In this document: one piece after another, positions 1 through 64,000 of the stretch
Numbering within the stretch: position 1 is the first letter of the stretch
Layout of the letters: every line of letters starts with the position of its first letter
Source: Vulcanimicrobiota bacterium
GTDB lineage: Bacteria > Vulcanimicrobiota > Vulcanimicrobiia > Vulcanimicrobiales > Vulcanimicrobiaceae
Direction: 5' to 3'
Assembly: GCA_027307235.1 (NCBI GenBank)
Contig: DAHUXH010000002.1
Location: 18,706 to 82,705 of the forward strand
Length of the DNA: 64,000 bases
Translations under genes and position numbers: made by a program
The notes under the pieces: model-generated
Seen by the model: the letters and a program-made list of their open reading frames with translations, nothing else
Told to the model about the DNA's origin: nothing
The model's database searches: none

Positions 1-54
1 TTTGTTGCCGATGCCGAGCGTATGGTCGAAATCGAACCCGACACCGACGCGCAT
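1..54 (-). CDS. HAD-family hydrolase, N-terminal fragment (cut by window edge)
   Basis: An ATG at 54-52 overlaps the TAA stop of the upstream peptidase gene (TAATG), which suggests translational coupling. The 18 visible codons read MRVGVGFDFDHTLGIGNK. The FDFDHTLG stretch fits motif I (DxDxT) of HAD-superfamily phosphatases, where the first Asp is the nucleophile. Only this fragment is in the window, so the substrate cannot be inferred. Confidence 0.55.
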   Translation of the reverse strand, partial: MRVGVGFDFDHTLGIGNK

Positions 55-2720
55 TACTTCGGCGCCGGACCCTCGATCACGCGCACGAAATCGCCGGGGC
101 GAATCCACTTGTTCACCGCGGCTTTGATCTGCTCGTTGGTCACCGAGATCTCGTTGCGTGCGTCGGCCGTCGCCTGATCCAGCGGCAAGCCCAGTTCCGA
201 ATACCCGATCAGTTGACCGGCAACGCCGTCGAAGCTGTCGGCGCGCATCGGAATGCGCGACACCAGCTCCGCCTTGCCGCGCGCGAGATCGTCAGCGCTC
301 AGCCCGTTGGCGGCGAGATTCTTCAAGTCCGCGTCGATCAGCGACTGCGCCGCGTTGATCTTGTCGGGATCGCACGCGAAGCTGATGGCGAAGACCGTGC
401 GGTGTTTGCCGAAGTTCGTCTGTGAACCCACGCTGTAGACGAGACCATGCACGTCGCGCACATCGTGGAAGAGAATCGAACTCGCGCTGCCGCCGAACGA
501 GGCGTTAGCGACCGCGATGGCAGCGTAGTCCGCGTCGCTGCGCGTGAGCGAGAGCACTTGGGCATCTTCCACTTGCGACTGGATCCGCTGGGCGTCCGGA
601 ACGACGGCGCTCGATGCGGCATTGTTCGGCACGGTCGGCAGATCGACGTCGGGCGGCGATCCGCTCGCGCTCCACGAGCCGAAGTCTTTCTCAAACACGT
701 CTTTTGCATGCTTGGGATCGACGTTGCCGACGACGACGATGGTCGTCATGTCCGGACGGTAGACCGAGGCGTAGTACGCTTTGACGTCGTCGAGCGTGAC
801 CGCCGTCACGGTTGCCGGCGTCGCGAAGCGCTGTTCGGGATCGGTAGCGGGGAGCAGCGCTTTCCTGACCGCAACCTGCACCAGATGATCCGGTGATGTC
901 ACCACGCCTTGAACCGAGCCGAATTCCTCTTGCTTGACGGCGACGAAACCGCTCTGCGGGAATGAGGGGTGCAGCTCTTCATCGGCGAGCAGCGCGACGC
1001 CGCGATCGAAGTTCTGCGACGGCGTTGTGAGCGAGAACCCGGTGCCGGCTTGCACGTCCGCGGCGATCTTGTCGAGCTCGCGCCGCAGGCCGAGACGATC
1101 GTAGGTCGTTGTGCCGAACGGCAGCAGGCCCGCCGTCATGTCGGCGACGCCGTCCTTACCCGCCGGCGCCTGCACCGATTCGTTGGAATGAATCGATCCG
1201 GTCACGACCACCGTTTTCGACACGCTCTCCGGCACGACGATCAAACGGATGCCGTTGGTGAGGGTCATGTCGACCGGGGCGATGCTCGAATGCGGAACCT
1301 CGACATGCGCGAACGCGGCAAGCGCCCAGCCCGGCAGCGGATCGTGGTGCAGCAGCGTCGGCTTGTTCTCGTTGCCGACCGGCGCGGGCGGCGCGCCGGC
1401 TGCGCTGCTGCCCGGCTTGGGTGCCGCGATCGCGATGAGCTCGTGCTTGGGATCGACATACTCGCGCAACACGCGATTGACGTCGTCAACCGTGACCCGC
1501 TTGATCGCCGCGAGAATCTCGTCGGGCGAGGAGCGATGCTCGACGGCAACGGCTTGGCTCCACTGAAACGCCAGGTCTTCGATGGAGTTGGCTTTGAACT
1601 CGGCTTGTGCGATCGCGCGGTTCTTCTCGGCTTCCACGATGTCGGCCGGCACGCCGTGCGTGCGGTAGTTGTCGAGCACGCTGCGCAGCGCCGCGATCGC
1701 GTCCGCCGGTTTCTCGGCAACCGGCACCACGATGTACGCTGCCGCCGATCCACCTTTGGGATGCGTGTCGAACGGAATGAATCCGGCTTGAAGTGCCTTT
1801 CCGGCCGCAACCAAGCCGAAGAAATCGGCGCGTTGGCTCGAAAGCACGTTTTCGAGAATCAGCCCGGCGGCGTAGTCTTTGTCGCCGTAACCGGGAAAGC
1901 GATAGGCGAGCGCGGCGAGCGTGTACGGCTGATCGCTGTCGACCCGCAGTGTTTGCGACTTCAACGGCGTCAAGGCGACTGCCGGACGGGCGGGCAGCTT
2001 GACCGAGGGCAGCGCGCCGAAGTATTTCTTGACTTCTTTCACGGTCGCCGGTCCGTCGACGTCGCCGACGATCACGTAGACCGCGTTGTTCGGGTGGTAC
2101 CATGCATTGTAGTAGTTGCGAATCTGCGGAGCGTCGATCTGCTTGTCGAACGATTCCAGCGTGCCCAACCCGTCTTTTCCGTACGGCGTGCCGGCGAACA
2201 TGGCCAGTTGCAGATTGCGAAACAGATGTTGAACCGGGCTGCTGAAATCTTGCGTGACCTCGTTCTTGATCGCGCCGCGCTCGATGTTCCAGTCTTTCTG
2301 ATCGAGGGCCTCATTGTGCGCGCGCGACGCTTCCATACGCAGCACGAGATCGAGGTACTGCGCGGGCGCGGTGAAGTAGTATTGCGTGACTTCGGCTTGC
2401 GTGTCGGCGTCCCAGTTTCCGCCGAGCAGTTCCGAGACGTCGGCGAGCTGCGATTGCGTGAGGCTGCGGCTGCCACGGAACATCATGTGTTCGAGCGCAT
2501 GCGCTTGTCCGGCGAACTGCTGCTCGTTCGATCCTGCTTCGTAGTTGAGCATGGCGGTCACGACCGGTGCGAGCGGATCGCGCACCACGATGACGCGTAA
2601 TCCGTTGGGAAGCGTCGCACGCGTGACCGAAAGGTCCGCGGCGCCGGCGCTTGCGCGCACACACAATGCAAGAACGAGACACGTGAAGGCGGCCAAAGCG
2701 CCGCGTAGCGTCGAAGTCAT
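54..2720 (-). CDS. M16 (insulinase-family) zinc peptidase, secreted
   Basis: This 888-residue protein has a signal peptide (about residues 1-28) followed by two tandem M16 halves, as in bacterial pitrilysin-like proteases. The first half has the inverted zinc motif HALEH (residues 74-78), with NEVTQDF further on as the likely third-ligand region. The second half lacks the motif, which is usual for the family. The start at 2720 was chosen because it follows a strong GGAGAGGGT ribosome site and begins the signal peptide; an upstream ATG at 2840 would add a basic, non-signal stretch overlapping recG. It probably degrades peptides outside the cytoplasmic membrane. It lies 55 bp after recG on the same strand and its stop overlaps the next start. 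Confidence 0.88.
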   Translation of the reverse strand: MTSTLRGALAAFTCLVLALCVRASAGAADLSVTRATLPNGLRVIVVRDPLAPVVTAMLNYEAGSNEQQFAGQAHALEHMMFRGSRSLTQSQLADVSELLGGNWDADTQAEVTQYYFTAPAQYLDLVLRMEASRAHNEALDQKDWNIERGAIKNEVTQDFSSPVQHLFRNLQLAMFAGTPYGKDGLGTLESFDKQIDAPQIRNYYNAWYHPNNAVYVIVGDVDGPATVKEVKKYFGALPSVKLPARPAVALTPLKSQTLRVDSDQPYTLAALAYRFPGYGDKDYAAGLILENVLSSQRADFFGLVAAGKALQAGFIPFDTHPKGGSAAAYIVVPVAEKPADAIAALRSVLDNYRTHGVPADIVEAEKNRAIAQAEFKANSIEDLAFQWSQAVAVEHRSSPDEILAAIKRVTVDDVNRVLREYVDPKHELIAIAAPKPGSSAAGAPPAPVGNENKPTLLHHDPLPGWALAAFAHVEVPHSSIAPVDMTLTNGIRLIVVPESVSKTVVVTGSIHSNESVQAPAGKDGVADMTAGLLPFGTTTYDRLGLRRELDKIAADVQAGTGFSLTTPSQNFDRGVALLADEELHPSFPQSGFVAVKQEEFGSVQGVVTSPDHLVQVAVRKALLPATDPEQRFATPATVTAVTLDDVKAYYASVYRPDMTTIVVVGNVDPKHAKDVFEKDFGSWSASGSPPDVDLPTVPNNAASSAVVPDAQRIQSQVEDAQVLSLTRSDADYAAIAVANASFGGSASSILFHDVRDVHGLVYSVGSQTNFGKHRTVFAISFACDPDKINAAQSLIDADLKNLAANGLSADDLARGKAELVSRIPMRADSFDGVAGQLIGYSELGLPLDQATADARNEISVTNEQIKAAVNKWIRPGDFVRVIEGPAPK

Positions 2721-2775
2721 ACCCTCTCCTTCTCCTTCTGAGAAACCACGCGCTTCGCCGGTCCGCGGCTTTCCC

Positions 2776-4821
2776 CTATGACGAGAGCACCAGCGCGCGC
2801 GTCGACGGCCGGGACGCAAGTTGCTCGCGCAACGCGGCATGTTCGGCGCGCGTCAACTCGGGGTCGGTCGCCACTATTGCCGAAGCAGCCTGTGCGGCAC
2901 GCCGGTAGATGTCGAAGTCACGTACCAAATCGGCGAATCGCAGTTCGGCTCCGCCCGATTGCGCCGTCCCCGCGAATTCGCCGGGGCCACGTAAGCGCAA
3001 GTCTTCGTCGGCGATACGAAAGCCGTCGGTCGATTCGGTCAGGATGCGCAGACGCTCGGCCTCGTCACCGGCCGGTGCTACGAGAATGCAGTACGACTGG
3101 GCGGCGCCGCGACCGACGCGGCCGCGCAGCTGATGCAGTTGCGCAAGCCCGTAGCGGTGCGCGTCGAGCACGATCATCACACTTGCGTTGGGGACGTCTA
3201 CGCCGACTTCGATCACCGTCGTCGCAACCAAAACGTCGAGTTCGCCGCGAACGAACTTCTGCATGACGGCTTCCTTTTCGCGCGCGTTCAATCGCCCGTG
3301 CAGCAGCCCCACGCGCACATCGGGGAAGACTTCGTTCTTGAGCGTCTCGGCGACGCGCACGACGCTCGTGATCTCCGACTCCGATTCCTCGATGGCCGGC
3401 GCGACGACGTAGACCTGATGACCGAGCCGAATATTGAGCCGCGCGAATTCATACACGTCGTCGATCGCGCCCTCACGCAGCGCGAACGTCACGATCGGCG
3501 TGCGTCCCGGCGGCAATTCGTCGATGACCGAGACGTCGAGATCGGCGTAAAGCGATTGCGCAAGCGTGCGCGGGATCGGCGTCGCGGTCATGTGCAGCGT
3601 ATGCGGAGCGATGCCCTTGGCGCGCAGCCGGGCGCGCTGCTCGACGCCGAAGCGATGCTGTTCGTCGATGACCACAAGACCAAGGCGCGCGAACTCAACG
3701 TTCTCGGTGATGAGCGCGTGCGTTCCGACCGCCAGCAGCGCCTGCCCGTTGGCCAGACGATCGAGCGCAGCGTTGCGCGCGCGTTCGCTCTGACTGCCCA
3801 CCAGGACTTCGACGCCGATGCCGAACGGCAAGAGCAACGGAGCCAGCTTGCCCGCATGCTGCGTTGCCAGGATTTCGGTCGGAGCCATCAACGCCGACTG
3901 CGCTCCGTTGCGTGCGGCGAGGAGAACCGACGCGGCCGCCACCAGCGTCTTGCCGCTGCCGACGTCACCTTGCAGCAAACGATTCATCGGGATGTCGCTT
4001 GCCATGTCGCGCCAAATCTCACCGATGGCGCGGCGCTGCGCGCCCGTCAACGCGAACGGAAGCGCCGTCTCGAAATCATCGAGCAACGCGGGCGGAATGG
4101 CGAGCACTTGCGCCCCGCGCTCGGTCTCACGAGAGCGGCGCCGCAACTGCGCGGCAATCGCGATCGTGAGAAATTCGCCGAAGATCAAGCGCTCGCGCGC
4201 GTGTTGCGCTTCTTCGGGCGTTCGCGGCGCGTGCAGCGACCGATAGGCATCGACCAGCGATGCGAAGTGCTCCGCCTGTGCGACGGCGGGCGGCACCGGA
4301 TCGCCGTTCACGAGCGCGAGCAACCGGGTGAGATTTTTCTTGACCACCTGCGCGATCTTGCGCGTCGTCAATTCTTTGCTGCCGCGATAGACGGGAACGA
4401 GTTCACCGCGATACGCCTCGTCTTGCGCGAGCACCGCATGTTGCGCGACGTTCATGACGGGGTCGCCGAGCGGTGTCCGTTCGACACGGCCGCGTACAAA
4501 GAGGCGCATGCCTTCGTGCAGGCGACCGACGATGTAGCGGCGCCGGCCGATCCATTTGGCGATGAACTCCCCGGCGTCATCGCGCACGCGTGCCTCGACG
4601 ATCTCCAGATCGCGCACGCGCCGTTCGCGCAGCCACACCACCCGGCCGACGGCGTTCTCTTCTCCGCCGGCGGCGCCGAGTTGCACTGACGGCGTCGGCG
4701 ACCGCAGATCGTCGAAGCGGAACGGCACATAGTCGAGCAGCGCTTCGGCCGTGTCGATGCCCAGGTCGTGAAAGAGTTTCGCCGTCTTCGGCCCGACGTC
4801 GTTGAGCTGTTCGATCTGCAA
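2776..4821 (-). CDS. recG: ATP-dependent DNA helicase RecG
   Basis: RecG is a superfamily 2 helicase that remodels stalled forks and Holliday junctions. At 681 residues it has the usual length. The N-terminus (LNDVGPKTAKLFHDLGI) is the family's helix-hairpin region, followed by the OB-fold wedge domain. Walker A is GDVGSGKT, the DExH box is DEQHRFG, and TATPIPRTLAQSLYADLDVS is the typical motif III region. The C-terminal helicase domain ends with the QLRGRVGRG motif VI. Only a base or two separates it from the upstream hisIE gene. Confidence 0.96.
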   Translation of the reverse strand: MQIEQLNDVGPKTAKLFHDLGIDTAEALLDYVPFRFDDLRSPTPSVQLGAAGGEENAVGRVVWLRERRVRDLEIVEARVRDDAGEFIAKWIGRRRYIVGRLHEGMRLFVRGRVERTPLGDPVMNVAQHAVLAQDEAYRGELVPVYRGSKELTTRKIAQVVKKNLTRLLALVNGDPVPPAVAQAEHFASLVDAYRSLHAPRTPEEAQHARERLIFGEFLTIAIAAQLRRRSRETERGAQVLAIPPALLDDFETALPFALTGAQRRAIGEIWRDMASDIPMNRLLQGDVGSGKTLVAAASVLLAARNGAQSALMAPTEILATQHAGKLAPLLLPFGIGVEVLVGSQSERARNAALDRLANGQALLAVGTHALITENVEFARLGLVVIDEQHRFGVEQRARLRAKGIAPHTLHMTATPIPRTLAQSLYADLDVSVIDELPPGRTPIVTFALREGAIDDVYEFARLNIRLGHQVYVVAPAIEESESEITSVVRVAETLKNEVFPDVRVGLLHGRLNAREKEAVMQKFVRGELDVLVATTVIEVGVDVPNASVMIVLDAHRYGLAQLHQLRGRVGRGAAQSYCILVAPAGDEAERLRILTESTDGFRIADEDLRLRGPGEFAGTAQSGGAELRFADLVRDFDIYRRAAQAASAIVATDPELTRAEHAALREQLASRPSTRALVLSS

Positions 4822-4822
4822 G

Positions 4823-5470
4823 CTACTCTTGAGCTTTCGGAACCTTGCGCGTTAGCAATTCGTCGCCGATGGCCGAGAGCGGGATGTTGCGATACGCCAA
4901 GAGCGCGAGGATATGAAAAATCAGGTCTGCCGACTCCCACACGAGCTCGGCGTCATCTTCGTTTTTGGCCGCGATGACGACCTCGACCGCTTCTTCACCG
5001 AGTTTCTTGCCGATGCGATCCACGCCGCGCTCGTAGAGCTTGGCGAGATAAGAGTCGGGCAACGGAACGCGCCGCCGCTCTTCGAGGATTTGACTGAGGT
5101 GCGCGATCGCGGAGATGAACGGCTCTATGTCTTCGCGTTCGGCCTTCTTCGGCGGCATCACCGTTTCGTGAAAGCAGGATGGCTCGCCGGCGGCGCAGGC
5201 GGGCCCGTTGGGAGCGACGCGGTAGAGAAGCGCACCGCCCTCGCAGTCGGCACGGACCTCGACGACACGCTGTGTGTTCCCGTCCTTCTCGCCGTGACGT
5301 TCGATCTTGCTTCGCTCGGCGTTCCACAGATACGTTTCGCGCGTCTCGATGGTCTTCTCGATCGCTTTGCGATTCGACCATGACAACGACAAAACGTCGC
5401 CGGTGCGCACGTCGGTGATGACGACCGGAATGAGGCCGTCGCCGTTCCACTGGAGCGCGTCCATGTCCAT
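4823..5470 (-). CDS. hisIE: Histidine biosynthesis bifunctional protein HisIE
   Basis: A HisI-like N-terminal domain (phosphoribosyl-AMP cyclohydrolase, about residues 5-105) is fused to a HisE pyrophosphohydrolase domain (about 120-200, including LGEEAVEVVIAAKNED and SADLIFHILALL). The ATG at 5470 opens the conserved region; a start at 5506 would add twelve unconserved residues. The HisI half looks non-canonical: the usual DCDxD metal motif reads DCEGG, and GPACHTG reads GPACAAG. The HisE half looks intact. No other his gene is in the window. Confidence 0.82.
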   Translation of the reverse strand: MDMDALQWNGDGLIPVVITDVRTGDVLSLSWSNRKAIEKTIETRETYLWNAERSKIERHGEKDGNTQRVVEVRADCEGGALLYRVAPNGPACAAGEPSCFHETVMPPKKAEREDIEPFISAIAHLSQILEERRRVPLPDSYLAKLYERGVDRIGKKLGEEAVEVVIAAKNEDDAELVWESADLIFHILALLAYRNIPLSAIGDELLTRKVPKAQE

Positions 5471-5502
5471 GTTTGTGAGTATAGCGCCGGCACCGGTTCG
5501 CG

Positions 5503-6456
5503 TCACGAACGGTAGCTGCGCTCGAGCGCTTTGGTCAAAGCGTAGATCGTCCCCAGGGTTGGGACGCCGAGACTGTGACGTTGCGCCAGTTCGATGACGG
5601 CGCCGACGATCGGATCGAGTTCGAGCGGGCGGCGGGCCTCGACGTCCTGCAGCATCGACGTCTTGACGTCGGCGACCGTTCTTCGTGCATGCTCCACGCG
5701 CTCGGCCGGGGTCATGCCGACGTCACATCCGCCCGCCGCCGCGACGCTGAACACCTCGGCCACCAACGTTTCGACGACGCGACTGACCCGTTCGTCCGCG
5801 AAGATCGAGCCGATGGTCGCGCGGGTGAGCGCGCTGATCGGATTGGTCGAGGCATTCCCGGCCACTTTGATCCATACATTGCGCCGGATATCCGGTGAAG
5901 CGACGGGCCCCATGCCCGCCGCTGCGCATGCGTCGATCAGCGCCTGCAGGCGCTGCGTCATCGAGCCGTCGAGCTCGCCGAAGAAATAGGTCGGCACGCC
6001 GGGCGCGCGCACGACGCCGGGAGCTTCCACATGCCCGGACGCATGGACGACGCTTCCGATCAGATGGTCGTAGCGCACGCTGTGCAGGACCGCTCCCCCG
6101 GGATCGACGCTTTCCAGCGGCCGATCACGGTCGTACCAAAACGGTATGCCGTTCTGCATCGGCACGAGCACCGCGTCCATCAGTGCGATCGCCGCCAACT
6201 GGTCGCGCAGCGCGAGCAACTGATGAGCCTTCGTCGCGACGAACACGATGTCGAAAGCGCCGAACTCACGGATGTCCTGCGCCGCGTCAACTCGTACCGT
6301 GACGTCGTCATGGTCGGTGATGAGACGCAAGCCGGAATTGCGAATGGCCGCGAGGTGCGCGCCGCGCGCGACGACCGCGACATCCTGGCCCGCACGACGC
6401 AGGGACGCAGCCACAAAGCCGCCGATGCCGCCGACGCCGATAACGGCTATGCGCAT
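5503..6456 (-). CDS. panE: 2-dehydropantoate 2-reductase (ketopantoate reductase) family
   Basis: This family reduces ketopantoate to pantoate with NADPH in the cytoplasm, in pantothenate/CoA synthesis. At 317 residues it has the usual length. The Rossmann motif GVGGIGG is at the extreme N-terminus, MQNG marks the end of the NADP domain, and NVWIKVAGNASTNPISAL carries the expected catalytic Lys in the C-terminal ApbA/PanE domain. A panB gene lies about 29 kb away. Several paralogues of this family act on other 2-oxoacids, so the exact substrate is not certain. Confidence 0.85.
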   Translation of the reverse strand: MRIAVIGVGGIGGFVAASLRRAGQDVAVVARGAHLAAIRNSGLRLITDHDDVTVRVDAAQDIREFGAFDIVFVATKAHQLLALRDQLAAIALMDAVLVPMQNGIPFWYDRDRPLESVDPGGAVLHSVRYDHLIGSVVHASGHVEAPGVVRAPGVPTYFFGELDGSMTQRLQALIDACAAAGMGPVASPDIRRNVWIKVAGNASTNPISALTRATIGSIFADERVSRVVETLVAEVFSVAAAGGCDVGMTPAERVEHARRTVADVKTSMLQDVEARRPLELDPIVGAVIELAQRHSLGVPTLGTIYALTKALERSYRS

Positions 6457-6493
6457 ACGTACCGCGCACCGCCGGGACGGATGAGGAAGAGAT

Positions 6494-6568
6494 TGGAGGC
6501 GACGGGCAGATTTGAACTGCCGGATGGGGCTTTTGCAGAGCCCTGCCTTACCACTTGGCTACGTCGCC
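6494..6568 (-). tRNA. tRNA-Cys (GCA)
   Basis: On the minus strand the acceptor stem GGCGACG pairs with CGTCGCC, followed by discriminator U and an encoded CCA. The anticodon loop contains GCA flanked by the CUCU/AAAGCC stem region, and the T-loop GTTCAAATC is standard. It lies 29 bp from the tRNA-Gly gene on the same strand. Confidence 0.95.
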
Positions 6569-6596
6569 GTATCGTATGTTCCTCGAATGTTCTCCG

Positions 6597-6667
6597 AGCG
6601 GGTAGTGGGAATCGAACCCACGCATCAACCTTGGGAAGGTCGCAGGCTACCATTACATCATACCCGC
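6597..6667 (-). tRNA. tRNA-Gly (CCC)
   Basis: The acceptor stem GCGGGTA pairs with TACCCGC, the D-loop is short (AATGGTA), and the anticodon stem CGACC/GGTTG closes the loop TTCCCAA, giving anticodon CCC. CCA is not encoded, unlike the neighbouring tRNA-Cys. Probably co-transcribed with tRNA-Cys. Confidence 0.94.
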
Positions 6668-6804
6668 GCTTTTTGTCCCTTTCGAGGCGACGCCATCGGT
6701 TCGTGCCACCCATCGCTTCGTCCTACAACACGCCGGCCGCCCGGACGTTTGCATCGGCCGCACGAACCCAGAACCACCAGAAGCGGCCCGCGGTTCCATC
6801 CGCC

Positions 6805-7557
6805 TCAACTGATGATGTTGATCGAGCGGGAGACGATCACCGCGATCGACACAAACGACACTCCGGACTCGATCAGCATCAGCGTCTTGGCCATGCGCGT
6901 GAGCGGCATCGTGTCGGTCGGGCTGAATGCCAGCGCATTGGTGAACGACAGGTAGAGGTAGTCGATGAACAACGGTTTCCAATGCGGATCGAGAAACTTC
7001 GGCGCCGCGGCTGTGACCGTCATCTGCGGGAAGAGAAAGTCAGCATGATGCACCTCGGCTGCCGAGCGCGCATGGGCACGCACGTCGCACCCTCCGCCGT
7101 CGATCTCCCAGTACCACATCGCGAACACCAGAACGTTCGTCAACCAAATCTGCGCGCCGGAGACAAGCAACCGCGAACCGCTCAGCGCCGGCTGCTCGCG
7201 CCCGATGATGTGCCACACCAGCAGCACCACCGAAACGACGTTGAAAAAATTGGTTACGGCGATCAAAGCGATCGACGCGATGCGCTGAGTTCTGCTCTCC
7301 TGATGACGTGTCGGCGAGAAGATCAACAGCGGCACGAGAAGGACGAGCACGATAGCCGGGAAGAACCACGTCGGTCCGAACGTGAGTTTCGGCGGCAGTG
7401 TGATGTAGAGCGCGAGCGCCGCGATCACCGCGAGCGACGCATGCCAACGTGGTTCGTCAAAACGGCGTTCGCCGTGCGCTTCTGCAACCGGATCCACATC
7501 CGCGTTGTTCGCAGTGCCGAGACCAATTGCTTGCACGATAGGAGCCGTATTCGTCAA
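6805..7557 (-). CDS. Integral membrane protein, DUF1345-like
   Basis: The 250-residue frame encodes several hydrophobic helices. Near the C-terminus is SFTNALAFSPTDTMPLTRMAK, characteristic of DUF1345 membrane proteins as I recall them; the function of that family is not established. The start is uncertain: the frame opens with TTG at 7557, which overlaps the divergent ATG at 7557 and leaves no room for promoters. A GTG about seven codons further in is an alternative. Confidence 0.6.
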   Translation of the reverse strand: MTNTAPIVQAIGLGTANNADVDPVAEAHGERRFDEPRWHASLAVIAALALYITLPPKLTFGPTWFFPAIVLVLLVPLLIFSPTRHQESRTQRIASIALIAVTNFFNVVSVVLLVWHIIGREQPALSGSRLLVSGAQIWLTNVLVFAMWYWEIDGGGCDVRAHARSAAEVHHADFLFPQMTVTAAAPKFLDPHWKPLFIDYLYLSFTNALAFSPTDTMPLTRMAKTLMLIESGVSFVSIAVIVSRSINIIS

Positions 7558-8243
7558 TGGGACAGATGATCGAGTTCGCGCGCCCCGACGGTCAGCGCGC
7601 GCCGGGATACTACGCCGCGCCCGGCACCGGAGAGCACGCCCCCGGCGTGGTCATGATCGAGGAGTGGTGGGGAGTGACTCCTGAAGTCACCGCCACGGCC
7701 GACCGCCTGGCGGGCGAGGGCTTCCGCGTACTCGTGCCCGACCTCTTCCGCGGCCGCTCGGCGGCCACGCCCGACGAAGCGACGCACTTGCGCCAAGGGC
7801 TCGACTTCGCCGACGCGGGTCTCCAAGACGTGCGCGGCGCCGCGCAGCATCTTCGCGCGGGCAGCGCAGGCGTTGGCGTGATGGGCTTCTGCATGGGCGG
7901 CGCGCTGGCGCTCTTCGCAGCCATGCATGTCGCTGAAGTCTCGGCGGCGGCGCCGTGGTACGGCGTTCCCGACGAAGCCGCCGGCGATCCGGCGAAGATC
8001 GCGATTCCCGTGCTCGGTATTTGGGCCAACCAAGACGGCTTCGTCACGCCCGACGTCGTGAACCGGCTCGAAGAGCGTTTCAAAGCCGGCCACGTGTCCT
8101 ACGAATTTCACCGCTACGATGCGAGGCACGGATTCTACAACAAGAACCCGATGGGCAGCGCCGGCCTCGGCAACTACCATCGAGAAGCCGCCGAATCAGC
8201 GTGGAAGCACACCGTCGATTTCTTCAAGCGAACGCTGCGGTAG
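7557..8243 (+). CDS. Dienelactone hydrolase family protein
   Basis: A 228-residue alpha/beta hydrolase of the carboxymethylenebutenolidase type. The nucleophile elbow GFCMGG carries Cys instead of Ser, as in dienelactone hydrolase. MIEEWWG supplies the conserved Glu, and NQDGFVTP and RYDARHGF hold the expected Asp and His of the triad. The length matches the family. It is probably cytoplasmic, since no signal peptide is seen. The physiological ester or lactone is not predictable, and no aromatic-degradation genes are nearby. Confidence 0.88.
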   Translation: MGQMIEFARPDGQRAPGYYAAPGTGEHAPGVVMIEEWWGVTPEVTATADRLAGEGFRVLVPDLFRGRSAATPDEATHLRQGLDFADAGLQDVRGAAQHLRAGSAGVGVMGFCMGGALALFAAMHVAEVSAAAPWYGVPDEAAGDPAKIAIPVLGIWANQDGFVTPDVVNRLEERFKAGHVSYEFHRYDARHGFYNKNPMGSAGLGNYHREAAESAWKHTVDFFKRTLR

Positions 8244-8252
8244 CGCGTGCGC

Positions 8253-8280
8253 TCGGAGGGCTATTCGAATAGCCCTCCGA
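8253..8280. terminator. 28-bp perfect palindrome between convergent genes
   Basis: TCGGAGGGCTATTC is followed immediately by its exact reverse complement. It lies between the convergent stops of the hydrolase and the first binding-protein gene and includes the latter's TAG. As RNA from either strand it can form a GC-rich hairpin, but no U-tract follows. A termination or transcript-stabilising role is inferred. Confidence 0.5.
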
Positions 8281-9100
8281 CGTTGATCGGGGCCGAGCGC
8301 ATCGCGCCTTGTTCGAGACCCCACTTCTGGATGAGCGCATCGTACGTGCCGTCCGCAATCACCGCTGCGAGCGCATGCTGCACGTCGTCGCGCAAGGCGG
8401 GATTGCGTTTGGAGACGACGATGCCGAACGGTTGAACGAAGAATTGCCGAGCCGCAACTTGATACGAGCGGCCGTTACCGAGGGTTCGCGCCAGGTAGGC
8501 CACCGTCGGGTAATCACGGATGAACGTCACCGCCTGGCCGCTCGTGAGTTTTGCGATCGCCTGATTCATGGTTACGGACGGAAGTGTGTCGATTGCTCCC
8601 AGGTGAAGACGAGTGCATTGCTGCGATGCTCCCCGGACGTACGACTCTTGAATCGTCCTGATTTCGTAAGGAACGGCTTTTCCGCACAGCGATGACAGGC
8701 TGAAGAGCCGTTGCGGGTTTCCCGATTTCACGAGCATTCCGGTTCCGGCAATGAGATAGTCGACGAAGTCGACGCTCCGTTCGCGAACGGTCGTGTCGGT
8801 GATCGACGACATCCCCAGGTCGAACGCTCCGCTTGCGACCGCTGGTAAGAGCGTCTTGAACGGATGGGGAACGATGGTTACTCGACGATGCATCTTCGCG
8901 CCGATCGCCGCGATGAGATCGACGTCGAATCCCATCAGGCGCCGCGGGTGTCCGGCGTAGAACTCACCCGGCGGAATCCCAACGTCCGAACCGACGAGCA
9001 GTGTGTCGGCAGCTTCGACCGGCCGCGCCGTCGCCATAAAGCAGACAAGAACGGCAACTCCGAGCATGCTGAGAATTCGTTTTGACACCAGGTCCCTCAT
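8261..9100 (-). CDS. Periplasmic amino-acid-binding-like protein, array copy 1 (SBP_bac_3)
   Basis: A 279-residue solute-binding protein of the polar amino-acid type (family 3). A signal peptide (about residues 1-31, ending PVEA) without a lipobox precedes the first lobe (LLVGSDVGIPPGEFYAGHP) and the GFDVDLIAAIGAKM motif typical of the family. Two Cys residues (LCGK and QQCTR) are conserved across the array and may form a disulphide. The C-terminus ADGTYDALIQKWGLEQ is nearly identical in all copies. No permease or ATPase gene is nearby, so it either shares a distant transporter or has a sensing role. Confidence 0.88.
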   Translation of the reverse strand: MRDLVSKRILSMLGVAVLVCFMATARPVEAADTLLVGSDVGIPPGEFYAGHPRRLMGFDVDLIAAIGAKMHRRVTIVPHPFKTLLPAVASGAFDLGMSSITDTTVRERSVDFVDYLIAGTGMLVKSGNPQRLFSLSSLCGKAVPYEIRTIQESYVRGASQQCTRLHLGAIDTLPSVTMNQAIAKLTSGQAVTFIRDYPTVAYLARTLGNGRSYQVAARQFFVQPFGIVVSKRNPALRDDVQHALAAVIADGTYDALIQKWGLEQGAMRSAPINVGGLFE

Positions 9101-9128
9101 TGTCGTGCGGTAGCATTTGGTTCGGAGA

Positions 9129-9959
9129 TTATTCGTAGAGTGCTCCGACGTTGATGCGAGCCGAGCGCATAGCCGTCTGTTCGAGCCCCCATTTCTTCAA
9201 TAGTGCGTCGTAGGTGCCGTCGGCGATCACGGCGACCAGCGCCCGCTGTATGTCGTCCCGAAGGGATCGACGGTTCTTAGGGAGCGCAATGCCGTATGGC
9301 CGCACCGCGAACTGCCGCCCGGCGACTTGATACGCATGTCCGCCGCCGATGGTCCGTGCAAGGTAGGCGACGATCGAATAGTCGTTGATGTACGCGGTGG
9401 CCCTGCCGTTCGCAAGATCTGCGATCCCTTGTTCCACTGAATTTTCCACAAGCGCATCGATCTTTCCCAGATGCACCCGCATGCATTCGCCCGATGCCTC
9501 GGTCACGTCGGTCTGTTGGACGGTGTTGATCTCAAAGGGCACGGTCATGCCGCAGAGCGACGAGAGCGTGAACAGCCGCAACGGATTCCCCTCTTTGACG
9601 AGCATGCCGGTGCCGACCAGTAAGTAGTCGACAAAGTCCACCGTCTTCTCTCTCGCGGTGCTGTCGATCACCGAAGACGCCACCACGTCAAAGGCTCCTG
9701 CCGAAAGCGATGTCAAAAGTTTCTTGAAGGGGCGATCGATGAAGGTGACCGGTCGTTGCAGTTTCCTGCCGATGGCGCGCATGAGATCGATATCGAAACC
9801 GACCATGTTCTTCGAGCGCCCCTGATCGTATTCAAATGGCGGCGCGCCCACGGCAAGGCCGACGCGCAGCGTACCGGCGGCCAAAGCGGGCAAGGCGGTG
9901 GCCATAGCCAACGCGCTGACAAACGCGGCCAATCCGAGGGTGCCGAGAGTCCGATTCAC
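9129..9959 (-). CDS. Periplasmic amino-acid-binding-like protein, array copy 2 (SBP_bac_3)
   Basis: A 276-residue paralogue of the neighbouring copies. It starts with GTG preceded by a strong GAGGAGG ribosome site. The signal peptide ends near LAAG. The first-lobe signature reads GLAVGAPPFEYDQG where copies 1, 3 and 4 have the more conserved PPGEF(Y/F), so its ligand pocket may differ. GFDIDLMRAIGRKL and the two conserved Cys residues (LCGM, GECMR) are kept. It lies 28 bp upstream of copy 1 and is probably co-transcribed with it. Confidence 0.88.
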   Translation of the reverse strand: MNRTLGTLGLAAFVSALAMATALPALAAGTLRVGLAVGAPPFEYDQGRSKNMVGFDIDLMRAIGRKLQRPVTFIDRPFKKLLTSLSAGAFDVVASSVIDSTAREKTVDFVDYLLVGTGMLVKEGNPLRLFTLSSLCGMTVPFEINTVQQTDVTEASGECMRVHLGKIDALVENSVEQGIADLANGRATAYINDYSIVAYLARTIGGGHAYQVAGRQFAVRPYGIALPKNRRSLRDDIQRALVAVIADGTYDALLKKWGLEQTAMRSARINVGALYE

Positions 9960-10001
9960 GAGACCTCCTCATTGGTGTACCCGAACCAATCGGGGTGCAA
10001 A

Positions 10002-10847
10002 TCATTCATAGAGGGCTCCGACGTTGACCGGAGCGGAATGCAGCGCAGCTTGTGCAAGACCCCACTTCTTGATGAGGGAATCGTACGTTCCATCGGCGAT
10101 CACAGCTGCGAGCGCACGCTGCACATCGTTGCGCAGCGCCGGATTGCTCTTTGAAATGACGATGCCGTATGGTTGCACCGCGAACTGCCGAGAGGCGACT
10201 TGAAATGCGGCTCCGCGGCCCAGTGTCTTCGCCAGGTATTCGACGATCGGGTAGTCACCGATGAATGTCTCCGCCTCGCCGTGCTCGAAGGCAACCTCTC
10301 CCGCGTCGTATGTTTCCGTTGGCACGATCCGAATGCGAGCGAGGCCAAGGCGGCGGCATTGATTTGAGGTCTCCACGATAGCACGCTGTTGCGGATACTG
10401 GCCGAGGGCGTGAAGCGCATAGGAGACCACCGGCACTCTCATTCCGCATAGCGATGGTAGGTTGAAGATACGCAGCGGATTCCCGGATTTTACCAGCATG
10501 GCGCTACCGACAACAAGATAATCGACGAAGTCAACTTTTTTCTCTCGCGCGCTCGTGTCGGTCATCAGCGAGATGCCCATGTCGAGCTTCCCTTGTGCTA
10601 CCGCCGAAATGATCGTATCGAACGGGTGGGCAACGAACGTCACATTGCGCTGCAACTTCGCTGCGATCGCCGCCATGAGATCGATGTCAAAACCCACGGC
10701 GCGCCTCGGCGTTCCGGCATAAAATTCACCCGGCGGTATGCCGATGTCTGACCCCACCTGCAATGTGTCGGCGGCGGCCACCGGCTGGGCGCCGAGCGTA
10801 CAGAGCGCAAAAGCAAGAAGCAGCATTGCGGCAAGCATACGACTCAT
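10002..10847 (-). CDS. Periplasmic amino-acid-binding-like protein, array copy 3 (SBP_bac_3)
   Basis: The third paralogue has about 281 residues from the chosen ATG, which opens a normal signal peptide (MSRMLAAMLLLAFALC). The frame is open further upstream to 10907, where it would overlap the stop of copy 4 by 8 bp, so the start is not settled. It differs from its siblings by extra residues after the first Cys (a YALHALGQYPQQRAIVE-like stretch), a lineage-specific change in the second lobe. The C-terminal ADGTYDSLIKKWGLAQ is conserved. Confidence 0.85.
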   Translation of the reverse strand: MSRMLAAMLLLAFALCTLGAQPVAAADTLQVGSDIGIPPGEFYAGTPRRAVGFDIDLMAAIAAKLQRNVTFVAHPFDTIISAVAQGKLDMGISLMTDTSAREKKVDFVDYLVVGSAMLVKSGNPLRIFNLPSLCGMRVPVVSYALHALGQYPQQRAIVETSNQCRRLGLARIRIVPTETYDAGEVAFEHGEAETFIGDYPIVEYLAKTLGRGAAFQVASRQFAVQPYGIVISKSNPALRNDVQRALAAVIADGTYDSLIKKWGLAQAALHSAPVNVGALYE

Positions 10848-10899
10848 AGCGGCAAACCTACGGAAAATCAGCATTACCATGATGTTCGGCCGTGAAGAG

Positions 10900-11727
10900 C
10901 TATTCATACAGGCCGGCGACGTTGACCGGTGCCGAGTGCATCGCCGCTTGTTCTAGTTCCCATTTTCTGATGAGCGCATCGTAGGTGCCGTCCGCGATCA
11001 CCGCAGCGAGTGCGCGTTGCACGTCGTCGCGCAGCGCCGGATTGCGCTTTGAGACGATGATGCCGTACGGCTGCACCGCGAATTGGCGCGAGGCAACCTG
11101 ATACGCACGTCCGCCGCCCTGCGTTCTCGCGATGTACGCGACGATGGGATAGTCGCCGATAAACGTCACCGCTCTGCCCTCGATGAATTTCCCTGCCGCC
11201 TCCTCAAGCGTATTGGAAGCCAGTCCGTTGATCGGATTCAAGTGAAGGCGCATGCAGCGCTGCGATGCCTCCTTCACATAGGTTTGCTGCACGAAGTTGA
11301 TCTGGTATGGGACGTTCATCCCGCACAGCCCTGACATGCTGAACAGCCGGAGCGGATTCCCGGCCTTCACGAGCATGCCGGTCCCGACCACCAGATAATC
11401 AACGAAATCAACGGTTTTCTCGCGCGCCGTGGTGTCCGTGATCGAAGACAAGCCGATGTCAAAGTCCCCGTTGGAAACCGCCGAAATGATGGTCTTGAAC
11501 GGCCGGCTGACAAACGTTACGGTGCGATGCATCTTTGCGCCGATCGCCGACATGAGATCGATGTCGAACCCGGTCAGGCGCTTGGGGTTCCCCGTGAAGA
11601 ATTCGCCGGGCGGGTTACCGGTATCGGAAGCAACGCGCAATGCAGTCGCGGCAACTGCCGGACGTGCGGCGCCGCTGCACATGAAGACGGCCATTCCGAC
11701 TGCGGCGGCGAGACGATGAAACACCAT
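10900..11727 (-). CDS. Periplasmic amino-acid-binding-like protein, array copy 4 (SBP_bac_3)
   Basis: A 275-residue paralogue with a clear GGAGGTTCA ribosome site before its ATG, a signal peptide ending about residue 26, and the full family-3 pattern: DTGNPPGEFFTGNP, GFDIDLMSAIGAKM, STSI-like SSITDTTAREKTVDFVDY, and paired Cys (LCGM, QRCMR). It is the most upstream full-length member of the array and is preceded only by the deleted fifth copy. Confidence 0.88.
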   Translation of the reverse strand: MVFHRLAAAVGMAVFMCSGAARPAVAATALRVASDTGNPPGEFFTGNPKRLTGFDIDLMSAIGAKMHRTVTFVSRPFKTIISAVSNGDFDIGLSSITDTTAREKTVDFVDYLVVGTGMLVKAGNPLRLFSMSGLCGMNVPYQINFVQQTYVKEASQRCMRLHLNPINGLASNTLEEAAGKFIEGRAVTFIGDYPIVAYIARTQGGGRAYQVASRQFAVQPYGIIVSKRNPALRDDVQRALAAVIADGTYDALIRKWELEQAAMHSAPVNVAGLYE

Positions 11728-11768
11728 TGAACCTCCGTGTCAAAAGAGAAACAATTTAACGCAAAACG

Positions 11769-12026
11769 TTATTCGAACAGCGCTCCGGCATCGACCGGAG
11801 CCGAGCGCATTACGGCTTGTTCTAGGCCCCATTTCTTGATCAGCGCATCGCAGGTTCCGTCGGCGATGACCGCCTTCAAAGCATGTTGTACGGTGACGAA
11901 AGTCACCGTACGCTGCATCTGCTGGGGGTGCCCGTCGAAAACGAGTCCCGGCCGCGAGCCGATCGAGGGCGCTACCCGAAGCGTGAAAGCGGCAATGCCG
12001 ATGGCGGCGAGAAAACGATTGTGCAT
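11769..12026 (-). pseudogene. Internally deleted fifth copy of the binding-protein array
   Basis: An 85-codon frame keeps a good ribosome site (GGAGGTCC), an N-terminal signal-like stretch and a short piece matching the HRTVTFV region. It then jumps directly to the C-terminal segment VQHALKAVIADGTCDALIKKWGLEQ. Roughly 190 residues, including the ligand-binding lobes and both conserved Cys positions, are missing. The deletion is in frame, so a small secreted peptide could still be made, but it cannot be a functional binding protein. It is best read as a remnant of array expansion and recombination. Confidence 0.75.
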
Positions 12027-12096
12027 CGGACCTCCACAGATCGAATCGCCTTCTGCCTTCGAGCGGCTCGCTTGCTGCCCTGCGTCGTTCACGTCA

Positions 12097-12132
12097 AAAG
12101 CCCCCGCCAAAGTCGTCTTTGACGGGGGCTTT
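12097..12132 (-). terminator. Terminator downstream of the tRNA-Val/Asp/Phe cluster
   Basis: AAAGCCCCCG pairs with CGGGGGCTTT across a 16-nt loop. Read on the minus strand, the direction of the tRNAs, the hairpin runs into TTTTGACG. It sits 7 bp after the end of tRNA-Phe and before the deleted binding-protein gene. Confidence 0.8.
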
Positions 12133-12138
12133 ACCGAA

Positions 12139-12214
12139 TGGTGCCAAGGGCCGGAATCGAACCGGCGACACCGCACTTTTCAGGCGCGTGCTCTACCGAC
12201 TGAGCTACCTTGGC
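12139..12214 (-). tRNA. tRNA-Phe (GAA)
   Basis: The acceptor stem GCCAAGG pairs with CCTTGGC and is followed by A and an encoded CCA. The anticodon stem CGCGC/GTGCG closes the loop CTGAAAA (anticodon GAA). D-loop and T-loop are standard. Third gene of a minus-strand tRNA cluster. Confidence 0.95.
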
Positions 12215-12254
12215 GAATCTGACGGGCGCACCGCGATGCGATGCGCCCGCGAAC

Positions 12255-12331
12255 TGGCGACGCTGATGGGGCTCGAACCCACGACCTCCGCCGTGACAGG
12301 GCGGCGCTCTAACCAACTGAGCTACAGCGCC
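12255..12331 (-). tRNA. tRNA-Asp (GTC)
   Basis: The acceptor stem GGCGCTG pairs with CAGCGTC (one G-U pair) with discriminator G, as expected for tRNA-Asp, and an encoded CCA. The anticodon stem CCGCC/GGCGG closes the loop CTGTCAC, giving GTC. Confidence 0.95.
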
Positions 12332-12415
12332 AAAGCGCGGCGACCGTTTATTGAAGGTCACCGAGCCCGGCACCTGCGCATCGCCCCTCGCAATGCCGGC
12401 ACCGGCGCAAGAATA

Positions 12416-12487
12416 TGGGCACGGTTGGGATTGAACCAACGACCCCCCGCGTGTGAAGCGGATGCTCTCCCACTGAGCTACGCGCCC
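12416..12487 (-). tRNA. tRNA-Val (CAC)
   Basis: The acceptor stem GGGCGCG pairs with CGTGCCC, discriminator A, no encoded CCA. The anticodon loop TTCACAC gives CAC. It is the most upstream gene of the minus-strand tRNA cluster. Confidence 0.93.
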
Positions 12488-12553
12488 GACAAAGCGGTAT
12501 CTTACCGCACCGCTGGCGGGGCTGTAAAGCGGCCCGCGTAGAACGAGCGCATT

Positions 12554-12985
12554 ATGCTTGAAAATTTTCCGCTAGTGACACGGTTCACGGTTCCGTTTTC
12601 CGACGTCGATATGATGCGCCACGTGAACAACGTGGCGTACGTTCGTTGGGCCGAAACACTGCGTTCCGAATACTACGCCCGCGTGATGAAGGAAGCCATC
12701 AACGGCGAGCACGGCATGATTCAAGCAACGATCGCCTTTGTATACGAGCGCGAGCTGGTCTATCGCGAGCGCGTCGCGACCGGGTGCCGCATCTCGCGCA
12801 TCGGCACCAAGTCGTGGGACTTCGAATATGAGATTTGGAGTGAGTCGTCGGGACATCGCGCCGCGCACGGCATCACGACGATGGTCGCCTTCGACTTTCT
12901 TGCCAAAGAAAGCATTGTGATTCCCACGCCCTGGCGCGCCGCGATCGATGCCTTCGAAAAAGGACCACAGCAAGAATTTTCCTGA
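12554..12985 (+). CDS. Acyl-CoA thioesterase (4HBT hot-dog fold)
   Basis: A 143-residue single hot-dog domain of the YbgC/FadM type. The FSDVDMMRHVNNVAYVRWAE stretch carries the catalytic Asp region and the conserved H-x-N-N of 4-hydroxybenzoyl-CoA thioesterases. These enzymes hydrolyse acyl-CoA or aryl-CoA thioesters in the cytoplasm; the chain specificity cannot be read from the sequence. It is convergent with the diguanylate cyclase gene, with only 6 bp between the stops. Confidence 0.87.
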   Translation: MLENFPLVTRFTVPFSDVDMMRHVNNVAYVRWAETLRSEYYARVMKEAINGEHGMIQATIAFVYERELVYRERVATGCRISRIGTKSWDFEYEIWSESSGHRAAHGITTMVAFDFLAKESIVIPTPWRAAIDAFEKGPQQEFS

Positions 12986-12991
12986 CGACGA

Positions 12992-13930
12992 TCAGGGTAC
13001 GCGGCGTGATTTCGCCTGATACATGGCCTCATCGGCGACACGCAGCAGGTCTTCGTCGTCGAGCGCATCCTCCGGAAAGAGCGCGCTGCCGACGCTCGCG
13101 CTGACCGGCAGGACGCTCTCCTTGTAGACAACCGGACGAATCAGAGCATGCGTGATCTTCTCGATGATCGCGTGCAACTCGCTGCGCTCGCCGATGCGTT
13201 CGACGACGCACGCGAACTCATCGCCACCCAGGCGTGCGACCGTATCGGTGGCTCGCAGCACCGATTGCAACCGACGGGCAACCTCGCGCAGGACCGCGTC
13301 GCCGGCTTCGTGACCGTACCGGTCGTTGATCGGCTTGAACCGGTCGAGATCGATGTAGAGAACGCCCACGTTCGAAAAGTCGCGCTGAGAACGCACGATG
13401 GCTTGCGCCAGCCGGTCGCGGTAGAGCGCGCGATTGGCTAGCCCCGTGAGCGGGTCATGTTCAGCGCGGAAACGTTCGCGTTCGAGCCGGTCGAGCACCA
13501 TCCGGTTGCGGACCGCCACCGCGACGTAGGGCGCGAGTGATTCGAGCGCTGCCGCTTGAAGCTCGTCATAGGCGCTCAAGCCCTCACTGCGCACGACCAT
13601 CCCGCCGACGACCTCGTCGCCGACCAGCAGCGGTCCGCGCAGTCCGGCCGGATCGCGCTCCTCTAGGAAATCGGGCTCGCGCATCGCCGCCACGACCGGC
13701 TCGTCAGACCGCAGCGCCGCATCGTCGATGCGGTACGATCGGCCTGCGGCATGACGCAGGTGCAGATACGCGCCGTCCGCGCGGCGTAGCGCCAACTCGA
13801 CGGTGGTCGCGTCGGCGAACGAGCCGAAGAGATCGCACAACCCGGCAAAGACAGCATCCAGCGACAACTCCGCCACAAGCAGCATGGCGAGTCGCCGCGC
13901 CGGCTGCCCAATTTGTGCGCGAAGCTCCAC
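12992..13930 (-). CDS. GAF-GGDEF diguanylate cyclase
   Basis: This 312-residue protein has an N-terminal GAF-like sensor domain (about residues 10-145) and a GGDEF domain (about 150-312) that makes cyclic di-GMP from GTP. The active-site motif is an intact RLGGDEFACV. RATD sits exactly five residues upstream, matching the RxxD inhibitory site, so product inhibition is expected. DPLTGLANRALYRDRL and DLDRFKPIND are the usual leading motifs. No transmembrane segment is seen, so it is probably a cytoplasmic sensor of unknown input. Confidence 0.92.
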   Translation of the reverse strand: MELRAQIGQPARRLAMLLVAELSLDAVFAGLCDLFGSFADATTVELALRRADGAYLHLRHAAGRSYRIDDAALRSDEPVVAAMREPDFLEERDPAGLRGPLLVGDEVVGGMVVRSEGLSAYDELQAAALESLAPYVAVAVRNRMVLDRLERERFRAEHDPLTGLANRALYRDRLAQAIVRSQRDFSNVGVLYIDLDRFKPINDRYGHEAGDAVLREVARRLQSVLRATDTVARLGGDEFACVVERIGERSELHAIIEKITHALIRPVVYKESVLPVSASVGSALFPEDALDDEDLLRVADEAMYQAKSRRVP

Positions 13931-14000
13931 GAACGCGCGATTCCACTTCGAAATGGCACCGCCTCCGACCGCTACGACAGGAATGCCTTGACGCTTTCGG

Positions 14001-14006
14001 TATAAT
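14001..14006 (+). promoter_or_regulatory. -10 box of the tRNA-Val(GAC) gene
   Basis: A perfect TATAAT lies 12 bp before the tRNA 5' end. No convincing -35 hexamer is found 16-18 bp upstream; a TTGACG seven bases upstream is too close to serve. Confidence 0.55.
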
Positions 14007-14018
14007 GCGACGAGGCCC

Positions 14019-14093
14019 GGGCGGTTAGCTCAGTGGGAGAGCGCTTCCTTGACACGGAAGAGGTCAGAAGTTCAATCCTTCTACCGCCCACCA
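14019..14093 (+). tRNA. tRNA-Val (GAC)
   Basis: The acceptor stem GGGCGGT pairs with ACCGCCC, with A and an encoded CCA. The anticodon stem CTTCC/GGAAG closes the loop TTGACAC (anticodon GAC). It complements the CAC isoacceptor about 1.5 kb away on the other strand. Confidence 0.95.
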
Positions 14094-14195
14094 TGTGGCG
14101 AGGAGTTCGAGAAATCGGACTCTTTTCGTTTGTTCCAATGCGGCCGGGCGACGCCTGACAGGTGGCGGGGACTCCGGCGGTGTAGCTTGCGTTCC

Positions 14196-15089
14196 GTGCT
14201 TAAGAAAATCAATTGGCCGGTGGCCGTCGGTTTGACGGTCATCCACGTTGGCGCGCTTGCAGCGTTCTGGCCGGGCTTTTTCAGTTGGTCGGGCCTCGTC
14301 GTCGCGATGCTGCTCAGTTGCGCGACCGGCGGGGTCGGCATCACGGTCTGCTATCATCGCTCGCTCACCCACCGTGGGCTGAAGCTCGTGAAACCGCTGG
14401 AGTATGCGACCGCGCTGCTGGGAACGCTCGCATTTCAGGGTGGACCGATCAGCTGGGTCGCGACGCATCGCGCTCACCATGCGGCAGCCGACCGCGAAGG
14501 CGACCCGCACGGCATGGATCGCGGCTTCCTCTGGGCCCACATGCTGTGGATGTTCGCGCGCAACAGCGCGGTGCCGAATGCCGAAGAACGGCGGCGGCTC
14601 GCCCCCGATCTCGTCTCCGATGGGTTTTATCGCTTCCTCGACCGCTTCAGCATCGAATTGCAGATTTTGCTCGCCGTAGCGTTGTTCGCGGCCGGCGGCT
14701 GGTCGTGGTTCATCTGGGGCATCTTCGTGCGTCTGGTGGTCAACTACCACGGAACGTGGCTCGTCAACAGCGCGGCGCATGCGTTCGGCTATCGCAGCTA
14801 CAAGACCAACGACCGCTCGACCAACTGCTGGTGGGTGGCGTTGATCACGTGGGGCGAAGGCTGGCACAACAACCACCACGCCTTCCCGTTCTCCGCACGC
14901 CACGGTTTGCGGCGCATCGAGATCGACTGGTCGTGGTTTCTCATCAAGTTTCTCGCCTTCGTTCGCCTTGCGAGCGACATCAAAGTTCCCACCGCCGAGA
15001 TGCGCGAGCGCTTGCGCTTGGCATCGGTTCGCGCGACGTCGAGTATGGGAGCGGGACGTTCGCCGAACATGCGGGGCACGGAATCGTAA
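14196..15089 (+). CDS. Membrane acyl-CoA/fatty-acid desaturase
   Basis: An integral-membrane di-iron desaturase of the stearoyl-CoA/delta-9 type. All three His boxes are present: YHRSLTH, THRAHH and HNNHH, with W/GEGWHNNHHAFP as in the family. About four transmembrane helices flank them. It introduces a cis double bond into acyl chains using O2. The start is taken as the GTG at 14196, giving 297 residues; an ATG-like extension upstream would run back into the tRNA. A TAGCTT seven bases before this GTG could be a -10 box for a leaderless message, but no -35 supports it. Confidence 0.87.
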   Translation: MLKKINWPVAVGLTVIHVGALAAFWPGFFSWSGLVVAMLLSCATGGVGITVCYHRSLTHRGLKLVKPLEYATALLGTLAFQGGPISWVATHRAHHAAADREGDPHGMDRGFLWAHMLWMFARNSAVPNAEERRRLAPDLVSDGFYRFLDRFSIELQILLAVALFAAGGWSWFIWGIFVRLVVNYHGTWLVNSAAHAFGYRSYKTNDRSTNCWWVALITWGEGWHNNHHAFPFSARHGLRRIEIDWSWFLIKFLAFVRLASDIKVPTAEMRERLRLASVRATSSMGAGRSPNMRGTES

Positions 15090-15118
15090 CCTGATTCTTC
15101 ACTCGCTTCTGCGGCGAG

Positions 15119-15133
15119 ATTAAGAATCATTAA
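15119..15133. promoter_or_regulatory. Putative PHO box upstream of the phosphoesterase gene
   Basis: ATTAAGAATCATTAA contains ATTAA twice at a 10-bp period. It matches the element upstream of pstS at 13 of 15 positions. It lies about 86 bp before the phosphoesterase start. A response-regulator (PhoB/PhoP-type) site is inferred from the shared sequence and from the phosphate theme of the two genes. Confidence 0.5.
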
Positions 15134-15218
15134 CGAAACGCTCACGTACAGGCGCGCGCATAGCGCACCGTCGAATCACGCGGCACAATCGCCGCGCATT
15201 TGATTTGATGGAGAATGT

Positions 15219-16937
15219 ATGTCGTTCCGTGATTCATGCACAGCCCGTCTCGCGAGCGCGGTGCTCGCGGTGTCCTTTGCATCAGGTTCGCTGTTGCCGC
15301 TTGGAGCCTCGGCAGCAACGCAAAGCACACCATCAACTGATGCGGTGATCGCGGCGCTGCGCGCGCACGTCAAGCACGTCTTCGTGGTGTATCAGGAGAA
15401 TCGTTCGTTCGATTCGTATTTCGGCACGTTTCCGGGCGCGGACAATCTCGCCTCGCCGGATGCGCAAAGCAACGGGTATCGGCAATACGACCCGCTCGGT
15501 CAGCAATGGGTGACACCGTTTCGCATCACCGACGCCGACCTCTCCGACGCCGACCATTCGCGCAACGCCTTGATCACGAAGTCCGACAACGGCGCGATGG
15601 ATCTGTTCGTCAGCACCGAGGAGTTCGGTCTTCTGGGGCGAGGGTACAGCCGTGAAGACGCGCAGCGCGTCGGCCTGCTGACGATGGCGCATGAAGATTG
15701 CGACACGATTCCCTTCCTGTGGAAATACGCGAAGACTTTCTCGCTCTACGATCACTTCTTCCAGGGCATGTTCGGCCCGTCGACACCCGGCAACATCGAG
15801 TTGATCGCCGCCCAAACCGGTCAGACGCAGCTCGCTCGTCATGCGACCGAACAGATTGCGGCTTCAAACTCCGGTCCGGGTCTCCCCGTCGTCAATGACG
15901 CGCCGCCGGCGTTCGGTCCGTATCCCAACGGTCCGCCGGATCCGCTCCAGATGCAAGACGATCTCACCTTTGCGACGACGATGCTCACCCTCTCCGGCAA
16001 GGAAGCAGTTCAAGCAAAAACCGACGCTGACGACATTTCCGACGACGTCGCACAGATCGCGAAGCTCGGCAAATCGCCGATCCCGTTCGGCTGGTATCAG
16101 GAAGGCTTCGGAAAGAACGGCCAAGCGAACTTCTCGTATGTCACGCATCACAACGCGATGCAATACTTCGGCTACCTGCGCGAAAACAAGTACTTCTGGA
16201 GCGGCGTTCACGATCTCACGGAAGTGTTTCCCGCGATCGAAGACGGCAAGCTCGGCGACCGCAGCGTGGTCTACGTCAAAGGCGGCTACTTCAATCCGTT
16301 CAAGTGGAAGCCCGGCAACCACGATCCGCAGGTTCAATCCAACTTCAACGGCGACGACGACCACCCCGGATATTCAGATTCTCAGCTATCCGAATCGCTG
16401 GTCGCGAAGGTCGTCAACGCTGTCGCGCACAGCAAATACTGGAAAGACTCGGCGATCTTCGTGATCTGGGACGACTCGGAAGGCTACTACGATCACGCAT
16501 CGCCCCCGAAGTTCGAGCGCTGCCCGGACGGGCGGCCGTGCGGCGACGGACCGCGCGTTCCCGCGCTCCTGATCTCGCCCTACGCGAAATCAAACGGCAT
16601 CATCGCAGACATGGCCGATCACGCGTCGTTCACCAAATTTCTCGATGTGCTCTACGGCCTTCCGCCCTTGGCCTCGCTGCCCGACGAAGCGCCATATCTG
16701 CCGCTCGGTCCACGCGACATGTTGAGCAGCATCTCCAATCTCGTCGACGGCTTCGATCCTAACCGTCTGCTCGGGAAAACGGCGCCGATCGACAGCAGCG
16801 CCGCCATCATCGACGATAGCATCGTCAACTCGTTCCCTGCGAAGATGTCCTGCGCAACACTCGGTATCACACCGGCAAAATTGCCCGGCGAAAACACCGT
16901 ACCCAAAGGCTTCGCCCCCCGCACCAGCGAGCACTAG
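15219..16937 (+). CDS. Secreted phosphoesterase (phospholipase C / acid phosphatase AcpA family)
   Basis: A 572-residue protein with a signal peptide (about residues 1-32, ending ASAAT) and a good GGAG ribosome site. The phosphoesterase family signatures are YQENRSFDSYFGTFPGA near the N-terminus, FGPSTPGNIELIAAQTG in the middle, and IWDDSEGYYDHASPP with PRVPALLISPYAK towards the end. Members release phosphate from phospholipids or phosphomonoesters outside the cell. The convergent pst genes and a shared PHO-box-like repeat support a role in phosphate scavenging. Confidence 0.88.
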   Translation: MSFRDSCTARLASAVLAVSFASGSLLPLGASAATQSTPSTDAVIAALRAHVKHVFVVYQENRSFDSYFGTFPGADNLASPDAQSNGYRQYDPLGQQWVTPFRITDADLSDADHSRNALITKSDNGAMDLFVSTEEFGLLGRGYSREDAQRVGLLTMAHEDCDTIPFLWKYAKTFSLYDHFFQGMFGPSTPGNIELIAAQTGQTQLARHATEQIAASNSGPGLPVVNDAPPAFGPYPNGPPDPLQMQDDLTFATTMLTLSGKEAVQAKTDADDISDDVAQIAKLGKSPIPFGWYQEGFGKNGQANFSYVTHHNAMQYFGYLRENKYFWSGVHDLTEVFPAIEDGKLGDRSVVYVKGGYFNPFKWKPGNHDPQVQSNFNGDDDHPGYSDSQLSESLVAKVVNAVAHSKYWKDSAIFVIWDDSEGYYDHASPPKFERCPDGRPCGDGPRVPALLISPYAKSNGIIADMADHASFTKFLDVLYGLPPLASLPDEAPYLPLGPRDMLSSISNLVDGFDPNRLLGKTAPIDSSAAIIDDSIVNSFPAKMSCATLGITPAKLPGENTVPKGFAPRTSEH

Positions 16938-16953
16938 GCTCCGGGCCGAGGGC

Positions 16954-17808
16954 TCAAGACCGTTTCAAGGTGCGGGCGGCCCATGATTCCACCAATCCGC
17001 GGGCGACGAGGTTGGTGGCGAAGATCAGGACCATGAGCAGCGCGGCGGCGGCGTAGGCGAGCGCGTGCGCCGCGTCGGATGGTTGCGAGATGAACGTCCA
17101 TACGACGTACGTGAGATAGCCGACCGGCGAGTGCGTCGGCGCGAGGGACGGCATGAAACTCGACCAGCCCGCGGTGTAGATCAAGGGCGCGGTCTCGCCG
17201 AGCGCGATGCCGGTGGCGACCAGCAATCCGGTCGTTATCCCCGGCAGCGCCCACGGAAACGCAATCGAAAAAAGGACGACGGTCGGGCGCGCACCGAGCG
17301 CGATTGCGCCTTCGCGCAGTTCCGTCGGTACGGTTGAGAGCGCGAGGTCTGCGGCGCGGACAACGTACGGCAACATGATGATCGCGAGCGCCACCGAGCC
17401 CGCGATCAGCGAAAAGCCCCAGCCCAAGCCTTCGACGAGCGCAACGTACAAGAAATATCCGACGACGATCGACGGCACGCCGGCGAGCACGTCGACCGTG
17501 AACCGCAAGAGTTGGCGACCGCGCGGCGACGCAACCTCGACGATCCACACGCCGGCTCCGATTCCGAAGAAGATCACGAGCGCAAGACCGATCACGGTCA
17601 ACAGCACGGTACCCGCGATGGCATTGGCAAGCCCGCCCGCGAGTCCACTGGTCACCGTGAAGAATAGCGAGAACTTCAGCGCCGGAAAGCCGCGCACCGC
17701 GACAAACCAGAAGATCGCCAACAGCACTGCGACGAGAATCGCAAGCGCGGCGAAGCTGATGACCCACCAGACGCGGGAAATAATCGAATTACGTTGTTGG
17801 ACGGTCAT
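16954..17808 (-). CDS. pstA: Phosphate ABC transporter permease PstA
   Basis: A 284-residue inner-membrane permease with about six helices. The family region EALRAVPTELREGAIALGA-like (LSTVPTELREGAIALGARP) and GETAPLIYTAG are typical of PstA. It overlaps pstC by four bases (ATGA), so the two are translationally coupled. The gene ends the operon here; the pstB ATPase gene that normally follows is absent. Confidence 0.93.
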   Translation of the reverse strand: MTVQQRNSIISRVWWVISFAALAILVAVLLAIFWFVAVRGFPALKFSLFFTVTSGLAGGLANAIAGTVLLTVIGLALVIFFGIGAGVWIVEVASPRGRQLLRFTVDVLAGVPSIVVGYFLYVALVEGLGWGFSLIAGSVALAIIMLPYVVRAADLALSTVPTELREGAIALGARPTVVLFSIAFPWALPGITTGLLVATGIALGETAPLIYTAGWSSFMPSLAPTHSPVGYLTYVVWTFISQPSDAAHALAYAAAALLMVLIFATNLVARGLVESWAARTLKRS

Positions 17809-18842
17809 GCGTTCGACTTGCCTAAGCGATCGGTTCCGCGCATGATCAGCCGCGCGATAATGTTGATCGTCAGGGTGATGACGAAGAGGATCAGCGCCAG
17901 TTCCGCGAGGGAGCGCTGCGCTATCCCGCTTGCATCGGTCGACGCCGACTCGAGCTGTGAGACGATAATTGCGGCGATCGTGTTGACGGTCTGGAAAATG
18001 TTGGATGGAAACTCGTTGGCAGCCGCGCCGCAGACCATCAGCACCGCCATCGTTTCACCGAGCGCGCGGCCGAACGCGAGCAGCACGGAGGCGAATACGC
18101 CGTTGCGCACGCTGGGGACGACCACGCGCGTCACCGCTTGCCAACTCGTGCTTCCCAAGGCGACACTCGCTTCGTAGAGCGCTTTGGACTGCGCGAGCAT
18201 GACGTCGCGCATCGTCGCCACCATGATCGGCGTGACCATCAGCGCGAGGATGACCGCTGAGGCAAACAAGCCGTTTCCGCTTCCGGCGGCGCCGCCCACG
18301 AAGGGCACGCCGCTCAAGTGCGAGGTAACGAACGGTGCCAGTTGTTGGCCGATGAACGGCACCAGAACGACCACACCCCAGAGGCCGTAGACCACCGAAG
18401 GGACGCCGGCCATCAACTCGACGAGCGCATTGACGCCCGGACGGATCCGCGCCGGAATGCGATAGACGAGCGCAAAGGCGACGAGCAGAGAGAGCGGCAC
18501 GGCGCCGAGCATTGCGAGGATCGACGTCATCAGCGTGCCGTAGATGAAGACGAGCGAACCGAAGTTCGCTCCCGGCTGGGCGGCGACGCCGTTGTGAACC
18601 GTCGTGCCGGTTGCGTACTGGTCGCCGATGTTCCAATAGATGCTGGTCAGCATCGTCCAACCGTTGTATTTGATCGCCGGCCACGCGAAGGCAAACAAGA
18701 ACAGCAGCATCAGCAACACGAGCGCACCGCAGATGATCGCGGTGCCGGTGGTCCAGATGCGTACAAGCGCCGTCTGCGCGGCCATCGACTTGGGCTTCGG
18801 AATCGTCGTCGCAGCAACGACGTCTACTGCTCGCGTCGCCAT
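17805..18842 (-). CDS. pstC: Phosphate ABC transporter permease PstC
   Basis: A 345-residue permease with about six transmembrane segments, pairing with PstA to form the phosphate channel. LVELMAGVPSVVYGLWG and SKALYEASVALGSTSWQ with GRALGETMAVLMV are PstC signatures. A strong hairpin separates it from pstS, probably setting higher expression of the binding protein. Confidence 0.94.
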   Translation of the reverse strand: MATRAVDVVAATTIPKPKSMAAQTALVRIWTTGTAIICGALVLLMLLFLFAFAWPAIKYNGWTMLTSIYWNIGDQYATGTTVHNGVAAQPGANFGSLVFIYGTLMTSILAMLGAVPLSLLVAFALVYRIPARIRPGVNALVELMAGVPSVVYGLWGVVVLVPFIGQQLAPFVTSHLSGVPFVGGAAGSGNGLFASAVILALMVTPIMVATMRDVMLAQSKALYEASVALGSTSWQAVTRVVVPSVRNGVFASVLLAFGRALGETMAVLMVCGAAANEFPSNIFQTVNTIAAIIVSQLESASTDASGIAQRSLAELALILFVITLTINIIARLIMRGTDRLGKSNA

Positions 18843-18879
18843 TCTCTCTCTTCTGGGAAACCGAGGGAACCGTAGAGTT

Positions 18880-18909
18880 GGGCGAAGGGTCTCGTCAGAC
18901 CCTTCGCCC
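18880..18909 (-). terminator. Intercistronic hairpin between pstS and pstC
   Basis: GGGCGAAGGGTCT pairs perfectly over 13 bp with AGACCCTTCGCCC across a 4-nt loop. There is no U-tract on either side, so it is more likely a partial terminator or a 3'-end stabiliser of the pstS message than a full terminator. Confidence 0.6.
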
Positions 18910-18936
18910 TCTCCATTCGGGGAGGAAACCCGAAAG

Positions 18937-19989
18937 CTAGGTTCCGATCTGGTCGATCATCGCCGTGGCGATTTTCGCCACGCCGCTCGGGAGCGGGAGG
19001 AAGCGGACGCTGCTCAAGTAGCGGACGTTGTTGCCGCCGCTCGGCGCAATCGCCCACTTGAGGAAGGCAACGAGCGCATCGCGGGTCTCTTTGTCCTTCT
19101 GTTTCGGATTGATGATCCCGTACTCGAAGTTGATGATCGGATAGGATTTCGCGCCGGGCGAGAGGATCAGCGACGCGCGGCCGTCCGACGGGACGTTGTG
19201 AATACCCGCGGCAGCGGCGGCACCGACGGTGGCCGCATCCGGGAGGACGAATTTTCCGCTCGCGTTGCCGAGAGCGGCATAGCCGAGACCGGCTTTATTG
19301 GCCTGATCCAGGAAGCTGATGCCGACGTAGGCGATCGAGTAGCGCGTGTTTTGGCAGGTCTGCAGCATCCCGGGGTTACCGTTCGCGCCGACTTCATTCG
19401 AAACGGCCGGCCATTGAACGCTCGTTCCCATGCCTGCGGACCAGTCGGCCTTCGCACCCATGGTGAGGTACGAAGTGAACAGGAAGGTATCGCCGGAGCC
19501 GTCCGAACGGCGGATCGGCACGATGGCTTCATGCGGAAGCTTCGATGCCAGTGACGGATTGATGGCCTTGATGGCCGCATCGTCCCAGAAGCCGATGGTA
19601 CCGCTGTAGATCTTCGCAAGAACCGGCGCCGAGAGATTGAGATGCTTGTCGTTCAGGCCGGGAATGTTGTAGTTAATCTGCTGAGCCGAAATCGCGAGCG
19701 GGATGTTGAACATCGGCGACTGCTTCATCTGAGCCTCGGCCAGGTAGGCGTCCGACGCACCGATCTGGGCGACGCCAGCGATCGATTGCGAGATGCCGGT
19801 GCCGCTTCCGGTGCTCTGCGTCGTGATCTCGACGTCGGGATGAGCCTGCTGGTAGCTGGCCACCCAGAGGTTCATGAGCGGGTAGAGCAGCGAGGAGCCC
19901 GTCTCGAGCAGGCGAGTTGCCGCCAGCGCCGGGCCGCTCGTCAAGACGAGAGCGCCCAGAGCGATGGCCGCCAGGGAAATCTTGCGCAT
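18937..19989 (-). CDS. pstS: Periplasmic phosphate-binding protein PstS
   Basis: High-affinity phosphate-binding protein of the Pst system. From the ATG at 19989, preceded by GGAGAAG, it has about 350 residues with a signal peptide ending near PALAA. ETGSSLLYPLMNLW, STGSGTGIS and RRSDGSGDTFLF are the phosphate-contact segments of PstS. In-frame ATGs at 20007 and 20094 are possible but would place non-signal residues ahead of the signal peptide. It is the first gene of pstS-pstC-pstA. Confidence 0.93.
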   Translation of the reverse strand: MRKISLAAIALGALVLTSGPALAATRLLETGSSLLYPLMNLWVASYQQAHPDVEITTQSTGSGTGISQSIAGVAQIGASDAYLAEAQMKQSPMFNIPLAISAQQINYNIPGLNDKHLNLSAPVLAKIYSGTIGFWDDAAIKAINPSLASKLPHEAIVPIRRSDGSGDTFLFTSYLTMGAKADWSAGMGTSVQWPAVSNEVGANGNPGMLQTCQNTRYSIAYVGISFLDQANKAGLGYAALGNASGKFVLPDAATVGAAAAAGIHNVPSDGRASLILSPGAKSYPIINFEYGIINPKQKDKETRDALVAFLKWAIAPSGGNNVRYLSSVRFLPLPSGVAKIATAMIDQIGT

Positions 19990-20092
19990 CAACTTCTCCA
20001 TGTGCATGAGGAAGGGAAAAAACCGAATAAGCGGCGGACGCCGCCCCGCCATTGAGCGTACCTGAGGATTCCTAAGGCGTGCGAAAGGCCGC

Positions 20093-20107
20093 ATTAAGAA
20101 AGATTAA
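20093..20107. promoter_or_regulatory. Putative PHO box upstream of pstS
   Basis: ATTAAGAAAGATTAA repeats ATTAA at a 10-bp period and matches the element before the phosphoesterase gene at 13 of 15 positions. It lies 104 bp before pstS and 58 bp before the divergent thrS. Confidence 0.5.
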
Positions 20108-20164
20108 TCCGACCTCCTTCAGCGGAAAGGCCGCGCGCGGTCACGGCGCCAAAAGGCTCCAGCT

Positions 20165-21913
20165 ATGTCCGAAGCCCTCGCTGATCATCAGACCTCGCTC
20201 GCCGAACTGCGCCACACCGCCGCGCACGTGCTGGCGTATGCCGTCCAAGATATCTTTCCCGACGCCAAGCCGACCATCGGCCCGGCGGTCGAGAACGGGT
20301 TTTATTACGATTTCGATCGGGACGCGGCGTTCACGCCCGACGATCTGGCCCGCCTCGATGCGCGCATGAAGGAGATCGTCGCCGCGAACTACGCGATGAC
20401 CGGACGTGAAGTGACGCGCGAGGAAGCGATCGCACACTTCGCCGGCAATCCATATAAGGTCGAGATCGCGCGCGAGATTCCCGAAGGCGAGAAGATCACG
20501 CTCTACACGATCGGCGCCTTCACCGATCTGTGCCGCGGCGGACACGCGCACACGACCGGCGAGATCGGCGGCGTGAAGCTCATGAGCGTCGCCGGTGCGT
20601 ACTGGCGCGGGGACGAGCGCAAGCCGATGCTGCAGCGCATCTACGGCACCGCCTGGCCATCGCAAGCCGAGCTGGACGCGTATCTGACGCAACTCGAAGA
20701 GGCGCACAAGCGCGACCATCGCAAACTCGGCGTCGAACTCGATCTTTTCTCCGTCGAGGAGGACGCCGGCGGCGGGTTGATCTTCTGGCATCCCAAAGGT
20801 GCGGTCGTGCGCGGCATCGTCGAGCAATTCATTCGCGAGGGACTGCGGGAGCGCGGCTATCAGCCGGTCGTCACCCCGCACGTCGTCAGCGAGCGGCTCT
20901 ACGAGATCTCCGGGCATTTGGAGAACTATGCGGATTCGATGTTCGGCCCACTCGACGTCGAGGAACAACGATTCCGGCTGAAACCCATGAATTGCCCGGG
21001 ACACATCCTCATCTACAAGAACCGCCTGCACAGCTACCGCGAACTGCCGCTGCGGTTCTCCGAATTCGGCACGGTGTACCGTTACGAGCGCAGCGGCGTG
21101 CTGCACGGCTTGACGCGGGTGCGCGGCTTCACGCAGGACGACGCGCATCTGTTCTGCATGCCCGAGCAGTTGCAATTCGAGTTTGAACAGACGGTCGACG
21201 AAGCGATTCGTTTGATGAACGCGTTCGGCTTCACCGACATCGAGTATTTTCTTTCGACGCGCGAAGCCAAGCTGCGCGGCGACACCGATCCGCTCGCCGA
21301 AGATGCGATTCGCAAGGCGCTGGAACGGTATGGGATCGCGTACGACGTGGACGAGGGCGGAGGCGCGTTCTACGGGCCAAAACTCGACATCAACGTCCGC
21401 GACGCCATCGGACGCAAGTGGCAGCTCGGCACGGTGCAAGTCGATTTCGTGCTGCCCAAGCGGTTCGATCTGAAGTATCGCGGCAGCGACGGCGTCGACC
21501 ACACGCCGGTGATGATTCATCGTGCGCTCGCCGGATCGATGGAACGCTTCTTCGGCATTCTCATCGAGCATTTTGGCGGTGCATTCCCGGCCTGGCTCGC
21601 TCCGGTACAAGCGGTCGTCGTGCCGATCTCCGAACATCAGATCGAATATGCGCGCACGGTGGCAGCCGAGCTTCGTGGGCACGGTTTTCGCATCGACCTC
21701 GATGAATCCAATGAAAAGCTCGGCTACAAGATTCGGCATTGGAAGATGCAAAAAGTTCCATACGTGCTCGTCGTCGGAAAGCAAGAAGCCGCCGATGGCA
21801 CCGTCAACGTGAACGAACGCGCTGCTTCTCCTGAGAGCCAGGGCGAGAAGCGAACCGTTTCGCTAGCAACATTCATGGAAGAACTCACACAGAAAGTCGA
21901 GGCTCGCAGTTGA
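20165..21913 (+). CDS. thrS: Threonyl-tRNA synthetase
   Basis: Class II synthetase charging tRNA-Thr. At 582 residues it is shorter than the usual bacterial form of about 640 because the N-terminal TGS (N1) domain is absent. The editing domain begins almost at once (RHTAAHVLAYAVQ, then DLCRGGH). Catalytic motifs include KPMNCPGHILIYK, YRYERSG (motif 2) and TPVMIHRALAGSMERF (motif 3), followed by the anticodon-binding domain. Its stop overlaps the start of the next gene (TGATG). Confidence 0.95.
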   Translation: MSEALADHQTSLAELRHTAAHVLAYAVQDIFPDAKPTIGPAVENGFYYDFDRDAAFTPDDLARLDARMKEIVAANYAMTGREVTREEAIAHFAGNPYKVEIAREIPEGEKITLYTIGAFTDLCRGGHAHTTGEIGGVKLMSVAGAYWRGDERKPMLQRIYGTAWPSQAELDAYLTQLEEAHKRDHRKLGVELDLFSVEEDAGGGLIFWHPKGAVVRGIVEQFIREGLRERGYQPVVTPHVVSERLYEISGHLENYADSMFGPLDVEEQRFRLKPMNCPGHILIYKNRLHSYRELPLRFSEFGTVYRYERSGVLHGLTRVRGFTQDDAHLFCMPEQLQFEFEQTVDEAIRLMNAFGFTDIEYFLSTREAKLRGDTDPLAEDAIRKALERYGIAYDVDEGGGAFYGPKLDINVRDAIGRKWQLGTVQVDFVLPKRFDLKYRGSDGVDHTPVMIHRALAGSMERFFGILIEHFGGAFPAWLAPVQAVVVPISEHQIEYARTVAAELRGHGFRIDLDESNEKLGYKIRHWKMQKVPYVLVVGKQEAADGTVNVNERAASPESQGEKRTVSLATFMEELTQKVEARS

Positions 21914-22803
21914 TGCGGCGTTGGTGTGCGATGGTGTTCGGCGTCGGCGCGTTGGCGCTGTCGTCATGTTCGGGAAATTTCGGCGGCGGCACGTCGGCGC
22001 CGGGCGCATTGCCGCCGGTGTCGACGCCGGGAGCGGGTCCGCTCGGCGGACAACTGCCCGCGACGCCGACGCCGCGTCCCTCGATGACGCCACCGCCCGG
22101 CGACACGGCGAGCTATGCGCTCGCCGATGCGCAGCACGGCTGGCAGTGTCCGCAGCAAGCCGGCTTCACGTGCATGATTGCTCTCAATCAGCCGTCGCCG
22201 TCGCCGACCCCGAGCGTCGCGCCGGACGGCAAGACCGGCGCGTCACCGTCACCATCACCGTCACCGTCATTGACGCCGTCACCGGTGCCGTCGGCATCAG
22301 CAAGCGCCACGACGCTGCCGGGCGGTTCGTCACCTGCGCCGGTGCCGACGCCCTCGCCTACACCGCGCGGACCGACGGTCACGCTCAAGATCGAAGCAAT
22401 GCCCAAAGACGCGCCCACGATGGTCAATCAAAAGCCTGGCGCGCTGCCGACCACCGCACTTTTCCTCGCGCGCATGGTGATGAGCGACGATTTCAATTTG
22501 AACGGATGGGCCACCGCAACATTCACCTTGCCGAAGGAACAGATCGGCGGACGCGGCTTCGCACTGCAGCTCTTTCGCGAAACAGGCAACCATCATAAGA
22601 CGGTCGACACGCCGATCGCAAACTTCAATCAATCGACGATCAAAGGCGACACGCTGACCTTCCAATTCGCTGAACCGGCGACGACCGTGAAGAAACACGA
22701 AACGTGGGTCATCGTCCTGTACGGCGATGACATCCCGGCCTCACCGGTCCCGAGCGGTTCACCGAGCGCTTCGCCGAGTCCGCGTTCAACGGCTGCTCCG
22801 TGA
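21913..22803 (+). CDS. Ser/Pro-rich lipoprotein of unknown function
   Basis: The 296-residue product starts at the ATG overlapping the thrS stop and has a lipobox (LALSSC), so it is probably a membrane-anchored lipoprotein. A low-complexity Pro/Ser/Thr region (about residues 90-150, encoded by hexamer-like CCGTCA repeats) separates a short N-terminal segment containing WQCPQQAGFTCM from a C-terminal globular domain of about 120 residues (VTLKIEAMPKDAP...). A second Ser/Pro tail ends the protein. I recognise no family. Confidence 0.7.
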   Translation: MRRWCAMVFGVGALALSSCSGNFGGGTSAPGALPPVSTPGAGPLGGQLPATPTPRPSMTPPPGDTASYALADAQHGWQCPQQAGFTCMIALNQPSPSPTPSVAPDGKTGASPSPSPSPSLTPSPVPSASASATTLPGGSSPAPVPTPSPTPRGPTVTLKIEAMPKDAPTMVNQKPGALPTTALFLARMVMSDDFNLNGWATATFTLPKEQIGGRGFALQLFRETGNHHKTVDTPIANFNQSTIKGDTLTFQFAEPATTVKKHETWVIVLYGDDIPASPVPSGSPSASPSPRSTAAP

Positions 22804-24050
22804 CGACGCGCACCGCTTGGCTGTCGCTGACGGCCGCGCAGCGACGGACGTTTGTCGCGAGCTTTCTCGGGTGGACGCTCGACGCATTCGATTTTTTTCT
22901 CGTCATCGTCGTCGTGCCGCGCCTGGCGAGCGATTTCGGAAAAACCATCACCGAGATCGGTTTAGCCGTCACGCTCACGCTGGCGATGCGCCCGGTGGGC
23001 GCACTGCTCTTCGGCCGGCTCGCCGACCGGTACGGGCGCCGCATTCCGCTGATGATCGACATCGCGCTCTTCTCGGCGCTCGAACTGCTCACCGCATTCT
23101 CGCCGAACTTCACCATCTTCATCGTGCTGCGCGTGCTCTTCGGCATCGCCATGGGCGGCGAGTGGGGCTTAGGGGCGGCGCTCGCAATGGAGTCGCTGCC
23201 TGCTCGCAGCCGCGGCCTCTTTTCCGGCATCCTCCAGGAAGGCTACGCGGTCGGCTATCTGCTCGCATTTCTCGCGCTCGGCACGCTGTACACGACGATC
23301 GGCTGGCGCGGTATGTTCATCGTCGGCGCGCTGCCGGCGCTGTTGATCTTCTACATCCGAACGCAGGTTCCGGAATCTCCCGTCTGGCTGCAACGCCAAG
23401 CGGCCCCGGCCGTCGAATCGTGGTCGATCGTGCGCCAGCTTCCGCTGATCGTCTATGCGATGGCGTTCATGGCGGCGTTCAACTTCATGTCGCACGGCAC
23501 GCAAGATCTCTATCCCACGTTCCTCGGCAAGCAGCACGGATTCGATGCGCGTCTCACCAGCATGGTCGGCGTCATCTCGCAGATCGGCGCGATCGCGGGC
23601 GGCATCTTCTTCGGCTGGCTCTCGCAGCGCACCGGACGCCGCGCCTCGATTCTGCTGTGCGGCGCGCTCGGGCTGCTCGCGATCCCGCTCTGGGCGTTGA
23701 GCACGACGCTCGCGACGATCATCGCAGGCGGTTTCGTCATGCAGGTCGCGGTGCAGGGCGCGTGGGGTATCATTCCCGCGCACCTCAACGAAATATCGCC
23801 CGGCAGCGCGCGCGGCACGTTCCCCGGATTCGTCTATCAAATTGGAAACTTGATCTCGGCCGGTGCGTTGCAAATTGAAGCCGCGTACGCGACCAAGAGT
23901 TTTCCGTTGCCTGGCGGCGGCGTCGACTACGGCGCCGCGATGGCGCGGATCGGCGCCGGCGTATTCGTCGCGGTGATTGTGCTCACGGCCATCGGCTATC
24001 TCGTCGTTCCCGAGCGACGAAGCGAAGCGTTCGCCGAAACCCCCGCGTAG
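22800..24050 (+). CDS. MFS transporter, metabolite:proton symporter type
   Basis: A 416-residue, 12-helix major facilitator. It starts with GTG overlapping the previous stop (GTGA). GRLADRYGRRIPL is the loop 2-3 signature, and DAFDFFLV in helix 1 and RVLFGIAMGGEWGLGA in helix 4 resemble the sialate/lactate (SHS/NanT) branch. It probably imports a carboxylate or sugar acid across the inner membrane; the substrate is not determined. Confidence 0.85.
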   Translation: MTTRTAWLSLTAAQRRTFVASFLGWTLDAFDFFLVIVVVPRLASDFGKTITEIGLAVTLTLAMRPVGALLFGRLADRYGRRIPLMIDIALFSALELLTAFSPNFTIFIVLRVLFGIAMGGEWGLGAALAMESLPARSRGLFSGILQEGYAVGYLLAFLALGTLYTTIGWRGMFIVGALPALLIFYIRTQVPESPVWLQRQAAPAVESWSIVRQLPLIVYAMAFMAAFNFMSHGTQDLYPTFLGKQHGFDARLTSMVGVISQIGAIAGGIFFGWLSQRTGRRASILLCGALGLLAIPLWALSTTLATIIAGGFVMQVAVQGAWGIIPAHLNEISPGSARGTFPGFVYQIGNLISAGALQIEAAYATKSFPLPGGGVDYGAAMARIGAGVFVAVIVLTAIGYLVVPERRSEAFAETPA

Positions 24051-24054
24051 CATC

Positions 24055-25086
24055 ATGCTGCTGCTCGGCATCGAGACCTCGTGCGACGACACCGCGACGG
24101 CCGTCGTCCGTGACGGCCGCGACGTGCTCGCCAACGTATCCACCAATCAGGACGAGTTTCACGCAAAATACGGAGGCATCGTTCCGGAGATCGCGAGCCG
24201 CCAGCATGTCGCCTTGCTCTCGGCGGCGATCGACGATGCGCTCTCGCGAGCGAACGTGTCGCTGCGCGAGATCGACGGCATCGCCGTCACGCGCGGTCCC
24301 GGCTTGATCGGCAGCCTGCTCGTCGGCGTCGCGACCGCGAAGGCGCTCGCCTACGCTGTGCGGACGCCGCTCTACGGCATCAATCATCTGCACGGGCACA
24401 TCTTCTCCGCGTTTCTCGACCGGCCGGAAACGCCGCCGTATCCGTTTCTCGCGCTGCTCGTCTCGGGCGGACATTCGCAACTCGTCAGCGTAGCGTCGGC
24501 GACCTCGATGCGCATCCTCGGACGCACGCACGACGACGCCGCGGGCGAGGCGTACGACAAGACCGCGCGCTTGTTGGGCCTCGGATATCCCGGCGGACCC
24601 GCGCTCGACGCTCTCGCGCGCACGGGCAATCCGAAAGCCTACGCATTTCCGCGCCATCGCCCGCCTGCCGGAAGCCTCGACCTCTCGTTTTCCGGCTTGA
24701 AGACGTCGGTGCGCTACTTTCTCGAATCCGATGAAGGCGGCGCAGCACCGGTTGAAGATGTTGCAGCATCGTTTCAGGCGGCCGTCGTCGATGTGCTGAT
24801 CGCCCGTGTCAACGCGGCCTTCGATCTCGCACACTACAACGCAGTCGTGCTCTCCGGTGGTGTCGCTGCGAATTCCGGCTTGCAGACAGCGCTGCGCGCA
24901 TGGTGCGAACGGCGCGGCGTGTGTTCATTCATCCCGCCGCCCAAGTACTGCACCGATAACGCGGCGATGACCGCCGCTGCCGCCTTCTACCAAGGTGCGT
25001 CGGCACGCATCGATCCGTTCAGCGCGAGTGCCGACCCGGATCTCTCGTTCGAACGATCATTCAACGACGTGCCGGCCGGCTCTTGA
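24055..25086 (+). CDS. tsaD: tRNA N6-adenosine threonylcarbamoyltransferase TsaD
   Basis: TsaD transfers threonylcarbamoyl to A37 of ANN-decoding tRNAs. The ATG at 24055 begins the conserved LGIETSCDDTA motif; an upstream ATG would add 26 unconserved residues overlapping the MFS gene. HLHGHIF holds the metal-binding His pair, and VSGGHSQLV and VVLSGGVAANSGL are ASKHA nucleotide-binding motifs. At 343 residues it has normal length. The promoter of the methionine leader overlaps its stop codon. Confidence 0.95.
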   Translation: MLLLGIETSCDDTATAVVRDGRDVLANVSTNQDEFHAKYGGIVPEIASRQHVALLSAAIDDALSRANVSLREIDGIAVTRGPGLIGSLLVGVATAKALAYAVRTPLYGINHLHGHIFSAFLDRPETPPYPFLALLVSGGHSQLVSVASATSMRILGRTHDDAAGEAYDKTARLLGLGYPGGPALDALARTGNPKAYAFPRHRPPAGSLDLSFSGLKTSVRYFLESDEGGAAPVEDVAASFQAAVVDVLIARVNAAFDLAHYNAVVLSGGVAANSGLQTALRAWCERRGVCSFIPPPKYCTDNAAMTAAAAFYQGASARIDPFSASADPDLSFERSFNDVPAGS

Positions 25087-25112
25087 CGCCGCCCGCGTTT
25101 GCGTGCTAGGCT
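25083..25112 (+). promoter_or_regulatory. Sigma-70-like promoter for the hom-metY-metX leader
   Basis: TTGACG (25083-25088) and TAGGCT (25107-25112) are separated by 18 bp, and TG one base before the -10 gives an extended -10. The leader ATG begins nine bases after the -10, so the transcript would have at most a few bases before the start codon. The same -10 hexamer TAGGCT precedes ribBA. Confidence 0.55.
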
Positions 25113-25121
25113 TCGCGAACG

Positions 25122-25211
25122 ATGTTCGTTGACCGTGCGCCGATGATGTGTTCCATGTGCCGCTGTATGCAGATGCCTACGGCGCGGATCGTCGTGCGAA
25201 GCCGAAACTAG
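25122..25211 (+). CDS. Met/Cys-rich leader peptide of the methionine operon
   Basis: A 29-codon ORF ending in TAG. Residues 8-18 read MMCSMCRCMQM: five Met and three Cys in eleven positions, a density not expected by chance in this genome. It lies between a plausible promoter and a strong hairpin, 104 bp before hom, the first gene of a methionine pathway operon. It fits a ribosome-stalling attenuator that senses charged tRNA-Met and tRNA-Cys, like the Trp and His leaders or the leaderless Cys-rich leaders of mycobacteria. No good Shine-Dalgarno site precedes it. The function is inferred, not shown. Confidence 0.7.
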   Translation: MFVDRAPMMCSMCRCMQMPTARIVVRSRN

Positions 25212-25238
25212 CGAACGTTTCACAACCGGAATAGCTTC

Positions 25239-25277
25239 ACACACGAGCCCCCGCCGAGATAGCGGGGGCTCGTGTGT
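25239..25277 (+). terminator. Attenuator-type hairpin before hom
   Basis: ACACGAGCCCCCGC-type 5' arm pairs perfectly over 16 bp (25239-25254 with 25262-25277) around a 7-nt loop, then TTTCCTCG follows. The U-tract is short but the stem is very stable. GAAGC (25198-25202) and CGTG (25193-25196), at the end of the leader ORF, can pair with GCTTC (25234-25238) and CACG (25242-25245), which would break the base of the hairpin. This is the geometry of an antiterminator. Confidence 0.7.
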
Positions 25278-25314
25278 TTCCTCGCTTTCCCATCGCAACA
25301 GGAGGCCTGGAAGA

Positions 25315-26460
25315 ATGAATGTGACCGTCGGTATCGGTCTACTCGGTTGCGGCACGGTTGGTGCCGCGGTGGCGCAACGTCTGCTCCATGATCGCGACGC
25401 GATCGAACGCGGCAGCGGCGTGCGCTACACCGTGCGCGCCATCGCCGTCGAGCACACCGGCAAACCCCGCCCATGCGACATCGACGCATCGCTGTTCACC
25501 GGCGACGCGCGCGCGGTGATCGACGATCCAAGCGTCGATCTGATCGTCGAATGTATCGGCGCGACGGTGGAAACCGCTGAGTTGATCGAACGCGCGCTCG
25601 AACGCGGGCGCCACGTCGTCACCGCCAACAAGGACTTGATCGCCAACCAAGGGCCGCGCTTGTTCGCGCTTGCGCGGGTGCGAGGCGTCACGCTTGCGTG
25701 CGAAGCGGCCGCGTGCGGCGCGGTTCCCGTCGTGCGTACGATCTGCGACGCGCTCGCCGGTGACGAGATCCATGCCATCGCGGGGGTCCTCAACGGCACG
25801 TGCACGTCGATCCTCTCCTCGATGGAACAGGGAAACAGCTACGCGCATGCCCTGGCTGACGCGCAACTCCGCGGATTTGCGGAATCCAATCCGGCAAGCG
25901 ACGTCGAAGGCGCCGATGCGGCGCACAAGCTCGCGCTGCTCGTGCAACTCGGATTCGGACTCGCCGTCGTGTCGCCGCGCATCCGCCGTTCCGGGATTAC
26001 GCGCATCACGCAGTCCGATATCGCGCGAGCAACAATACTCGGCTACCGGTTACGTTTGGTCGCGGCCGCGTCGCGGTCGCCCCACGGAGCGTTCGCAGAG
26101 GTGGCTCCGGTCTTGGTGGCACGCGATCATCCCTTCGCGCGCACGACCGGCGCGGAGAACGCCGTGCTCGTGCGTGCGCGTGACGCCGGCTGCATACTCC
26201 TGGGCGGGCTCGGCGCCGGCGGCGCAGCGAGCGCATCTGCCGTGATCGGCGACGTCATCTCGGCGTTGCGCGCGATCGCGTCGCGCAGTGCTGTCAACGC
26301 CGCTCGGGTGCGCTTAGAACCGGCGATCGACGTTTCACCGTTCTTCCACACGTTCACGCGCCATGCGGACTTCCCACGCTACCCGCAGTGGGACGACACT
26401 TGCCTCGAAGCTCCGGCCTCGCAAGCATCGCTTGCGTTCGCATGGCCGGGAAAGGACTAG
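25315..26460 (+). CDS. hom: Homoserine dehydrogenase
   Basis: NAD(P)-dependent reduction of aspartate semialdehyde to homoserine, the branch point to Thr and Met. The Rossmann motif GLLGCGTVGAAV opens the protein, ATANKDLIA-like VVTANKDLIA and GVLNGTCTSILSSME are catalytic-domain motifs, and SDVEGADAAHKLALL holds the conserved Lys/Asp region. At 381 residues it ends after the catalytic domain and lacks the C-terminal ACT regulatory domain. A GGAGG site lies 9 bp upstream. It is first in the hom-metY-metX operon behind the leader ORF. Confidence 0.93.
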   Translation: MNVTVGIGLLGCGTVGAAVAQRLLHDRDAIERGSGVRYTVRAIAVEHTGKPRPCDIDASLFTGDARAVIDDPSVDLIVECIGATVETAELIERALERGRHVVTANKDLIANQGPRLFALARVRGVTLACEAAACGAVPVVRTICDALAGDEIHAIAGVLNGTCTSILSSMEQGNSYAHALADAQLRGFAESNPASDVEGADAAHKLALLVQLGFGLAVVSPRIRRSGITRITQSDIARATILGYRLRLVAAASRSPHGAFAEVAPVLVARDHPFARTTGAENAVLVRARDAGCILLGGLGAGGAASASAVIGDVISALRAIASRSAVNAARVRLEPAIDVSPFFHTFTRHADFPRYPQWDDTCLEAPASQASLAFAWPGKD

Positions 26461-26466
26461 ATCATC

Positions 26467-27762
26467 GTGAGCAGCACCGTCGACCATACTCCCGCGCAAC
26501 ACTTCGATACGATCGCGATTCACGGCGGGCATTCGGGTGACCCGGCCACCAATGCCCGCGCCGTCCCGATCTATCAGACGACGTCGTATCTTTTCAACGA
26601 TACCGGTCACGCCGCTCGCCTGTTCGCACTCGAAGAGTTCGGAAACATCTACACACGTATCAACAATCCGACGACCGACGTCTTCGAACAGCGCATCGCC
26701 GCGCTGGAAGGGGGAGCCGGTGCGCTTGCGGTGGCGAGTGGTCAAGCCGCAGTCGTGTACTCGCTGCTCACGCTCGCGCGCAGCGGCGATCACATCGTCA
26801 GTTCGGCGTCGCTGTACGGCGGAACGTACAATGCGTTGCAGCACACGCTGCCGCGTTTAGGCATCACCGCGTCGCTCGTCGACATCGGCGATTTCAATGC
26901 GGTCGAAGCGGCGATCCAGCCGAACACCAAGGCGATTTTCGCCGAGACCATCGGGAATCCGAAGATCGACGTGCTCGACGTGCGCGGACTCGCCGACCTG
27001 GCTCATCGCCACGGCCTTCCGCTCATCGTCGACAACACGCTCGCGACGCCGTACTTGTTGCGGCCGATCGAATGGGGCGCCGACGTCGTGGTTCACTCGG
27101 CCACGAAGTTCATCGGCGGACACGGCACCGCGATCGGCGGTGCGATCGTCGACGGCGGAACCTTCGATTGGGCGGCAAGCCCGCGCTTCGCCGAATTCAC
27201 CGAGCCCGATCCCTCGTACCACGGCCTGAACTATGCAGCGACCTTCGGAAACATCGCCTACATCATCAAAGCACGTGTTCAGTTGCTGCGCGACGTCGGC
27301 GCCGCACTCTCGCCGTTCAATGCCTGGCTTCTGTTGCAAGGGTTGGAGACGCTCGGATTGCGGGTCGAACGGCATTCCTCGAACGCGCAGCGCATCGCCG
27401 AATTTCTCGCCGGCCATCCGCGCGTCGAGTCGGTCGCATATCCGGGTCTGCCCGGCGACCCGGCACACGCGCGTGCCCAGCGCTATCTTCCCAAAGGCTC
27501 GGGAGCGATTCTCACCTTCCGCGTGCCGGGCGGTGAGGTCGCGGCCAGAAGCATCGTCGATCGTCTGAAGCTCTTCTCTCTGCTTGCAAACGTCGGCGAT
27601 GCCAAGTCGCTGGTGATTCATCCCGCAACGACGACGCACCAACAACTCACCGACGAGGAACGGTTGCGCAGCGGCATCGACGCATCGACGATCCGTCTGT
27701 CCGTCGGCATCGAGGACGTGCAGGACTTGCTCGCGGATCTCGCACAAGCCCTGGAGGCATGA
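26467..27762 (+). CDS. metY: O-acetylhomoserine sulfhydrylase
   Basis: PLP enzyme of the Cys/Met metabolism family that makes homocysteine from O-acetylhomoserine and sulphide. Starts with GTG, six bases after hom. The PLP Lys is in HSATKFIGGHG; YTRINNPTTDVFEQRIAALEGG and SGQAAVVYSLLTLA are the substrate and cofactor motifs. Its 431 residues match the MetY type rather than the shorter MetB/MetZ forms. The stop overlaps metX (ATGA). Confidence 0.94.
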   Translation: MSSTVDHTPAQHFDTIAIHGGHSGDPATNARAVPIYQTTSYLFNDTGHAARLFALEEFGNIYTRINNPTTDVFEQRIAALEGGAGALAVASGQAAVVYSLLTLARSGDHIVSSASLYGGTYNALQHTLPRLGITASLVDIGDFNAVEAAIQPNTKAIFAETIGNPKIDVLDVRGLADLAHRHGLPLIVDNTLATPYLLRPIEWGADVVVHSATKFIGGHGTAIGGAIVDGGTFDWAASPRFAEFTEPDPSYHGLNYAATFGNIAYIIKARVQLLRDVGAALSPFNAWLLLQGLETLGLRVERHSSNAQRIAEFLAGHPRVESVAYPGLPGDPAHARAQRYLPKGSGAILTFRVPGGEVAARSIVDRLKLFSLLANVGDAKSLVIHPATTTHQQLTDEERLRSGIDASTIRLSVGIEDVQDLLADLAQALEA

Positions 27763-28757
27763 TCGAACGCATCATCGAGATCGGTCCACTTTCGCTTGAG
27801 TGCGGCGCGCATCTCGAGCACGTCAGCCAGTGCGTGACGATCTACGGCGACCTCGACGCACGCCGCGACGACGTCGTGTTCGTCGCGCACGGGCTGACCG
27901 GATCGTCGCGCCCGGGTGAATGGTGGAGCGGCATCGTCGGCCCCGCCAAAGCCATCGACACGTCGGCGCGGTGCGTCATCGGCATCAACGTGCTCGGCAG
28001 TTGTTACGGTTCGACCGGTCCGACCTCGCTCGGACCGGACGGCCTCCCCTACGGGCAGCGATTTCCGCGCATCAGCGTGCGCGACATCGCTGCGGCGCTC
28101 GCCGCCGCCTTGCGCGCGATCGGCGTCGAGCGCGTTCATCTCGCCATCGGCGGCTCGCTCGGGGGTATGCAGGTGCTGCAGTTGGCGCTCGACCATCCGG
28201 GGCTCGTCGAACATGCGGTGATGGTCGGTGCGCACGATCATCATTCAGCGTTTGGAATTGCACTCAACGCGCTCCAGCGCGATGCGCTCGCGCTCGATCC
28301 GAAAGATGGCTTGCGGTTAGCGCGCAAGATCGCCATGCTCAGTTACAAGAGCGACGGTCTCTTTCGCGTTCGGCACGATCGCAAGGCCGATCGCGGCGGC
28401 CGGCCGATCTTCGACGTTGAGGGCTATCTCGATCACCAAGCCGACCTGTTCGAGCAGCGCATGGATGCGGCCACCTACGCGACGCTCACGCACGCGATGG
28501 ATTCCTTCGATGTTCGCGATCACGCCGCCCAACCGGATTCGACCCGGTTCACGTTCGTCGGCATCACCTCGGATTGGCTATTCTTGCCACAAGACGTTGA
28601 AGCCGCGGCGCTGCGTTTCCAGCGCCGCGGCTTCAATGCCGCATACCGAGCGTTCGCGAGCGATCACGGCCACGACGCGTTCTTGGCCGAGTCGAACGCA
28701 CTCGCAGCCGCGATCGCCGACGCGATCGCTACAGCGGAACCGACGCTGCCGGTATGA
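27759..28757 (+). CDS. metX: Homoserine O-acetyltransferase
   Basis: Alpha/beta-hydrolase-fold acyltransferase that activates homoserine with acetyl-CoA for MetY. The nucleophile elbow is IGGSLGGMQ, and SDWLF and DHGHDAFL carry the expected Asp and His. NVLGSCYGSTGP is the oxyanion region typical of the acetyl-type enzyme. 332 residues. The last 29 bases overlap the 3' end of the convergent zinc-protease gene. Confidence 0.94.
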   Translation: MIERIIEIGPLSLECGAHLEHVSQCVTIYGDLDARRDDVVFVAHGLTGSSRPGEWWSGIVGPAKAIDTSARCVIGINVLGSCYGSTGPTSLGPDGLPYGQRFPRISVRDIAAALAAALRAIGVERVHLAIGGSLGGMQVLQLALDHPGLVEHAVMVGAHDHHSAFGIALNALQRDALALDPKDGLRLARKIAMLSYKSDGLFRVRHDRKADRGGRPIFDVEGYLDHQADLFEQRMDAATYATLTHAMDSFDVRDHAAQPDSTRFTFVGITSDWLFLPQDVEAAALRFQRRGFNAAYRAFASDHGHDAFLAESNALAAAIADAIATAEPTLPV

Positions 28758-31380
28758 CGTAGCGGGCGTCGAGCGACCGCGAGACGTCCGTGTCGAGCTG
28801 TTCGAGATGCGCACGTGTCTGAAGATCGAGTCCGCCATGCGCGAGCACGCGGGCCATCGACTGCCGCAACGTCACCAGTTCGTGCCGTGCCAACGCCTGC
28901 GCATCCGGCGGCGCAGGCAGCGTTTGATTGGCGATCTTCGAGAGCAAGGCAGCGTAAATGCGCTGCAGATTCCGGCTCTCCAGCGGGATCGAGCGGCCCG
29001 GAACCATGTCGCCGAAGACCGCATACTGCATCCACGTATACAGGTCGCTCAAATCCATGGTCGTGCCCGGCTGATATTTCAAGTCGATGTCGTCGAGCCG
29101 CTGGAGGGTGATCGGGTTGAAGAACCGGTAGATCACGTTGAGTTGATAAATCAGCGCGATGTTCTCCGGTGCTTCATCGTGACGCAGCGAGAGATTGCTC
29201 AACCAGTCGTCATAGCGATACTGGGTCACCAGCTCGCGCAACAGCTGCGGTGAGAGGTTCCACGCCGTGGGTGAGAAGATGTCTTGCTCGAGGATCGAGA
29301 ACGCGCGCTTCTGCGTCGCCAGCGGTATCGGCGAGAGCGGCAGCGCCGCATTCTTGTCACCGCGCAGCGACCGTGAGACATACTCACCGCCGATGTAGCG
29401 TGAGATGTCGACGCCGCACCGTCCGTAGAGCCCGACGATGTACCCGGTGGCCGTTCGCAGGTCGTCGTACGGCCGTTCCGAGCGCGGAAAACGTCGATCG
29501 ACGGTCTTGAGCAAGTCATGCGCCATCGACATTTGCGTCTGACACCAGCCGATGTTGTCGTTAGTCAGGACGAACTGCTGATTGCGCGGATCGATCGCGG
29601 CACCGTTCCCCCACGCGATGTCTTCGTCGGAGAGGTACATGTGCTGGGGGTTACTCCAGTCCGACGCCCATGCGTTCAATGTCGCCACTTCGTCGTCGGG
29701 CGTCTTGGCGCCGGCGATCGGTGCGTAGCCCCAATGGATCGCGTAGTAGTCGTAGGGGCCCAGCACCGTTTGAAAATAGTCGCCGTGCGGCGTACCCTTC
29801 GGCCAGATATTCGTCGGCGAATACGCCATGACACTCGAAGCGACACCGTACTTCGACGTGAAGGCCTTGCTTTGCAACTCCTTGGCCGTGTATGCCTGGG
29901 CTGCGATGAAGTTGTGGCGCAAGCCGAAATCGTGCCCGGATTCGTGGAGCACCACCGATTGGAGATAGTCGTCGGCGAACTGCTCGGGAATCGGATACGG
30001 CGGATTCATGAGCGAGAGCGCGACGCGTGCGTAACCGAAATTCAGCGCGGAGTTTTCGAGAAAATCGCGGCCGCCCAGCATCGCGCGCGCGCGCTGCGAG
30101 CGCGCCGTGAGCGCCGTCTGCGCGGTCGGGCTGACCAACGGCGGGTACTCCCATTTGACGCCGCGCATCAGATCGGAATCGATCACGACGCTGCTCTTGA
30201 TCATCTCGCCCGTGTACGGGTTGTAGAGGAACTCCGCCTCGGCGAATCCGCCTTGGAGTTCGGTGAGCCAGCGAATGACGTTATAGCGAATGTCGTCGGG
30301 ATCGAAGCTCGGATCGTCGGGTTGATCCTTGACCTCGACCGCGCCGGAGATGCCGATCTTCTCGAAGGCGCTGTTCCAGGTGAGCAGCGCGTCGCGAATC
30401 GCCTTACGATACTGCATCGGAATCGTGTTGCTGAGATAATAGACGACCGGATGTTTCGCCGGGGAGATCGGTTTGGACGGATCGGAAGCTTGCACGTTCC
30501 AGCGAATGATGTACTCGCGCGTCTTGTTGTACATGTTGTCGCTGCTGAAGTCTTCATGCGCATTGGAAAAATAGCCGACGCGATCGTCGAGCAGACGCGG
30601 CATGTAGCCGTCGTCGTGCGGGAGTTCCGCCAGGTTGTATTTTACGCGCAGTTGCACCGAGCGGCCATCGGGTGATGCCAAGAACGCGGGGTCCTCGGCT
30701 TTGGCCGTCGCGAACGTCTGATCGACGGCGAGGATGACGTTTTCCGGAAAGGCCTTGGTTTGACCGAAGTACGTCTTCGTCGGATCGAGGTGATAGCCGC
30801 CGCCGGGATTGAACAAGCCGCCGTTGAGGTCGGTGAGGGTCTCGCTGAAATTCGTCACGTCGCCGAGGAAGGCCGATGCGTCGATGACGACCGTTCCGGC
30901 CTCCTTGTTCTCGGTGATGATCCGCGCGACGCCTGCGACGGTCGGCGCGGTTGCCTCACTGACGGCTTTCGCGATCGGCGTATCCGGATTGGCGAGAAAC
31001 CGCGTGCTGGGAAAGACGATGGTAACGCGATCGTCGCTGCGCTCGAAGCGCATGATCTGTGCCGTCTGAAAATCCGTTGAGCCCGCGAACACGCCGTCAC
31101 CGATACCGTTCTCCGGAACGGCGTCTTCGATGAAATCTGTGTTGAGCTGATCGGCGCGCAACTCGAGCGCGACCTGACCGCCTTCTGAACGCCACACGGT
31201 GAAAAGCCCCGGCTGCGGTTTCCACGTATGGCTGAAGACCGCGTACGGTATCTCGCCGTTGGGCGGAGGCGTCGGCGGGCGCGACGGCTGCGGCGACGGT
31301 GACGCGGGCGCTGCCGCGTGAGCGGCGGCTGTGGCCGCCAATACGAAGACGAGAGTGGACAGAACGGCTTTGAACTTCAA
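28729..31380 (-). CDS. Zinc-dependent metalloprotease with DUF5117/DUF4953-like domains
   Basis: An 883-residue secreted protein with a signal peptide (about 1-23, ending AHAA) followed by a Pro/Ser-rich linker. The zinc motif VLHESGHDFGLRHNF (His479, Glu480, His483, His489) is the metzincin-like HExxHxxGxxH form found in large DUF5117/DUF4953 bacterial proteases. VMAYSPTNIW downstream contains a Met like the metzincin Met-turn. It probably acts outside the cytoplasm. Substrate unknown. Confidence 0.85.
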   Translation of the reverse strand: MKFKAVLSTLVFVLAATAAAHAAAPASPSPQPSRPPTPPPNGEIPYAVFSHTWKPQPGLFTVWRSEGGQVALELRADQLNTDFIEDAVPENGIGDGVFAGSTDFQTAQIMRFERSDDRVTIVFPSTRFLANPDTPIAKAVSEATAPTVAGVARIITENKEAGTVVIDASAFLGDVTNFSETLTDLNGGLFNPGGGYHLDPTKTYFGQTKAFPENVILAVDQTFATAKAEDPAFLASPDGRSVQLRVKYNLAELPHDDGYMPRLLDDRVGYFSNAHEDFSSDNMYNKTREYIIRWNVQASDPSKPISPAKHPVVYYLSNTIPMQYRKAIRDALLTWNSAFEKIGISGAVEVKDQPDDPSFDPDDIRYNVIRWLTELQGGFAEAEFLYNPYTGEMIKSSVVIDSDLMRGVKWEYPPLVSPTAQTALTARSQRARAMLGGRDFLENSALNFGYARVALSLMNPPYPIPEQFADDYLQSVVLHESGHDFGLRHNFIAAQAYTAKELQSKAFTSKYGVASSVMAYSPTNIWPKGTPHGDYFQTVLGPYDYYAIHWGYAPIAGAKTPDDEVATLNAWASDWSNPQHMYLSDEDIAWGNGAAIDPRNQQFVLTNDNIGWCQTQMSMAHDLLKTVDRRFPRSERPYDDLRTATGYIVGLYGRCGVDISRYIGGEYVSRSLRGDKNAALPLSPIPLATQKRAFSILEQDIFSPTAWNLSPQLLRELVTQYRYDDWLSNLSLRHDEAPENIALIYQLNVIYRFFNPITLQRLDDIDLKYQPGTTMDLSDLYTWMQYAVFGDMVPGRSIPLESRNLQRIYAALLSKIANQTLPAPPDAQALARHELVTLRQSMARVLAHGGLDLQTRAHLEQLDTDVSRSLDARYVIPAASVPL

Positions 31381-31497
31381 CGCACAGCTCCTCGGTATCC
31401 AAACGTCAGTGGCCCCGCTCTACGGCGGCTCATGCAAACGAATATGCCAGGTCCGCCCGCGTTTGCCTTCAGGGTCGCCGAAAAACCGCCGCTTTTC

Positions 31498-32646
31498 CTA
31501 CTCGGCGAAGACGGCGTGCTCGAAGATGAAACGCCGGATCGCCGCTGCGACGACCTCGTGCTCGATCGGATGCAGGCGCGCGAGCACCGCCTCGACGCTC
31601 TCGCTCGGCGCAATGCGCAGCGGCCGGCGCGCGAGGACGGCGCCGCGATCGGCCTCGAGCGTCAGGCCGTGCGCGGTCGCGCCGGTCCATGCAACTCCGG
31701 CGGCAACGGCGTCTCGCACCGCCTGCGCGCCGCGAAAGGCCGGGATCACCGTTCCGTCGGGCATCCCGACCACCTCGCGCGCTTGATCGTGCGGCAAGAA
31801 GGCCGGATGAATGTTGATCGCGTCGGGAAATCGCGCGATGAACGCAGCATCCAGAACGTGCATCCAGCCGAGCAGCAGCACGAGTTCGGGGTCGTAGCCG
31901 CTCACGGCGTTCAGCAATTCAGCGTCATACTGCGCACGAGAGCGCTGCGCGCGGTCCCACACACAGAGCACTGGCGGCACGTTCGCCGCGCGCGCGCGCT
32001 CCAGCGCGAAGGCAGAAGCGCGGTTGGTCACAAGGCCGACGATATCGAGCGGGAGTTCCTGGACGGCAACGCGATCGAGCACCGCTTGAAAATTCGATCC
32101 GTTTCCCGACGCCATCACGACCGTTCGTACGCGTCGTGCGAACCAGTGGTCGCGCGCGAAGGTCTCGACGACACGCGCACCGGCAAGCCGCCGGTAATAC
32201 GCGATCAGTCCATCGCCGCCAACGGCGGGAATGAGCGCTCGTGTGAAACCGGCTTCGCGCAGCGACGCGAATGCGAGTGTCGCGAGATTGCGGCCGAGAT
32301 TGCCGCCGCGTTCGCTTTCGGCCACACCAAACGGACCGAAGATGCCGACGCCCGGTTCTCGCGCGACACCGCGCAGCCAGGCGAAGCGCATATCGCGCGC
32401 GCCATACGTGCAGAAGCCGGCGATCTCGCCGTCGCGATGCGCGACAACGGAGGAACCCGCGTAGGCTTCAGAACTCCATGTCCCGCCGAAACGCTGGTCG
32501 ATCCATGCAAGCAGCGTGTCATCCGAGCCGTCAGCGACGTGCAGCGCGTAACCGGCGGCATCGAGCGCGGCGCGAGCGCTCGCGGCCGCATCCGCGCCGC
32601 AGCGCTCGTCGCCCAGATCGACGAGTAGATTGACGAGATCACGCAC
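31498..32646 (-). CDS. purN: GNAT acetyltransferase-PurN fusion (GAR transformylase)
   Basis: The C-terminal part (about residues 172-382) is phosphoribosylglycinamide formyltransferase: VVMASGNGSN for ribonucleotide binding, catalytic NIHP (Asn278, His280) and GATAHGLTLEADRG with the expected Asp333. It transfers formyl from 10-formyl-THF in purine step 3. The N-terminal part (about 15-165) resembles a GNAT acetyltransferase: FGVAESERGGNLGRNLA fits the acetyl-CoA loop (with Asn for the first Gly) and YYRRLAGARVVETF fits motif B. The GTG at 32646 was chosen because it overlaps the purM stop by 8 bp. PurN alone is normally about 200 residues. Confidence 0.85.
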   Translation of the reverse strand: MRDLVNLLVDLGDERCGADAAASARAALDAAGYALHVADGSDDTLLAWIDQRFGGTWSSEAYAGSSVVAHRDGEIAGFCTYGARDMRFAWLRGVAREPGVGIFGPFGVAESERGGNLGRNLATLAFASLREAGFTRALIPAVGGDGLIAYYRRLAGARVVETFARDHWFARRVRTVVMASGNGSNFQAVLDRVAVQELPLDIVGLVTNRASAFALERARAANVPPVLCVWDRAQRSRAQYDAELLNAVSGYDPELVLLLGWMHVLDAAFIARFPDAINIHPAFLPHDQAREVVGMPDGTVIPAFRGAQAVRDAVAAGVAWTGATAHGLTLEADRGAVLARRPLRIAPSESVEAVLARLHPIEHEVVAAAIRRFIFEHAVFAE

Positions 32647-33664
32647 GCGCCGGATGCACGACCACGCGCGGTTCGTTGTCCGCTCGCGCCTCGATCCAGC
32701 CGACGACGCGCGCACCCGCGACCGCATCCACCGCTTGCTGCGCCTGCGCGAACGGCACCACCAGCGTATACCCGATCCCCATGTTCAGCGTGCGATATCG
32801 CTCCTCGTACGAGAGGTTGCCGCGGCGCACGAGTTCTTGCATGATCGGCGGCACGCTCCAGCGTGACTGCTCGAAGATCGCTTTGACCGCCGGCGGCAGC
32901 GTGCGCGGGACGTTTTCGAGCAACCCGCCGCCGGTGATGTGCGCCATCGTCTTCACGCGCGCCGCTTGCTGCATCGCGCGCACGGCATGGTAATACGAGG
33001 GATGTTCGGCGAGCAGCGCATCGGCATACGTCGCTGCCTCGAAGGGTTGCAGCCACTCTTCGCGCGCGATCAGCGTGCGCGCCAGCGAGTAGCCGTTGGT
33101 GTGCAATCCGACCGCCGGCAAACCGACGATCGCATCACCGGGTTCAACGCTGGCCGGATCGGGAACGTCGCTGGTGTTGACGACGCCGACGATCGTTCCG
33201 GCGAGATCGAAGTGCTCGGGCGCGTACACACCCGGCATCTCCGCGGTCTCGCCGCCGAGCAACGCGCAGTTGTGCGCGCGGCACGCTTCATAACATCCGG
33301 CCACGATCGCGCCGGCGACGTCGGGATCGAGTTTTCCGACGGCAAGATAATCAAGAAAGAACAACGGCGTGGCGTTGACGACCAGAATGTCATTGACGCA
33401 ATGGTTGACGAGGTCGCGCCCGACGCCGTCGTACCGCTTCAATTCAGCGGCGATGACGATCTTCGTGCCGACGCCGTCGGTCGATGCGGCGAGCGCCCGC
33501 CGCGCGTCGCCCGGCATGCGCATCAGACCGCCGAATCCGCCGATGGCGTCGAGTTGATCGGGGTGCCGCCATCCCGAGAGCACGTGCTTGTAGCGCTCGA
33601 CCGCGGCATTGCCGGCCGCGATGTCCACGCCTGCGCGTGCGTATGCGTCGCCCGTGCCGCTCAT
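32639..33664 (-). CDS. purM: Phosphoribosylformylglycinamidine cyclo-ligase
   Basis: AIR synthetase, purine step 5. From the ATG at 33664, which follows an AGGCGG site, it has 341 residues, the normal length. ASTDGVGTKI is the conserved phosphate-binding loop, VNDILVVNATPLFFLDYLAVGKLD and LLGGETAEMPGVY are the family's signature segments, and HITGGGLLENVPR lies in the C-terminal half. The stop overlaps the GNAT-purN start. It is divergent from pepA. Confidence 0.95.
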   Translation of the reverse strand: MSGTGDAYARAGVDIAAGNAAVERYKHVLSGWRHPDQLDAIGGFGGLMRMPGDARRALAASTDGVGTKIVIAAELKRYDGVGRDLVNHCVNDILVVNATPLFFLDYLAVGKLDPDVAGAIVAGCYEACRAHNCALLGGETAEMPGVYAPEHFDLAGTIVGVVNTSDVPDPASVEPGDAIVGLPAVGLHTNGYSLARTLIAREEWLQPFEAATYADALLAEHPSYYHAVRAMQQAARVKTMAHITGGGLLENVPRTLPPAVKAIFEQSRWSVPPIMQELVRRGNLSYEERYRTLNMGIGYTLVVPFAQAQQAVDAVAGARVVGWIEARADNEPRVVVHPARA

Positions 33665-33765
33665 CGAGCCGCCTGCAACTGAACAAGGCTGTCCCGGCGA
33701 CGCTTGCGAATATTGACTTTTTCTGACGCCATCGCGTCGTAGTTCATCGTAGCGAAAGGTTTGCC

Positions 33766-35295
33766 ATGCAAGTTCGTGTCGCCCACGACGCACCGCTTGA
33801 TGCACGCACAGGAGCCCTCGTCGTTCCCGTCTTTGCCGATGCGCAACTCGATGGTGCGACAAAAGCCGCCGACGAGGCGCTGGGCGGCGCAATCGCCGAC
33901 ATCGTGCAGTCCGGCGAGATCGCGGGCAAGCCGTACGAGATGGCGCTGGTTCACGCCAAAGACAAGCCCTTCCGCCGCGTGCTGGTCGTCGGACTTGGCG
34001 AGCGCGAGAAATTCGAATCCTTCATGCTGGCGCGCTATGCCGGTGCGGCGGTGCGCTACCTGGGTCGCCGCAACGTGACCGACGTCACTATCGCGGCGCC
34101 GCGCGAGATGTCGGCGAACACGACCGCCGGAGCGTCGTTTCTCGCCGAAGGCGCGATCGCCGCATCGCTCGACACGACCTTGTATCAGGAGAAGCCCGAG
34201 AAGCGCACCGCCGTCGAACGCGTGACGATTCTCTCATCCGGCCTCGATGACGGCGCGGTCGTCCGCGGCGCCGAGCGCGGCATCGTCGTCGGCGAATCGG
34301 TGAATTTCGCGCGCCGTCTCGCGCTGACGCCGGCGAACGATATGACGCCGGCGCACCTGGCGAACGAAGCCGCGAACGCCGCCCGAGACGCCGGTTTGTC
34401 GATCGACGTGCTCGACGAAGAGCGCGCCCGCGCCGAAGGGATGGGATCGTTTCTCTCAGTCGCGCAAGGCAGCGCGCAACCGCCGAAATTCATCGTGTTG
34501 ACCTACACGGGCGACCCGTCGAGCAAAGAACTGCTCGCGCTCGTCGGCAAGGGCATCACGTTCGACACCGGCGGCATCTCGCTCAAACCGCCCGAGCGCA
34601 TGGAAGAGATGAAATACGATATGTCGGGCGCGGCCGGCGTCATCGCGGCGATGCGTGCCATCGGCACGCTCAAACCAAAGATCAACGTGGTCGGCATCGC
34701 CCCGGCGACCGAGAACATGCCGGGCGGGAAAGCGACCAAGCCGGGCGACATCGTCAAAGCAATGAACGGCACGACGATCGAGGTGATCAACACCGACGCC
34801 GAAGGCCGTCTGATCCTCGCCGACGCGCTCTGCTATGCGCGCAAGCTCGGTGCAACGAAGATCGTCGATACCGCCACGCTGACGGGCGCGTGCGTCATCG
34901 CACTCGGCCACGCCGCTGCCGCCGCCGTTTCAAACGACGACGACTTCGTCCAACGTTTCCTCGGTGCCGCCAAACCGAGCGGTGAACGTTACTGGCAGAT
35001 GCCGCTCTACGACGACTACGCCTCGCAGATGAAGAGCGACATCGCCGACCTCAAGAACACCGGCGGACGGCCGGCCGGCGCGCTCACCGCCGCCGCGTTC
35101 CTTAAAAGCTTCGTCGCCGACACGCCGTGGATTCATCTCGACATCGCCGGCACCGCCTACGTGGACAACGAGTCCGCGTGGATCGCGAAGGGGCCGACCG
35201 GAACACCGGTGCGCGCGCTCATCGCCTTTGTCGAATCGCTCGCCGGATCGCCGGTCATCCACACCAACGGTGCAGCGAGGGCCGCTCGGGCCTAA
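33766..35295 (+). CDS. pepA: Leucyl aminopeptidase (M17)
   Basis: Cytosolic dimetal aminopeptidase removing N-terminal residues from peptides. 509 residues. The M17 signature NTDAEGRLILADAL carries metal ligands, and VGKGITFDTGGISLKP contains the catalytic Lys and an Asp ligand. The N-terminal macro-like domain is present (residues about 1-170). A GAAAGG site precedes the ATG. Confidence 0.95.
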   Translation: MQVRVAHDAPLDARTGALVVPVFADAQLDGATKAADEALGGAIADIVQSGEIAGKPYEMALVHAKDKPFRRVLVVGLGEREKFESFMLARYAGAAVRYLGRRNVTDVTIAAPREMSANTTAGASFLAEGAIAASLDTTLYQEKPEKRTAVERVTILSSGLDDGAVVRGAERGIVVGESVNFARRLALTPANDMTPAHLANEAANAARDAGLSIDVLDEERARAEGMGSFLSVAQGSAQPPKFIVLTYTGDPSSKELLALVGKGITFDTGGISLKPPERMEEMKYDMSGAAGVIAAMRAIGTLKPKINVVGIAPATENMPGGKATKPGDIVKAMNGTTIEVINTDAEGRLILADALCYARKLGATKIVDTATLTGACVIALGHAAAAAVSNDDDFVQRFLGAAKPSGERYWQMPLYDDYASQMKSDIADLKNTGGRPAGALTAAAFLKSFVADTPWIHLDIAGTAYVDNESAWIAKGPTGTPVRALIAFVESLAGSPVIHTNGAARAARA

Positions 35296-35361
35296 GCGTC
35301 CTTGCATCGCTCCTCGCGTCTCCCCGTGGGCTTCCCGGGGGGCGCGTGACGCGGCGCCGAA

Positions 35362-36210
35362 GTGCGCAGCGTCGTGGTTATTTCGAACGAACGCCCGGCC
35401 GACGGCGCCGAGGCCCGCCCCTACGAACCGATCAAGGCCGCGACGGTGCGGCGCATCACCGCGAGCGCGATCGCGCGGCGCAAGGGCAAACAGCGCTTCC
35501 CGGTCTGCACGGCCTACGACGCGCCCTTCGGACGCTTCGTCGAAGAGGCCGGCATCGACGTGATCCTGGTGGGCGACAGCGTCGGCAACGTCGTCCTCGG
35601 CTACGACGAGACAACGCCGGTCACCGTCGACGAGATGATCCATCACGCCAAAGCGGTCTCGCGCGGTACCTCGCGCGCGCACGTGATCGTGGATATGCCG
35701 TTCGGTTCGTATCACGTCAGCGACGAAGATGCCCTGCGCAACGCCATCCGCATGGTTAAAGAAGCCGGCGCGTGCAGCGTGAAGCTCGAGGGCGGCGTCC
35801 ATGAGGCCGAGCGCATCAGCGCCTTGACAGCGGCCGGCATTCCGGTCGTCGGGCACATCGGCGTGACGCCGCAGACCGCAGGACTCGGCCCCGGCTACAA
35901 GATGCGCACCAATCGCGAACGCTTGCTCGCCGACGCACGAGCCGTTGAAGCGGCCGGCGCGTTCGCCATCGTGTTGGAGGTCGTCGATCCGCAGATCGCA
36001 GGCGAGATCACGCAGATGCTGCACATCCCGACCATCGGGATCGGTGCCGGAGCCGCATGCGACGCGCAGGTGCTCGTCATCCACGACCTGCTCGGCATGT
36101 ACCCGCATTCACCATCGTTCGCCAAGCGATATGCCGACATCGGGTCGGTCGCGGTAACAGCGCTGCGCGCGTTCGGCGACGACGTGCGCAACGGCGGATT
36201 TCCGTCATAA
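35362..36210 (+). CDS. panB: 3-methyl-2-oxobutanoate hydroxymethyltransferase
   Basis: Ketopantoate hydroxymethyltransferase, first committed step to pantothenate. The GTG start gives 282 residues with a short N-terminal extension of about 25. VGDSVGNVVLGYDETTPVTVDEM is the metal-binding region (Asp), VKLEGG holds the catalytic Glu region and TIGIGAGAACDAQ is near the C-terminus. It sits between pepA and bluB rather than with panC or panD. Confidence 0.94.
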   Translation: MRSVVVISNERPADGAEARPYEPIKAATVRRITASAIARRKGKQRFPVCTAYDAPFGRFVEEAGIDVILVGDSVGNVVLGYDETTPVTVDEMIHHAKAVSRGTSRAHVIVDMPFGSYHVSDEDALRNAIRMVKEAGACSVKLEGGVHEAERISALTAAGIPVVGHIGVTPQTAGLGPGYKMRTNRERLLADARAVEAAGAFAIVLEVVDPQIAGEITQMLHIPTIGIGAGAACDAQVLVIHDLLGMYPHSPSFAKRYADIGSVAVTALRAFGDDVRNGGFPS

Positions 36211-36212
36211 CC

Positions 36213-36851
36213 TTGGCACCCCCGGACTTCGACGAAGCGTTTCGCGAGCGATTGCACGAGTTGTTCGTGTGGCGCCGCGACGTGCATCACTTCCGCTCGG
36301 AGACGGTGCCGGACGAGGTCATCGAGCGTTTAGTGCGGATCGCGTCGCTTGCGCCATCGGTCGGCTTCTCGCAACCCTGGCGCTTCGTGCGTGTCGACGA
36401 TCCGGCGCGGCGGAAAAGCGTGATCGATTCATTCGAGCGCGCGAACGCCGACGCGCTCAGCGCCTATGACGGCACCGACGCGCAGAAGTACGCGGGCCTG
36501 AAGCTCGCCGGTCTGCGCGAAGCCCCGGTCCATCTTGCTGTCTACTGCGACCAAGAGACACCGTCGGGGAAGGGTCTTGGCCGGCGAACCATGCCGGAGA
36601 CACTCGCCTACTCCGCCGCCAACGCCGTGCTCGCGTTCTGGCTTGCCGCGCGCGCCGAGAACATCGGCGTCGGGTTGGTCTCGATCCTCGAACCCGCGCT
36701 CGTGACGCAGGCGCTCGACGTACCGCCCGCATGGCAACTGATCACCTACCTCTGCGTCGGTTATCCGCAAGAGGTCAACGACCAGCCTGACCTCCTTCGA
36801 GCAGGCTGGGAATCGCGCGACCCCCGCGCCACCACCATCATCCGCCGCTAA
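36213..36851 (+). CDS. bluB: 5,6-dimethylbenzimidazole synthase BluB
   Basis: A flavin-destructase of the nitroreductase fold that converts FMNH2 to dimethylbenzimidazole, the lower ligand of cobalamin. WRRDVHHFR and SLAPSVGFSQPWRFVRVDDPARR are BluB-specific segments, distinguishing it from ordinary nitroreductases. YLCVGYPQE is near the end. The start is probably the TTG at 36213, two bases after the panB stop, giving 212 residues. No other cobalamin gene is in the window. Confidence 0.85.
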   Translation: MAPPDFDEAFRERLHELFVWRRDVHHFRSETVPDEVIERLVRIASLAPSVGFSQPWRFVRVDDPARRKSVIDSFERANADALSAYDGTDAQKYAGLKLAGLREAPVHLAVYCDQETPSGKGLGRRTMPETLAYSAANAVLAFWLAARAENIGVGLVSILEPALVTQALDVPPAWQLITYLCVGYPQEVNDQPDLLRAGWESRDPRATTIIRR

Positions 36852-36860
36852 GCGGACGTT

Positions 36861-38231
36861 TCAGCCGGCGGTTGCGCGGGTTTCGAAATTGGCGGGTGCG
36901 GTGGGGTAGACGCCGGTCAGACAGCCCAGGCACATCTCCTTGCGATCGCGGCCGGTGGCGGCGATCAAGCCGTCAAGACTGAGATAACCGAGCGAATCAG
37001 CGCCGATGATCGAGCGAATCTCTTCGATCGAATGATTCGCGGCGATCAATTCGGCGTGCGTCGCCATGGCGACGCCGAGCGGACACGGATGCTTGATCGG
37101 CGGCGAGGTGATGCGCATGTGGACTTCAGTGGCGCCGGCTTCACGAAGCAGTTGCACGATGCGCGGCGTCGTTGTGCCGCGCACGATCGAGTCGTCGACG
37201 ACGATGACGCGCTGTCCGCGCAGATTCTCGATCACCGGATTGAATTTCAAATGGACGCCGCGGTCACGCATCGCTTGATCCGGGCTGATGAAGGTGCGCC
37301 CGATGTACCGATTCTTGATCAAGCCCTCGACGAACGGCAACCCGCTGTGCGCCGCATAGCCGATGCCGCCGGGAATCGCCGAATCCGGAACCGCCATCAC
37401 GACGTCCGCGTCGACGGGATGCTCGTGCGCGAGACGCCGCCCCATCGCGTAGCGCGCCATGTAAATCGAGCGTTCGTTGAGCATTGAATCGGGCCGCGCG
37501 AAGTAGACGTACTCAAACATGCACAGCGCCGGATGCGCGTCTGCGACCGGAACGACGACCGACTCGATGCCGTCGCTCGTGATGCGCAAGACTTCACCGG
37601 GTTCGATCTCCCGCACGTATTTGGCACCGATCGGCGAGAGCGCGCACGACTCCGAGGCGACCGCCCAACCGCCGCCTTCGAGCGCACCCAAACAGAGCGG
37701 CCGCACACCCCACGGATCGCGAAACGCGAACAATGCGTCGCGTGTATTCAAGACGATCGAGTACGCGCCGCGCGCGACCTTCATCGCGCGTACGATGCGC
37801 TCCAACATCGGCCCGGTGCCTTGCGCGATATATTTCGCCAGAACGTCGGTGTCCGAGGTGGCGTCCAGGCGTGTGCCTGGTTTCAGGAGTCCTTCGAGTT
37901 CCTCGGTGTTGGTGAGATTACCGTTGTGCGCGAGCGCGAACGGGCCGGCGTCGCTCGATTCGAGCAACGGCTGCGCATTGACGACGACTGATGACCCGGA
38001 GGTCGAATAGCGCGCGTGTCCGATCGCAACATGGCCGTGCAGCGATTCGAGAATCTCTTCATCGAAGATGCCGCTGAGCAGCCCCATCTCTTTGTGAACG
38101 GAAACATGACTGCCGTCGGCGGCGGCGATGCCGCCCGACTCTTGCCCGCGATGCTGCAGCGCGTAGAGCGCAAAATACGTCAGACGAGCCGCGTCGCGCT
38201 CCGGCGAGAAGATTCCGGCGATTCCGCACAT
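36861..38231 (-). CDS. purF: Amidophosphoribosyltransferase
   Basis: Commits PRPP to purine synthesis. It starts MCGIAGIF, so Cys2 is the N-terminal glutaminase nucleophile after Met removal, and there is no propeptide. ALQHRGQESGGIA belongs to the glutaminase domain, and VIVVDDSIVRGTT is the PRPP loop. EMCLGCLTGVYP resembles the Cys segment of the iron-sulphur-containing Bacillus-type enzymes. 456 residues. It is expressed from its own promoter region, apart from the main pur operon. Confidence 0.95.
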   Translation of the reverse strand: MCGIAGIFSPERDAARLTYFALYALQHRGQESGGIAAADGSHVSVHKEMGLLSGIFDEEILESLHGHVAIGHARYSTSGSSVVVNAQPLLESSDAGPFALAHNGNLTNTEELEGLLKPGTRLDATSDTDVLAKYIAQGTGPMLERIVRAMKVARGAYSIVLNTRDALFAFRDPWGVRPLCLGALEGGGWAVASESCALSPIGAKYVREIEPGEVLRITSDGIESVVVPVADAHPALCMFEYVYFARPDSMLNERSIYMARYAMGRRLAHEHPVDADVVMAVPDSAIPGGIGYAAHSGLPFVEGLIKNRYIGRTFISPDQAMRDRGVHLKFNPVIENLRGQRVIVVDDSIVRGTTTPRIVQLLREAGATEVHMRITSPPIKHPCPLGVAMATHAELIAANHSIEEIRSIIGADSLGYLSLDGLIAATGRDRKEMCLGCLTGVYPTAPANFETRATAG

Positions 38232-38240
38232 CGTAGGTTG

Positions 38241-38249
38241 ATTCTACCA
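38241..38249 (-). promoter_or_regulatory. Extended -10 promoter element of purF
   Basis: On the minus strand TGGTAGAAT fits an extended -10 (TGnTAnAAT). The purF ATG follows nine bases after the hexamer, implying a very short leader. No clear -35 is present, as is common for extended -10 promoters. Confidence 0.45.
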
Positions 38250-38275
38250 GGCGCACGGGGCAGAGGCCACCACGT

Positions 38276-38944
38276 TTAGTCTCTGCGCCGCTGGTTGCCC
38301 AAGATCTGCAAGATCGCGAGGAAGATGTTGATCGCGTCGAGGTAGATCTGCGTTGCCATCTGCACCGGCGTCAGCCCGTCGCCGCCCGCCCGGATGCGCG
38401 CAAAATCGATGAGGGTAAGCACCGAGAAGATCGCGAGTGTCGCCCACGAGTAGATCGTCGGCGAGATGAAGTGCAGCCAGATCGAGAGGACGCCGGCGAC
38501 GATGAGCCCGAGCAGCGCCAGCATCATGATGCCCTGGAAGCGCCGCAGGTCGAGGCCGGTGGCATAGACCACCGCGCCGAGAACGAACATGCCCATGGCG
38601 GTGGTCGCCGCCGCGTTCACCACGATCGACGGACCAAAGCCTTGCACGTAGCGGCCGATGATCGGTGAGATGCCGATGCCTTCCAAGAACGCGAAGGCAT
38701 AGAACAACGACAGCGACAGCGGCTCGTTGGCGCGCGTCGCGTTGATCGCGATCAGCAATCCGAAGCCGCCGAGCAGCGCGATCAACGCAATCGGCGAGCC
38801 GATGGGGATCGTGGCCTCAAACAGATAGGCGGAGAGCGCTGTGAGCGCCATGCCGAGCGCCGTGATGCCGAGCACTTGCCCGAGCAGCGTTTGAACGGGA
38901 ACCGCCGGAACGAGCGGCCGCGGTGCGGAAAAACGATAAGCCAT
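38276..38944 (-). CDS. Bax inhibitor-1/YccA family membrane protein
   Basis: A 222-residue protein with about seven transmembrane helices and the BI-1 family pattern: the SLFYAFAFLEGIGISP segment and a C-terminal region with DAINIFLAILQILGNQRRRD. YccA-type members modulate FtsH or act as pH-sensitive calcium leaks in other bacteria; the role here is unknown. The ATG at 38944 opens the conserved part of a longer open frame. Confidence 0.88.
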   Translation of the reverse strand: MAYRFSAPRPLVPAVPVQTLLGQVLGITALGMALTALSAYLFEATIPIGSPIALIALLGGFGLLIAINATRANEPLSLSLFYAFAFLEGIGISPIIGRYVQGFGPSIVVNAAATTAMGMFVLGAVVYATGLDLRRFQGIMMLALLGLIVAGVLSIWLHFISPTIYSWATLAIFSVLTLIDFARIRAGGDGLTPVQMATQIYLDAINIFLAILQILGNQRRRD

Positions 38945-39001
38945 AGCGTTCTCTAGTAACCTCCCTGCGCGAGCGAGGTTACACGCCGGATGGCACGCCC
39001 C

Positions 39002-39030
39002 TTGAAATCGAACACACGTTCGCTTATACT
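39002..39030 (+). promoter_or_regulatory. Sigma-70 promoter for a leaderless radical SAM mRNA
   Basis: TTGAAA (39002-39007), a 17-bp spacer and TATACT (39025-39030) form a near-consensus promoter. The ATG at 39038 comes only seven bases after the -10, where transcription should begin, so the message is predicted to be leaderless. This also decides the start codon: the longer open frame from 38990 would overlap the promoter. Confidence 0.65.
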
Positions 39031-39037
39031 CACCGGT

Positions 39038-40012
39038 ATGGCGACCACGGCGGCGATATCGCTGCTCGATCCCGACGCTCTCGGCGCGACGCGGCGCCTC
39101 CCACCCGCCGGACGGCTGCGCCGCGTCGGCCGCATCGACGTGATCGAGGTCGAAGCCAAAAGCATCCTCAATCGCGTCGCCGGCATGCCGTTCGCCTGGT
39201 CGGTAAATCCGTATCGCGGGTGTATTCATGGCTGCGTCTTTTGCTATGCGCGCCGCTCCCATGGCTATCTTGAAGACGACGGTGTCGGGCGCTGGAGCAG
39301 CCGCTTGTATGCCAAAGTCAACGCGGCCGCCGTGTTGCGCGCGGAGCTTGCCAAGCGCACGTGGCGGCGCGAAACGGTCAGCATCGGAACCGTCACCGAT
39401 CCCTATCAGCCCATCGAATCGCGTTACCGCCTCACGCGCGCAATCCTCGAGACGCTGCGCGACGCGGAAACGCCGGTGAGGATCGTCACGCGCTCGCCGC
39501 TGATCGTGCGCGACCTGGACATCCTGCGCGATCTCGCGCAGCGCGCCGGCGCGCACGTTTCGGTGAGCATCGCGACGATGGACGCGGCGCTTGCTCGTGA
39601 GATCGAGCCGACGGTGGCGCCTCCGCTGCGGCGTCTGCAAGCGGTGCGAGCTCTAGCCGGCGCGGGTATCGATGTCAGCGTCGCGCTCGCCCCGATCCTT
39701 CCCCAGATCACCGATGCGCCCGAGCAGATCGAATCCGTCATCGCGGCCGCGCACGAGGCCGGCGCTCGGCACGTCTGGCATGGCGCGCTGCATCTGCACG
39801 ACGTGACGCGCGATGCCTTTTTCCAATTCTTACGAAAGACGCGCCCGCACCTGATCGCGCGCTATGCTCAGCTCTACCGGGGAAAGTACGCCCCTCGAGC
39901 GGTGCGCGACGAAATCGATGCGCGCGTGACCCGGGCACGCGCCGCCCTGCCGAAGCAGCGCGTTGCGCAGATCGCCCCGCGCGGCGACGCGCAACTCAGT
40001 CTTCTTCTGTAG
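39038..40012 (+). CDS. Radical SAM protein, Rv2578c / spore-photoproduct-lyase-like
   Basis: A 324-residue radical SAM enzyme. The 4Fe-4S motif is GCIHGCVFCYAR (Cx3Cx2C). Upstream, SILNRVAGMPFAWSVNPYRG is typical of the Rv2578c-type family, and SIGTVTDPYQPIE and TRSPLIVRDLDIL follow in the barrel. The reaction is unknown; relatedness to spore photoproduct lyase suggests nucleic-acid chemistry, but this is not established. The 3' end overlaps the convergent VOC gene by 17 bp. Confidence 0.85.
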   Translation: MATTAAISLLDPDALGATRRLPPAGRLRRVGRIDVIEVEAKSILNRVAGMPFAWSVNPYRGCIHGCVFCYARRSHGYLEDDGVGRWSSRLYAKVNAAAVLRAELAKRTWRRETVSIGTVTDPYQPIESRYRLTRAILETLRDAETPVRIVTRSPLIVRDLDILRDLAQRAGAHVSVSIATMDAALAREIEPTVAPPLRRLQAVRALAGAGIDVSVALAPILPQITDAPEQIESVIAAAHEAGARHVWHGALHLHDVTRDAFFQFLRKTRPHLIARYAQLYRGKYAPRAVRDEIDARVTRARAALPKQRVAQIAPRGDAQLSLLL

Positions 40013-40370
40013 GTTGAACCAGCAAGAATCCGTTGCCGTCGATATCGTCGAAGGTCGCGAAGTCGCCCCACGGCGCATGCTCGATGTCGCCGATGGCGAC
40101 GCCGCGTTCGCGCAGCACGGTATGCGCACGAGGCAGATCGCCCGTGTTCAAGACGACGCCGCGCAACGATCCCGGCTTCATGTGCTCGAACCAGGTCACC
40201 AGCGCGAACGAGGTCGTCGCGCCTGCGTTCGGCGCGATTTGCAGCCAGCGCGCATCGGGTCCCATCGGCTCGTCACGCAGGACCACCCAGTCGAGCTTCT
40301 CAACGAAGAACCGCTTCGCACGCTCTTGATCGGAGACCGGAAGCGAAACGATGGAAATGCTTTCTATCAT
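39996..40370 (-). CDS. VOC-family (glyoxalase/bleomycin-resistance fold) protein
   Basis: A 124-residue single vicinal-oxygen-chelate domain (SLPVSDQERAKRFFVEKLDW near the N-terminus, FDDIDGNGFLLVQP near the end). This type binds a metal or small ligand, but the function is not predictable. The ATG overlaps the purD stop (ATGA), so it is translated with purD. Confidence 0.82.
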   Translation of the reverse strand: MIESISIVSLPVSDQERAKRFFVEKLDWVVLRDEPMGPDARWLQIAPNAGATTSFALVTWFEHMKPGSLRGVVLNTGDLPRAHTVLRERGVAIGDIEHAPWGDFATFDDIDGNGFLLVQPTEED

Positions 40371-41641
40371 GACAGCCCCCTCGCTATGTCGGTGCGGTAG
40401 GTGAGCGACGTCGCCCCGAAGCGACGGGCAAGGGTGGAAACGGCCTCGTAGACACGAGCGCGCGCGGCGGCGACGTCCTCGCCGAGCGCCGTGACCGTCA
40501 ACACGCGCCCGCCGCTCGCGTTGACGACCGCACCCTCTCTCTGCGTTGTACCCCAAAACGCCGCAATTCCATCGCCGAGCGAGAGATCCACCGGCAATCC
40601 GCGCAGGGGCGTGCTGGTCCGCGGATACTCCGCGGTCGCGAGAACGACGCCCACGCAGGCCTGGGGCGAGAACGAAGCGGCGCTCACGTCGAGCGCACCG
40701 TCGGCGCAACTCTTGAGCAGGGCGGCAAAATCGCCGGTGACGCGCGGCATCAGCACTTGCGTTTCGGGATCGCCGAAACGCGCATTGAACTCGATCACGT
40801 ATGGTCCGGCCTCGGTCCACATCAATCCGCAGTACAACACGCCGACATACGTCTCGCCCTCGGCGAGCAACCCGCGCAACACGGGAGCGAGAATCGTTTC
40901 CCGCACGCGATCGTACAAATTGTCAGGAAAGCCGACGGGCGGTGAGTACGCCCCCATGCCGCCGGTGTTCGGACCGGTGTCGCCGTCGCCGGCGCGCTTG
41001 TAATCGCACGCGGCGGCAATGGGAATCATCGCGCGTCCGTCGCAGAGCGCAAAGACGCTCACTTCACGTCCGTGCAGCCGCTCCTCGAGCAAAACGTCCG
41101 TACCGCCTCCGGGGATCGCTTTCTGTTCGAACCACTCGCGCAGCACGGCGCGAGCCGCATCGACGTCGTCACAGACGACCACGCCCTTGCCGGCCGCCAG
41201 ACCGTCGGCTTTGATCACCACGCCCGGCGACGTCCACTCGTCGAGCACTTTCTCGCCGGCTTCGAGCGAATGGATGATCTGAAACGGCGCGGTCGGCACG
41301 CCGTGGCGCGCCATGAAGCGTTTGGCGAAAATCTTGCTCGACTCCAATCGCCCGCCCGAGCGGTTCGGACCGAACACCGCGATGCCCGCATCGCGCAGCC
41401 GGTCACCGACGCCGGCCGCGATCGCCGTCTCCGGACCGAGCACGACGAGATCGATGGCATGGGCAATACACTGCTGAAGAATCGCCTTGCCGTCGATCTG
41501 CGGAATATTCCAATTGACGCCGCGCGAGGCCGTTCCCGCGTTGCCGGGCGCTGCGAAGACCGCTTCGCACGAGGGCGATTGCGCGAGTTTCCACGACAGC
41601 GCGTCTTCACGCGCGCCGTTACCGACGATCAAGATTCTCAT
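40367..41641 (-). CDS. purD: Phosphoribosylamine-glycine ligase
   Basis: GAR synthetase, purine step 2, an ATP-grasp ligase. 424 residues. MRILIVGNGAREDALSWKL is the N-terminal signature. VIKADGLAAGKGVVVCDD is the ATP-grasp loop, and FNARFGDPETQVLMPR is the metal-binding motif. It follows guaA by 12 bp and is coupled to the VOC gene. Confidence 0.95.
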   Translation of the reverse strand: MRILIVGNGAREDALSWKLAQSPSCEAVFAAPGNAGTASRGVNWNIPQIDGKAILQQCIAHAIDLVVLGPETAIAAGVGDRLRDAGIAVFGPNRSGGRLESSKIFAKRFMARHGVPTAPFQIIHSLEAGEKVLDEWTSPGVVIKADGLAAGKGVVVCDDVDAARAVLREWFEQKAIPGGGTDVLLEERLHGREVSVFALCDGRAMIPIAAACDYKRAGDGDTGPNTGGMGAYSPPVGFPDNLYDRVRETILAPVLRGLLAEGETYVGVLYCGLMWTEAGPYVIEFNARFGDPETQVLMPRVTGDFAALLKSCADGALDVSAASFSPQACVGVVLATAEYPRTSTPLRGLPVDLSLGDGIAAFWGTTQREGAVVNASGGRVLTVTALGEDVAAARARVYEAVSTLARRFGATSLTYRTDIARGLS

Positions 41642-41653
41642 GGCGCGGCTACG

Positions 41654-43195
41654 TTACTCCCACTCGACGGTGGCGGGCGGTTTCGACGTGATGTCATACG
41701 CGACGCGATTGACGCCCTGAATCTCGTTGACGATGCGTGTACTGATCCGTTCGAGCAATTCGTGCGGCAAGCGCGCCCAGTCGGCGGTCATGCCGTCTTC
41801 GCTTGTGATCGCGCGAACCGCAACCAGATTGGCGTAGGTCCGACCATCGCCCATCACGCCGACACTCTTCACCGGGGTGAGGACCGCGAAGTACTGCCAC
41901 GGTTTGGGATCGAGTATGGCGGCGTCGATCTCTGCGCGCACGATCGCGTCAGCGTCGCGCACCAGCGCCAGGCGCTCTTCGGTGATGTCACCGATGATTC
42001 GCACGGCCAGACCCGGCCCCGGGAACGGTTGGCGCTCGACGATCGCTTCGGGAAGTCCGAGCACGCGGCCGACTTCGCGCACTTCGTCCTTGAACAGCGC
42101 ACGCAGCGGCTCGATCAGCGCCAGCTTCATCTTCTCCGGCAATCCGCCGACGTTGTGATGCGACTTGATCTTGTGCCCGGCTTTGGAATCCGGCGTCTTC
42201 GATTCGATGACGTCGGGATAGAGCGTGCCCTGCACCAGGAATTGCACGTTCGGAATCTTCGCCGCCTCTTCGTCGAAGACGGCGATAAATTCGTGCCCGA
42301 TGATGATGCGTTTGCGCTCGGGGTCTTCGATGCCCGCGAGTTTGTCGAGAAACCGTTTGCGCGCGTCGACCGCGATCACATTGAGGTGCAGGACGTCGCG
42401 AAACGCCTTCACCACCTGCTCCGCCTCGTTCTTACGCAACAGGCCGTGATCGACGAAGATGCACGTCAATTGCCGGCCGATCGCCCGCGACACGAGCGTC
42501 GCCGCGACGGCTGAATCGACGCCGCCGGAGAGCGCGCAGATCACATTTGCCTCGCCGACCTTTTCGCGAATCTCGGCGATGCTGCGTTCGACGAACGATT
42601 CCATCTTCCAGTCGGAGACGATGCCCGCGATGCCGTGCAAGAAGTTGTCGAGCACCGCGCGTCCGATCTGGGTATGCGCGACCTCGGGATGAAACTGCGT
42701 TCCGTAGATTTTGCGGCCGGCATCGCCCATCGCGGCCACACGACAGCGCTCGGTCGACGCAAGCGTGACGAAGCCTTCCGGCAACTTCACGACCGAATCG
42801 CCGTGCGACATCCAGACGCGCGATTCGAGCGGAGCGCCAGCGAAGAGCGGATCGCCGGCGCCGTCGACGTGCAGCATCGCAGGCCCGTACTCCGCCTTGG
42901 CCAGCGGCACGAGTTCTGCGTGCAATTTGCGCGCAATCAATTGCATCCCGTAGCAGATACCGAATATCGGTACGCCGCTGTTCAAGATCGCCTCGTCACA
43001 ATCGGGCGCGCCCTCCACGAGCGTGCTTTCGGGGCCGCCGCTCAGGATGAAGGCGACGGGTTGGCGCGCTTTGAGCGACTCCCACGTCGCGTCATACGGA
43101 ACGATCTCGCAGTAGATGCCGATTTCGCGCACGCGGCGCGCGATCAGTTGGCTATACTGCGCCCCGAAGTCAAGGACGAAGACGGTGGCCGGCAT
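41654..43195 (-). CDS. guaA: GMP synthase (glutamine-hydrolysing)
   Basis: Converts XMP to GMP. The class I glutaminase domain (about residues 1-190) has GICYGMQ with the nucleophilic Cys and a downstream FHPEV. The ATP-pyrophosphatase domain carries the P-loop [12 protein letters not shown], and the C-terminal dimerisation domain ends [29 protein letters not shown]. 513 residues. It lies in a tpx-guaA-purD-VOC run. Confidence 0.96.
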
Positions 43196-43203
43196 GGAAT
43201 CGA

Positions 43204-43740
43204 CTATTTCGCAGCCGCGAGCGCTGCTTCGATCACCTTGTCGTAGTTCGGCTCGTTCGTGATCTCCGGCACGATGTCGACGAAGCGAATTGTCTTGTCT
43301 TTTCCGATGATGAAGATCGACCGTGCCAGCAGCGCCAGCTCTTTGACGAGAACGCCGTAGGCCAGGCCGAAACTGTGATCGCGGTAATCGGAGAGCATCG
43401 TCAGGGTGATGTCGCCTTCGTCGCCGCGCCAGCGCGATTGCGCGAACGGAAGGTCAACGCTGACGACGTAGGCCTGCACGCTCTCCGGCAGTTCGGCGAC
43501 CCGCTCGTTGAAGGTGCGCGATTCGAGCGCACAGACGCTGGTGTCGAGCGACGGAACCGCGATGAGCAGCGCCGCACGCTTGCCGCCGTCGGTCACCGTG
43601 TCGAGCGTGACGGGCGAGAGATCGCTTCCCCTCAAGGAAAAATCAGGCGCTTGCGCGCCGGCCTGCAACGCATTGCCGAGCAGGGTCATGGGATTGCCTT
43701 TGAACGTCACCGCTCCGGCGCGTTCGATTGTGGTCTGCAT
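43204..43740 (-). CDS. tpx: Thiol peroxidase, single-Cys Tpx form
   Basis: A 178-residue peroxiredoxin of the Tpx type that reduces peroxides. [11 protein letters not shown] holds the peroxidatic Cys and its Thr. In the family the resolving Cys normally sits in a DLPFAQxRFCG-like segment; here it reads [14 protein letters not shown], and the protein has only one Cys in total. Recycling would therefore need an external thiol. A GGAGG site precedes the start. Confidence 0.88.
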
Positions 43741-43779
43741 GTCGATGGGAACCTCCGTTGCGCTCGTTTCGCAGCGATA

Positions 43780-44913
43780 CTAGGTAAGCACCTCTGCAAG
43801 ACGCCGCGCATCGCGTGCCGACACGACTTCCATCGCAATGCGCTCCCCGACCGAGACGTCGCGTCCCCAGCGATACGCCGAGTAGGGGGTGTAGCGGGTT
43901 CCCGGCGACCCCGGGATACGCAGCGACACATCATAGCAGACGAACTCTTTGGGCGGGCCGGCGATGATGGCGCATTGCAGCGCGAATGGTCCGATGACGC
44001 CGGGCGGGTTCGCTTCACGCGCGGCCGCGACAAAACGTTCGCCCATCTCGAAGGCCTTCTCGAGCGTGGATTCGGTCAGCGTGGCCGCGATGTGTCCGGC
44101 TTCTTCCATGCGCATCGGCACGTTGCGCAGCGCGGCGAGCGACGACGGCGGCACGTTGCGAAAGCCTTCGAGATTCGTCTGGCGCCTGGTGTCGGTGCCC
44201 ATCAACTCCAGCTCGCCCAGCATCGGTGAGAAAAAGAAGTTGAGGTTGATCGTCGGGCCGAGCAAGTACTCCTCGATCACCGCATCCTGCAAGCCTACCT
44301 GCGTCACCATTCCGGCATCGAGCAGTTGCTGCGCGGCCTCGTCGTACTCCGCCGGCGACGAGCAGAGAAAGAACGCGCGTTCAAACGTCACCTTCGCATG
44401 CGGCGCCTTCACCATGACGAGCCGATCGATCGCGCTGCGAGAAGCGAACTGCCGTGGATGGCGGATGCCGGCCTTCGCCAGCAATGCATATTGATTGTCG
44501 GCCTCGTCGCGCTCCTCGGCGCGCAAGAGAGCGCGATTGCCGAAGAATGGAACGCGCATGCCGCGTTCGATCTCATCGTACGTGTAGCGTTGGCGCAGGT
44601 AAACTTCGAACGAACGGTTCGGCACGAAGATAGCGTTGGCGGCGAGCAAACGCTCCTGCACGTCATCGCGAAGTATGTCGGCGAAGGTGTCGATTTCGAC
44701 GGTCGCATCGACGCAACCGCGCGCGGGATCGCCACGGCGGATGAAGTGCCGCGCGTAGGTTTGCTCGCGTCCTTTGGCGGTCACGACGAGATTGCGCAAG
44801 CCGGCGGCGCGCGCGCCGAACGCCACGTCGAGCGCGGAATGACTGCCGACCGAGCAGATGGTTAACCGGTCGAGATCGTAGCGAGCGAGGGCGGCGTCGA
44901 CGATAGCGTTCAT
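43780..44913 (-). CDS. PurP-family ATP-grasp protein, paralogue 1
   Basis: A 377-residue relative of archaeal FAICAR synthetase PurP. SVGSHSALDVAFGARAAGLRNLVVTAKGRE matches the N-terminal AICAR-binding region, NLNFFFSPMLGELELMGTDTR and GPFALQCAI with YDVSLRIPGSPG follow the family pattern. It differs from the second paralogue at the ATP-grasp loop, where the Gly-rich AAGGKGY is replaced by HAKVTFERA. Catalysis of the same reaction is therefore doubtful. It is coupled to the preceding lipoprotein by ATGA and followed by tpx and guaA. Confidence 0.75.
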   Translation of the reverse strand: MNAIVDAALARYDLDRLTICSVGSHSALDVAFGARAAGLRNLVVTAKGREQTYARHFIRRGDPARGCVDATVEIDTFADILRDDVQERLLAANAIFVPNRSFEVYLRQRYTYDEIERGMRVPFFGNRALLRAEERDEADNQYALLAKAGIRHPRQFASRSAIDRLVMVKAPHAKVTFERAFFLCSSPAEYDEAAQQLLDAGMVTQVGLQDAVIEEYLLGPTINLNFFFSPMLGELELMGTDTRRQTNLEGFRNVPPSSLAALRNVPMRMEEAGHIAATLTESTLEKAFEMGERFVAAAREANPPGVIGPFALQCAIIAGPPKEFVCYDVSLRIPGSPGTRYTPYSAYRWGRDVSVGERIAMEVVSARDARRLAEVLT

Positions 44914-45344
44914 GCGTGAATCCGAATCGGAAGGTCCTCTTCAGTCGCAACGCCCGCTGCATTGCGCGCGATGATGCGCAACGGATAGGCGCGATAGAAG
45001 ATACCGGGAGCATCGAGCACGTGCAGCCGGAAGGCGAAGCGGCCGTACGACATGCGCGGAATGTTGAACGAAAAGAGATTCGTGCGCAGCTCAACGGACG
45101 CGACGTTTGTCGAGGTGACGATCTCGCCGGAGCACCATGAACCCACGCGAAGATCGGTGTCGGAGAAGTGAATGAACACAATGACCGGCGCTGCGTCCGG
45201 TGCGCTGACGCGCGGCGACGGCGCGGCCATCGGCATTCGGCCGACGCGCGCATTCTCCGGCAGCGCCGGCGCCGTGCTCGCACACGCCGTCGTGATGCTT
45301 GCGAAAACGGCGACGAAAATCAGCGCGCAAGGGAGGTTCCGCAT
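44910..45344 (-). CDS. Small putative lipoprotein of unknown function
   Basis: A 144-residue protein with an N-terminal hydrophobic segment ending in TTAC, a possible though weak lipobox (Thr at -3). The mature part resembles a beta-rich extracellular domain with VRVGSWCSGEIVTSTNVASVELRTN-like strands, perhaps Ig-like. No family recognised. The stop overlaps the start of the PurP paralogue (ATGA), an unexplained coupling of an exported protein to a cytoplasmic ligase. Confidence 0.6.
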   Translation of the reverse strand: MRNLPCALIFVAVFASITTACASTAPALPENARVGRMPMAAPSPRVSAPDAAPVIVFIHFSDTDLRVGSWCSGEIVTSTNVASVELRTNLFSFNIPRMSYGRFAFRLHVLDAPGIFYRAYPLRIIARNAAGVATEEDLPIRIHA

Positions 45345-45371
45345 CATTCGAACGACTAATATCGGCCAAGC

Positions 45372-46442
45372 ATGGCCAATCCTGCCCACGCGCAACGAAT
45401 CGGTGACGGCCCGCCCACGAGTCTCGCCACCGACTACGCGATCGCCCTTGTCGCATTGTGGATGATCGGCGGCGTGTACATCGACGCGTGGGCGCATGGA
45501 CACGAGCCGGTCGAAACGTTCTTCACTCCCTATCATGGCTTCTTTTACGCATCGCTGATCGGAGCGGGCGCGATCATCGCCACGACGATGGTCGCGAACC
45601 GCCTGCGCGGTTACCGTGGCATGGACATGATCCCGCGCGCGTACCGCTGGTCGTTCCTCGCGGCGGCAACCTTCGTTGCGGCCGGCCTCGGCGATCTGCT
45701 GTGGCACACATTCATGGGCGTCGAAGCGGGCGTCGATGTGCTCCTCAGCCCGACGCATCAGGCGCTCGGCATCTCCATGTTCATTTTTGGCGCCGGTTCC
45801 GTCCGCAGCGTAGTCGAGCGGCGATCGCTGCGCGCGGTCGATCAATTCCCGGCGATCATCGCGCTTGCCGCGTGGTTGGAGATTCTTCACTTCGGAACGG
45901 CCTACGGCTTCGATCCCGGGGCCGATCGCCCATACGGCGTCGCGCCGATCGTCGGCTTTTCGCCCGACGCGCTCACGTTCACCGTGCTGGACTACTACAA
46001 GCACGCTATCGGCATGCTCACCGTCCTGCTCCAAAGCGCGTTGACGGCATCATTTGCCATTTTGATCATCGCGCGCCTGCGCCCGTTCTTCGGCGCCGCG
46101 ACGGCGCTGTTTTTTCTCGGCAACGTGATGATGGCGGCTGCGTATACCAACGACACGCCGCTGCTCGCCAAGACGATCGCGTCATCGCTCGCCGCCGGCA
46201 TCGTCGCCGATGGAATGCTCGCCATCTGGAAAGCGACGCCGGCACGGACGCTCGCGTTCTTCGCCTATGCGGCGCTGGTGCCGCTCGTCTATCTCGGAAC
46301 CTACGAGATCGGCACGGCGGTGACGACCGGTCTGTGGTGGGACGCGAACATGACCTTCGGCGCGCTGCTCTGGTCGGCGCTGATCGGATCCTGCATCGCG
46401 TTTCTCGCGAGCCGGCCTCGCGCCGAGCAAGATCGCACATGA
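45372..46442 (+). CDS. Polytopic membrane protein of unknown function
   Basis: A 356-residue protein with about eight to ten transmembrane helices. His residues are clustered at predicted membrane edges (WAHGHEPVETFFTPYHGFF, LLWHTFMG, SPTHQALG, YYKHAIG), which could bind metal or haem. TAATAT ends nine bases before the ATG, a possible -10 for a near-leaderless message. The stop overlaps the following glycosyltransferase gene (ATGA), suggesting a shared envelope process. Confidence 0.65.
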   Translation: MANPAHAQRIGDGPPTSLATDYAIALVALWMIGGVYIDAWAHGHEPVETFFTPYHGFFYASLIGAGAIIATTMVANRLRGYRGMDMIPRAYRWSFLAAATFVAAGLGDLLWHTFMGVEAGVDVLLSPTHQALGISMFIFGAGSVRSVVERRSLRAVDQFPAIIALAAWLEILHFGTAYGFDPGADRPYGVAPIVGFSPDALTFTVLDYYKHAIGMLTVLLQSALTASFAILIIARLRPFFGAATALFFLGNVMMAAAYTNDTPLLAKTIASSLAAGIVADGMLAIWKATPARTLAFFAYAALVPLVYLGTYEIGTAVTTGLWWDANMTFGALLWSALIGSCIAFLASRPRAEQDRT

Positions 46443-47986
46443 ATCGCAGACGCCACGCGATCGCGTGGCCGATTGCCATTGCGATCGGCACCTTCGCGCT
46501 GCACGCATTCACGCTGAACCGCTACGGCTATTTCGGCGACGAACTCTATTTCATCGAATGCGCCAAGCACTTGGCGTGGGGATACGTCGATCAGCCGCCG
46601 CTGGTCGCGGTGATTGCGTGGCTGTCCGCGCCGCTCGGGTACGCGCTCTTCGCATTACGTCTGGGCTCCGCGCTTGCGGCCGCCGCAACAACGCTGGTCG
46701 TCTATCTGTCCGCGCGCGCGCTCGGTGCCTCGCGCCCGGCAGGGGCGACGGCGGCCGTCGCGGCTGCACTGCTGCCCGTCTACCTCACGCTCGGCGGTGT
46801 GCTCGCGACCTCGTCCTTCGAACCGTTCACGTGGTCGCTGACGTTCTATGCGCTGATCCGTCTCCTGCGCGGCGACGACGCGCGCTGGTGGCTGCTCGCG
46901 GGCGCCTCGGCGGCGCTCGCGTTTCTCGGAAAGTACTCGATTGTGCTGCCCGTCGGAACATCGCTTGCGGCAATCGCGCTGCTACCGGCGCGCAGCATCC
47001 TCGCGACGCGCTGGTTCGCGATCGCATTCGCACTTGCGCTTGCGATCATGCTGCCGAATCTCATCTGGGAACAGAACCATGCATGGCCGATGCTCGGCGT
47101 GCTTGCGGGCGACGTCGCCAACCGCCATGCGCTCGGCAACGGGATGCTGTTCGAGAACCGCAACCTCATCGCGAACTCGATCTCGTTTCTCGCCGAACAG
47201 TTCATCTACACCAATCCGCTGATCGCGCCGCTCTGGCTCGTGGGCGTCGTCTGGCTGCTGGCGGCTCGTGTGGCGACGCCGTTCCGCGCCATCGGCCTCT
47301 CCTTCATTCTCTTGCTCCTGGCCGCCATCGCGCTCAACGCGAAGGGCTACTACGTCGCGGGCGTCTACGGCACGCTGCTCGCCGCCGGTGCCGCCGCGCT
47401 CGACCGCGTGCTTGCGCGCGCACGAGTTGCCGCCCTCGTCGCGAGTGCCCTCGTACTGCTCTCCATTCCCACCGTTCCGCTCACCGTTCCATTGCTCTCG
47501 ATCCGGCACTTCATCGACTACAGCGCGATGATCGGTCTCACCGGACGGGACGGCGCACCACCGCGCCTCGTGCATCCGATGTACGCCGACGAACTCGACT
47601 GGGACGCCAGTGTCGCGCGCATCGCGCAGGTCTATCACGGTTTGCCGCGCGAATCGGCGGGTCGCACCACGCTCTACGCCGACACCTACGCCTACGCAAG
47701 CGCCATCAATTTTTACGGTCCGCGCTACGGACTTCCGCGCGCCATCAGCGCGCAAAACACGTACTATCTGTGGGGCTACGGCGACAACGACGGCTCGCGC
47801 CTCTTGCTCGTCGGCGCGTCGCAAGCCGATCTCATCAAGACGCTCTACCGCACTGTGACGCTCGTCGCAGTGATCAAAGACCCGCTGCGCTGGGAAGTCG
47901 AGGGCCCGCTTCCACTCTACTACTGCGAGCATCCGATCGCGCCGCTCGCATCCCTCTGGCCGCGCCTACGCTGGTACGGAGGTTGA
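46439..47986 (+). CDS. Membrane glycosyltransferase, GT39/ArnT-like (PMT_2)
   Basis: A 515-residue protein with about ten to twelve membrane helices. YGYFGDELYFIECAKHLAWGYVDQPPL is the first-loop motif of the PMT/ArnT family (catalytic DE). Such enzymes use polyprenyl-phosphate sugars to modify lipids or proteins on the outer face of the membrane. Acceptor unknown. It is coupled to the upstream membrane gene. Confidence 0.82.
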   Translation: MNRRRHAIAWPIAIAIGTFALHAFTLNRYGYFGDELYFIECAKHLAWGYVDQPPLVAVIAWLSAPLGYALFALRLGSALAAAATTLVVYLSARALGASRPAGATAAVAAALLPVYLTLGGVLATSSFEPFTWSLTFYALIRLLRGDDARWWLLAGASAALAFLGKYSIVLPVGTSLAAIALLPARSILATRWFAIAFALALAIMLPNLIWEQNHAWPMLGVLAGDVANRHALGNGMLFENRNLIANSISFLAEQFIYTNPLIAPLWLVGVVWLLAARVATPFRAIGLSFILLLLAAIALNAKGYYVAGVYGTLLAAGAAALDRVLARARVAALVASALVLLSIPTVPLTVPLLSIRHFIDYSAMIGLTGRDGAPPRLVHPMYADELDWDASVARIAQVYHGLPRESAGRTTLYADTYAYASAINFYGPRYGLPRAISAQNTYYLWGYGDNDGSRLLLVGASQADLIKTLYRTVTLVAVIKDPLRWEVEGPLPLYYCEHPIAPLASLWPRLRWYGG

Positions 47987-47994
47987 GGACGTTT

Positions 47995-49020
47995 CTAGCG
48001 GATGATGCTGGTGTCGTCGAGGACGTCGCTCAGGCGATTGGTCTCGATGGCAAGCTTGATCTCGCGGGCGATGCGCCGTCCGGTTGACATCGGTTCCGAG
48101 TAGTTCAGATACGAGTAGGCCGAACCGTTAATGAACGGATTCGTCCCGGCGACGATGCGCGCCGAAATTTCCATGACGTAAAACTGCATGTCGGGCGTGA
48201 TGATCGTTTCGATGCAAAATGCGCCGAAGAGTCCCTTTTCACCGCAAATTTCCTTGCTGACGCGCAACACGTCGTCACCCATGCGCAGGGCTTCGGCCAG
48301 CATCGACTCGCGCAAGGACACCGGCGAGTTGCCGACGACGACGTACGATGGGCTAACGTCCAAGCCTTCCTGGGCCGCTGCCGGAATACGCCCGAGCGAG
48401 TCGACGTTGGTTTCGTAGCGGCGATCCATCGACATGATCTCGAGCGAGCCGTCGAGCGGAGAATAGAAATAGTGAATGTAGAGCGGCACGCCGATTATGT
48501 ATTCCTGGATGACGTACTTCTCTTTGAGATGGCCCGCGCGCGTCTCGAAATCGTGCGCGTCGCGAATGAACATGTACCCTTTGCCGCCGGCGGCACCGTA
48601 GAGCTTGATGATGACCGGGCGGTCGATCTCGGCGCCGCTCTTGAATTGCCGCGGCAGCGTCAGTCCGGCGCGCGACAGCCACTCGCGCTGCAGCTCGCGG
48701 CTCGCTTCCCAGTCGAGCACCGCCTTGTTGCCAAAGTACGGAATCGTCATCTTCTTGTGCTCATCGAGCGACAGATACGCGACGAACGAACCGTGCGGCA
48801 CGATGATGACGTTCTGGGCTTCGAGCTGCGGCAGCAGCTTGGGAAACTCGCTGAAGCGATCGACGACGATCAATTCGTCGATGAACTTGTACGACCGGTA
48901 CAACCGTTCGGTGTCGCGGCTCGTGACGACGAGCGTGCGAAAGCCCTCGTCGTGCGCTCCCTTGAGAATCTGCAGCGCGGAATGCGAGCCCAGCGTCGCG
49001 ATGGTATATGGTCGATTCAT
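47995..49020 (-). CDS. purP: Formate-dependent FAICAR synthetase PurP (archaeal type)
   Basis: ATP- and formate-dependent conversion of AICAR to FAICAR, purine step 9 in archaea. 341 residues. The N-terminus TIATLGSHSALQILKGAHDEGF and the ATP-grasp loop IIKLYGAAGGKGYMFI are intact, as are PLYIHYFYSPLDGSLEIMSMDRR and EISARIVAGTNPF (metal/phosphate region). It ends the purB-purC-purL-purQ-purS-purP run and overlaps purS (ATGA). A bacterial pur operon would normally carry purH instead. Confidence 0.87.
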   Translation of the reverse strand: MNRPYTIATLGSHSALQILKGAHDEGFRTLVVTSRDTERLYRSYKFIDELIVVDRFSEFPKLLPQLEAQNVIIVPHGSFVAYLSLDEHKKMTIPYFGNKAVLDWEASRELQREWLSRAGLTLPRQFKSGAEIDRPVIIKLYGAAGGKGYMFIRDAHDFETRAGHLKEKYVIQEYIIGVPLYIHYFYSPLDGSLEIMSMDRRYETNVDSLGRIPAAAQEGLDVSPSYVVVGNSPVSLRESMLAEALRMGDDVLRVSKEICGEKGLFGAFCIETIITPDMQFYVMEISARIVAGTNPFINGSAYSYLNYSEPMSTGRRIAREIKLAIETNRLSDVLDDTSIIR

Positions 49021-49463
49021 CCGATAGTCGCCCTCTCGATGGCGGGATTGCACAATAGACGGTCAACCGCGTCTTGCACGACGTCCGTGCCGGCCGGCGC
49101 GCCGTCCTCGTCGAACAGACGCCAGCTGACGCAGCGATGCGCACGCGTGACGCCTTCGATCATTTTGCCGCCGAAGTACGCTTTCGCGTCATCGCCCTCG
49201 ACGAACTCCTCGACCCAGACTTCGCCCGGTCGCGGAACGATGCCCTCAAGTACGGTCAACGTATGCTTGTTGGGGTTGAAGATCGCTTCGTTATGTTCGA
49301 CGCGCTCGACGAAGCTCGCGGCGTCGCCGGTGTCTTCCACGCGCCATACCACCGCGCGCTCGAGTTTTGCCGCGTTGACGCCCGCGCGCCGCAAAGCGAC
49401 GAGCGCGGTGTAGGCTTCATTGTCGGGAATTTTCAGCCCGATCGCCACAACTCGAAGGTTCAT
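49017..49463 (-). CDS. purS: PurS-like FGAM synthase subunit with an insertion
   Basis: PurS bridges PurL and PurQ in the three-part FGAM synthase. This 148-residue protein is longer than the usual 80-85. The N-terminal strand-helix-strand (VVAIGLKIPDNEAYTALVALRRAG) and the C-terminal DRLLCNPAIERATIG fit PurS, with about 60 extra residues between. Position between purQ and purP with ATGA overlaps on both sides supports the call. Assignment rests on weak similarity plus context. Confidence 0.68.
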   Translation of the reverse strand: MNLRVVAIGLKIPDNEAYTALVALRRAGVNAAKLERAVVWRVEDTGDAASFVERVEHNEAIFNPNKHTLTVLEGIVPRPGEVWVEEFVEGDDAKAYFGGKMIEGVTRAHRCVSWRLFDEDGAPAGTDVVQDAVDRLLCNPAIERATIG

Positions 49464-50230
49464 AGCCGCCTCACCGCTTGCGCGAAGCTCTTGAAGAGCA
49501 GCGATCCTCCGGAGGGCGCGAGCATCGCTGTTCCGGCGCGACGATCGGGATGGTTGAAATTCCACGCATCGCGTTCGACGTGGGGCATGATCGCAAGCAC
49601 GTTACCTTCAATGTTCGTGAGCGCGGCGCAGCCGAGCGCCGAGCCGTTGGGAGTTGCGCTTGGAGCGGTGCTGCCGTCTTCATGCGCGTAGACGAATGCC
49701 ATGTGTCCGCCGCGCGCGATCTCGTCGAGATGCTCGTCGGTGGCCGCCAAGCGGCCTTCGCCGTGCGCCGCCCACGCGGGAATCAGCGCGCCTTCCGGCA
49801 GCGCCGCCGTGATCGCGCAGCGATCCGGCGCGATCGCCAGCTTGACGTACACGTGCTTGCAGATGAACTTCGGAATCGGCGCGTTTTTCGTGAAAGCGGC
49901 GGTCGGAGTGCGTTCGGCGCCGGTTCCCGGCACGAGACCGGCTTCGAGCACGATTTGCGCGCCGTTGCAGATGCCGAGCACGAGTTTGCCGCTCCGTGCG
50001 CCCGCGATGACGTGGTCCATCATCGGATCGTGCGCCGCGATCGCACCGGCGCGAATGCGGTCTTCATACGCAAACCCGCCGGGCAGCACGTATGCGCCGT
50101 ACGCCGGCAGCGTGTGCGCGCGGCTCCAGTGCACGAGGTCGGCGTCCAGGTCGAAGGCACGCAGCAGACGCAGGGTTTCATCTTCACTGTTGGTTCCCGG
50201 AAACACGAGAACAGCCACGCGTGCGTTCAT
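49460..50230 (-). CDS. purQ: FGAM synthase glutaminase subunit PurQ
   Basis: Class I glutamine amidotransferase supplying ammonia to PurL. 256 residues. LGICNGAQ carries the nucleophilic Cys, and MPHVER matches the catalytic His-x-Glu region of PurQ. VLVFPGTNSEDE is the N-terminal signature. It overlaps purL and purS by four bases each. Confidence 0.93.
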   Translation of the reverse strand: MNARVAVLVFPGTNSEDETLRLLRAFDLDADLVHWSRAHTLPAYGAYVLPGGFAYEDRIRAGAIAAHDPMMDHVIAGARSGKLVLGICNGAQIVLEAGLVPGTGAERTPTAAFTKNAPIPKFICKHVYVKLAIAPDRCAITAALPEGALIPAWAAHGEGRLAATDEHLDEIARGGHMAFVYAHEDGSTAPSATPNGSALGCAALTNIEGNVLAIMPHVERDAWNFNHPDRRAGTAMLAPSGGSLLFKSFAQAVRRL

Positions 50231-52518
50231 CCGTATACCTCGACCAGCGGTGCGCGCCAGGAACGGTACAGATGATCGAGGCTCGCTTCCGTTCCGTCGG
50301 CAAGCACGATCGTGGGCGACGGCGTCGTTCTCCCGACGCTCGTGATCCCGGCCTCAAATTCCGCCGCGAGGTCACGCAAACGGCGAGCATCGTCGGTCTC
50401 GACAAGGTAACCGCCGTATTCGTTGAAGAGCGCGACCGGTGATGCGAGCGTGACGACAGCACCGACGTTGGGGAAGTGGGGCGATGCGAAGGCCATCTGC
50501 GCGAGCGCGGCGAGCAGTCCTCCGTCCCCGAGCGCGCGTGCCGCGCGCACCAAACCACGATCGATCGCCGCCAAGAGAAAGGCGTTGTCGTTGCGTTCGC
50601 GGCCTTCGTCGATCGGCGCGAGAGCGGCATCGATGCCGAAGAGATCGGCGACAACCGTGCCTCCCACGTGCGATCCGCCGGTGCCGATACGAAAAAGCTC
50701 AGAGCCGGCGCGTTTGAGGCCGGGCGTGATCACGCCCTCGACGTTGCGCATCGTCCCGATGCAAGACACGATCGCCGAGGCCGGCACCGCCGTACCGCTC
50801 GACGACTCGTTGTAGAGGCTCACGTTTCCCGAAACGAACGGGAGATGCAAACCGTGCGCGGCGTGGGCAAGACCCTCGACGGCCGCAACGAACTCGCTGT
50901 AGTGATCGGTGTTGCGCGGATTTCCGAAATTCAGACAATCGGTCAAACCCACCGGCGCCGCGCCGGCCGCGACCACTTGAGCGCAGGCAAACGACACCGC
51001 GTGGCGCGCCGCATGGTGCGCGTCGATCTTCCCGTATCGCGGATTGCCGGCCACCGCGAGCGCTACCGCGAGCACCGAATCGTCGATCGGCGCGAGGACG
51101 CCGGCGACGCCTTGACTGCGCGGCATCACCGTCCGTCCGCGCACGACGCTGTCGTAGCGCTGATAGAGCGGCTCGCGCGAGCAGACGTCGCGGTGCGACA
51201 GCACGTCGACAAACACGTTCATCAGGTCGCCTGCGCGTTCGCCCAACGCCTGGGCGCCGCTCTCAGTCACGGTGGACGCCTTGTGAACGAACGGCAGTTC
51301 GTCGCGAATCGAACCGGTGAGGAAGTCGATGTCGACGTCCATCACGCGTTCACCGCCGTGGTGCAGCACGTACCGCTTGGCTTCGGTGACGGTACCGATG
51401 ACGACGGCGCGCGCATTGTGGGCAATCAACGGCAGCGTGAACTCGTCGTTGTAGATGCGCAGCACGTCATCGACGACGCCGGGCGGCAGCACCCAGATCA
51501 AACGTTCTTGCGTCTCGCCGACCGCGATCACTTCCGGACGCAACCCCGGGATCGCGACGTTCACGCGATCGAGATCGATGTCGGCACCGAAGCCGCCGGC
51601 CGAGCAAATCTCCGCGCTGCACCCCATGATGCCGCCCGCGCCCAAATCCTTGAAACCGACCGTACATCCGCGCTCGCGCAGATACGCGAACACGCGGTAG
51701 GACGCGCGAATGATCACGTTCTTGAGGAACGGATCGGGCACTTGCACGGCGCCTTTGTTGGCGGCTTCGTCGGCGGCGTCGAGCGTCACGGATGAAAACG
51801 ACGCGCCGCCGAAGCCGCTCGGGTCCGTCGCTTTGCCGACGAGCACGATCGACCAGCCGGCAGCGTCGTGCGGAGCGTGTGAGTGAATGATCTCCGGCTC
51901 TTTGACCAAGCCGAGCGAGACTACGTTCACCAGGCAATTGTCGTCGAAGCGTTCGTCGAAGTAGAGGTCGCCCGCAATATTGGGAACCCCGATGGCGTTG
52001 CCGTACGCGCTGATGCCGTCGACGGCGCTCTGGGCCACGTAGCGCTGATGCGAACCTGTGTCGTCGATGCGTCCGAAGCGCAGCGGATCGGCGACCGCGA
52101 TGATCTCAGCTCCCATGCACAGCACGTCGCGAACGATCCCGCCGATGCCGGTTGCCGCACCTTCGAAGGGAACAACTTGCGATGGGTGATTGTGCGACTC
52201 GTGTGCGACGACGATACCGTAGCGCTCGCCGTTGTGTTCACCGAGCGCGACGACGCCCGAGTCCTCACCCGGACCGATGATCACCGATTCACCCGTCGTC
52301 GGGAGTTTCTTTAAGTGATGGCGACTGCTCTTGTACGAGCAGTGCTCGCTCCATTGCGCATCGAACGCATGCGCCTCAACCACCGTCGGATCGCGCCCGA
52401 GCGTGTCGGCGATGGTACGCAGCTCATCGGCGCGCAGCGCCAGCCCGTGCTGCTGCGCGAGGCGCCGAATCTCGCCGTCGCTGCATCCCGCGATCGGCAG
52501 ACTACCCAAGGTGCGCAT
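50227..52518 (-). CDS. purL: FGAM synthase subunit PurL
   Basis: Small-type phosphoribosylformylglycinamidine synthase, purine step 4. 763 residues, matching the three-subunit form that needs PurQ and PurS. FDAQWSEHCSYKSSR is the N-terminal signature, ESHNHPSQVVPFEGAATGIGG the ATP/substrate region. It overlaps the end of purC by 17 bp. Confidence 0.95.
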   Translation of the reverse strand: MRTLGSLPIAGCSDGEIRRLAQQHGLALRADELRTIADTLGRDPTVVEAHAFDAQWSEHCSYKSSRHHLKKLPTTGESVIIGPGEDSGVVALGEHNGERYGIVVAHESHNHPSQVVPFEGAATGIGGIVRDVLCMGAEIIAVADPLRFGRIDDTGSHQRYVAQSAVDGISAYGNAIGVPNIAGDLYFDERFDDNCLVNVVSLGLVKEPEIIHSHAPHDAAGWSIVLVGKATDPSGFGGASFSSVTLDAADEAANKGAVQVPDPFLKNVIIRASYRVFAYLRERGCTVGFKDLGAGGIMGCSAEICSAGGFGADIDLDRVNVAIPGLRPEVIAVGETQERLIWVLPPGVVDDVLRIYNDEFTLPLIAHNARAVVIGTVTEAKRYVLHHGGERVMDVDIDFLTGSIRDELPFVHKASTVTESGAQALGERAGDLMNVFVDVLSHRDVCSREPLYQRYDSVVRGRTVMPRSQGVAGVLAPIDDSVLAVALAVAGNPRYGKIDAHHAARHAVSFACAQVVAAGAAPVGLTDCLNFGNPRNTDHYSEFVAAVEGLAHAAHGLHLPFVSGNVSLYNESSSGTAVPASAIVSCIGTMRNVEGVITPGLKRAGSELFRIGTGGSHVGGTVVADLFGIDAALAPIDEGRERNDNAFLLAAIDRGLVRAARALGDGGLLAALAQMAFASPHFPNVGAVVTLASPVALFNEYGGYLVETDDARRLRDLAAEFEAGITSVGRTTPSPTIVLADGTEASLDHLYRSWRAPLVEVYG

Positions 52519-53692
52519 TCGGCGGAACCTGTTGCATCGCCGCGTCGGCTTGAAGCACGCCGGAACGCGCGTTGGCTTGGACCAAGAGCGTGCGGCCGAA
52601 CAAAATCGTGTCTTCGAGACCGAGCGTTTTCGCGACTCGCAGCGCGGCGGCCGTCGGATCGCCGGTGCCGTCGATCACGGGCGCGGTCGTCGCGAATTCG
52701 AGCATCGAGGAGAGCGCCTCGCCCTCACCGAGCGTCACGTAGACGAGCCGCGCGAAGGTGGCTTCGAGTTGCTGCACGAGTTGCAAGACGTACGCCGGCG
52801 TCTTGGTCGCGCTTGCGACATGACGCACGGCCGGCAAGCCGAACTGCGCGAGCGCCCCGTTGAGCGGCGCGATCCGCTCGGCACGTTCCGGTCCATCGGC
52901 GACGATCGCGACCATCCCCGGACGCATCACCGGAAACGAGCCGACCATCTCGGCGACCTGTTCGTAGGCGGCTTTGACCCGCGCGAGACCGGCTTCGTCC
53001 ACCGTCTCCAAGTTGCGGTAGATCTGCTTGTCCAGCATCAACTCTTCGCGACCCTGCGGCCAGATGCGCCATGAATCGTTGTCGATGACGTCGGCGATCA
53101 CGAGCTGCCCCTTGTGCTCGCCGCCGATCAGACGTCCGAACTCGATCTTCACGTCGACGAGCAAGACGTCGCGCTTGCGCCATGCATGTGCGAGAATCTC
53201 GAAGTTCAACCGCGCGATCTCGGTCATCGCGGCCACTTCCGCCGGCGAGGCGATGTTCTGCGCGATGATCGCGTCGGGAGTGATGAGGGGATCGTGACGC
53301 GTGTCGTCCTTCAAGAAGAACTCAACCATCCGCGGCAAGAGCAGCGCGCCGCGCTGGAGTCCGGGATTGCGCCGCACGAGCGAACCCGCTGCCACACCGC
53401 GCACAACGACTTCGAGCGGAATCATCTGAGCGCGGCGCACGACCGTCTCGTTGTCGTCGTCGTCCTCACCACCGTTGACGAACGCCGTCGGCAAGCCGCA
53501 CAGGTTCAGCAGACGAAACACGCGCGCGTTCGTCTGTGCCGCCAAGCGTCCCTTGCCCGGAATCTCGTCCTTGCGCGCGCCATCGCCCGCAGAGATGCCG
53601 TCGGTCTGCGCGACGACCAGCAAGTCGGGGTGCCCAGGATACTCATAGAGTACCTTGGTCTTGCCGCGTGCGATCTCGATGCCTTTGTTCAC
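52502..53692 (-). CDS. purC: SAICAR synthetase PurC with C-terminal degenerate PurE-like domain
   Basis: Residues 1-250 are PurC, purine step 7: EIARGKTKVLYE, MIPLEVVVRG and VLLVDVKIEFGR. The remaining about 140 residues (from MVAIVADGPERAERI) resemble the fold pattern of class I PurE, as in the animal PAICS fusion. The key residues differ: the GSxSDLP loop reads ADGPERA and the SAHRTP motif reads SATKTP, so the catalytic His is Thr. A structural or regulatory role is more likely than AIR carboxylation. PurC alone is usually 235-300 residues. Confidence 0.85.
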   Translation of the reverse strand: MNKGIEIARGKTKVLYEYPGHPDLLVVAQTDGISAGDGARKDEIPGKGRLAAQTNARVFRLLNLCGLPTAFVNGGEDDDDNETVVRRAQMIPLEVVVRGVAAGSLVRRNPGLQRGALLLPRMVEFFLKDDTRHDPLITPDAIIAQNIASPAEVAAMTEIARLNFEILAHAWRKRDVLLVDVKIEFGRLIGGEHKGQLVIADVIDNDSWRIWPQGREELMLDKQIYRNLETVDEAGLARVKAAYEQVAEMVGSFPVMRPGMVAIVADGPERAERIAPLNGALAQFGLPAVRHVASATKTPAYVLQLVQQLEATFARLVYVTLGEGEALSSMLEFATTAPVIDGTGDPTAAALRVAKTLGLEDTILFGRTLLVQANARSGVLQADAAMQQVPPNAHLG

Positions 53693-55110
53693 GTGCGAAT
53701 GCTCACTTCTTTTTGATGCGGAAACGGGTCGAGCGTATCGATGCGATCGGCGAGCAGGCGGGCGCGCTGCGGCGCCGTGCCCACGTGGGCGGTCGGATCG
53801 AGCAAACCGGCGATCGCGTCGCGCGGAACCAGCGCCGTGATCGCCGCATCGTTTTCGAGCTGCGACACCAGCGGATTACGCTCGCCGCGCGCGATCGCGT
53901 CCCATGCGATCATCGCGGCGGAGCGGATCGATTCGTGCAGCGCTTGGCGATCGCCGCCAGCGCGCACCGCTTCCATCATCACCGCCTCCGTTCCCGAGAA
54001 CGGCCCGTAGGTGTGCAGATTCTGACCGATGCGCCGTTCGTCGACGCGCAATCCGTCGACGACCTTGCGCGCCAGCATCAGCAGTTCGTCCACGCACAAG
54101 AACGCTTCGGGGAGAATCGTGCGGCGGTTCGCGCTGTCGTCGAGCGTGCGTTCGAGGTAGTTCGTGGCAGCATTGTTCCAGGCGACGTCGGCGTAGCCGA
54201 CGAGCAGCCGCGCGAGCGAGTCGATCCGTTCGCAGAGAATCGGATTGCGCTTGAACGGCATGGCGGAACTGCCAACCTGCGATGCACCGAACGGTTCGGC
54301 GACCTCGCCGAACTCCGGTGAACTCAAGATGCGAACGTCGGCGGCGAACTTCGAGAGCGACGCACCCACGCCGGCGAGCGACGAGAGCACGAGGTAGTCT
54401 AGTTTGCGCGGATAGGTCTGCGTGGCGATGTCGCGCGCGCTCAGACCGAAGGTATCCAACACCCGGCGTTCGAGTTGCGCCGAACGCCCGTCGTGATCGA
54501 GCAGGTGCTCGTACGACGCCGCCGTGCCGACCGCTCCGCGCAAGCCTTTCGCGGTCACGTTTTCAAAGGTGAAGCGCAGTTGCGCGTCGTCGATGAGCAA
54601 ATCTTGCGCGTAGACGGCGAAGCGGTAGCCGAGGGTGGTCGGCTCCGCCGGCTGCAGATGCGTGAACCCCATGCAGACCACGTCGGCGTAGCGGCGAATG
54701 CGGCCCGCGAACGCTCCGAGCAGGTCGCGCAGCGACTCGCCGACCAGGCCGAGCGCCCGGCGCATGCGATAGGTCTCGACCGTGTCCTCGATGTCCATCG
54801 AGGTCGCGCCCAGATGGAGTTTGCCTCCGCCGCGCGTCGCTTGCGCGGCGAAGACGCGAATCTCGGCCATGAGGTCATGGTGAATCTCGCGCTCGATGGC
54901 GAGCGCCGCGTCGATGTCGATCTCGTGCGCGTGCGCGGCTAGGTCGGCGACCTCTTCTGCGCTCACGAGCCCGAATTCAGCCTGGGCGCGCGCAAGCTCC
55001 ACCCAGACGGCGCGCCACAGCAGGCGCCGCGTCTCTTCAGCAAAGAGCGAGCGCAATTCGGCGCGGCCGTATCTCCAGGAGAACGGCGAGGCGTACGATC
55101 GATGATTCAT
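53689..55110 (-). CDS. purB: Adenylosuccinate lyase
   Basis: Cleaves SAICAR to AICAR and adenylosuccinate to AMP. 473 residues. VGSSAMPFKRNPILCERI is the fumarase/aspartase-superfamily signature with the flexible Ser loop, and LGATSMDIEDT is another conserved block. It is the first pur gene of the minus-strand run and overlaps purC (ATGA). Confidence 0.95.
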   Translation of the reverse strand: MNHRSYASPFSWRYGRAELRSLFAEETRRLLWRAVWVELARAQAEFGLVSAEEVADLAAHAHEIDIDAALAIEREIHHDLMAEIRVFAAQATRGGGKLHLGATSMDIEDTVETYRMRRALGLVGESLRDLLGAFAGRIRRYADVVCMGFTHLQPAEPTTLGYRFAVYAQDLLIDDAQLRFTFENVTAKGLRGAVGTAASYEHLLDHDGRSAQLERRVLDTFGLSARDIATQTYPRKLDYLVLSSLAGVGASLSKFAADVRILSSPEFGEVAEPFGASQVGSSAMPFKRNPILCERIDSLARLLVGYADVAWNNAATNYLERTLDDSANRRTILPEAFLCVDELLMLARKVVDGLRVDERRIGQNLHTYGPFSGTEAVMMEAVRAGGDRQALHESIRSAAMIAWDAIARGERNPLVSQLENDAAITALVPRDAIAGLLDPTAHVGTAPQRARLLADRIDTLDPFPHQKEVSIRT

Positions 55111-55172
55111 GGAACTCTACCGCGTTCGGCGGCGGGTGGGGTGGCGTCCTCGCTTCCTCTGTCGCATCGGCA

Positions 55173-56159
55173 TTATCTGCGACGTAAGGCGGAGAGCTCG
55201 GCGGAGATGCGCTCGACCAGTGCGCGGTGGTCTCCGGGCTCATTTCCGGCAGCGCCGGTGACGATGGCTTCGATGCCGCGCACGGCCCGCTCGAAGGCGG
55301 CGCGGGCGCGGCGGGCTCCGATGCGCCCGGCCAGGGGCCGAAGCGCGCGCTCGCGCCACTGCAAGCGCGCCGGCAACGCGCCGCCCGGCCGAGCCATCTC
55401 CCACACGTAGCCGCATTCGTTGGCCAGCGCCGAGAGCAGCGGGATGGCCGCGCCGCGCGGATCCGCATCGAACAGATCGGCCGCGATGGCGAAGGCTTCG
55501 GAGACCCGTCCCTCCAGCAACGCGCTCGCGTACTTGTATGCCTTCGGGTCCTCGATCGAAAGACTCTCGCGTTCCAGCTCGGCGAAAGTGATTTTCGTTC
55601 CACTGAGAGCAAGCTTTTCCAAATCATTACGAACGGAAGCGAGATCGGATTCGCTGCGAACGAGCTCCGCGATGACGCGCGGCTCCGCGGTTGCGTTCAA
55701 TTTTTTCAATGTTTCTTGAACGAATCGTTCGCGCACGTCTTCGTTCGCCGTCGTGTCGATGCGCGTCGCGACTTTTCCAAGTTCGGCACCGATCGGTTTG
55801 GGACGTTGCGAACGCGGCGCGACCAAATCCACGATCACCAACACATTTCCCTCGGGAACTTCTTGCGCGATGGCGAGCAAATCCTGGCGCAGCGGGGCTT
55901 TGAGCGTATGCGCATCGGTGATGACGGTCACACGCGACGATGCGAGAAAAGGCATCGCGCTCAACGTTTCACGAACGCGCGACAGATCGGCGACGTCATC
56001 GGGACCGAATCGGTCGAGGTTGAGCGCGCGCACATCGGGCGTGAGCGTGCGTTCGATGATGGCATCGAGTGCGCTCTCCGCGAGCGTGCGTTCCGTGCCT
56101 TCGATGACCATGACGCGCCCGATTTTCGGTGCGTTGTCGATGAACTCGTAGTACTTCAC
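55173..56159 (-). CDS. holA: DNA polymerase III subunit delta
   Basis: Clamp-loader delta subunit. 328 residues. The N-terminal AAA-like region (IEGTERTLAESALDAII, FLASSRVTVITDA) and the PRVIAELVRSESDLASVRNDLEKLAL segment are characteristic of HolA. The start codon is GTG. It lies upstream of purB with a 62-bp gap and is divergent from the STAND ATPase gene. Confidence 0.9.
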   Translation of the reverse strand: MKYYEFIDNAPKIGRVMVIEGTERTLAESALDAIIERTLTPDVRALNLDRFGPDDVADLSRVRETLSAMPFLASSRVTVITDAHTLKAPLRQDLLAIAQEVPEGNVLVIVDLVAPRSQRPKPIGAELGKVATRIDTTANEDVRERFVQETLKKLNATAEPRVIAELVRSESDLASVRNDLEKLALSGTKITFAELERESLSIEDPKAYKYASALLEGRVSEAFAIAADLFDADPRGAAIPLLSALANECGYVWEMARPGGALPARLQWRERALRPLAGRIGARRARAAFERAVRGIEAIVTGAAGNEPGDHRALVERISAELSALRRR

Positions 56160-56202
56160 AGATCGGGGATATTCGCTTCATCGGGGCGAAGCACCACCGC
56201 AG

Positions 56203-58428
56203 ATGTCCGCGATCTTTTCGCGCCGCGTCGACGAGTTGATTGGGCGCGATGGCGACTGCACACGTGTGACCGCGCTCTTGGACGAGAGGCGCTTCGTCAC
56301 GCTCTCCGGCGCCCCCGGGGTGGGGAAGACGCGGCTCGCCCTCGAGATCGGCGCGTCGCTTGCCGGCGGCCTGCGCGACGGCGCGCGCTTCATCGACTTC
56401 ACGCCGCTGACCTCGCTCGATCTCGTGCCCCTGACCATCGCTAATGCCTTGGGCATCGATCACCGCGCCGACCATTCCATCACCGACGCGATCCTCACCT
56501 GGACGCGACGCAAACAGATGCTGGTGATTTTCGACAACTGCGATCGCGTGCGCGCCACCATCGCGTCGCTCGCGAGCCGGATCATCGCGGCCGCTCCGGA
56601 CGTGCGCGTCCTGGTCACCTCGCGCACCCCCCTGGTCGAGGACTCGAGCGAGTGCGTCTACCACGTGCCGCCGCTGTCGCTCCCGCCGGTTGGCGAGCCC
56701 CTCGACGCAGCCGGCGCGCTCGGCTACGGAGCCGTTCGGCTCTTCGTCACCGCGGCGCGCGAGGCGCATCCGGCCTTCACCTTGGACGACGGAAACCTCG
56801 ACACCGTCGTTCGCATCTGCCGCGACCTCGAGGGGATCCCGCTCGCGATCTGCCTGGCGGCGCCTCGCCTGAAGACGCTGATGCTCGAGCCGCTCTCGAT
56901 GGCTTTGCACCATCGCCTGAACGATCGCAGCGGTTCGAACGCGCCCGCGACGACGAAGCGTCAAACCTCGCGCCATCTCATCGACTGGAGCTACGACCTT
57001 CTCAGCCGGAGCGACCGCTGCGTCTTTCGGCGCCTCGCCGTCTTCGCGGGAGGCGCGAGCCAATCGGCGGCCGTCGCCGTGTGCCGCGGTGACGACCTCT
57101 CGTCCGAGGATACCGCCGCAGCGCTGCACAGCCTCAACGAAAAGGCCCTGCTCGTCGCGCTCGACGACCGCGCCGAACGGCATTATGCGCTGCTCGACGC
57201 TACGCATCGTTTCGCGCTAGAAAAACTCGAAGAGGCCGACGAGCGATTCGCCATCGAACGGCGCCACGCGCACTACTTCGCCGGACACGCCGAGCGATTG
57301 GAACGGCTTTGGGAGACGATGCCGACGCTGACGTGGTACGACGCCGTCGATGCCGATCTCGACAACTTTCGCGCCGCGCACGACTGGTCGATGCGCAGCG
57401 TTCGCGAGGCGGCCCAGGGTGCTCGCATCTGCGCCGCGCTGCGCGACTACTATCGCCGCGGCGCCGCCGCGAATGAATGGCGACGACGCATCGATCGTGC
57501 GATCGACGCCCTAGAACACGAACAGAACGACGACCTGCTCGCACGATTGTGGCTGGCCATGGCGGTGGTGGGTAGCGGCAGTAACTTGTTTGCCCTGCAA
57601 CGACGCGGCGCGCGTATGGCGCTCGAATATGCAGAACGCATCGGCAACGACATGATCGCAGCGTCTGCGCTCGTTGAACTCGCCGGCGGCGAGTTCATGA
57701 ACCCGGATTTCGACTTCCGCCGCGCCCTCGAGCGCGCTGAACGTATTTTTGCCGAGCGCGGAAAGGGCCGCATGCTCGCACGCGCACATTTCACACATGC
57801 TCGTTCGCTGTACTCGCTGACGAAGGACTGGGCGCGCGCCGCCGACCTCTATGCGCCCGCCCTTGAATACTCCCGCGAAACCGGCGACGAGCATCTCGTC
57901 GCAGTATCGATGATCAACCTCGCGGAAGCGACATTCCTGGGCGGGCACGGCGATCCGCAGGGCGCGATTCGTTTGTGCGAAGCCGCGCTTCCGTATTGCC
58001 GTCGTTCGAGCAACTGGCGCTTGGCGGCGACCGGACTCATGAATATCGCCACCTATCGCCTCGCGCTCGGCGACCTGCCCGGCGCTCGCGCGTCGCTCTC
58101 ACAATCGCTCACCATTGCCGGCGAGCATGGCCTCAATCAGGTCTTCGAGACCAGCGGATTTTGCGGAGGCTACCTTGCGGCGCTCAGCGGTGATCACACG
58201 CTCGCGCTGATGTTGATGCACCACGGCGAGAATTTCTATTGCTGCGACAACGAGACCGCGATCGAGCCGACCGAACGCTGGCTGCGCGACGAAACGCTCG
58301 CGCTCGCGCGCGCTTTTCTTTCTGAGGAGGCGATCGCCGATCTGCTCGCGCAGTCCTTGCCGGAAGCGGAATTCCGCGCCGCGCTGGTCGCGCTATGCGC
58401 GCATGAGGACGCTGAAGTTCGGGCGTAG
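56203..58428 (+). CDS. STAND-type ATPase with TPR-like C-terminus
   Basis: A 741-residue protein with Walker A (LSGAPGVGKTRLALEIG, about residues 30-45), Walker B (MLVIFDNCDRV) and a sensor-like VLVTSRTPLVEDSSE, followed by a winged-helix region and a helical TPR-like half (about 370-740). This is the ATPase core of MalT/AfsR/LuxR-LAL regulators, but neither a BTAD/winged-helix domain at the N-terminus nor a LuxR helix-turn-helix at the C-terminus is present. It may signal through a partner. Its last 36 bases overlap mtnA (convergent). Confidence 0.8.
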   Translation: MSAIFSRRVDELIGRDGDCTRVTALLDERRFVTLSGAPGVGKTRLALEIGASLAGGLRDGARFIDFTPLTSLDLVPLTIANALGIDHRADHSITDAILTWTRRKQMLVIFDNCDRVRATIASLASRIIAAAPDVRVLVTSRTPLVEDSSECVYHVPPLSLPPVGEPLDAAGALGYGAVRLFVTAAREAHPAFTLDDGNLDTVVRICRDLEGIPLAICLAAPRLKTLMLEPLSMALHHRLNDRSGSNAPATTKRQTSRHLIDWSYDLLSRSDRCVFRRLAVFAGGASQSAAVAVCRGDDLSSEDTAAALHSLNEKALLVALDDRAERHYALLDATHRFALEKLEEADERFAIERRHAHYFAGHAERLERLWETMPTLTWYDAVDADLDNFRAAHDWSMRSVREAAQGARICAALRDYYRRGAAANEWRRRIDRAIDALEHEQNDDLLARLWLAMAVVGSGSNLFALQRRGARMALEYAERIGNDMIAASALVELAGGEFMNPDFDFRRALERAERIFAERGKGRMLARAHFTHARSLYSLTKDWARAADLYAPALEYSRETGDEHLVAVSMINLAEATFLGGHGDPQGAIRLCEAALPYCRRSSNWRLAATGLMNIATYRLALGDLPGARASLSQSLTIAGEHGLNQVFETSGFCGGYLAALSGDHTLALMLMHHGENFYCCDNETAIEPTERWLRDETLALARAFLSEEAIADLLAQSLPEAEFRAALVALCAHEDAEVRA

Positions 58429-59409
58429 CTCGAGCGCCGGAACGGTCTCCGCATACGGCGGCCGTATCACGCCGTACTCGGTAACGAATGCGGTGATCAG
58501 GCGCCCCGGCGTCACATCGAACGCCGGATTGTATACGTCGATCCCCTCAGGCGCAACCACCGCTCCGCCGAACGCAAGGACTTCATCGGGACGGCGCTCT
58601 TCGATGGGAATATCCGCGCCGTGCGCGAGCGTAAAATCGAACGTCGAACGCGGCGCCGCAACGTAAAACGGAATCTTGTGATGCGCCGCGAGAATCGCAA
58701 GTCCGTAGGTGCCGATCTTGTTCGCGGTGTCGCCGTTTCGCGCGATGCGATCGGCACCGACGATGACCAGATCGATCTTCTTGGCAGCCATAGCAATCGC
58801 CGCCGCACCGTCCACCTGCAGCGTCACGCCCACACCGGCATGCTGCAACTCAAAAGCGGTCAGGCGCGAGCCTTGTAAGAGCGGGCGCGTTTCGTCGACG
58901 AAGACGTGCGGATGCTTTCCGGCGCGCTGCGCGCGAATGATCACGCCGAGCGCGGTGCCCCCCCCGGCGGTGGCGAGCGGACCGGTGTTGCAATGCGTCA
59001 GGATGCGCGCGTTTTTCGGTATCAGTTCGAGACCGGACTGCGCGATCGCGTCGTCGACGGCGCTCTGCTCGCGTTGAATCGCTTGCGCTTCCTGAAGCAT
59101 GTCGTCCGACGAGAGCACGCGATCGACCGCCCACATGAGATTGACGGCGGTCGGGCGCGCGGAACGCACGCGCTGCGCCGCCTCGTGAAAGGCCGCGTCG
59201 TCGGCGATCTGCGAGCGCAGCAACGCGATGCCGTACGCGCCGAAGACGCCGATGCACGGAGCGCCGCGCACGGCCAGCGTCGCGATCGCCGTGACGATGG
59301 AATCAACGTCGTGCGCTCGTTCGCGGCGCAGTTCGCTAGGCAAGAGCCGCTGATCGATGTATTCGACCGCGTCTCCCGCCCAGCTCACCGATTCCAGGGG
59401 TTCAGTCAA
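58393..59409 (-). CDS. mtnA: S-methyl-5-thioribose-1-phosphate isomerase
   Basis: Methionine-salvage isomerase converting methylthioribose-1-phosphate to methylthioribulose-1-phosphate. RGAPCIGVFGAYG, ILTHCNTGPLATAGGGTALGVI (catalytic Cys), VGADRIARNGDTANKIGTYG (catalytic Asp) and the AAPRSTFD segment are all present. The TTG at 59409 overlaps the previous stop (TTGA) and gives 338 residues, the usual length; no ATG fits. The rest of the salvage pathway is not here. Confidence 0.92.
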   Translation of the reverse strand: MTEPLESVSWAGDAVEYIDQRLLPSELRRERAHDVDSIVTAIATLAVRGAPCIGVFGAYGIALLRSQIADDAAFHEAAQRVRSARPTAVNLMWAVDRVLSSDDMLQEAQAIQREQSAVDDAIAQSGLELIPKNARILTHCNTGPLATAGGGTALGVIIRAQRAGKHPHVFVDETRPLLQGSRLTAFELQHAGVGVTLQVDGAAAIAMAAKKIDLVIVGADRIARNGDTANKIGTYGLAILAAHHKIPFYVAAPRSTFDFTLAHGADIPIEERRPDEVLAFGGAVVAPEGIDVYNPAFDVTPGRLITAFVTEYGVIRPPYAETVPALELRPNFSVLMRA

Positions 59410-59714
59410 ACGTGCGCCGGAGCGGGCGCGTGGGCCGTGAAACAAGCACGGCAGTAGACGGGGCGGTCGCCGCGCGGCCGGAACGGCACCGTGGTCGACA
59501 CCCCGCAGTCGGCGCAAACGGCTTCGAAATTCTGCCGTTGCGTCGTCCCGGTGACGGCCCCGTGTGCTCCCTCGCCGGCGCGCCGGGCCTGGCGGCACTC
59601 CCGGCATCGCTGCGGCTCGTGCTGAAAGCCTTTTTCCGCATAGAACTGTTGCTCGTTGGCCGTGAACTCAAATTCCCGCGCGCACGATTTGCAGATAAGC
59701 ATCTTGTCTTGCAA
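59406..59714 (-). CDS. Small zinc-ribbon protein
   Basis: A 102-residue protein with two CxxC pairs at the N-terminus (CKSCAREF and CRECRQ) and a second cluster near the end (CADCG and YCRACF with RPVYCRACF). Such proteins are common in several phyla and are annotated only as zinc-ribbon domain proteins; nucleic-acid binding is plausible. It lies between ribH and mtnA in one operon. Confidence 0.78.
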   Translation of the reverse strand: MQDKMLICKSCAREFEFTANEQQFYAEKGFQHEPQRCRECRQARRAGEGAHGAVTGTTQRQNFEAVCADCGVSTTVPFRPRGDRPVYCRACFTAHAPAPAHV

Positions 59715-59749
59715 GAGAAATCAATGCCTCCACGACGGTTGAAGGCGAC

Positions 59750-60253
59750 CTAATGCGACTTCCGTCGCATGATTCCTTCGGGGGCGTCGAGGGCTGCCAG
59801 CGAGGCGGCCGCCATGGCCGCCTCGTAGCCTTTATCGCCGCGCGCCGGGTCGGCGCGCTCTTGGGCCTGCTCCAAATTCTCGGTCGTCAGCACGCCGAAT
59901 CCGATCGGCACGCCGGTGCCCAGCTGCACGTCCATGATGCCGCGCGCGCACTCGCCCGCGACGAAATCGAAGTGCGCCGTGGCCCCGCGAATGACGACGC
60001 CGAGCGCGACCAGCCCGTCGAAGCGATCACTGTCGATGAGGTCCTTGCACGCGAACGGCAGTTCGAAACACCCCGGAACGCCGCATTCGACGATGTCGTC
60101 GTCGCGCACGCCGCATTCACGCAGCGCGCGGCGCGCGCCGTCCACCAACTGATCGGCGAGGTCGGTGTAGAAGCGTGCGGCCACGATGGCAAAACGCTTG
60201 CCGCCGCACGAAGGCGTCGGCAAGCCGTTATTGGCGCCTTTCGAGGTCTTCAC
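59750..60253 (-). CDS. ribH: 6,7-dimethyl-8-ribityllumazine synthase
   Basis: Condenses the RibA/D product with the RibB product to lumazine. 167 residues. FYTDLADQLVDGA, GCFELPFACK, GVVIRGATAHFDFVAGE and GVLTTENLEQAQER are the standard active-site blocks. The start overlaps the ribBA stop (ATGA). The C-terminus ends with extra residues (APEGIMRRKSH). Confidence 0.95.
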   Translation of the reverse strand: MKTSKGANNGLPTPSCGGKRFAIVAARFYTDLADQLVDGARRALRECGVRDDDIVECGVPGCFELPFACKDLIDSDRFDGLVALGVVIRGATAHFDFVAGECARGIMDVQLGTGVPIGFGVLTTENLEQAQERADPARGDKGYEAAMAAASLAALDAPEGIMRRKSH

Positions 60254-61656
60254 GATGCGACGGTGTCGTCGAACATGTGGCCGAGCTTGGCGCGCTTGGT
60301 CGCCATGTATTTCTCGTTGTGCTCGGTCGGCTTCGTCTGCATGGGAACGCGGCCGGTGATCTTCAGACCGTAACCTTCTAAGCCGAAGATCTTGCGCGGA
60401 TTGTTGGTGAGCAGACGCATCTCTTTGACGCCGACATCAACCAGAATCTGCGACCCGATGCCGTAGTCGCGCTTGTCGACCGGCAGTCCGAGCGCCAGAT
60501 TCGCTTCGACGGTGTCGGCGCCGTGGTCTTGCAGCTCATAGGCGCGCAGCTTGTTGGCAAGACCGATGCCGCGGCCTTCTTGCCGCAGATATAGGAAGAT
60601 GCCGCGGCCTTCTTCGGCGATGGCCTGCATCGCCGCGTCGCGCTGCGCCGCGCAATCGCAGCGAATCGAGTGCAGCGCGTCGCCGGTGAGACATTCGCTG
60701 TGCACGCGCACTAGCAGATTCTTGCCGTCACCGATCTCGCCCATCACCAACGCGACGTGCGTGTTGCCGTCGATCGTGCTTTCGTAGGCGATGCCCTTCC
60801 AGTTGCCGGCCGTAGTCGGGAGTTTGAACTCCGCGACGCGCTTGACGAGTTTTTCAGTCCGCATGCGGTATGCGATCAAATCCTTTACCGTGATGAGTTT
60901 GAGAGCGTGCTTGTCGGAAAACTCCCGCAGTCCGTCGAGTCGTTCCATCGTGCCATCTTCTGCCATGATTTCGCAGATGACGCCCGCCGGATAGAGCCCG
61001 GCAAGCCGGGCAAGATCGACCGACGCTTCGGTTTGTCCCGCGCGCACGAGCACGCCACCCTCACGCGCACGCAGCGGAAACGTATGTCCGGGCCGTAAAA
61101 AATCCGACGGCTTCGCATTGGGATCGAGCAGCTTCTGTATTGTCGCCGCGCGATCGTGAGCCGAGATTCCGGTGGTCGTCACATCGCGAGCTTCAATGGA
61201 AACGGTGAAGGCCGTTTCGTGCACCGCGGTGTTGTCCGACACCATTTGCGGAATCTCCAGTTCGTCCAAACGCTTGCCGAGGACCGGCGCGCAGATGAGT
61301 CCGCCCGCCTCCTTTCGCATAAAGTTGATGGCTTCGGGCGTTACCATCTGTGCGGCCATCACGAGGTCGCCTTCGTTCTCGCGATCCTCGTCGTCAAGTA
61401 CAACGACCATCTTGCCGGCACGGATGTCGGCGATCGCTTCCTCGATACTATCGAACGGCGACGGACGCGGCGAGGGTTGCGCAAGTTCCGGCAGCACGCC
61501 CGCCAAGCGCTGGAGCGTCCGGTAGGAGGGTTCCCGCCGCCCCGCACGCAGCAGCGAGATCGCCGATTCGGTAAGCCCGCTTTGGTCAGCCAAATCGGCA
61601 GCAGAGAGCCCCGCCGCCTCAATAGCGACATTCAATCGGTCAGAAAAAGCAGGCAT
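60250..61656 (-). CDS. ribBA: XRE-type HTH-RibB-RibA fusion
   Basis: 468 residues in three parts. Residues 4-50 form a Cro/C1-type helix-turn-helix (LSAADLADQSGLTESAISLL), followed by a Pro/Ser linker. About 65-265 is DHBP synthase RibB (DDEDRENEGD at 88-97, GISAHDRA, RPGHTFPLRA). About 268-445 is GTP cyclohydrolase II RibA with zinc ligands Cys322, Cys333 and Cys335 and RQEGRGIGL. The enzyme halves look fully active. The DNA-binding domain suggests that the enzyme regulates its own operon. The ATG follows a consensus promoter by six bases. Confidence 0.93.
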   Translation of the reverse strand: MPAFSDRLNVAIEAAGLSAADLADQSGLTESAISLLRAGRREPSYRTLQRLAGVLPELAQPSPRPSPFDSIEEAIADIRAGKMVVVLDDEDRENEGDLVMAAQMVTPEAINFMRKEAGGLICAPVLGKRLDELEIPQMVSDNTAVHETAFTVSIEARDVTTTGISAHDRAATIQKLLDPNAKPSDFLRPGHTFPLRAREGGVLVRAGQTEASVDLARLAGLYPAGVICEIMAEDGTMERLDGLREFSDKHALKLITVKDLIAYRMRTEKLVKRVAEFKLPTTAGNWKGIAYESTIDGNTHVALVMGEIGDGKNLLVRVHSECLTGDALHSIRCDCAAQRDAAMQAIAEEGRGIFLYLRQEGRGIGLANKLRAYELQDHGADTVEANLALGLPVDKRDYGIGSQILVDVGVKEMRLLTNNPRKIFGLEGYGLKITGRVPMQTKPTEHNEKYMATKRAKLGHMFDDTVAS

Positions 61657-61662
61657 GCCCCG

Positions 61663-61691
61663 AGCCTACGCCCCGACTTTACAACTGTCAA
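61663..61691 (-). promoter_or_regulatory. Promoter of the ribBA operon, predicted leaderless
   Basis: On the minus strand TTGACA (61691-61686), a 17-bp spacer and TAGGCT (61668-61663). The ribBA ATG begins six bases after the -10, so transcription should start at or next to the A of the ATG. Confidence 0.65.
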
Positions 61692-61700
61692 GCCACAAAA

Positions 61701-61740
61701 CGGCTCCCGGGCTTTGCCCATTAAGGCCCCCTGGGAGCCG
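61701..61740 (-). terminator. Hairpin terminator after the methyltransferase gene
   Basis: CGGCTCCC pairs with GGGAGCCG across 24 nt that contain a smaller GGGC/GCCC hairpin. Read on the minus strand it is followed by TTTTGTGG. It ends transcription from the methyltransferase and lies just upstream of the ribBA -35 box. An operator role for the RibBA helix-turn-helix is possible but unsupported. Confidence 0.6.
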
Positions 61741-61777
61741 ATTAAATGGGCAGCCACCCTATTTTATTGGCAGGCTC

Positions 61778-63448
61778 TCAGGATTCGTTCTCAGCGGGCG
61801 GGATGAATGCGGACAACTGAAGCTGCGTGCTCTCGTCAACGCGCTGCGCCTCGGCAAGTACCTCAAGGCTCATAGGAATCTCTAGTCGCTTGCCCCGCTC
61901 GATAATGTCTTTGATAGTAACGATGCTAATGCGATCATAGGCGCGGCCCATCTCCTCGTGTGTGTATTGCCCGGCTGCCTTTGCCTCCTTGACCATCGGA
62001 CCACTCGGTGGTTCGAGGGTAATCAATATCGCGAGAGCCGCTTGTTCCCGCCCCATGTCGCCACGAAGCGTTGCAATATCACCGCGTTTTACCCCACCAG
62101 ATTTCACCTGGAAAATGATTTTGGCGTTATCTGTTCTTCCAGTCATGAAAAACGCCCGCGCGTCGATTCCGGCGTCTGCGCCCTTCTTCTCGTTTATTAC
62201 AGCTCGATTGTTAGTGTATGTTAGAACCGCCCACTTTTCGAACTCTTTCCGCAACCTGTCGTCCTTCTTGTGAGCGAGTGCCTCGGCGGATTCCATGTCG
62301 CGGGGAATGCCGTCGATATGGACAGCATTTACCATGATCGGCCCAAAGGCTTTCTCTAGTCGTCGTAATACGAGGGAAACAGATTGGTAGGTGATGTCCA
62401 TGCCAATCCACTTTCGCTTCAACCTTTGGGCAACAGCGACTGTCGTTCCGCATCCGCAATAGGCGTCTAGTACGGTGTCGCCTTCATTGCTAGAGGCCCT
62501 GATAATCCTTTCCAGGAGTTCCTCGGGCTTTTGTGTCGGGAATCCGAGTCGCTCGCGCGACACCTGGTTTATCGGCGATATGTTCCAGAAGTCAACCTGC
62601 GCCTTACCGGCCTTCATGTAATAGCGCTGCACCAATTCAGGGTGATCTTGTTCCCACTTAGGGCTGACATCACGATGGCCTTTGATGGGGCTATCTTTGA
62701 GGAATCTCCCAATCAGGCGATAGCGTCCCTTTTCGTCCTCATACCGGAATTTGGCTTTGCCTTTGTCGTCCCACTCATCCAGAACATCCGCATAGTTAAA
62801 CGTGCGGTCACCAGTCTTTGAGTAGAAGAGCAGTGTGTCGTGTCGGCGCCCATACGCCTTTTTTGAAACGCGGCCGCCAAGTTCGTAGCACCAAGCAATT
62901 TCGTTGACAAAGTCGCCGCCCTGCGAACAAAAGACAGCATCGAGAATAATCTTCAAGTAGTGGCTCGATGTCGGATCGCAGTGAAGATAGAACGATCCAG
63001 TCGGCTTTAAGACGCGAAAGATTTCCGTTGCGCGTAAAGCCATACTCGTAAGGTACGCAAGGAGGCTGCCCTCACCAAGAACCTTGTGCAAGCCCTTAAT
63101 GAGTTCAACTAGCTGGGGCTGAAATCGCCCCTCAGCGTTTGCCAGAATCTCTCGGTGACCAGCAATTGCGAGATCATCCCATTTCCATGTGTCAATGAAA
63201 GCCTGGGCCTGAGCGCGATCTTCGTTGCCAACGTTATTATAGATTTGGTTGTAGTTTCTTTTCGAATTGAATGGCGGGTCTATGTAGCACAAGTCAACGG
63301 TCTCCGCTCGGATTTTCCTGCGCAGAATGTCAAGATTGTCGCCATAGTACAACGTGCTCACCCGGTATGTGTTCGCTCCTATCGCCGCTAATCCGCCTTC
63401 CGTTGGGCTTGCGTCAGGCGTCACGTTTTTCACGCATCCGCCTTCCAA
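61778..63448 (-). CDS. Beta-class DNA methyltransferase fused to a PD-(D/E)xK-like nuclease domain
   Basis: 556 residues. The N6/N4 amino-methyltransferase core has the catalytic DPPF at 57-60 before the AdoMet motif LDAYCGCGTT (327-336), the beta-class order. A C-terminal domain (about 405-540) has GADAGIDA (Asp429) and IIFQVKSGG (Gln447, Lys449), resembling an Mrr/PD-(D/E)xK nuclease with Gln in place of the usual Glu. It could be a single-chain restriction-modification enzyme. Lower GC than its neighbours and an adjacent transposase point to transfer. The start is uncertain because the frame overlaps the transposase by 19 bp. Confidence 0.85.
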   Translation of the reverse strand: MEGGCVKNVTPDASPTEGGLAAIGANTYRVSTLYYGDNLDILRRKIRAETVDLCYIDPPFNSKRNYNQIYNNVGNEDRAQAQAFIDTWKWDDLAIAGHREILANAEGRFQPQLVELIKGLHKVLGEGSLLAYLTSMALRATEIFRVLKPTGSFYLHCDPTSSHYLKIILDAVFCSQGGDFVNEIAWCYELGGRVSKKAYGRRHDTLLFYSKTGDRTFNYADVLDEWDDKGKAKFRYEDEKGRYRLIGRFLKDSPIKGHRDVSPKWEQDHPELVQRYYMKAGKAQVDFWNISPINQVSRERLGFPTQKPEELLERIIRASSNEGDTVLDAYCGCGTTVAVAQRLKRKWIGMDITYQSVSLVLRRLEKAFGPIMVNAVHIDGIPRDMESAEALAHKKDDRLRKEFEKWAVLTYTNNRAVINEKKGADAGIDARAFFMTGRTDNAKIIFQVKSGGVKRGDIATLRGDMGREQAALAILITLEPPSGPMVKEAKAAGQYTHEEMGRAYDRISIVTIKDIIERGKRLEIPMSLEVLAEAQRVDESTQLQLSAFIPPAENES

Positions 63449-63870
63449 AACGTCGCTTCGATCCCTAGTTCATAGATCGACTGCACCAGCACGCACAAGT
63501 TATGGCAGAGAACTTTACACAGAACCTCGTTTACCATCGCCGCAGCGCTCTTCGAGCGGATGCGACCGCCGAACTTCGACTTGATCATGTGAAACGTCGT
63601 TTCGACGTTGGAGCGACGGTGGTAGTGCCGGAGAAAGTCGTCCTTCCGGTAGTGGTAGTAGTGCAGCATCCGGTCCCACGTTTCGGACTTCTTGCGGCTT
63701 GCATCCACGGGGCGATTGAGGACCGTCGAAACTTTCGGCGCGATGAATGCTTCTGCTCCGCGCGCCGCTATCGCTTGCACGTTGGAGTCCGCAAGATAGC
63801 CTTTGTCGGCGGAGACGCGCAGCATGCTGAACTTCTTAGCCGATGATTCGAGCAGGGTCGCCCTCTGTGT
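63430..63870 (-). pseudogene. 5'-truncated IS4/IS5-superfamily DDE transposase
   Basis: The frame encodes the C-terminal part of a DDE transposase: LLESSAKKFSMLRVSADKGYL, which holds an expected catalytic Asp, and NVETTFHMIKSKFGG with the expected Glu, then CHNLCVLVQSIYELG. Upstream, an in-frame TAG at 63871-63873 blocks the frame, so the N-terminal catalytic part is missing or frameshifted. No terminal inverted repeats were recognised. It probably brought in, or was brought in with, the methyltransferase. Confidence 0.75.
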
Positions 63871-63873
63871 CTA

Positions 63874-64000
63874 TGATGGGTGAGACCAGCTAAACGGGAA
63901 AACTCATGAGGGCGAGTAAGGCTCCTGTTCATGTCATCCAACTCCGAAGTGCGATCGCGTGCAAAGCATCGTACCTTTCCTGCCGATGAAAAGGCGCGCA
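63874..64000. other. Window end, no gene recognised
   Basis: The last 127 bases contain short open frames on both strands but nothing with a recognisable domain. One minus-strand frame runs off the window edge and may be the rest of the interrupted insertion sequence. Confidence 0.4.

Follow-up and report, generated by a model that had tools for sequence, protein, structure and literature searches.

Between tsaD and hom, the window (the whole stretch of 64,000 nucleotides analysed here) most likely carries a ribosome-mediated attenuator that would control transcription of the hom-metY-metX operon in response to the amounts of charged tRNA-Met and tRNA-Cys. Sensing of Cys is less certain than sensing of Met. 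The leader ORF, its codons, the hairpins that its RNA can form and the conservation of all of these were read directly from the DNA of the window and its relatives, and the positions of the features are listed in Table 1.

Table 1. Features of the tsaD-hom gap and of the operon that follows it (window positions).
Feature	Position	Strand	Remarks
Promoter-like pair TTGACG (25083-25088), 18-nt spacer, TAGGCT (25107-25112)	25083..25112	+	Checked base by base
Predicted leaderless leader-peptide ORF, 29 codons, MFVDRAPMMCSMCRCMQMPTARIVVRSRN	25122..25211	+	ATG 25122, TAG 25209-25211
Predicted sensing codons, 5 Met and 3 Cys within 11 codons	25143..25175	+	Residues 8-18 = MMCSMCRCMQM
P1 hairpin GCUGUA/UACGGC within the sensing codons	25162..25183	+	By eye; the script chose another stem
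Segment 2, 5' strand of predicted antiterminator, end of ORF	25180..25202	+	
Segment 3, 3' strand of predicted antiterminator, GCTTC box and 5' arm of terminator hairpin	25234..25253	+	
Predicted terminator hairpin, 16 bp, 7-nt loop	25239..25277	+	Arms 25239-25254 / 25262-25277; poor U-tract
Conserved post-terminator element CGCTTTCCCATC...AGGAGG, including the hom ribosome-binding site	25283..25306	+	May fold as a weak hairpin
hom, homoserine dehydrogenase	25315..26460	+	Start 3' of AGGAGG
metY, O-acetylhomoserine/O-acetylserine sulfhydrylase	26467..27762	+	TIGR01326, 661 bits vs cut-off 495
metX, homoserine O-acetyltransferase (MetX-like acyltransferase)	27759..28757	+	Best model PRK00175, below its cut-off

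The tsaD-hom gap comprises 232 bases, in which the promoter-like pair, the 29-codon ORF, the 16-bp hairpin and the ribosome-binding site of hom follow one another. A first-pass annotation of this DNA had described the hexamer pair, the cluster of Met and Cys in the ORF and the perfect hairpin, and all three were confirmed. The leader holds eight Met and Cys residues per 11, while the next best ATG-initiated ORF of the window (15-60 aa) reached five, as did the best of 30 first-order resampled windows. By its thresholds, a generic scan of the window called neither a promoter nor a terminator at the leader, because the -10 hexamer is weak (TAGGCT matches TATAAT at 3/6 positions) and the tail of the hairpin is only UUCCUCGC. 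The leader promoter reaches back into tsaD, its -35 hexamer sharing bases with the stop codon of that gene (25083-25086).

Enzymes of the MetY family are makers of homocysteine and cysteine. The genome of the window also carries cysK and a second sulfhydrylase, and, at L133 (G000:C16:34500-38200), a pair of closely spaced genes resembling cystathionine beta-synthase and cystathionine gamma-synthase/lyase, all of these being models matched to partial reading frames. Since the latter two genes are present, homocysteine could feed cysteine. The close homologues of Hom were labelled Vulcanimicrobiaceae, Tumulicola, Aquilonibacter, Baltobacteraceae, Cybelea and Eremiobacteraeota, with a few labelled Acidoferrales or Verrucomicrobiae; by these names and the taxonomy, the lineage is Vulcanimicrobiia-like.

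Hom was searched for in 60 relatives (32 matched) and then in 117 genomes of the class at E<=1e-60, where it was found in 72 genomes, with 80 matches among the matches listed. The upstream DNA was read for 72 of these 80 (L001-L072), and a short Met/Cys-rich ORF preceded hom at 37 of the 72 loci. The window's own family supplied 35 of these leaders, and another family of the class the other two, L019 and L025; examples are MFATTTAMMCSMCRMQMRTAWVVMESTV (L004), MFTRPTTMICPMCGMQEACGGDRRA (L002) and MISFASRMSTCCSAKRATARLPFAMT (L010). Among the 35 hom loci lacking a Met/Cys leader, four (L018, L027, L047 and L063) had too little upstream DNA, nine had a Thr/Ile-rich ORF instead and L028 had a weaker one, two had a clean gap (below), and the rest showed no leader by the thresholds used.

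The leader was also found away from hom. A covariance model (R1) was built from 20 leaders and run on the 117 genomes of the class; leaders without hom were located before metY-metX in three g20 genomes and one g30 genome, and before a cystathionine gamma-synthase (CGS)-like gene in G001. At 14 further places upstream of metY, 11 Met/Cys ORFs were detected at the same threshold (L149 weakly) and one, L155, was recognized by eye below it; L156 had no Met/Cys ORF and L157 was masked. Altogether 17 leaders belong to metY or CGS operons, and their occurrence without hom indicates that the leader follows sulphur amino-acid genes. The resulting catalogue comprises 48 leaders with 47 distinct peptides from 20 genera; L050-L057, eight g24 copies that are almost identical, and the repeated contig L124 were not entered. 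Each contains two to six Met beyond the start and one to four Cys, and none is without Cys, counts that are not free of selection since the candidates were first chosen by Met+Cys >=4 (L155 excepted). The same cut-off would, however, also have admitted an ORF having four Met but lacking Cys.

Leaders were counted only if they matched R1 at E<=1.1e-8 or were read by eye, because false matches of R1 appeared in many genomes at about E 6e-8 to 3e-4, a second match in the window's own genome (G000:C18) included. Those that were read, L108, L109, L111-L118 and L125, share one common coding sequence. The sequence responsible is DNA antisense to the start of ileS, as checked with a model in L111 only. 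L126 was rejected as lying in another coding frame. When R1 was run on 149 genomes of the phylum, 36 had a match at E<=1e-6, all in the window's order; the sole match outside the window's family, G040, was among the false ones, and the leaders L019 and L025 of the other family were missed at this threshold.

In two relatives, L035 (G071) and L043 (G104), both with hom-metX operons, the promoter and CTCGCTTTCCCATC...AGGAGG are kept, while the ORF and the hairpins are absent, leaving a clean gap. The promoter thus adjoins the post-terminator element without the cassette, which points to a promoter serving hom. The same loci bear on the possibility that the hairpin is an ordinary tsaD terminator and the ORF a product of chance. 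The generic scan, with neither promoter nor terminator by its thresholds, would suit that explanation, but the leader is conserved across 20 genera and stands before metY and CGS operons as well, and the promoter was retained in these two relatives without the hairpin, so that we find it scarcely credible.

The position of the promoter relative to the ORF is nearly fixed. The distance from TTGAC to the ATG was 36 nt in 20 hom leaders, 37 nt in 13 and 39 nt in two, the window included (35 of 36 leaders), and TTGAC lay 35-38 nt before the ATG in all 12 metY leaders. The one exception, L019, has AAGGA before its ATG instead. This near-fixed spacing suggests that transcription starts at about the ATG, and the leader ORF is therefore probably translated leaderless.

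The codons of the leader are held in frame. In 38 leaders (26 hom, 12 metY), ATG occurred at 144/722 positions in frame versus 12/684 and 2/684 in the other two frames. TGY occurred at 80/722 positions in frame, 95/684 in frame +1 and 29/684 in frame +2; it is frequent in frame +1 because ATG followed by a pyrimidine yields TGY by itself. As in-frame TGY does not exceed frame +1, Cys is supported by its persistence and not by a frame bias. Across 20 aligned leaders the frame was identical at columns 44 and 53 (20/20) and nearly so at column 72 (19/20), and it split 15/4/1 at column 82, where the RNA motif stays conserved. An early fixed and a late split frame is as expected if the codons matter first and the RNA afterwards. 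This pattern also bears on the idea that the ORF works through nascent-peptide arrest, or encodes a Met/Cys-rich micropeptide with a function of its own (binding metals, for instance), and is not a codon sensor. Metals can indeed be bound by Met/Cys-rich peptides, but Met and Cys differ in order and spacing among the leaders, no single frame is held through the C-terminal part, and the leader follows sulphur amino-acid operons with an antiterminator coming after it, which makes a role of the peptide itself very improbable.

The absence of a frame bias for TGY would agree with an attenuator that reads Met alone, its Cys codons merely riding along or tuning the pace of the ribosome. Met also makes up 16.8% of the residues of the 48 leaders and Cys 8.7%, and the core of the nine leaders of genus g36 has a mean of 4.8 Met and 1 Cys. 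On the other hand, at least one Cys is kept in 48/48 leaders, a g24 leader has a single core Met and a tandem Cys 15-18 nt before segment 2, and two g9 leaders read MMMCCC and MMMMCC. We therefore regard sensing of Met alone as possible but rather unlikely.

The number of Cys appears to vary with the operon. Genus g36 has hom-metX operons, with CGS next in line at each locus long enough to show it, and against the low core Cys of its leaders stands an average of 2.3 Cys by genus in metY-operon leaders. Genus means of Cys by operon type were 2.3 versus 1.6 (one-sided p=0.02), in a post hoc comparison that ignores relatedness and scores the truncated g18 contigs L122 and L123 and the unclear L008 as lacking metY. 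CGS takes cysteine as its sulphur donor. Fewer Cys in the absence of metY would fit this use of cysteine, as a trend only. In seven g9 genomes (G111, G112, G114, G117-G120) the two operons have different leaders, hom a Thr/Ile leader, such as MPALCVIMTTTITTTTTLGEGRSGSTSA (L061), and metY a Met/Cys leader, such as MNRRSLAMMMCCCSPRGTV (L137). The Thr/Ile-rich leaders before hom in genera g9/g19 (L020, L059-L062, L064-L067) are thrL-like and are followed by a GC-rich hairpin.

The RNA structures were compared in the same leaders. A perfect hairpin of at least 7 bp was mapped in 34/34 hom leaders (the picks for L019 and L025 were corrected by hand), with tails ranging from UUCC in the window, where the scan was negative, to UUUUUU in L002, and RNAalifold recovered the predicted terminator hairpin with both-side changes from 26 leaders. 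The box of segment 3 is often GCTTC across the leaders. The end of the ORF had been proposed to pair with the base of the hairpin, and segments 2 and 3 of the window can indeed form 18 pairs at -23.6 kcal/mol, with 3/200 dinucleotide shuffles as good. In this test, where a leader passed if 10/200 or fewer shuffles were as good, 27 of the 34 mapped hom leaders were included, omitting seven near-copies (L031, L051, L053-L057). The antiterminator was better than the shuffles in 19/27 hom leaders (mean z -2.8) and 8/12 metY leaders (mean z -2.9), and no better at this threshold in 8/27 and 4/12, respectively. When the partner strand was swapped in from 26 relatives, at least one was as good in 21/27 leaders and none in 6/27 (6/26 as good in the window, 22/26 in L042); swapped partners perform as well because the antiterminator motif is common to the relatives.

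The relatives also carry a stem at the position of P1, which ends at most 4 nt from segment 2 in 23/27 leaders and overlaps it by a few bases at most. In alignment A2 (20 leaders), 79% of the cells of P1 and the antiterminator pair; shuffles gave 73.9%, and slid structures reached 55% at most. The structure was drawn from the same sequences, so that the slide control flatters the percentage. The covariation score was 0.195 versus 0.135 in shuffles and at most 0.121 when slid. Both-side changes, with 19 cells and 10 pairs, stood above the shuffles (8.1 and 6.1; cells: 0/500 shuffles) but were not clearly separated from slid structures, which reached 17 cells and 12 pairs. Taken at the level of the relatives, the Met/Cys codons and both helices are largely kept (37/72 hom loci, 17 metY/CGS leaders, and an antiterminator better than shuffles in 27/39 leaders tested), and the comparison supports the first-pass reading of the segment as a probable Met/Cys attenuator.

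The leaders were also folded in a model in which a ribosome masks part of the RNA. With the ribosome at a Met/Cys codon, a mean of 91% of the antiterminator pairs formed, a figure that omits the last two Met/Cys codons of each leader; in the window, each of the eight Met/Cys stall codons left 12-18 of the 18 pairs. With the ribosome at the stop codon no antiterminator pairs formed, largely as a result of the masking itself. In the absence of a ribosome 43% of the pairs formed on average, from 0/18 in the window up to all in others and more than half in 12/27. With these no-ribosome folds mixed across the 27 leaders, the notion that an untranslated leader is always ON was rejected. The full-length leader RNA alone folded with the terminator in 26/27 leaders including the window, L014 being the exception.

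SAM riboswitches, T-boxes or repressors are the usual agents of methionine control in bacteria. At the gathering score, Rfam models matched in the window only six tRNAs, located elsewhere, and nothing at 20 leader loci, T-box included; at E<=10 only five microRNA models matched in the leader, far below their gathering scores. The SAM-I covariance model matched in 0/117 genomes of the class, with filters that lose some weak matches (the control matched in 3/14 genomes). These results weigh on whether the segment is a metabolite riboswitch or a protein site with an incidental short ORF. The conserved CTCGCTTTCCCATC-AGGAGG 3' of the terminator, kept where the leader is lost, is what one might expect of such a site, but at curated thresholds the leader matches no Rfam family, SAM-I was not found in the 117 genomes of the class, the stretch from the ORF stop to the GCTTC box is variable in sequence and length, and the ATG codons are biased to one frame. 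We consider a riboswitch or protein site highly improbable. The post-terminator element itself occurs only once in the genome when up to three mismatches are allowed, and it may fold over the ribosome-binding site of hom.

From the codons, the structures and their conservation we infer translation of the attenuator leader, its start site, termination and the amino-acid response. Transcription would start no more than a few bases from the ATG, and the leader would be read without a Shine-Dalgarno sequence. When Met and Cys are ample, the ribosome would reach the stop codon and cover segment 2, and the hairpin would terminate transcription 5' of hom. A shortage of Met or Cys would hold the ribosome within codons 8-18; segment 2, left uncovered, could then pair with segment 3, taking up the 5' arm of the terminator and allowing readthrough into hom. 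Stalling would thus free segment 2 and completion hide it, which is the logic of classical attenuation. A fuller model, on which we are evenly divided, is that of a two-amino-acid sulphur sensor, in which one leaderless peptide would gauge Met and Cys and set homocysteine synthesis through the terminator and antiterminator as a stand-in for SAM-I. The sensing codons would then follow the pathway, being Met/Cys on hom-metY-metX, Thr/Ile on the g9 hom with its own leader, and poorer in Cys on the cysteine-using hom-metX-CGS than on the sulphide-using operons.

The trp, his, thr and ilv attenuators share with this leader a short ORF rich in codons of the pathway, an antiterminator competing with a terminator hairpin, and a position before a biosynthetic operon. 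In contrast to them, the leader here would sense Met, which is also the initiator, together with Cys, is predicted to be leaderless, and has a P1 that abuts segment 2 without fully covering it. The published accounts of those attenuators that we found do not, in their accessible parts, name the phylum of the window. By its anatomy the leader would be an attenuator, one that departs from known ones in its amino acids, its predicted leaderless start and its lineage, and this placement is well supported by comparison.

The nearest precedent is metL of Streptomyces lividans, a leaderless 29-residue leader before metNIQ that is called methionine-dependent (PMC8079986). Its end, RCMCRRMCAF, mixes Cys and Met as here; according to the accessible text, however, it lies before a Met importer, has no clear terminator and is known from one species, and the paper remarks on Met and Thr (PMC8079986). 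In the present case the leader precedes biosynthetic operons, with a terminator hairpin and an antiterminator, in 20 genera. Cys-rich leaderless leaders in mycobacteria, mentioned as known by the first-pass annotation, are in print as polycysteine ORFs acting as Cys attenuators (Canestrari 2020 as cited in PMC9031893), and actinobacterial candidate Cys leaders without clear terminators have also been listed (PMC1262725). As described in the available portions of these sources, the mycobacterial ORFs share the leaderless start, the Cys codons and attenuation of a sulphur operon (PMC9031893, PMC1262725); they differ in having Cys only, in preceding cys operons and in the lack of a conserved terminator hairpin in the 2005 analysis (PMC1262725). 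The part of that analysis available to us reports no conserved RNA structure upstream of actinobacterial methionine operons (PMC1262725).

Two further motifs are related in part. The uORFC-8-2 motif of Rhodobacterales, a tandem-Cys uORF before cysS, shares Cys codons, two stems and a U-run consistent with an intrinsic terminator, and differs, by the sections at hand, in having Cys only, a tRNA synthetase gene and an alphaproteobacterial host (PMC8632094). The fthC uORF motif of Streptococcus is proposed to read methionine status, but through the initiator tRNA and the rate of initiation and not through elongation at Met codons, as far as the accessible text goes (PMC11109978). The accessible parts of PMC2965389 and PMC13236596 do not mention a Met leader peptide. 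In the open-access literature searched, with subscription papers mostly outside, no Met/Cys attenuator upstream of hom, metY or metX operons came up. The claim that a dual Met/Cys attenuator would be new thus stands for methionine biosynthesis operons within this literature and has to be narrowed where the accessible texts already describe a leaderless Met leader (PMC8079986) and Cys leaders (PMC1262725, PMC8632094).

In a phylum that has been little studied, an attenuator reading Met codons together with Cys would bring an unusual pair of amino acids into attenuation. As Met is also the initiator, starvation could cut initiation as well as elongation. The behaviour of the untranslated leader matters in this respect, as Met starvation may also reduce initiation. 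The natural variants, Met-rich, Cys-rich, Thr/Ile or with the leader lost, make the sensing rule testable.
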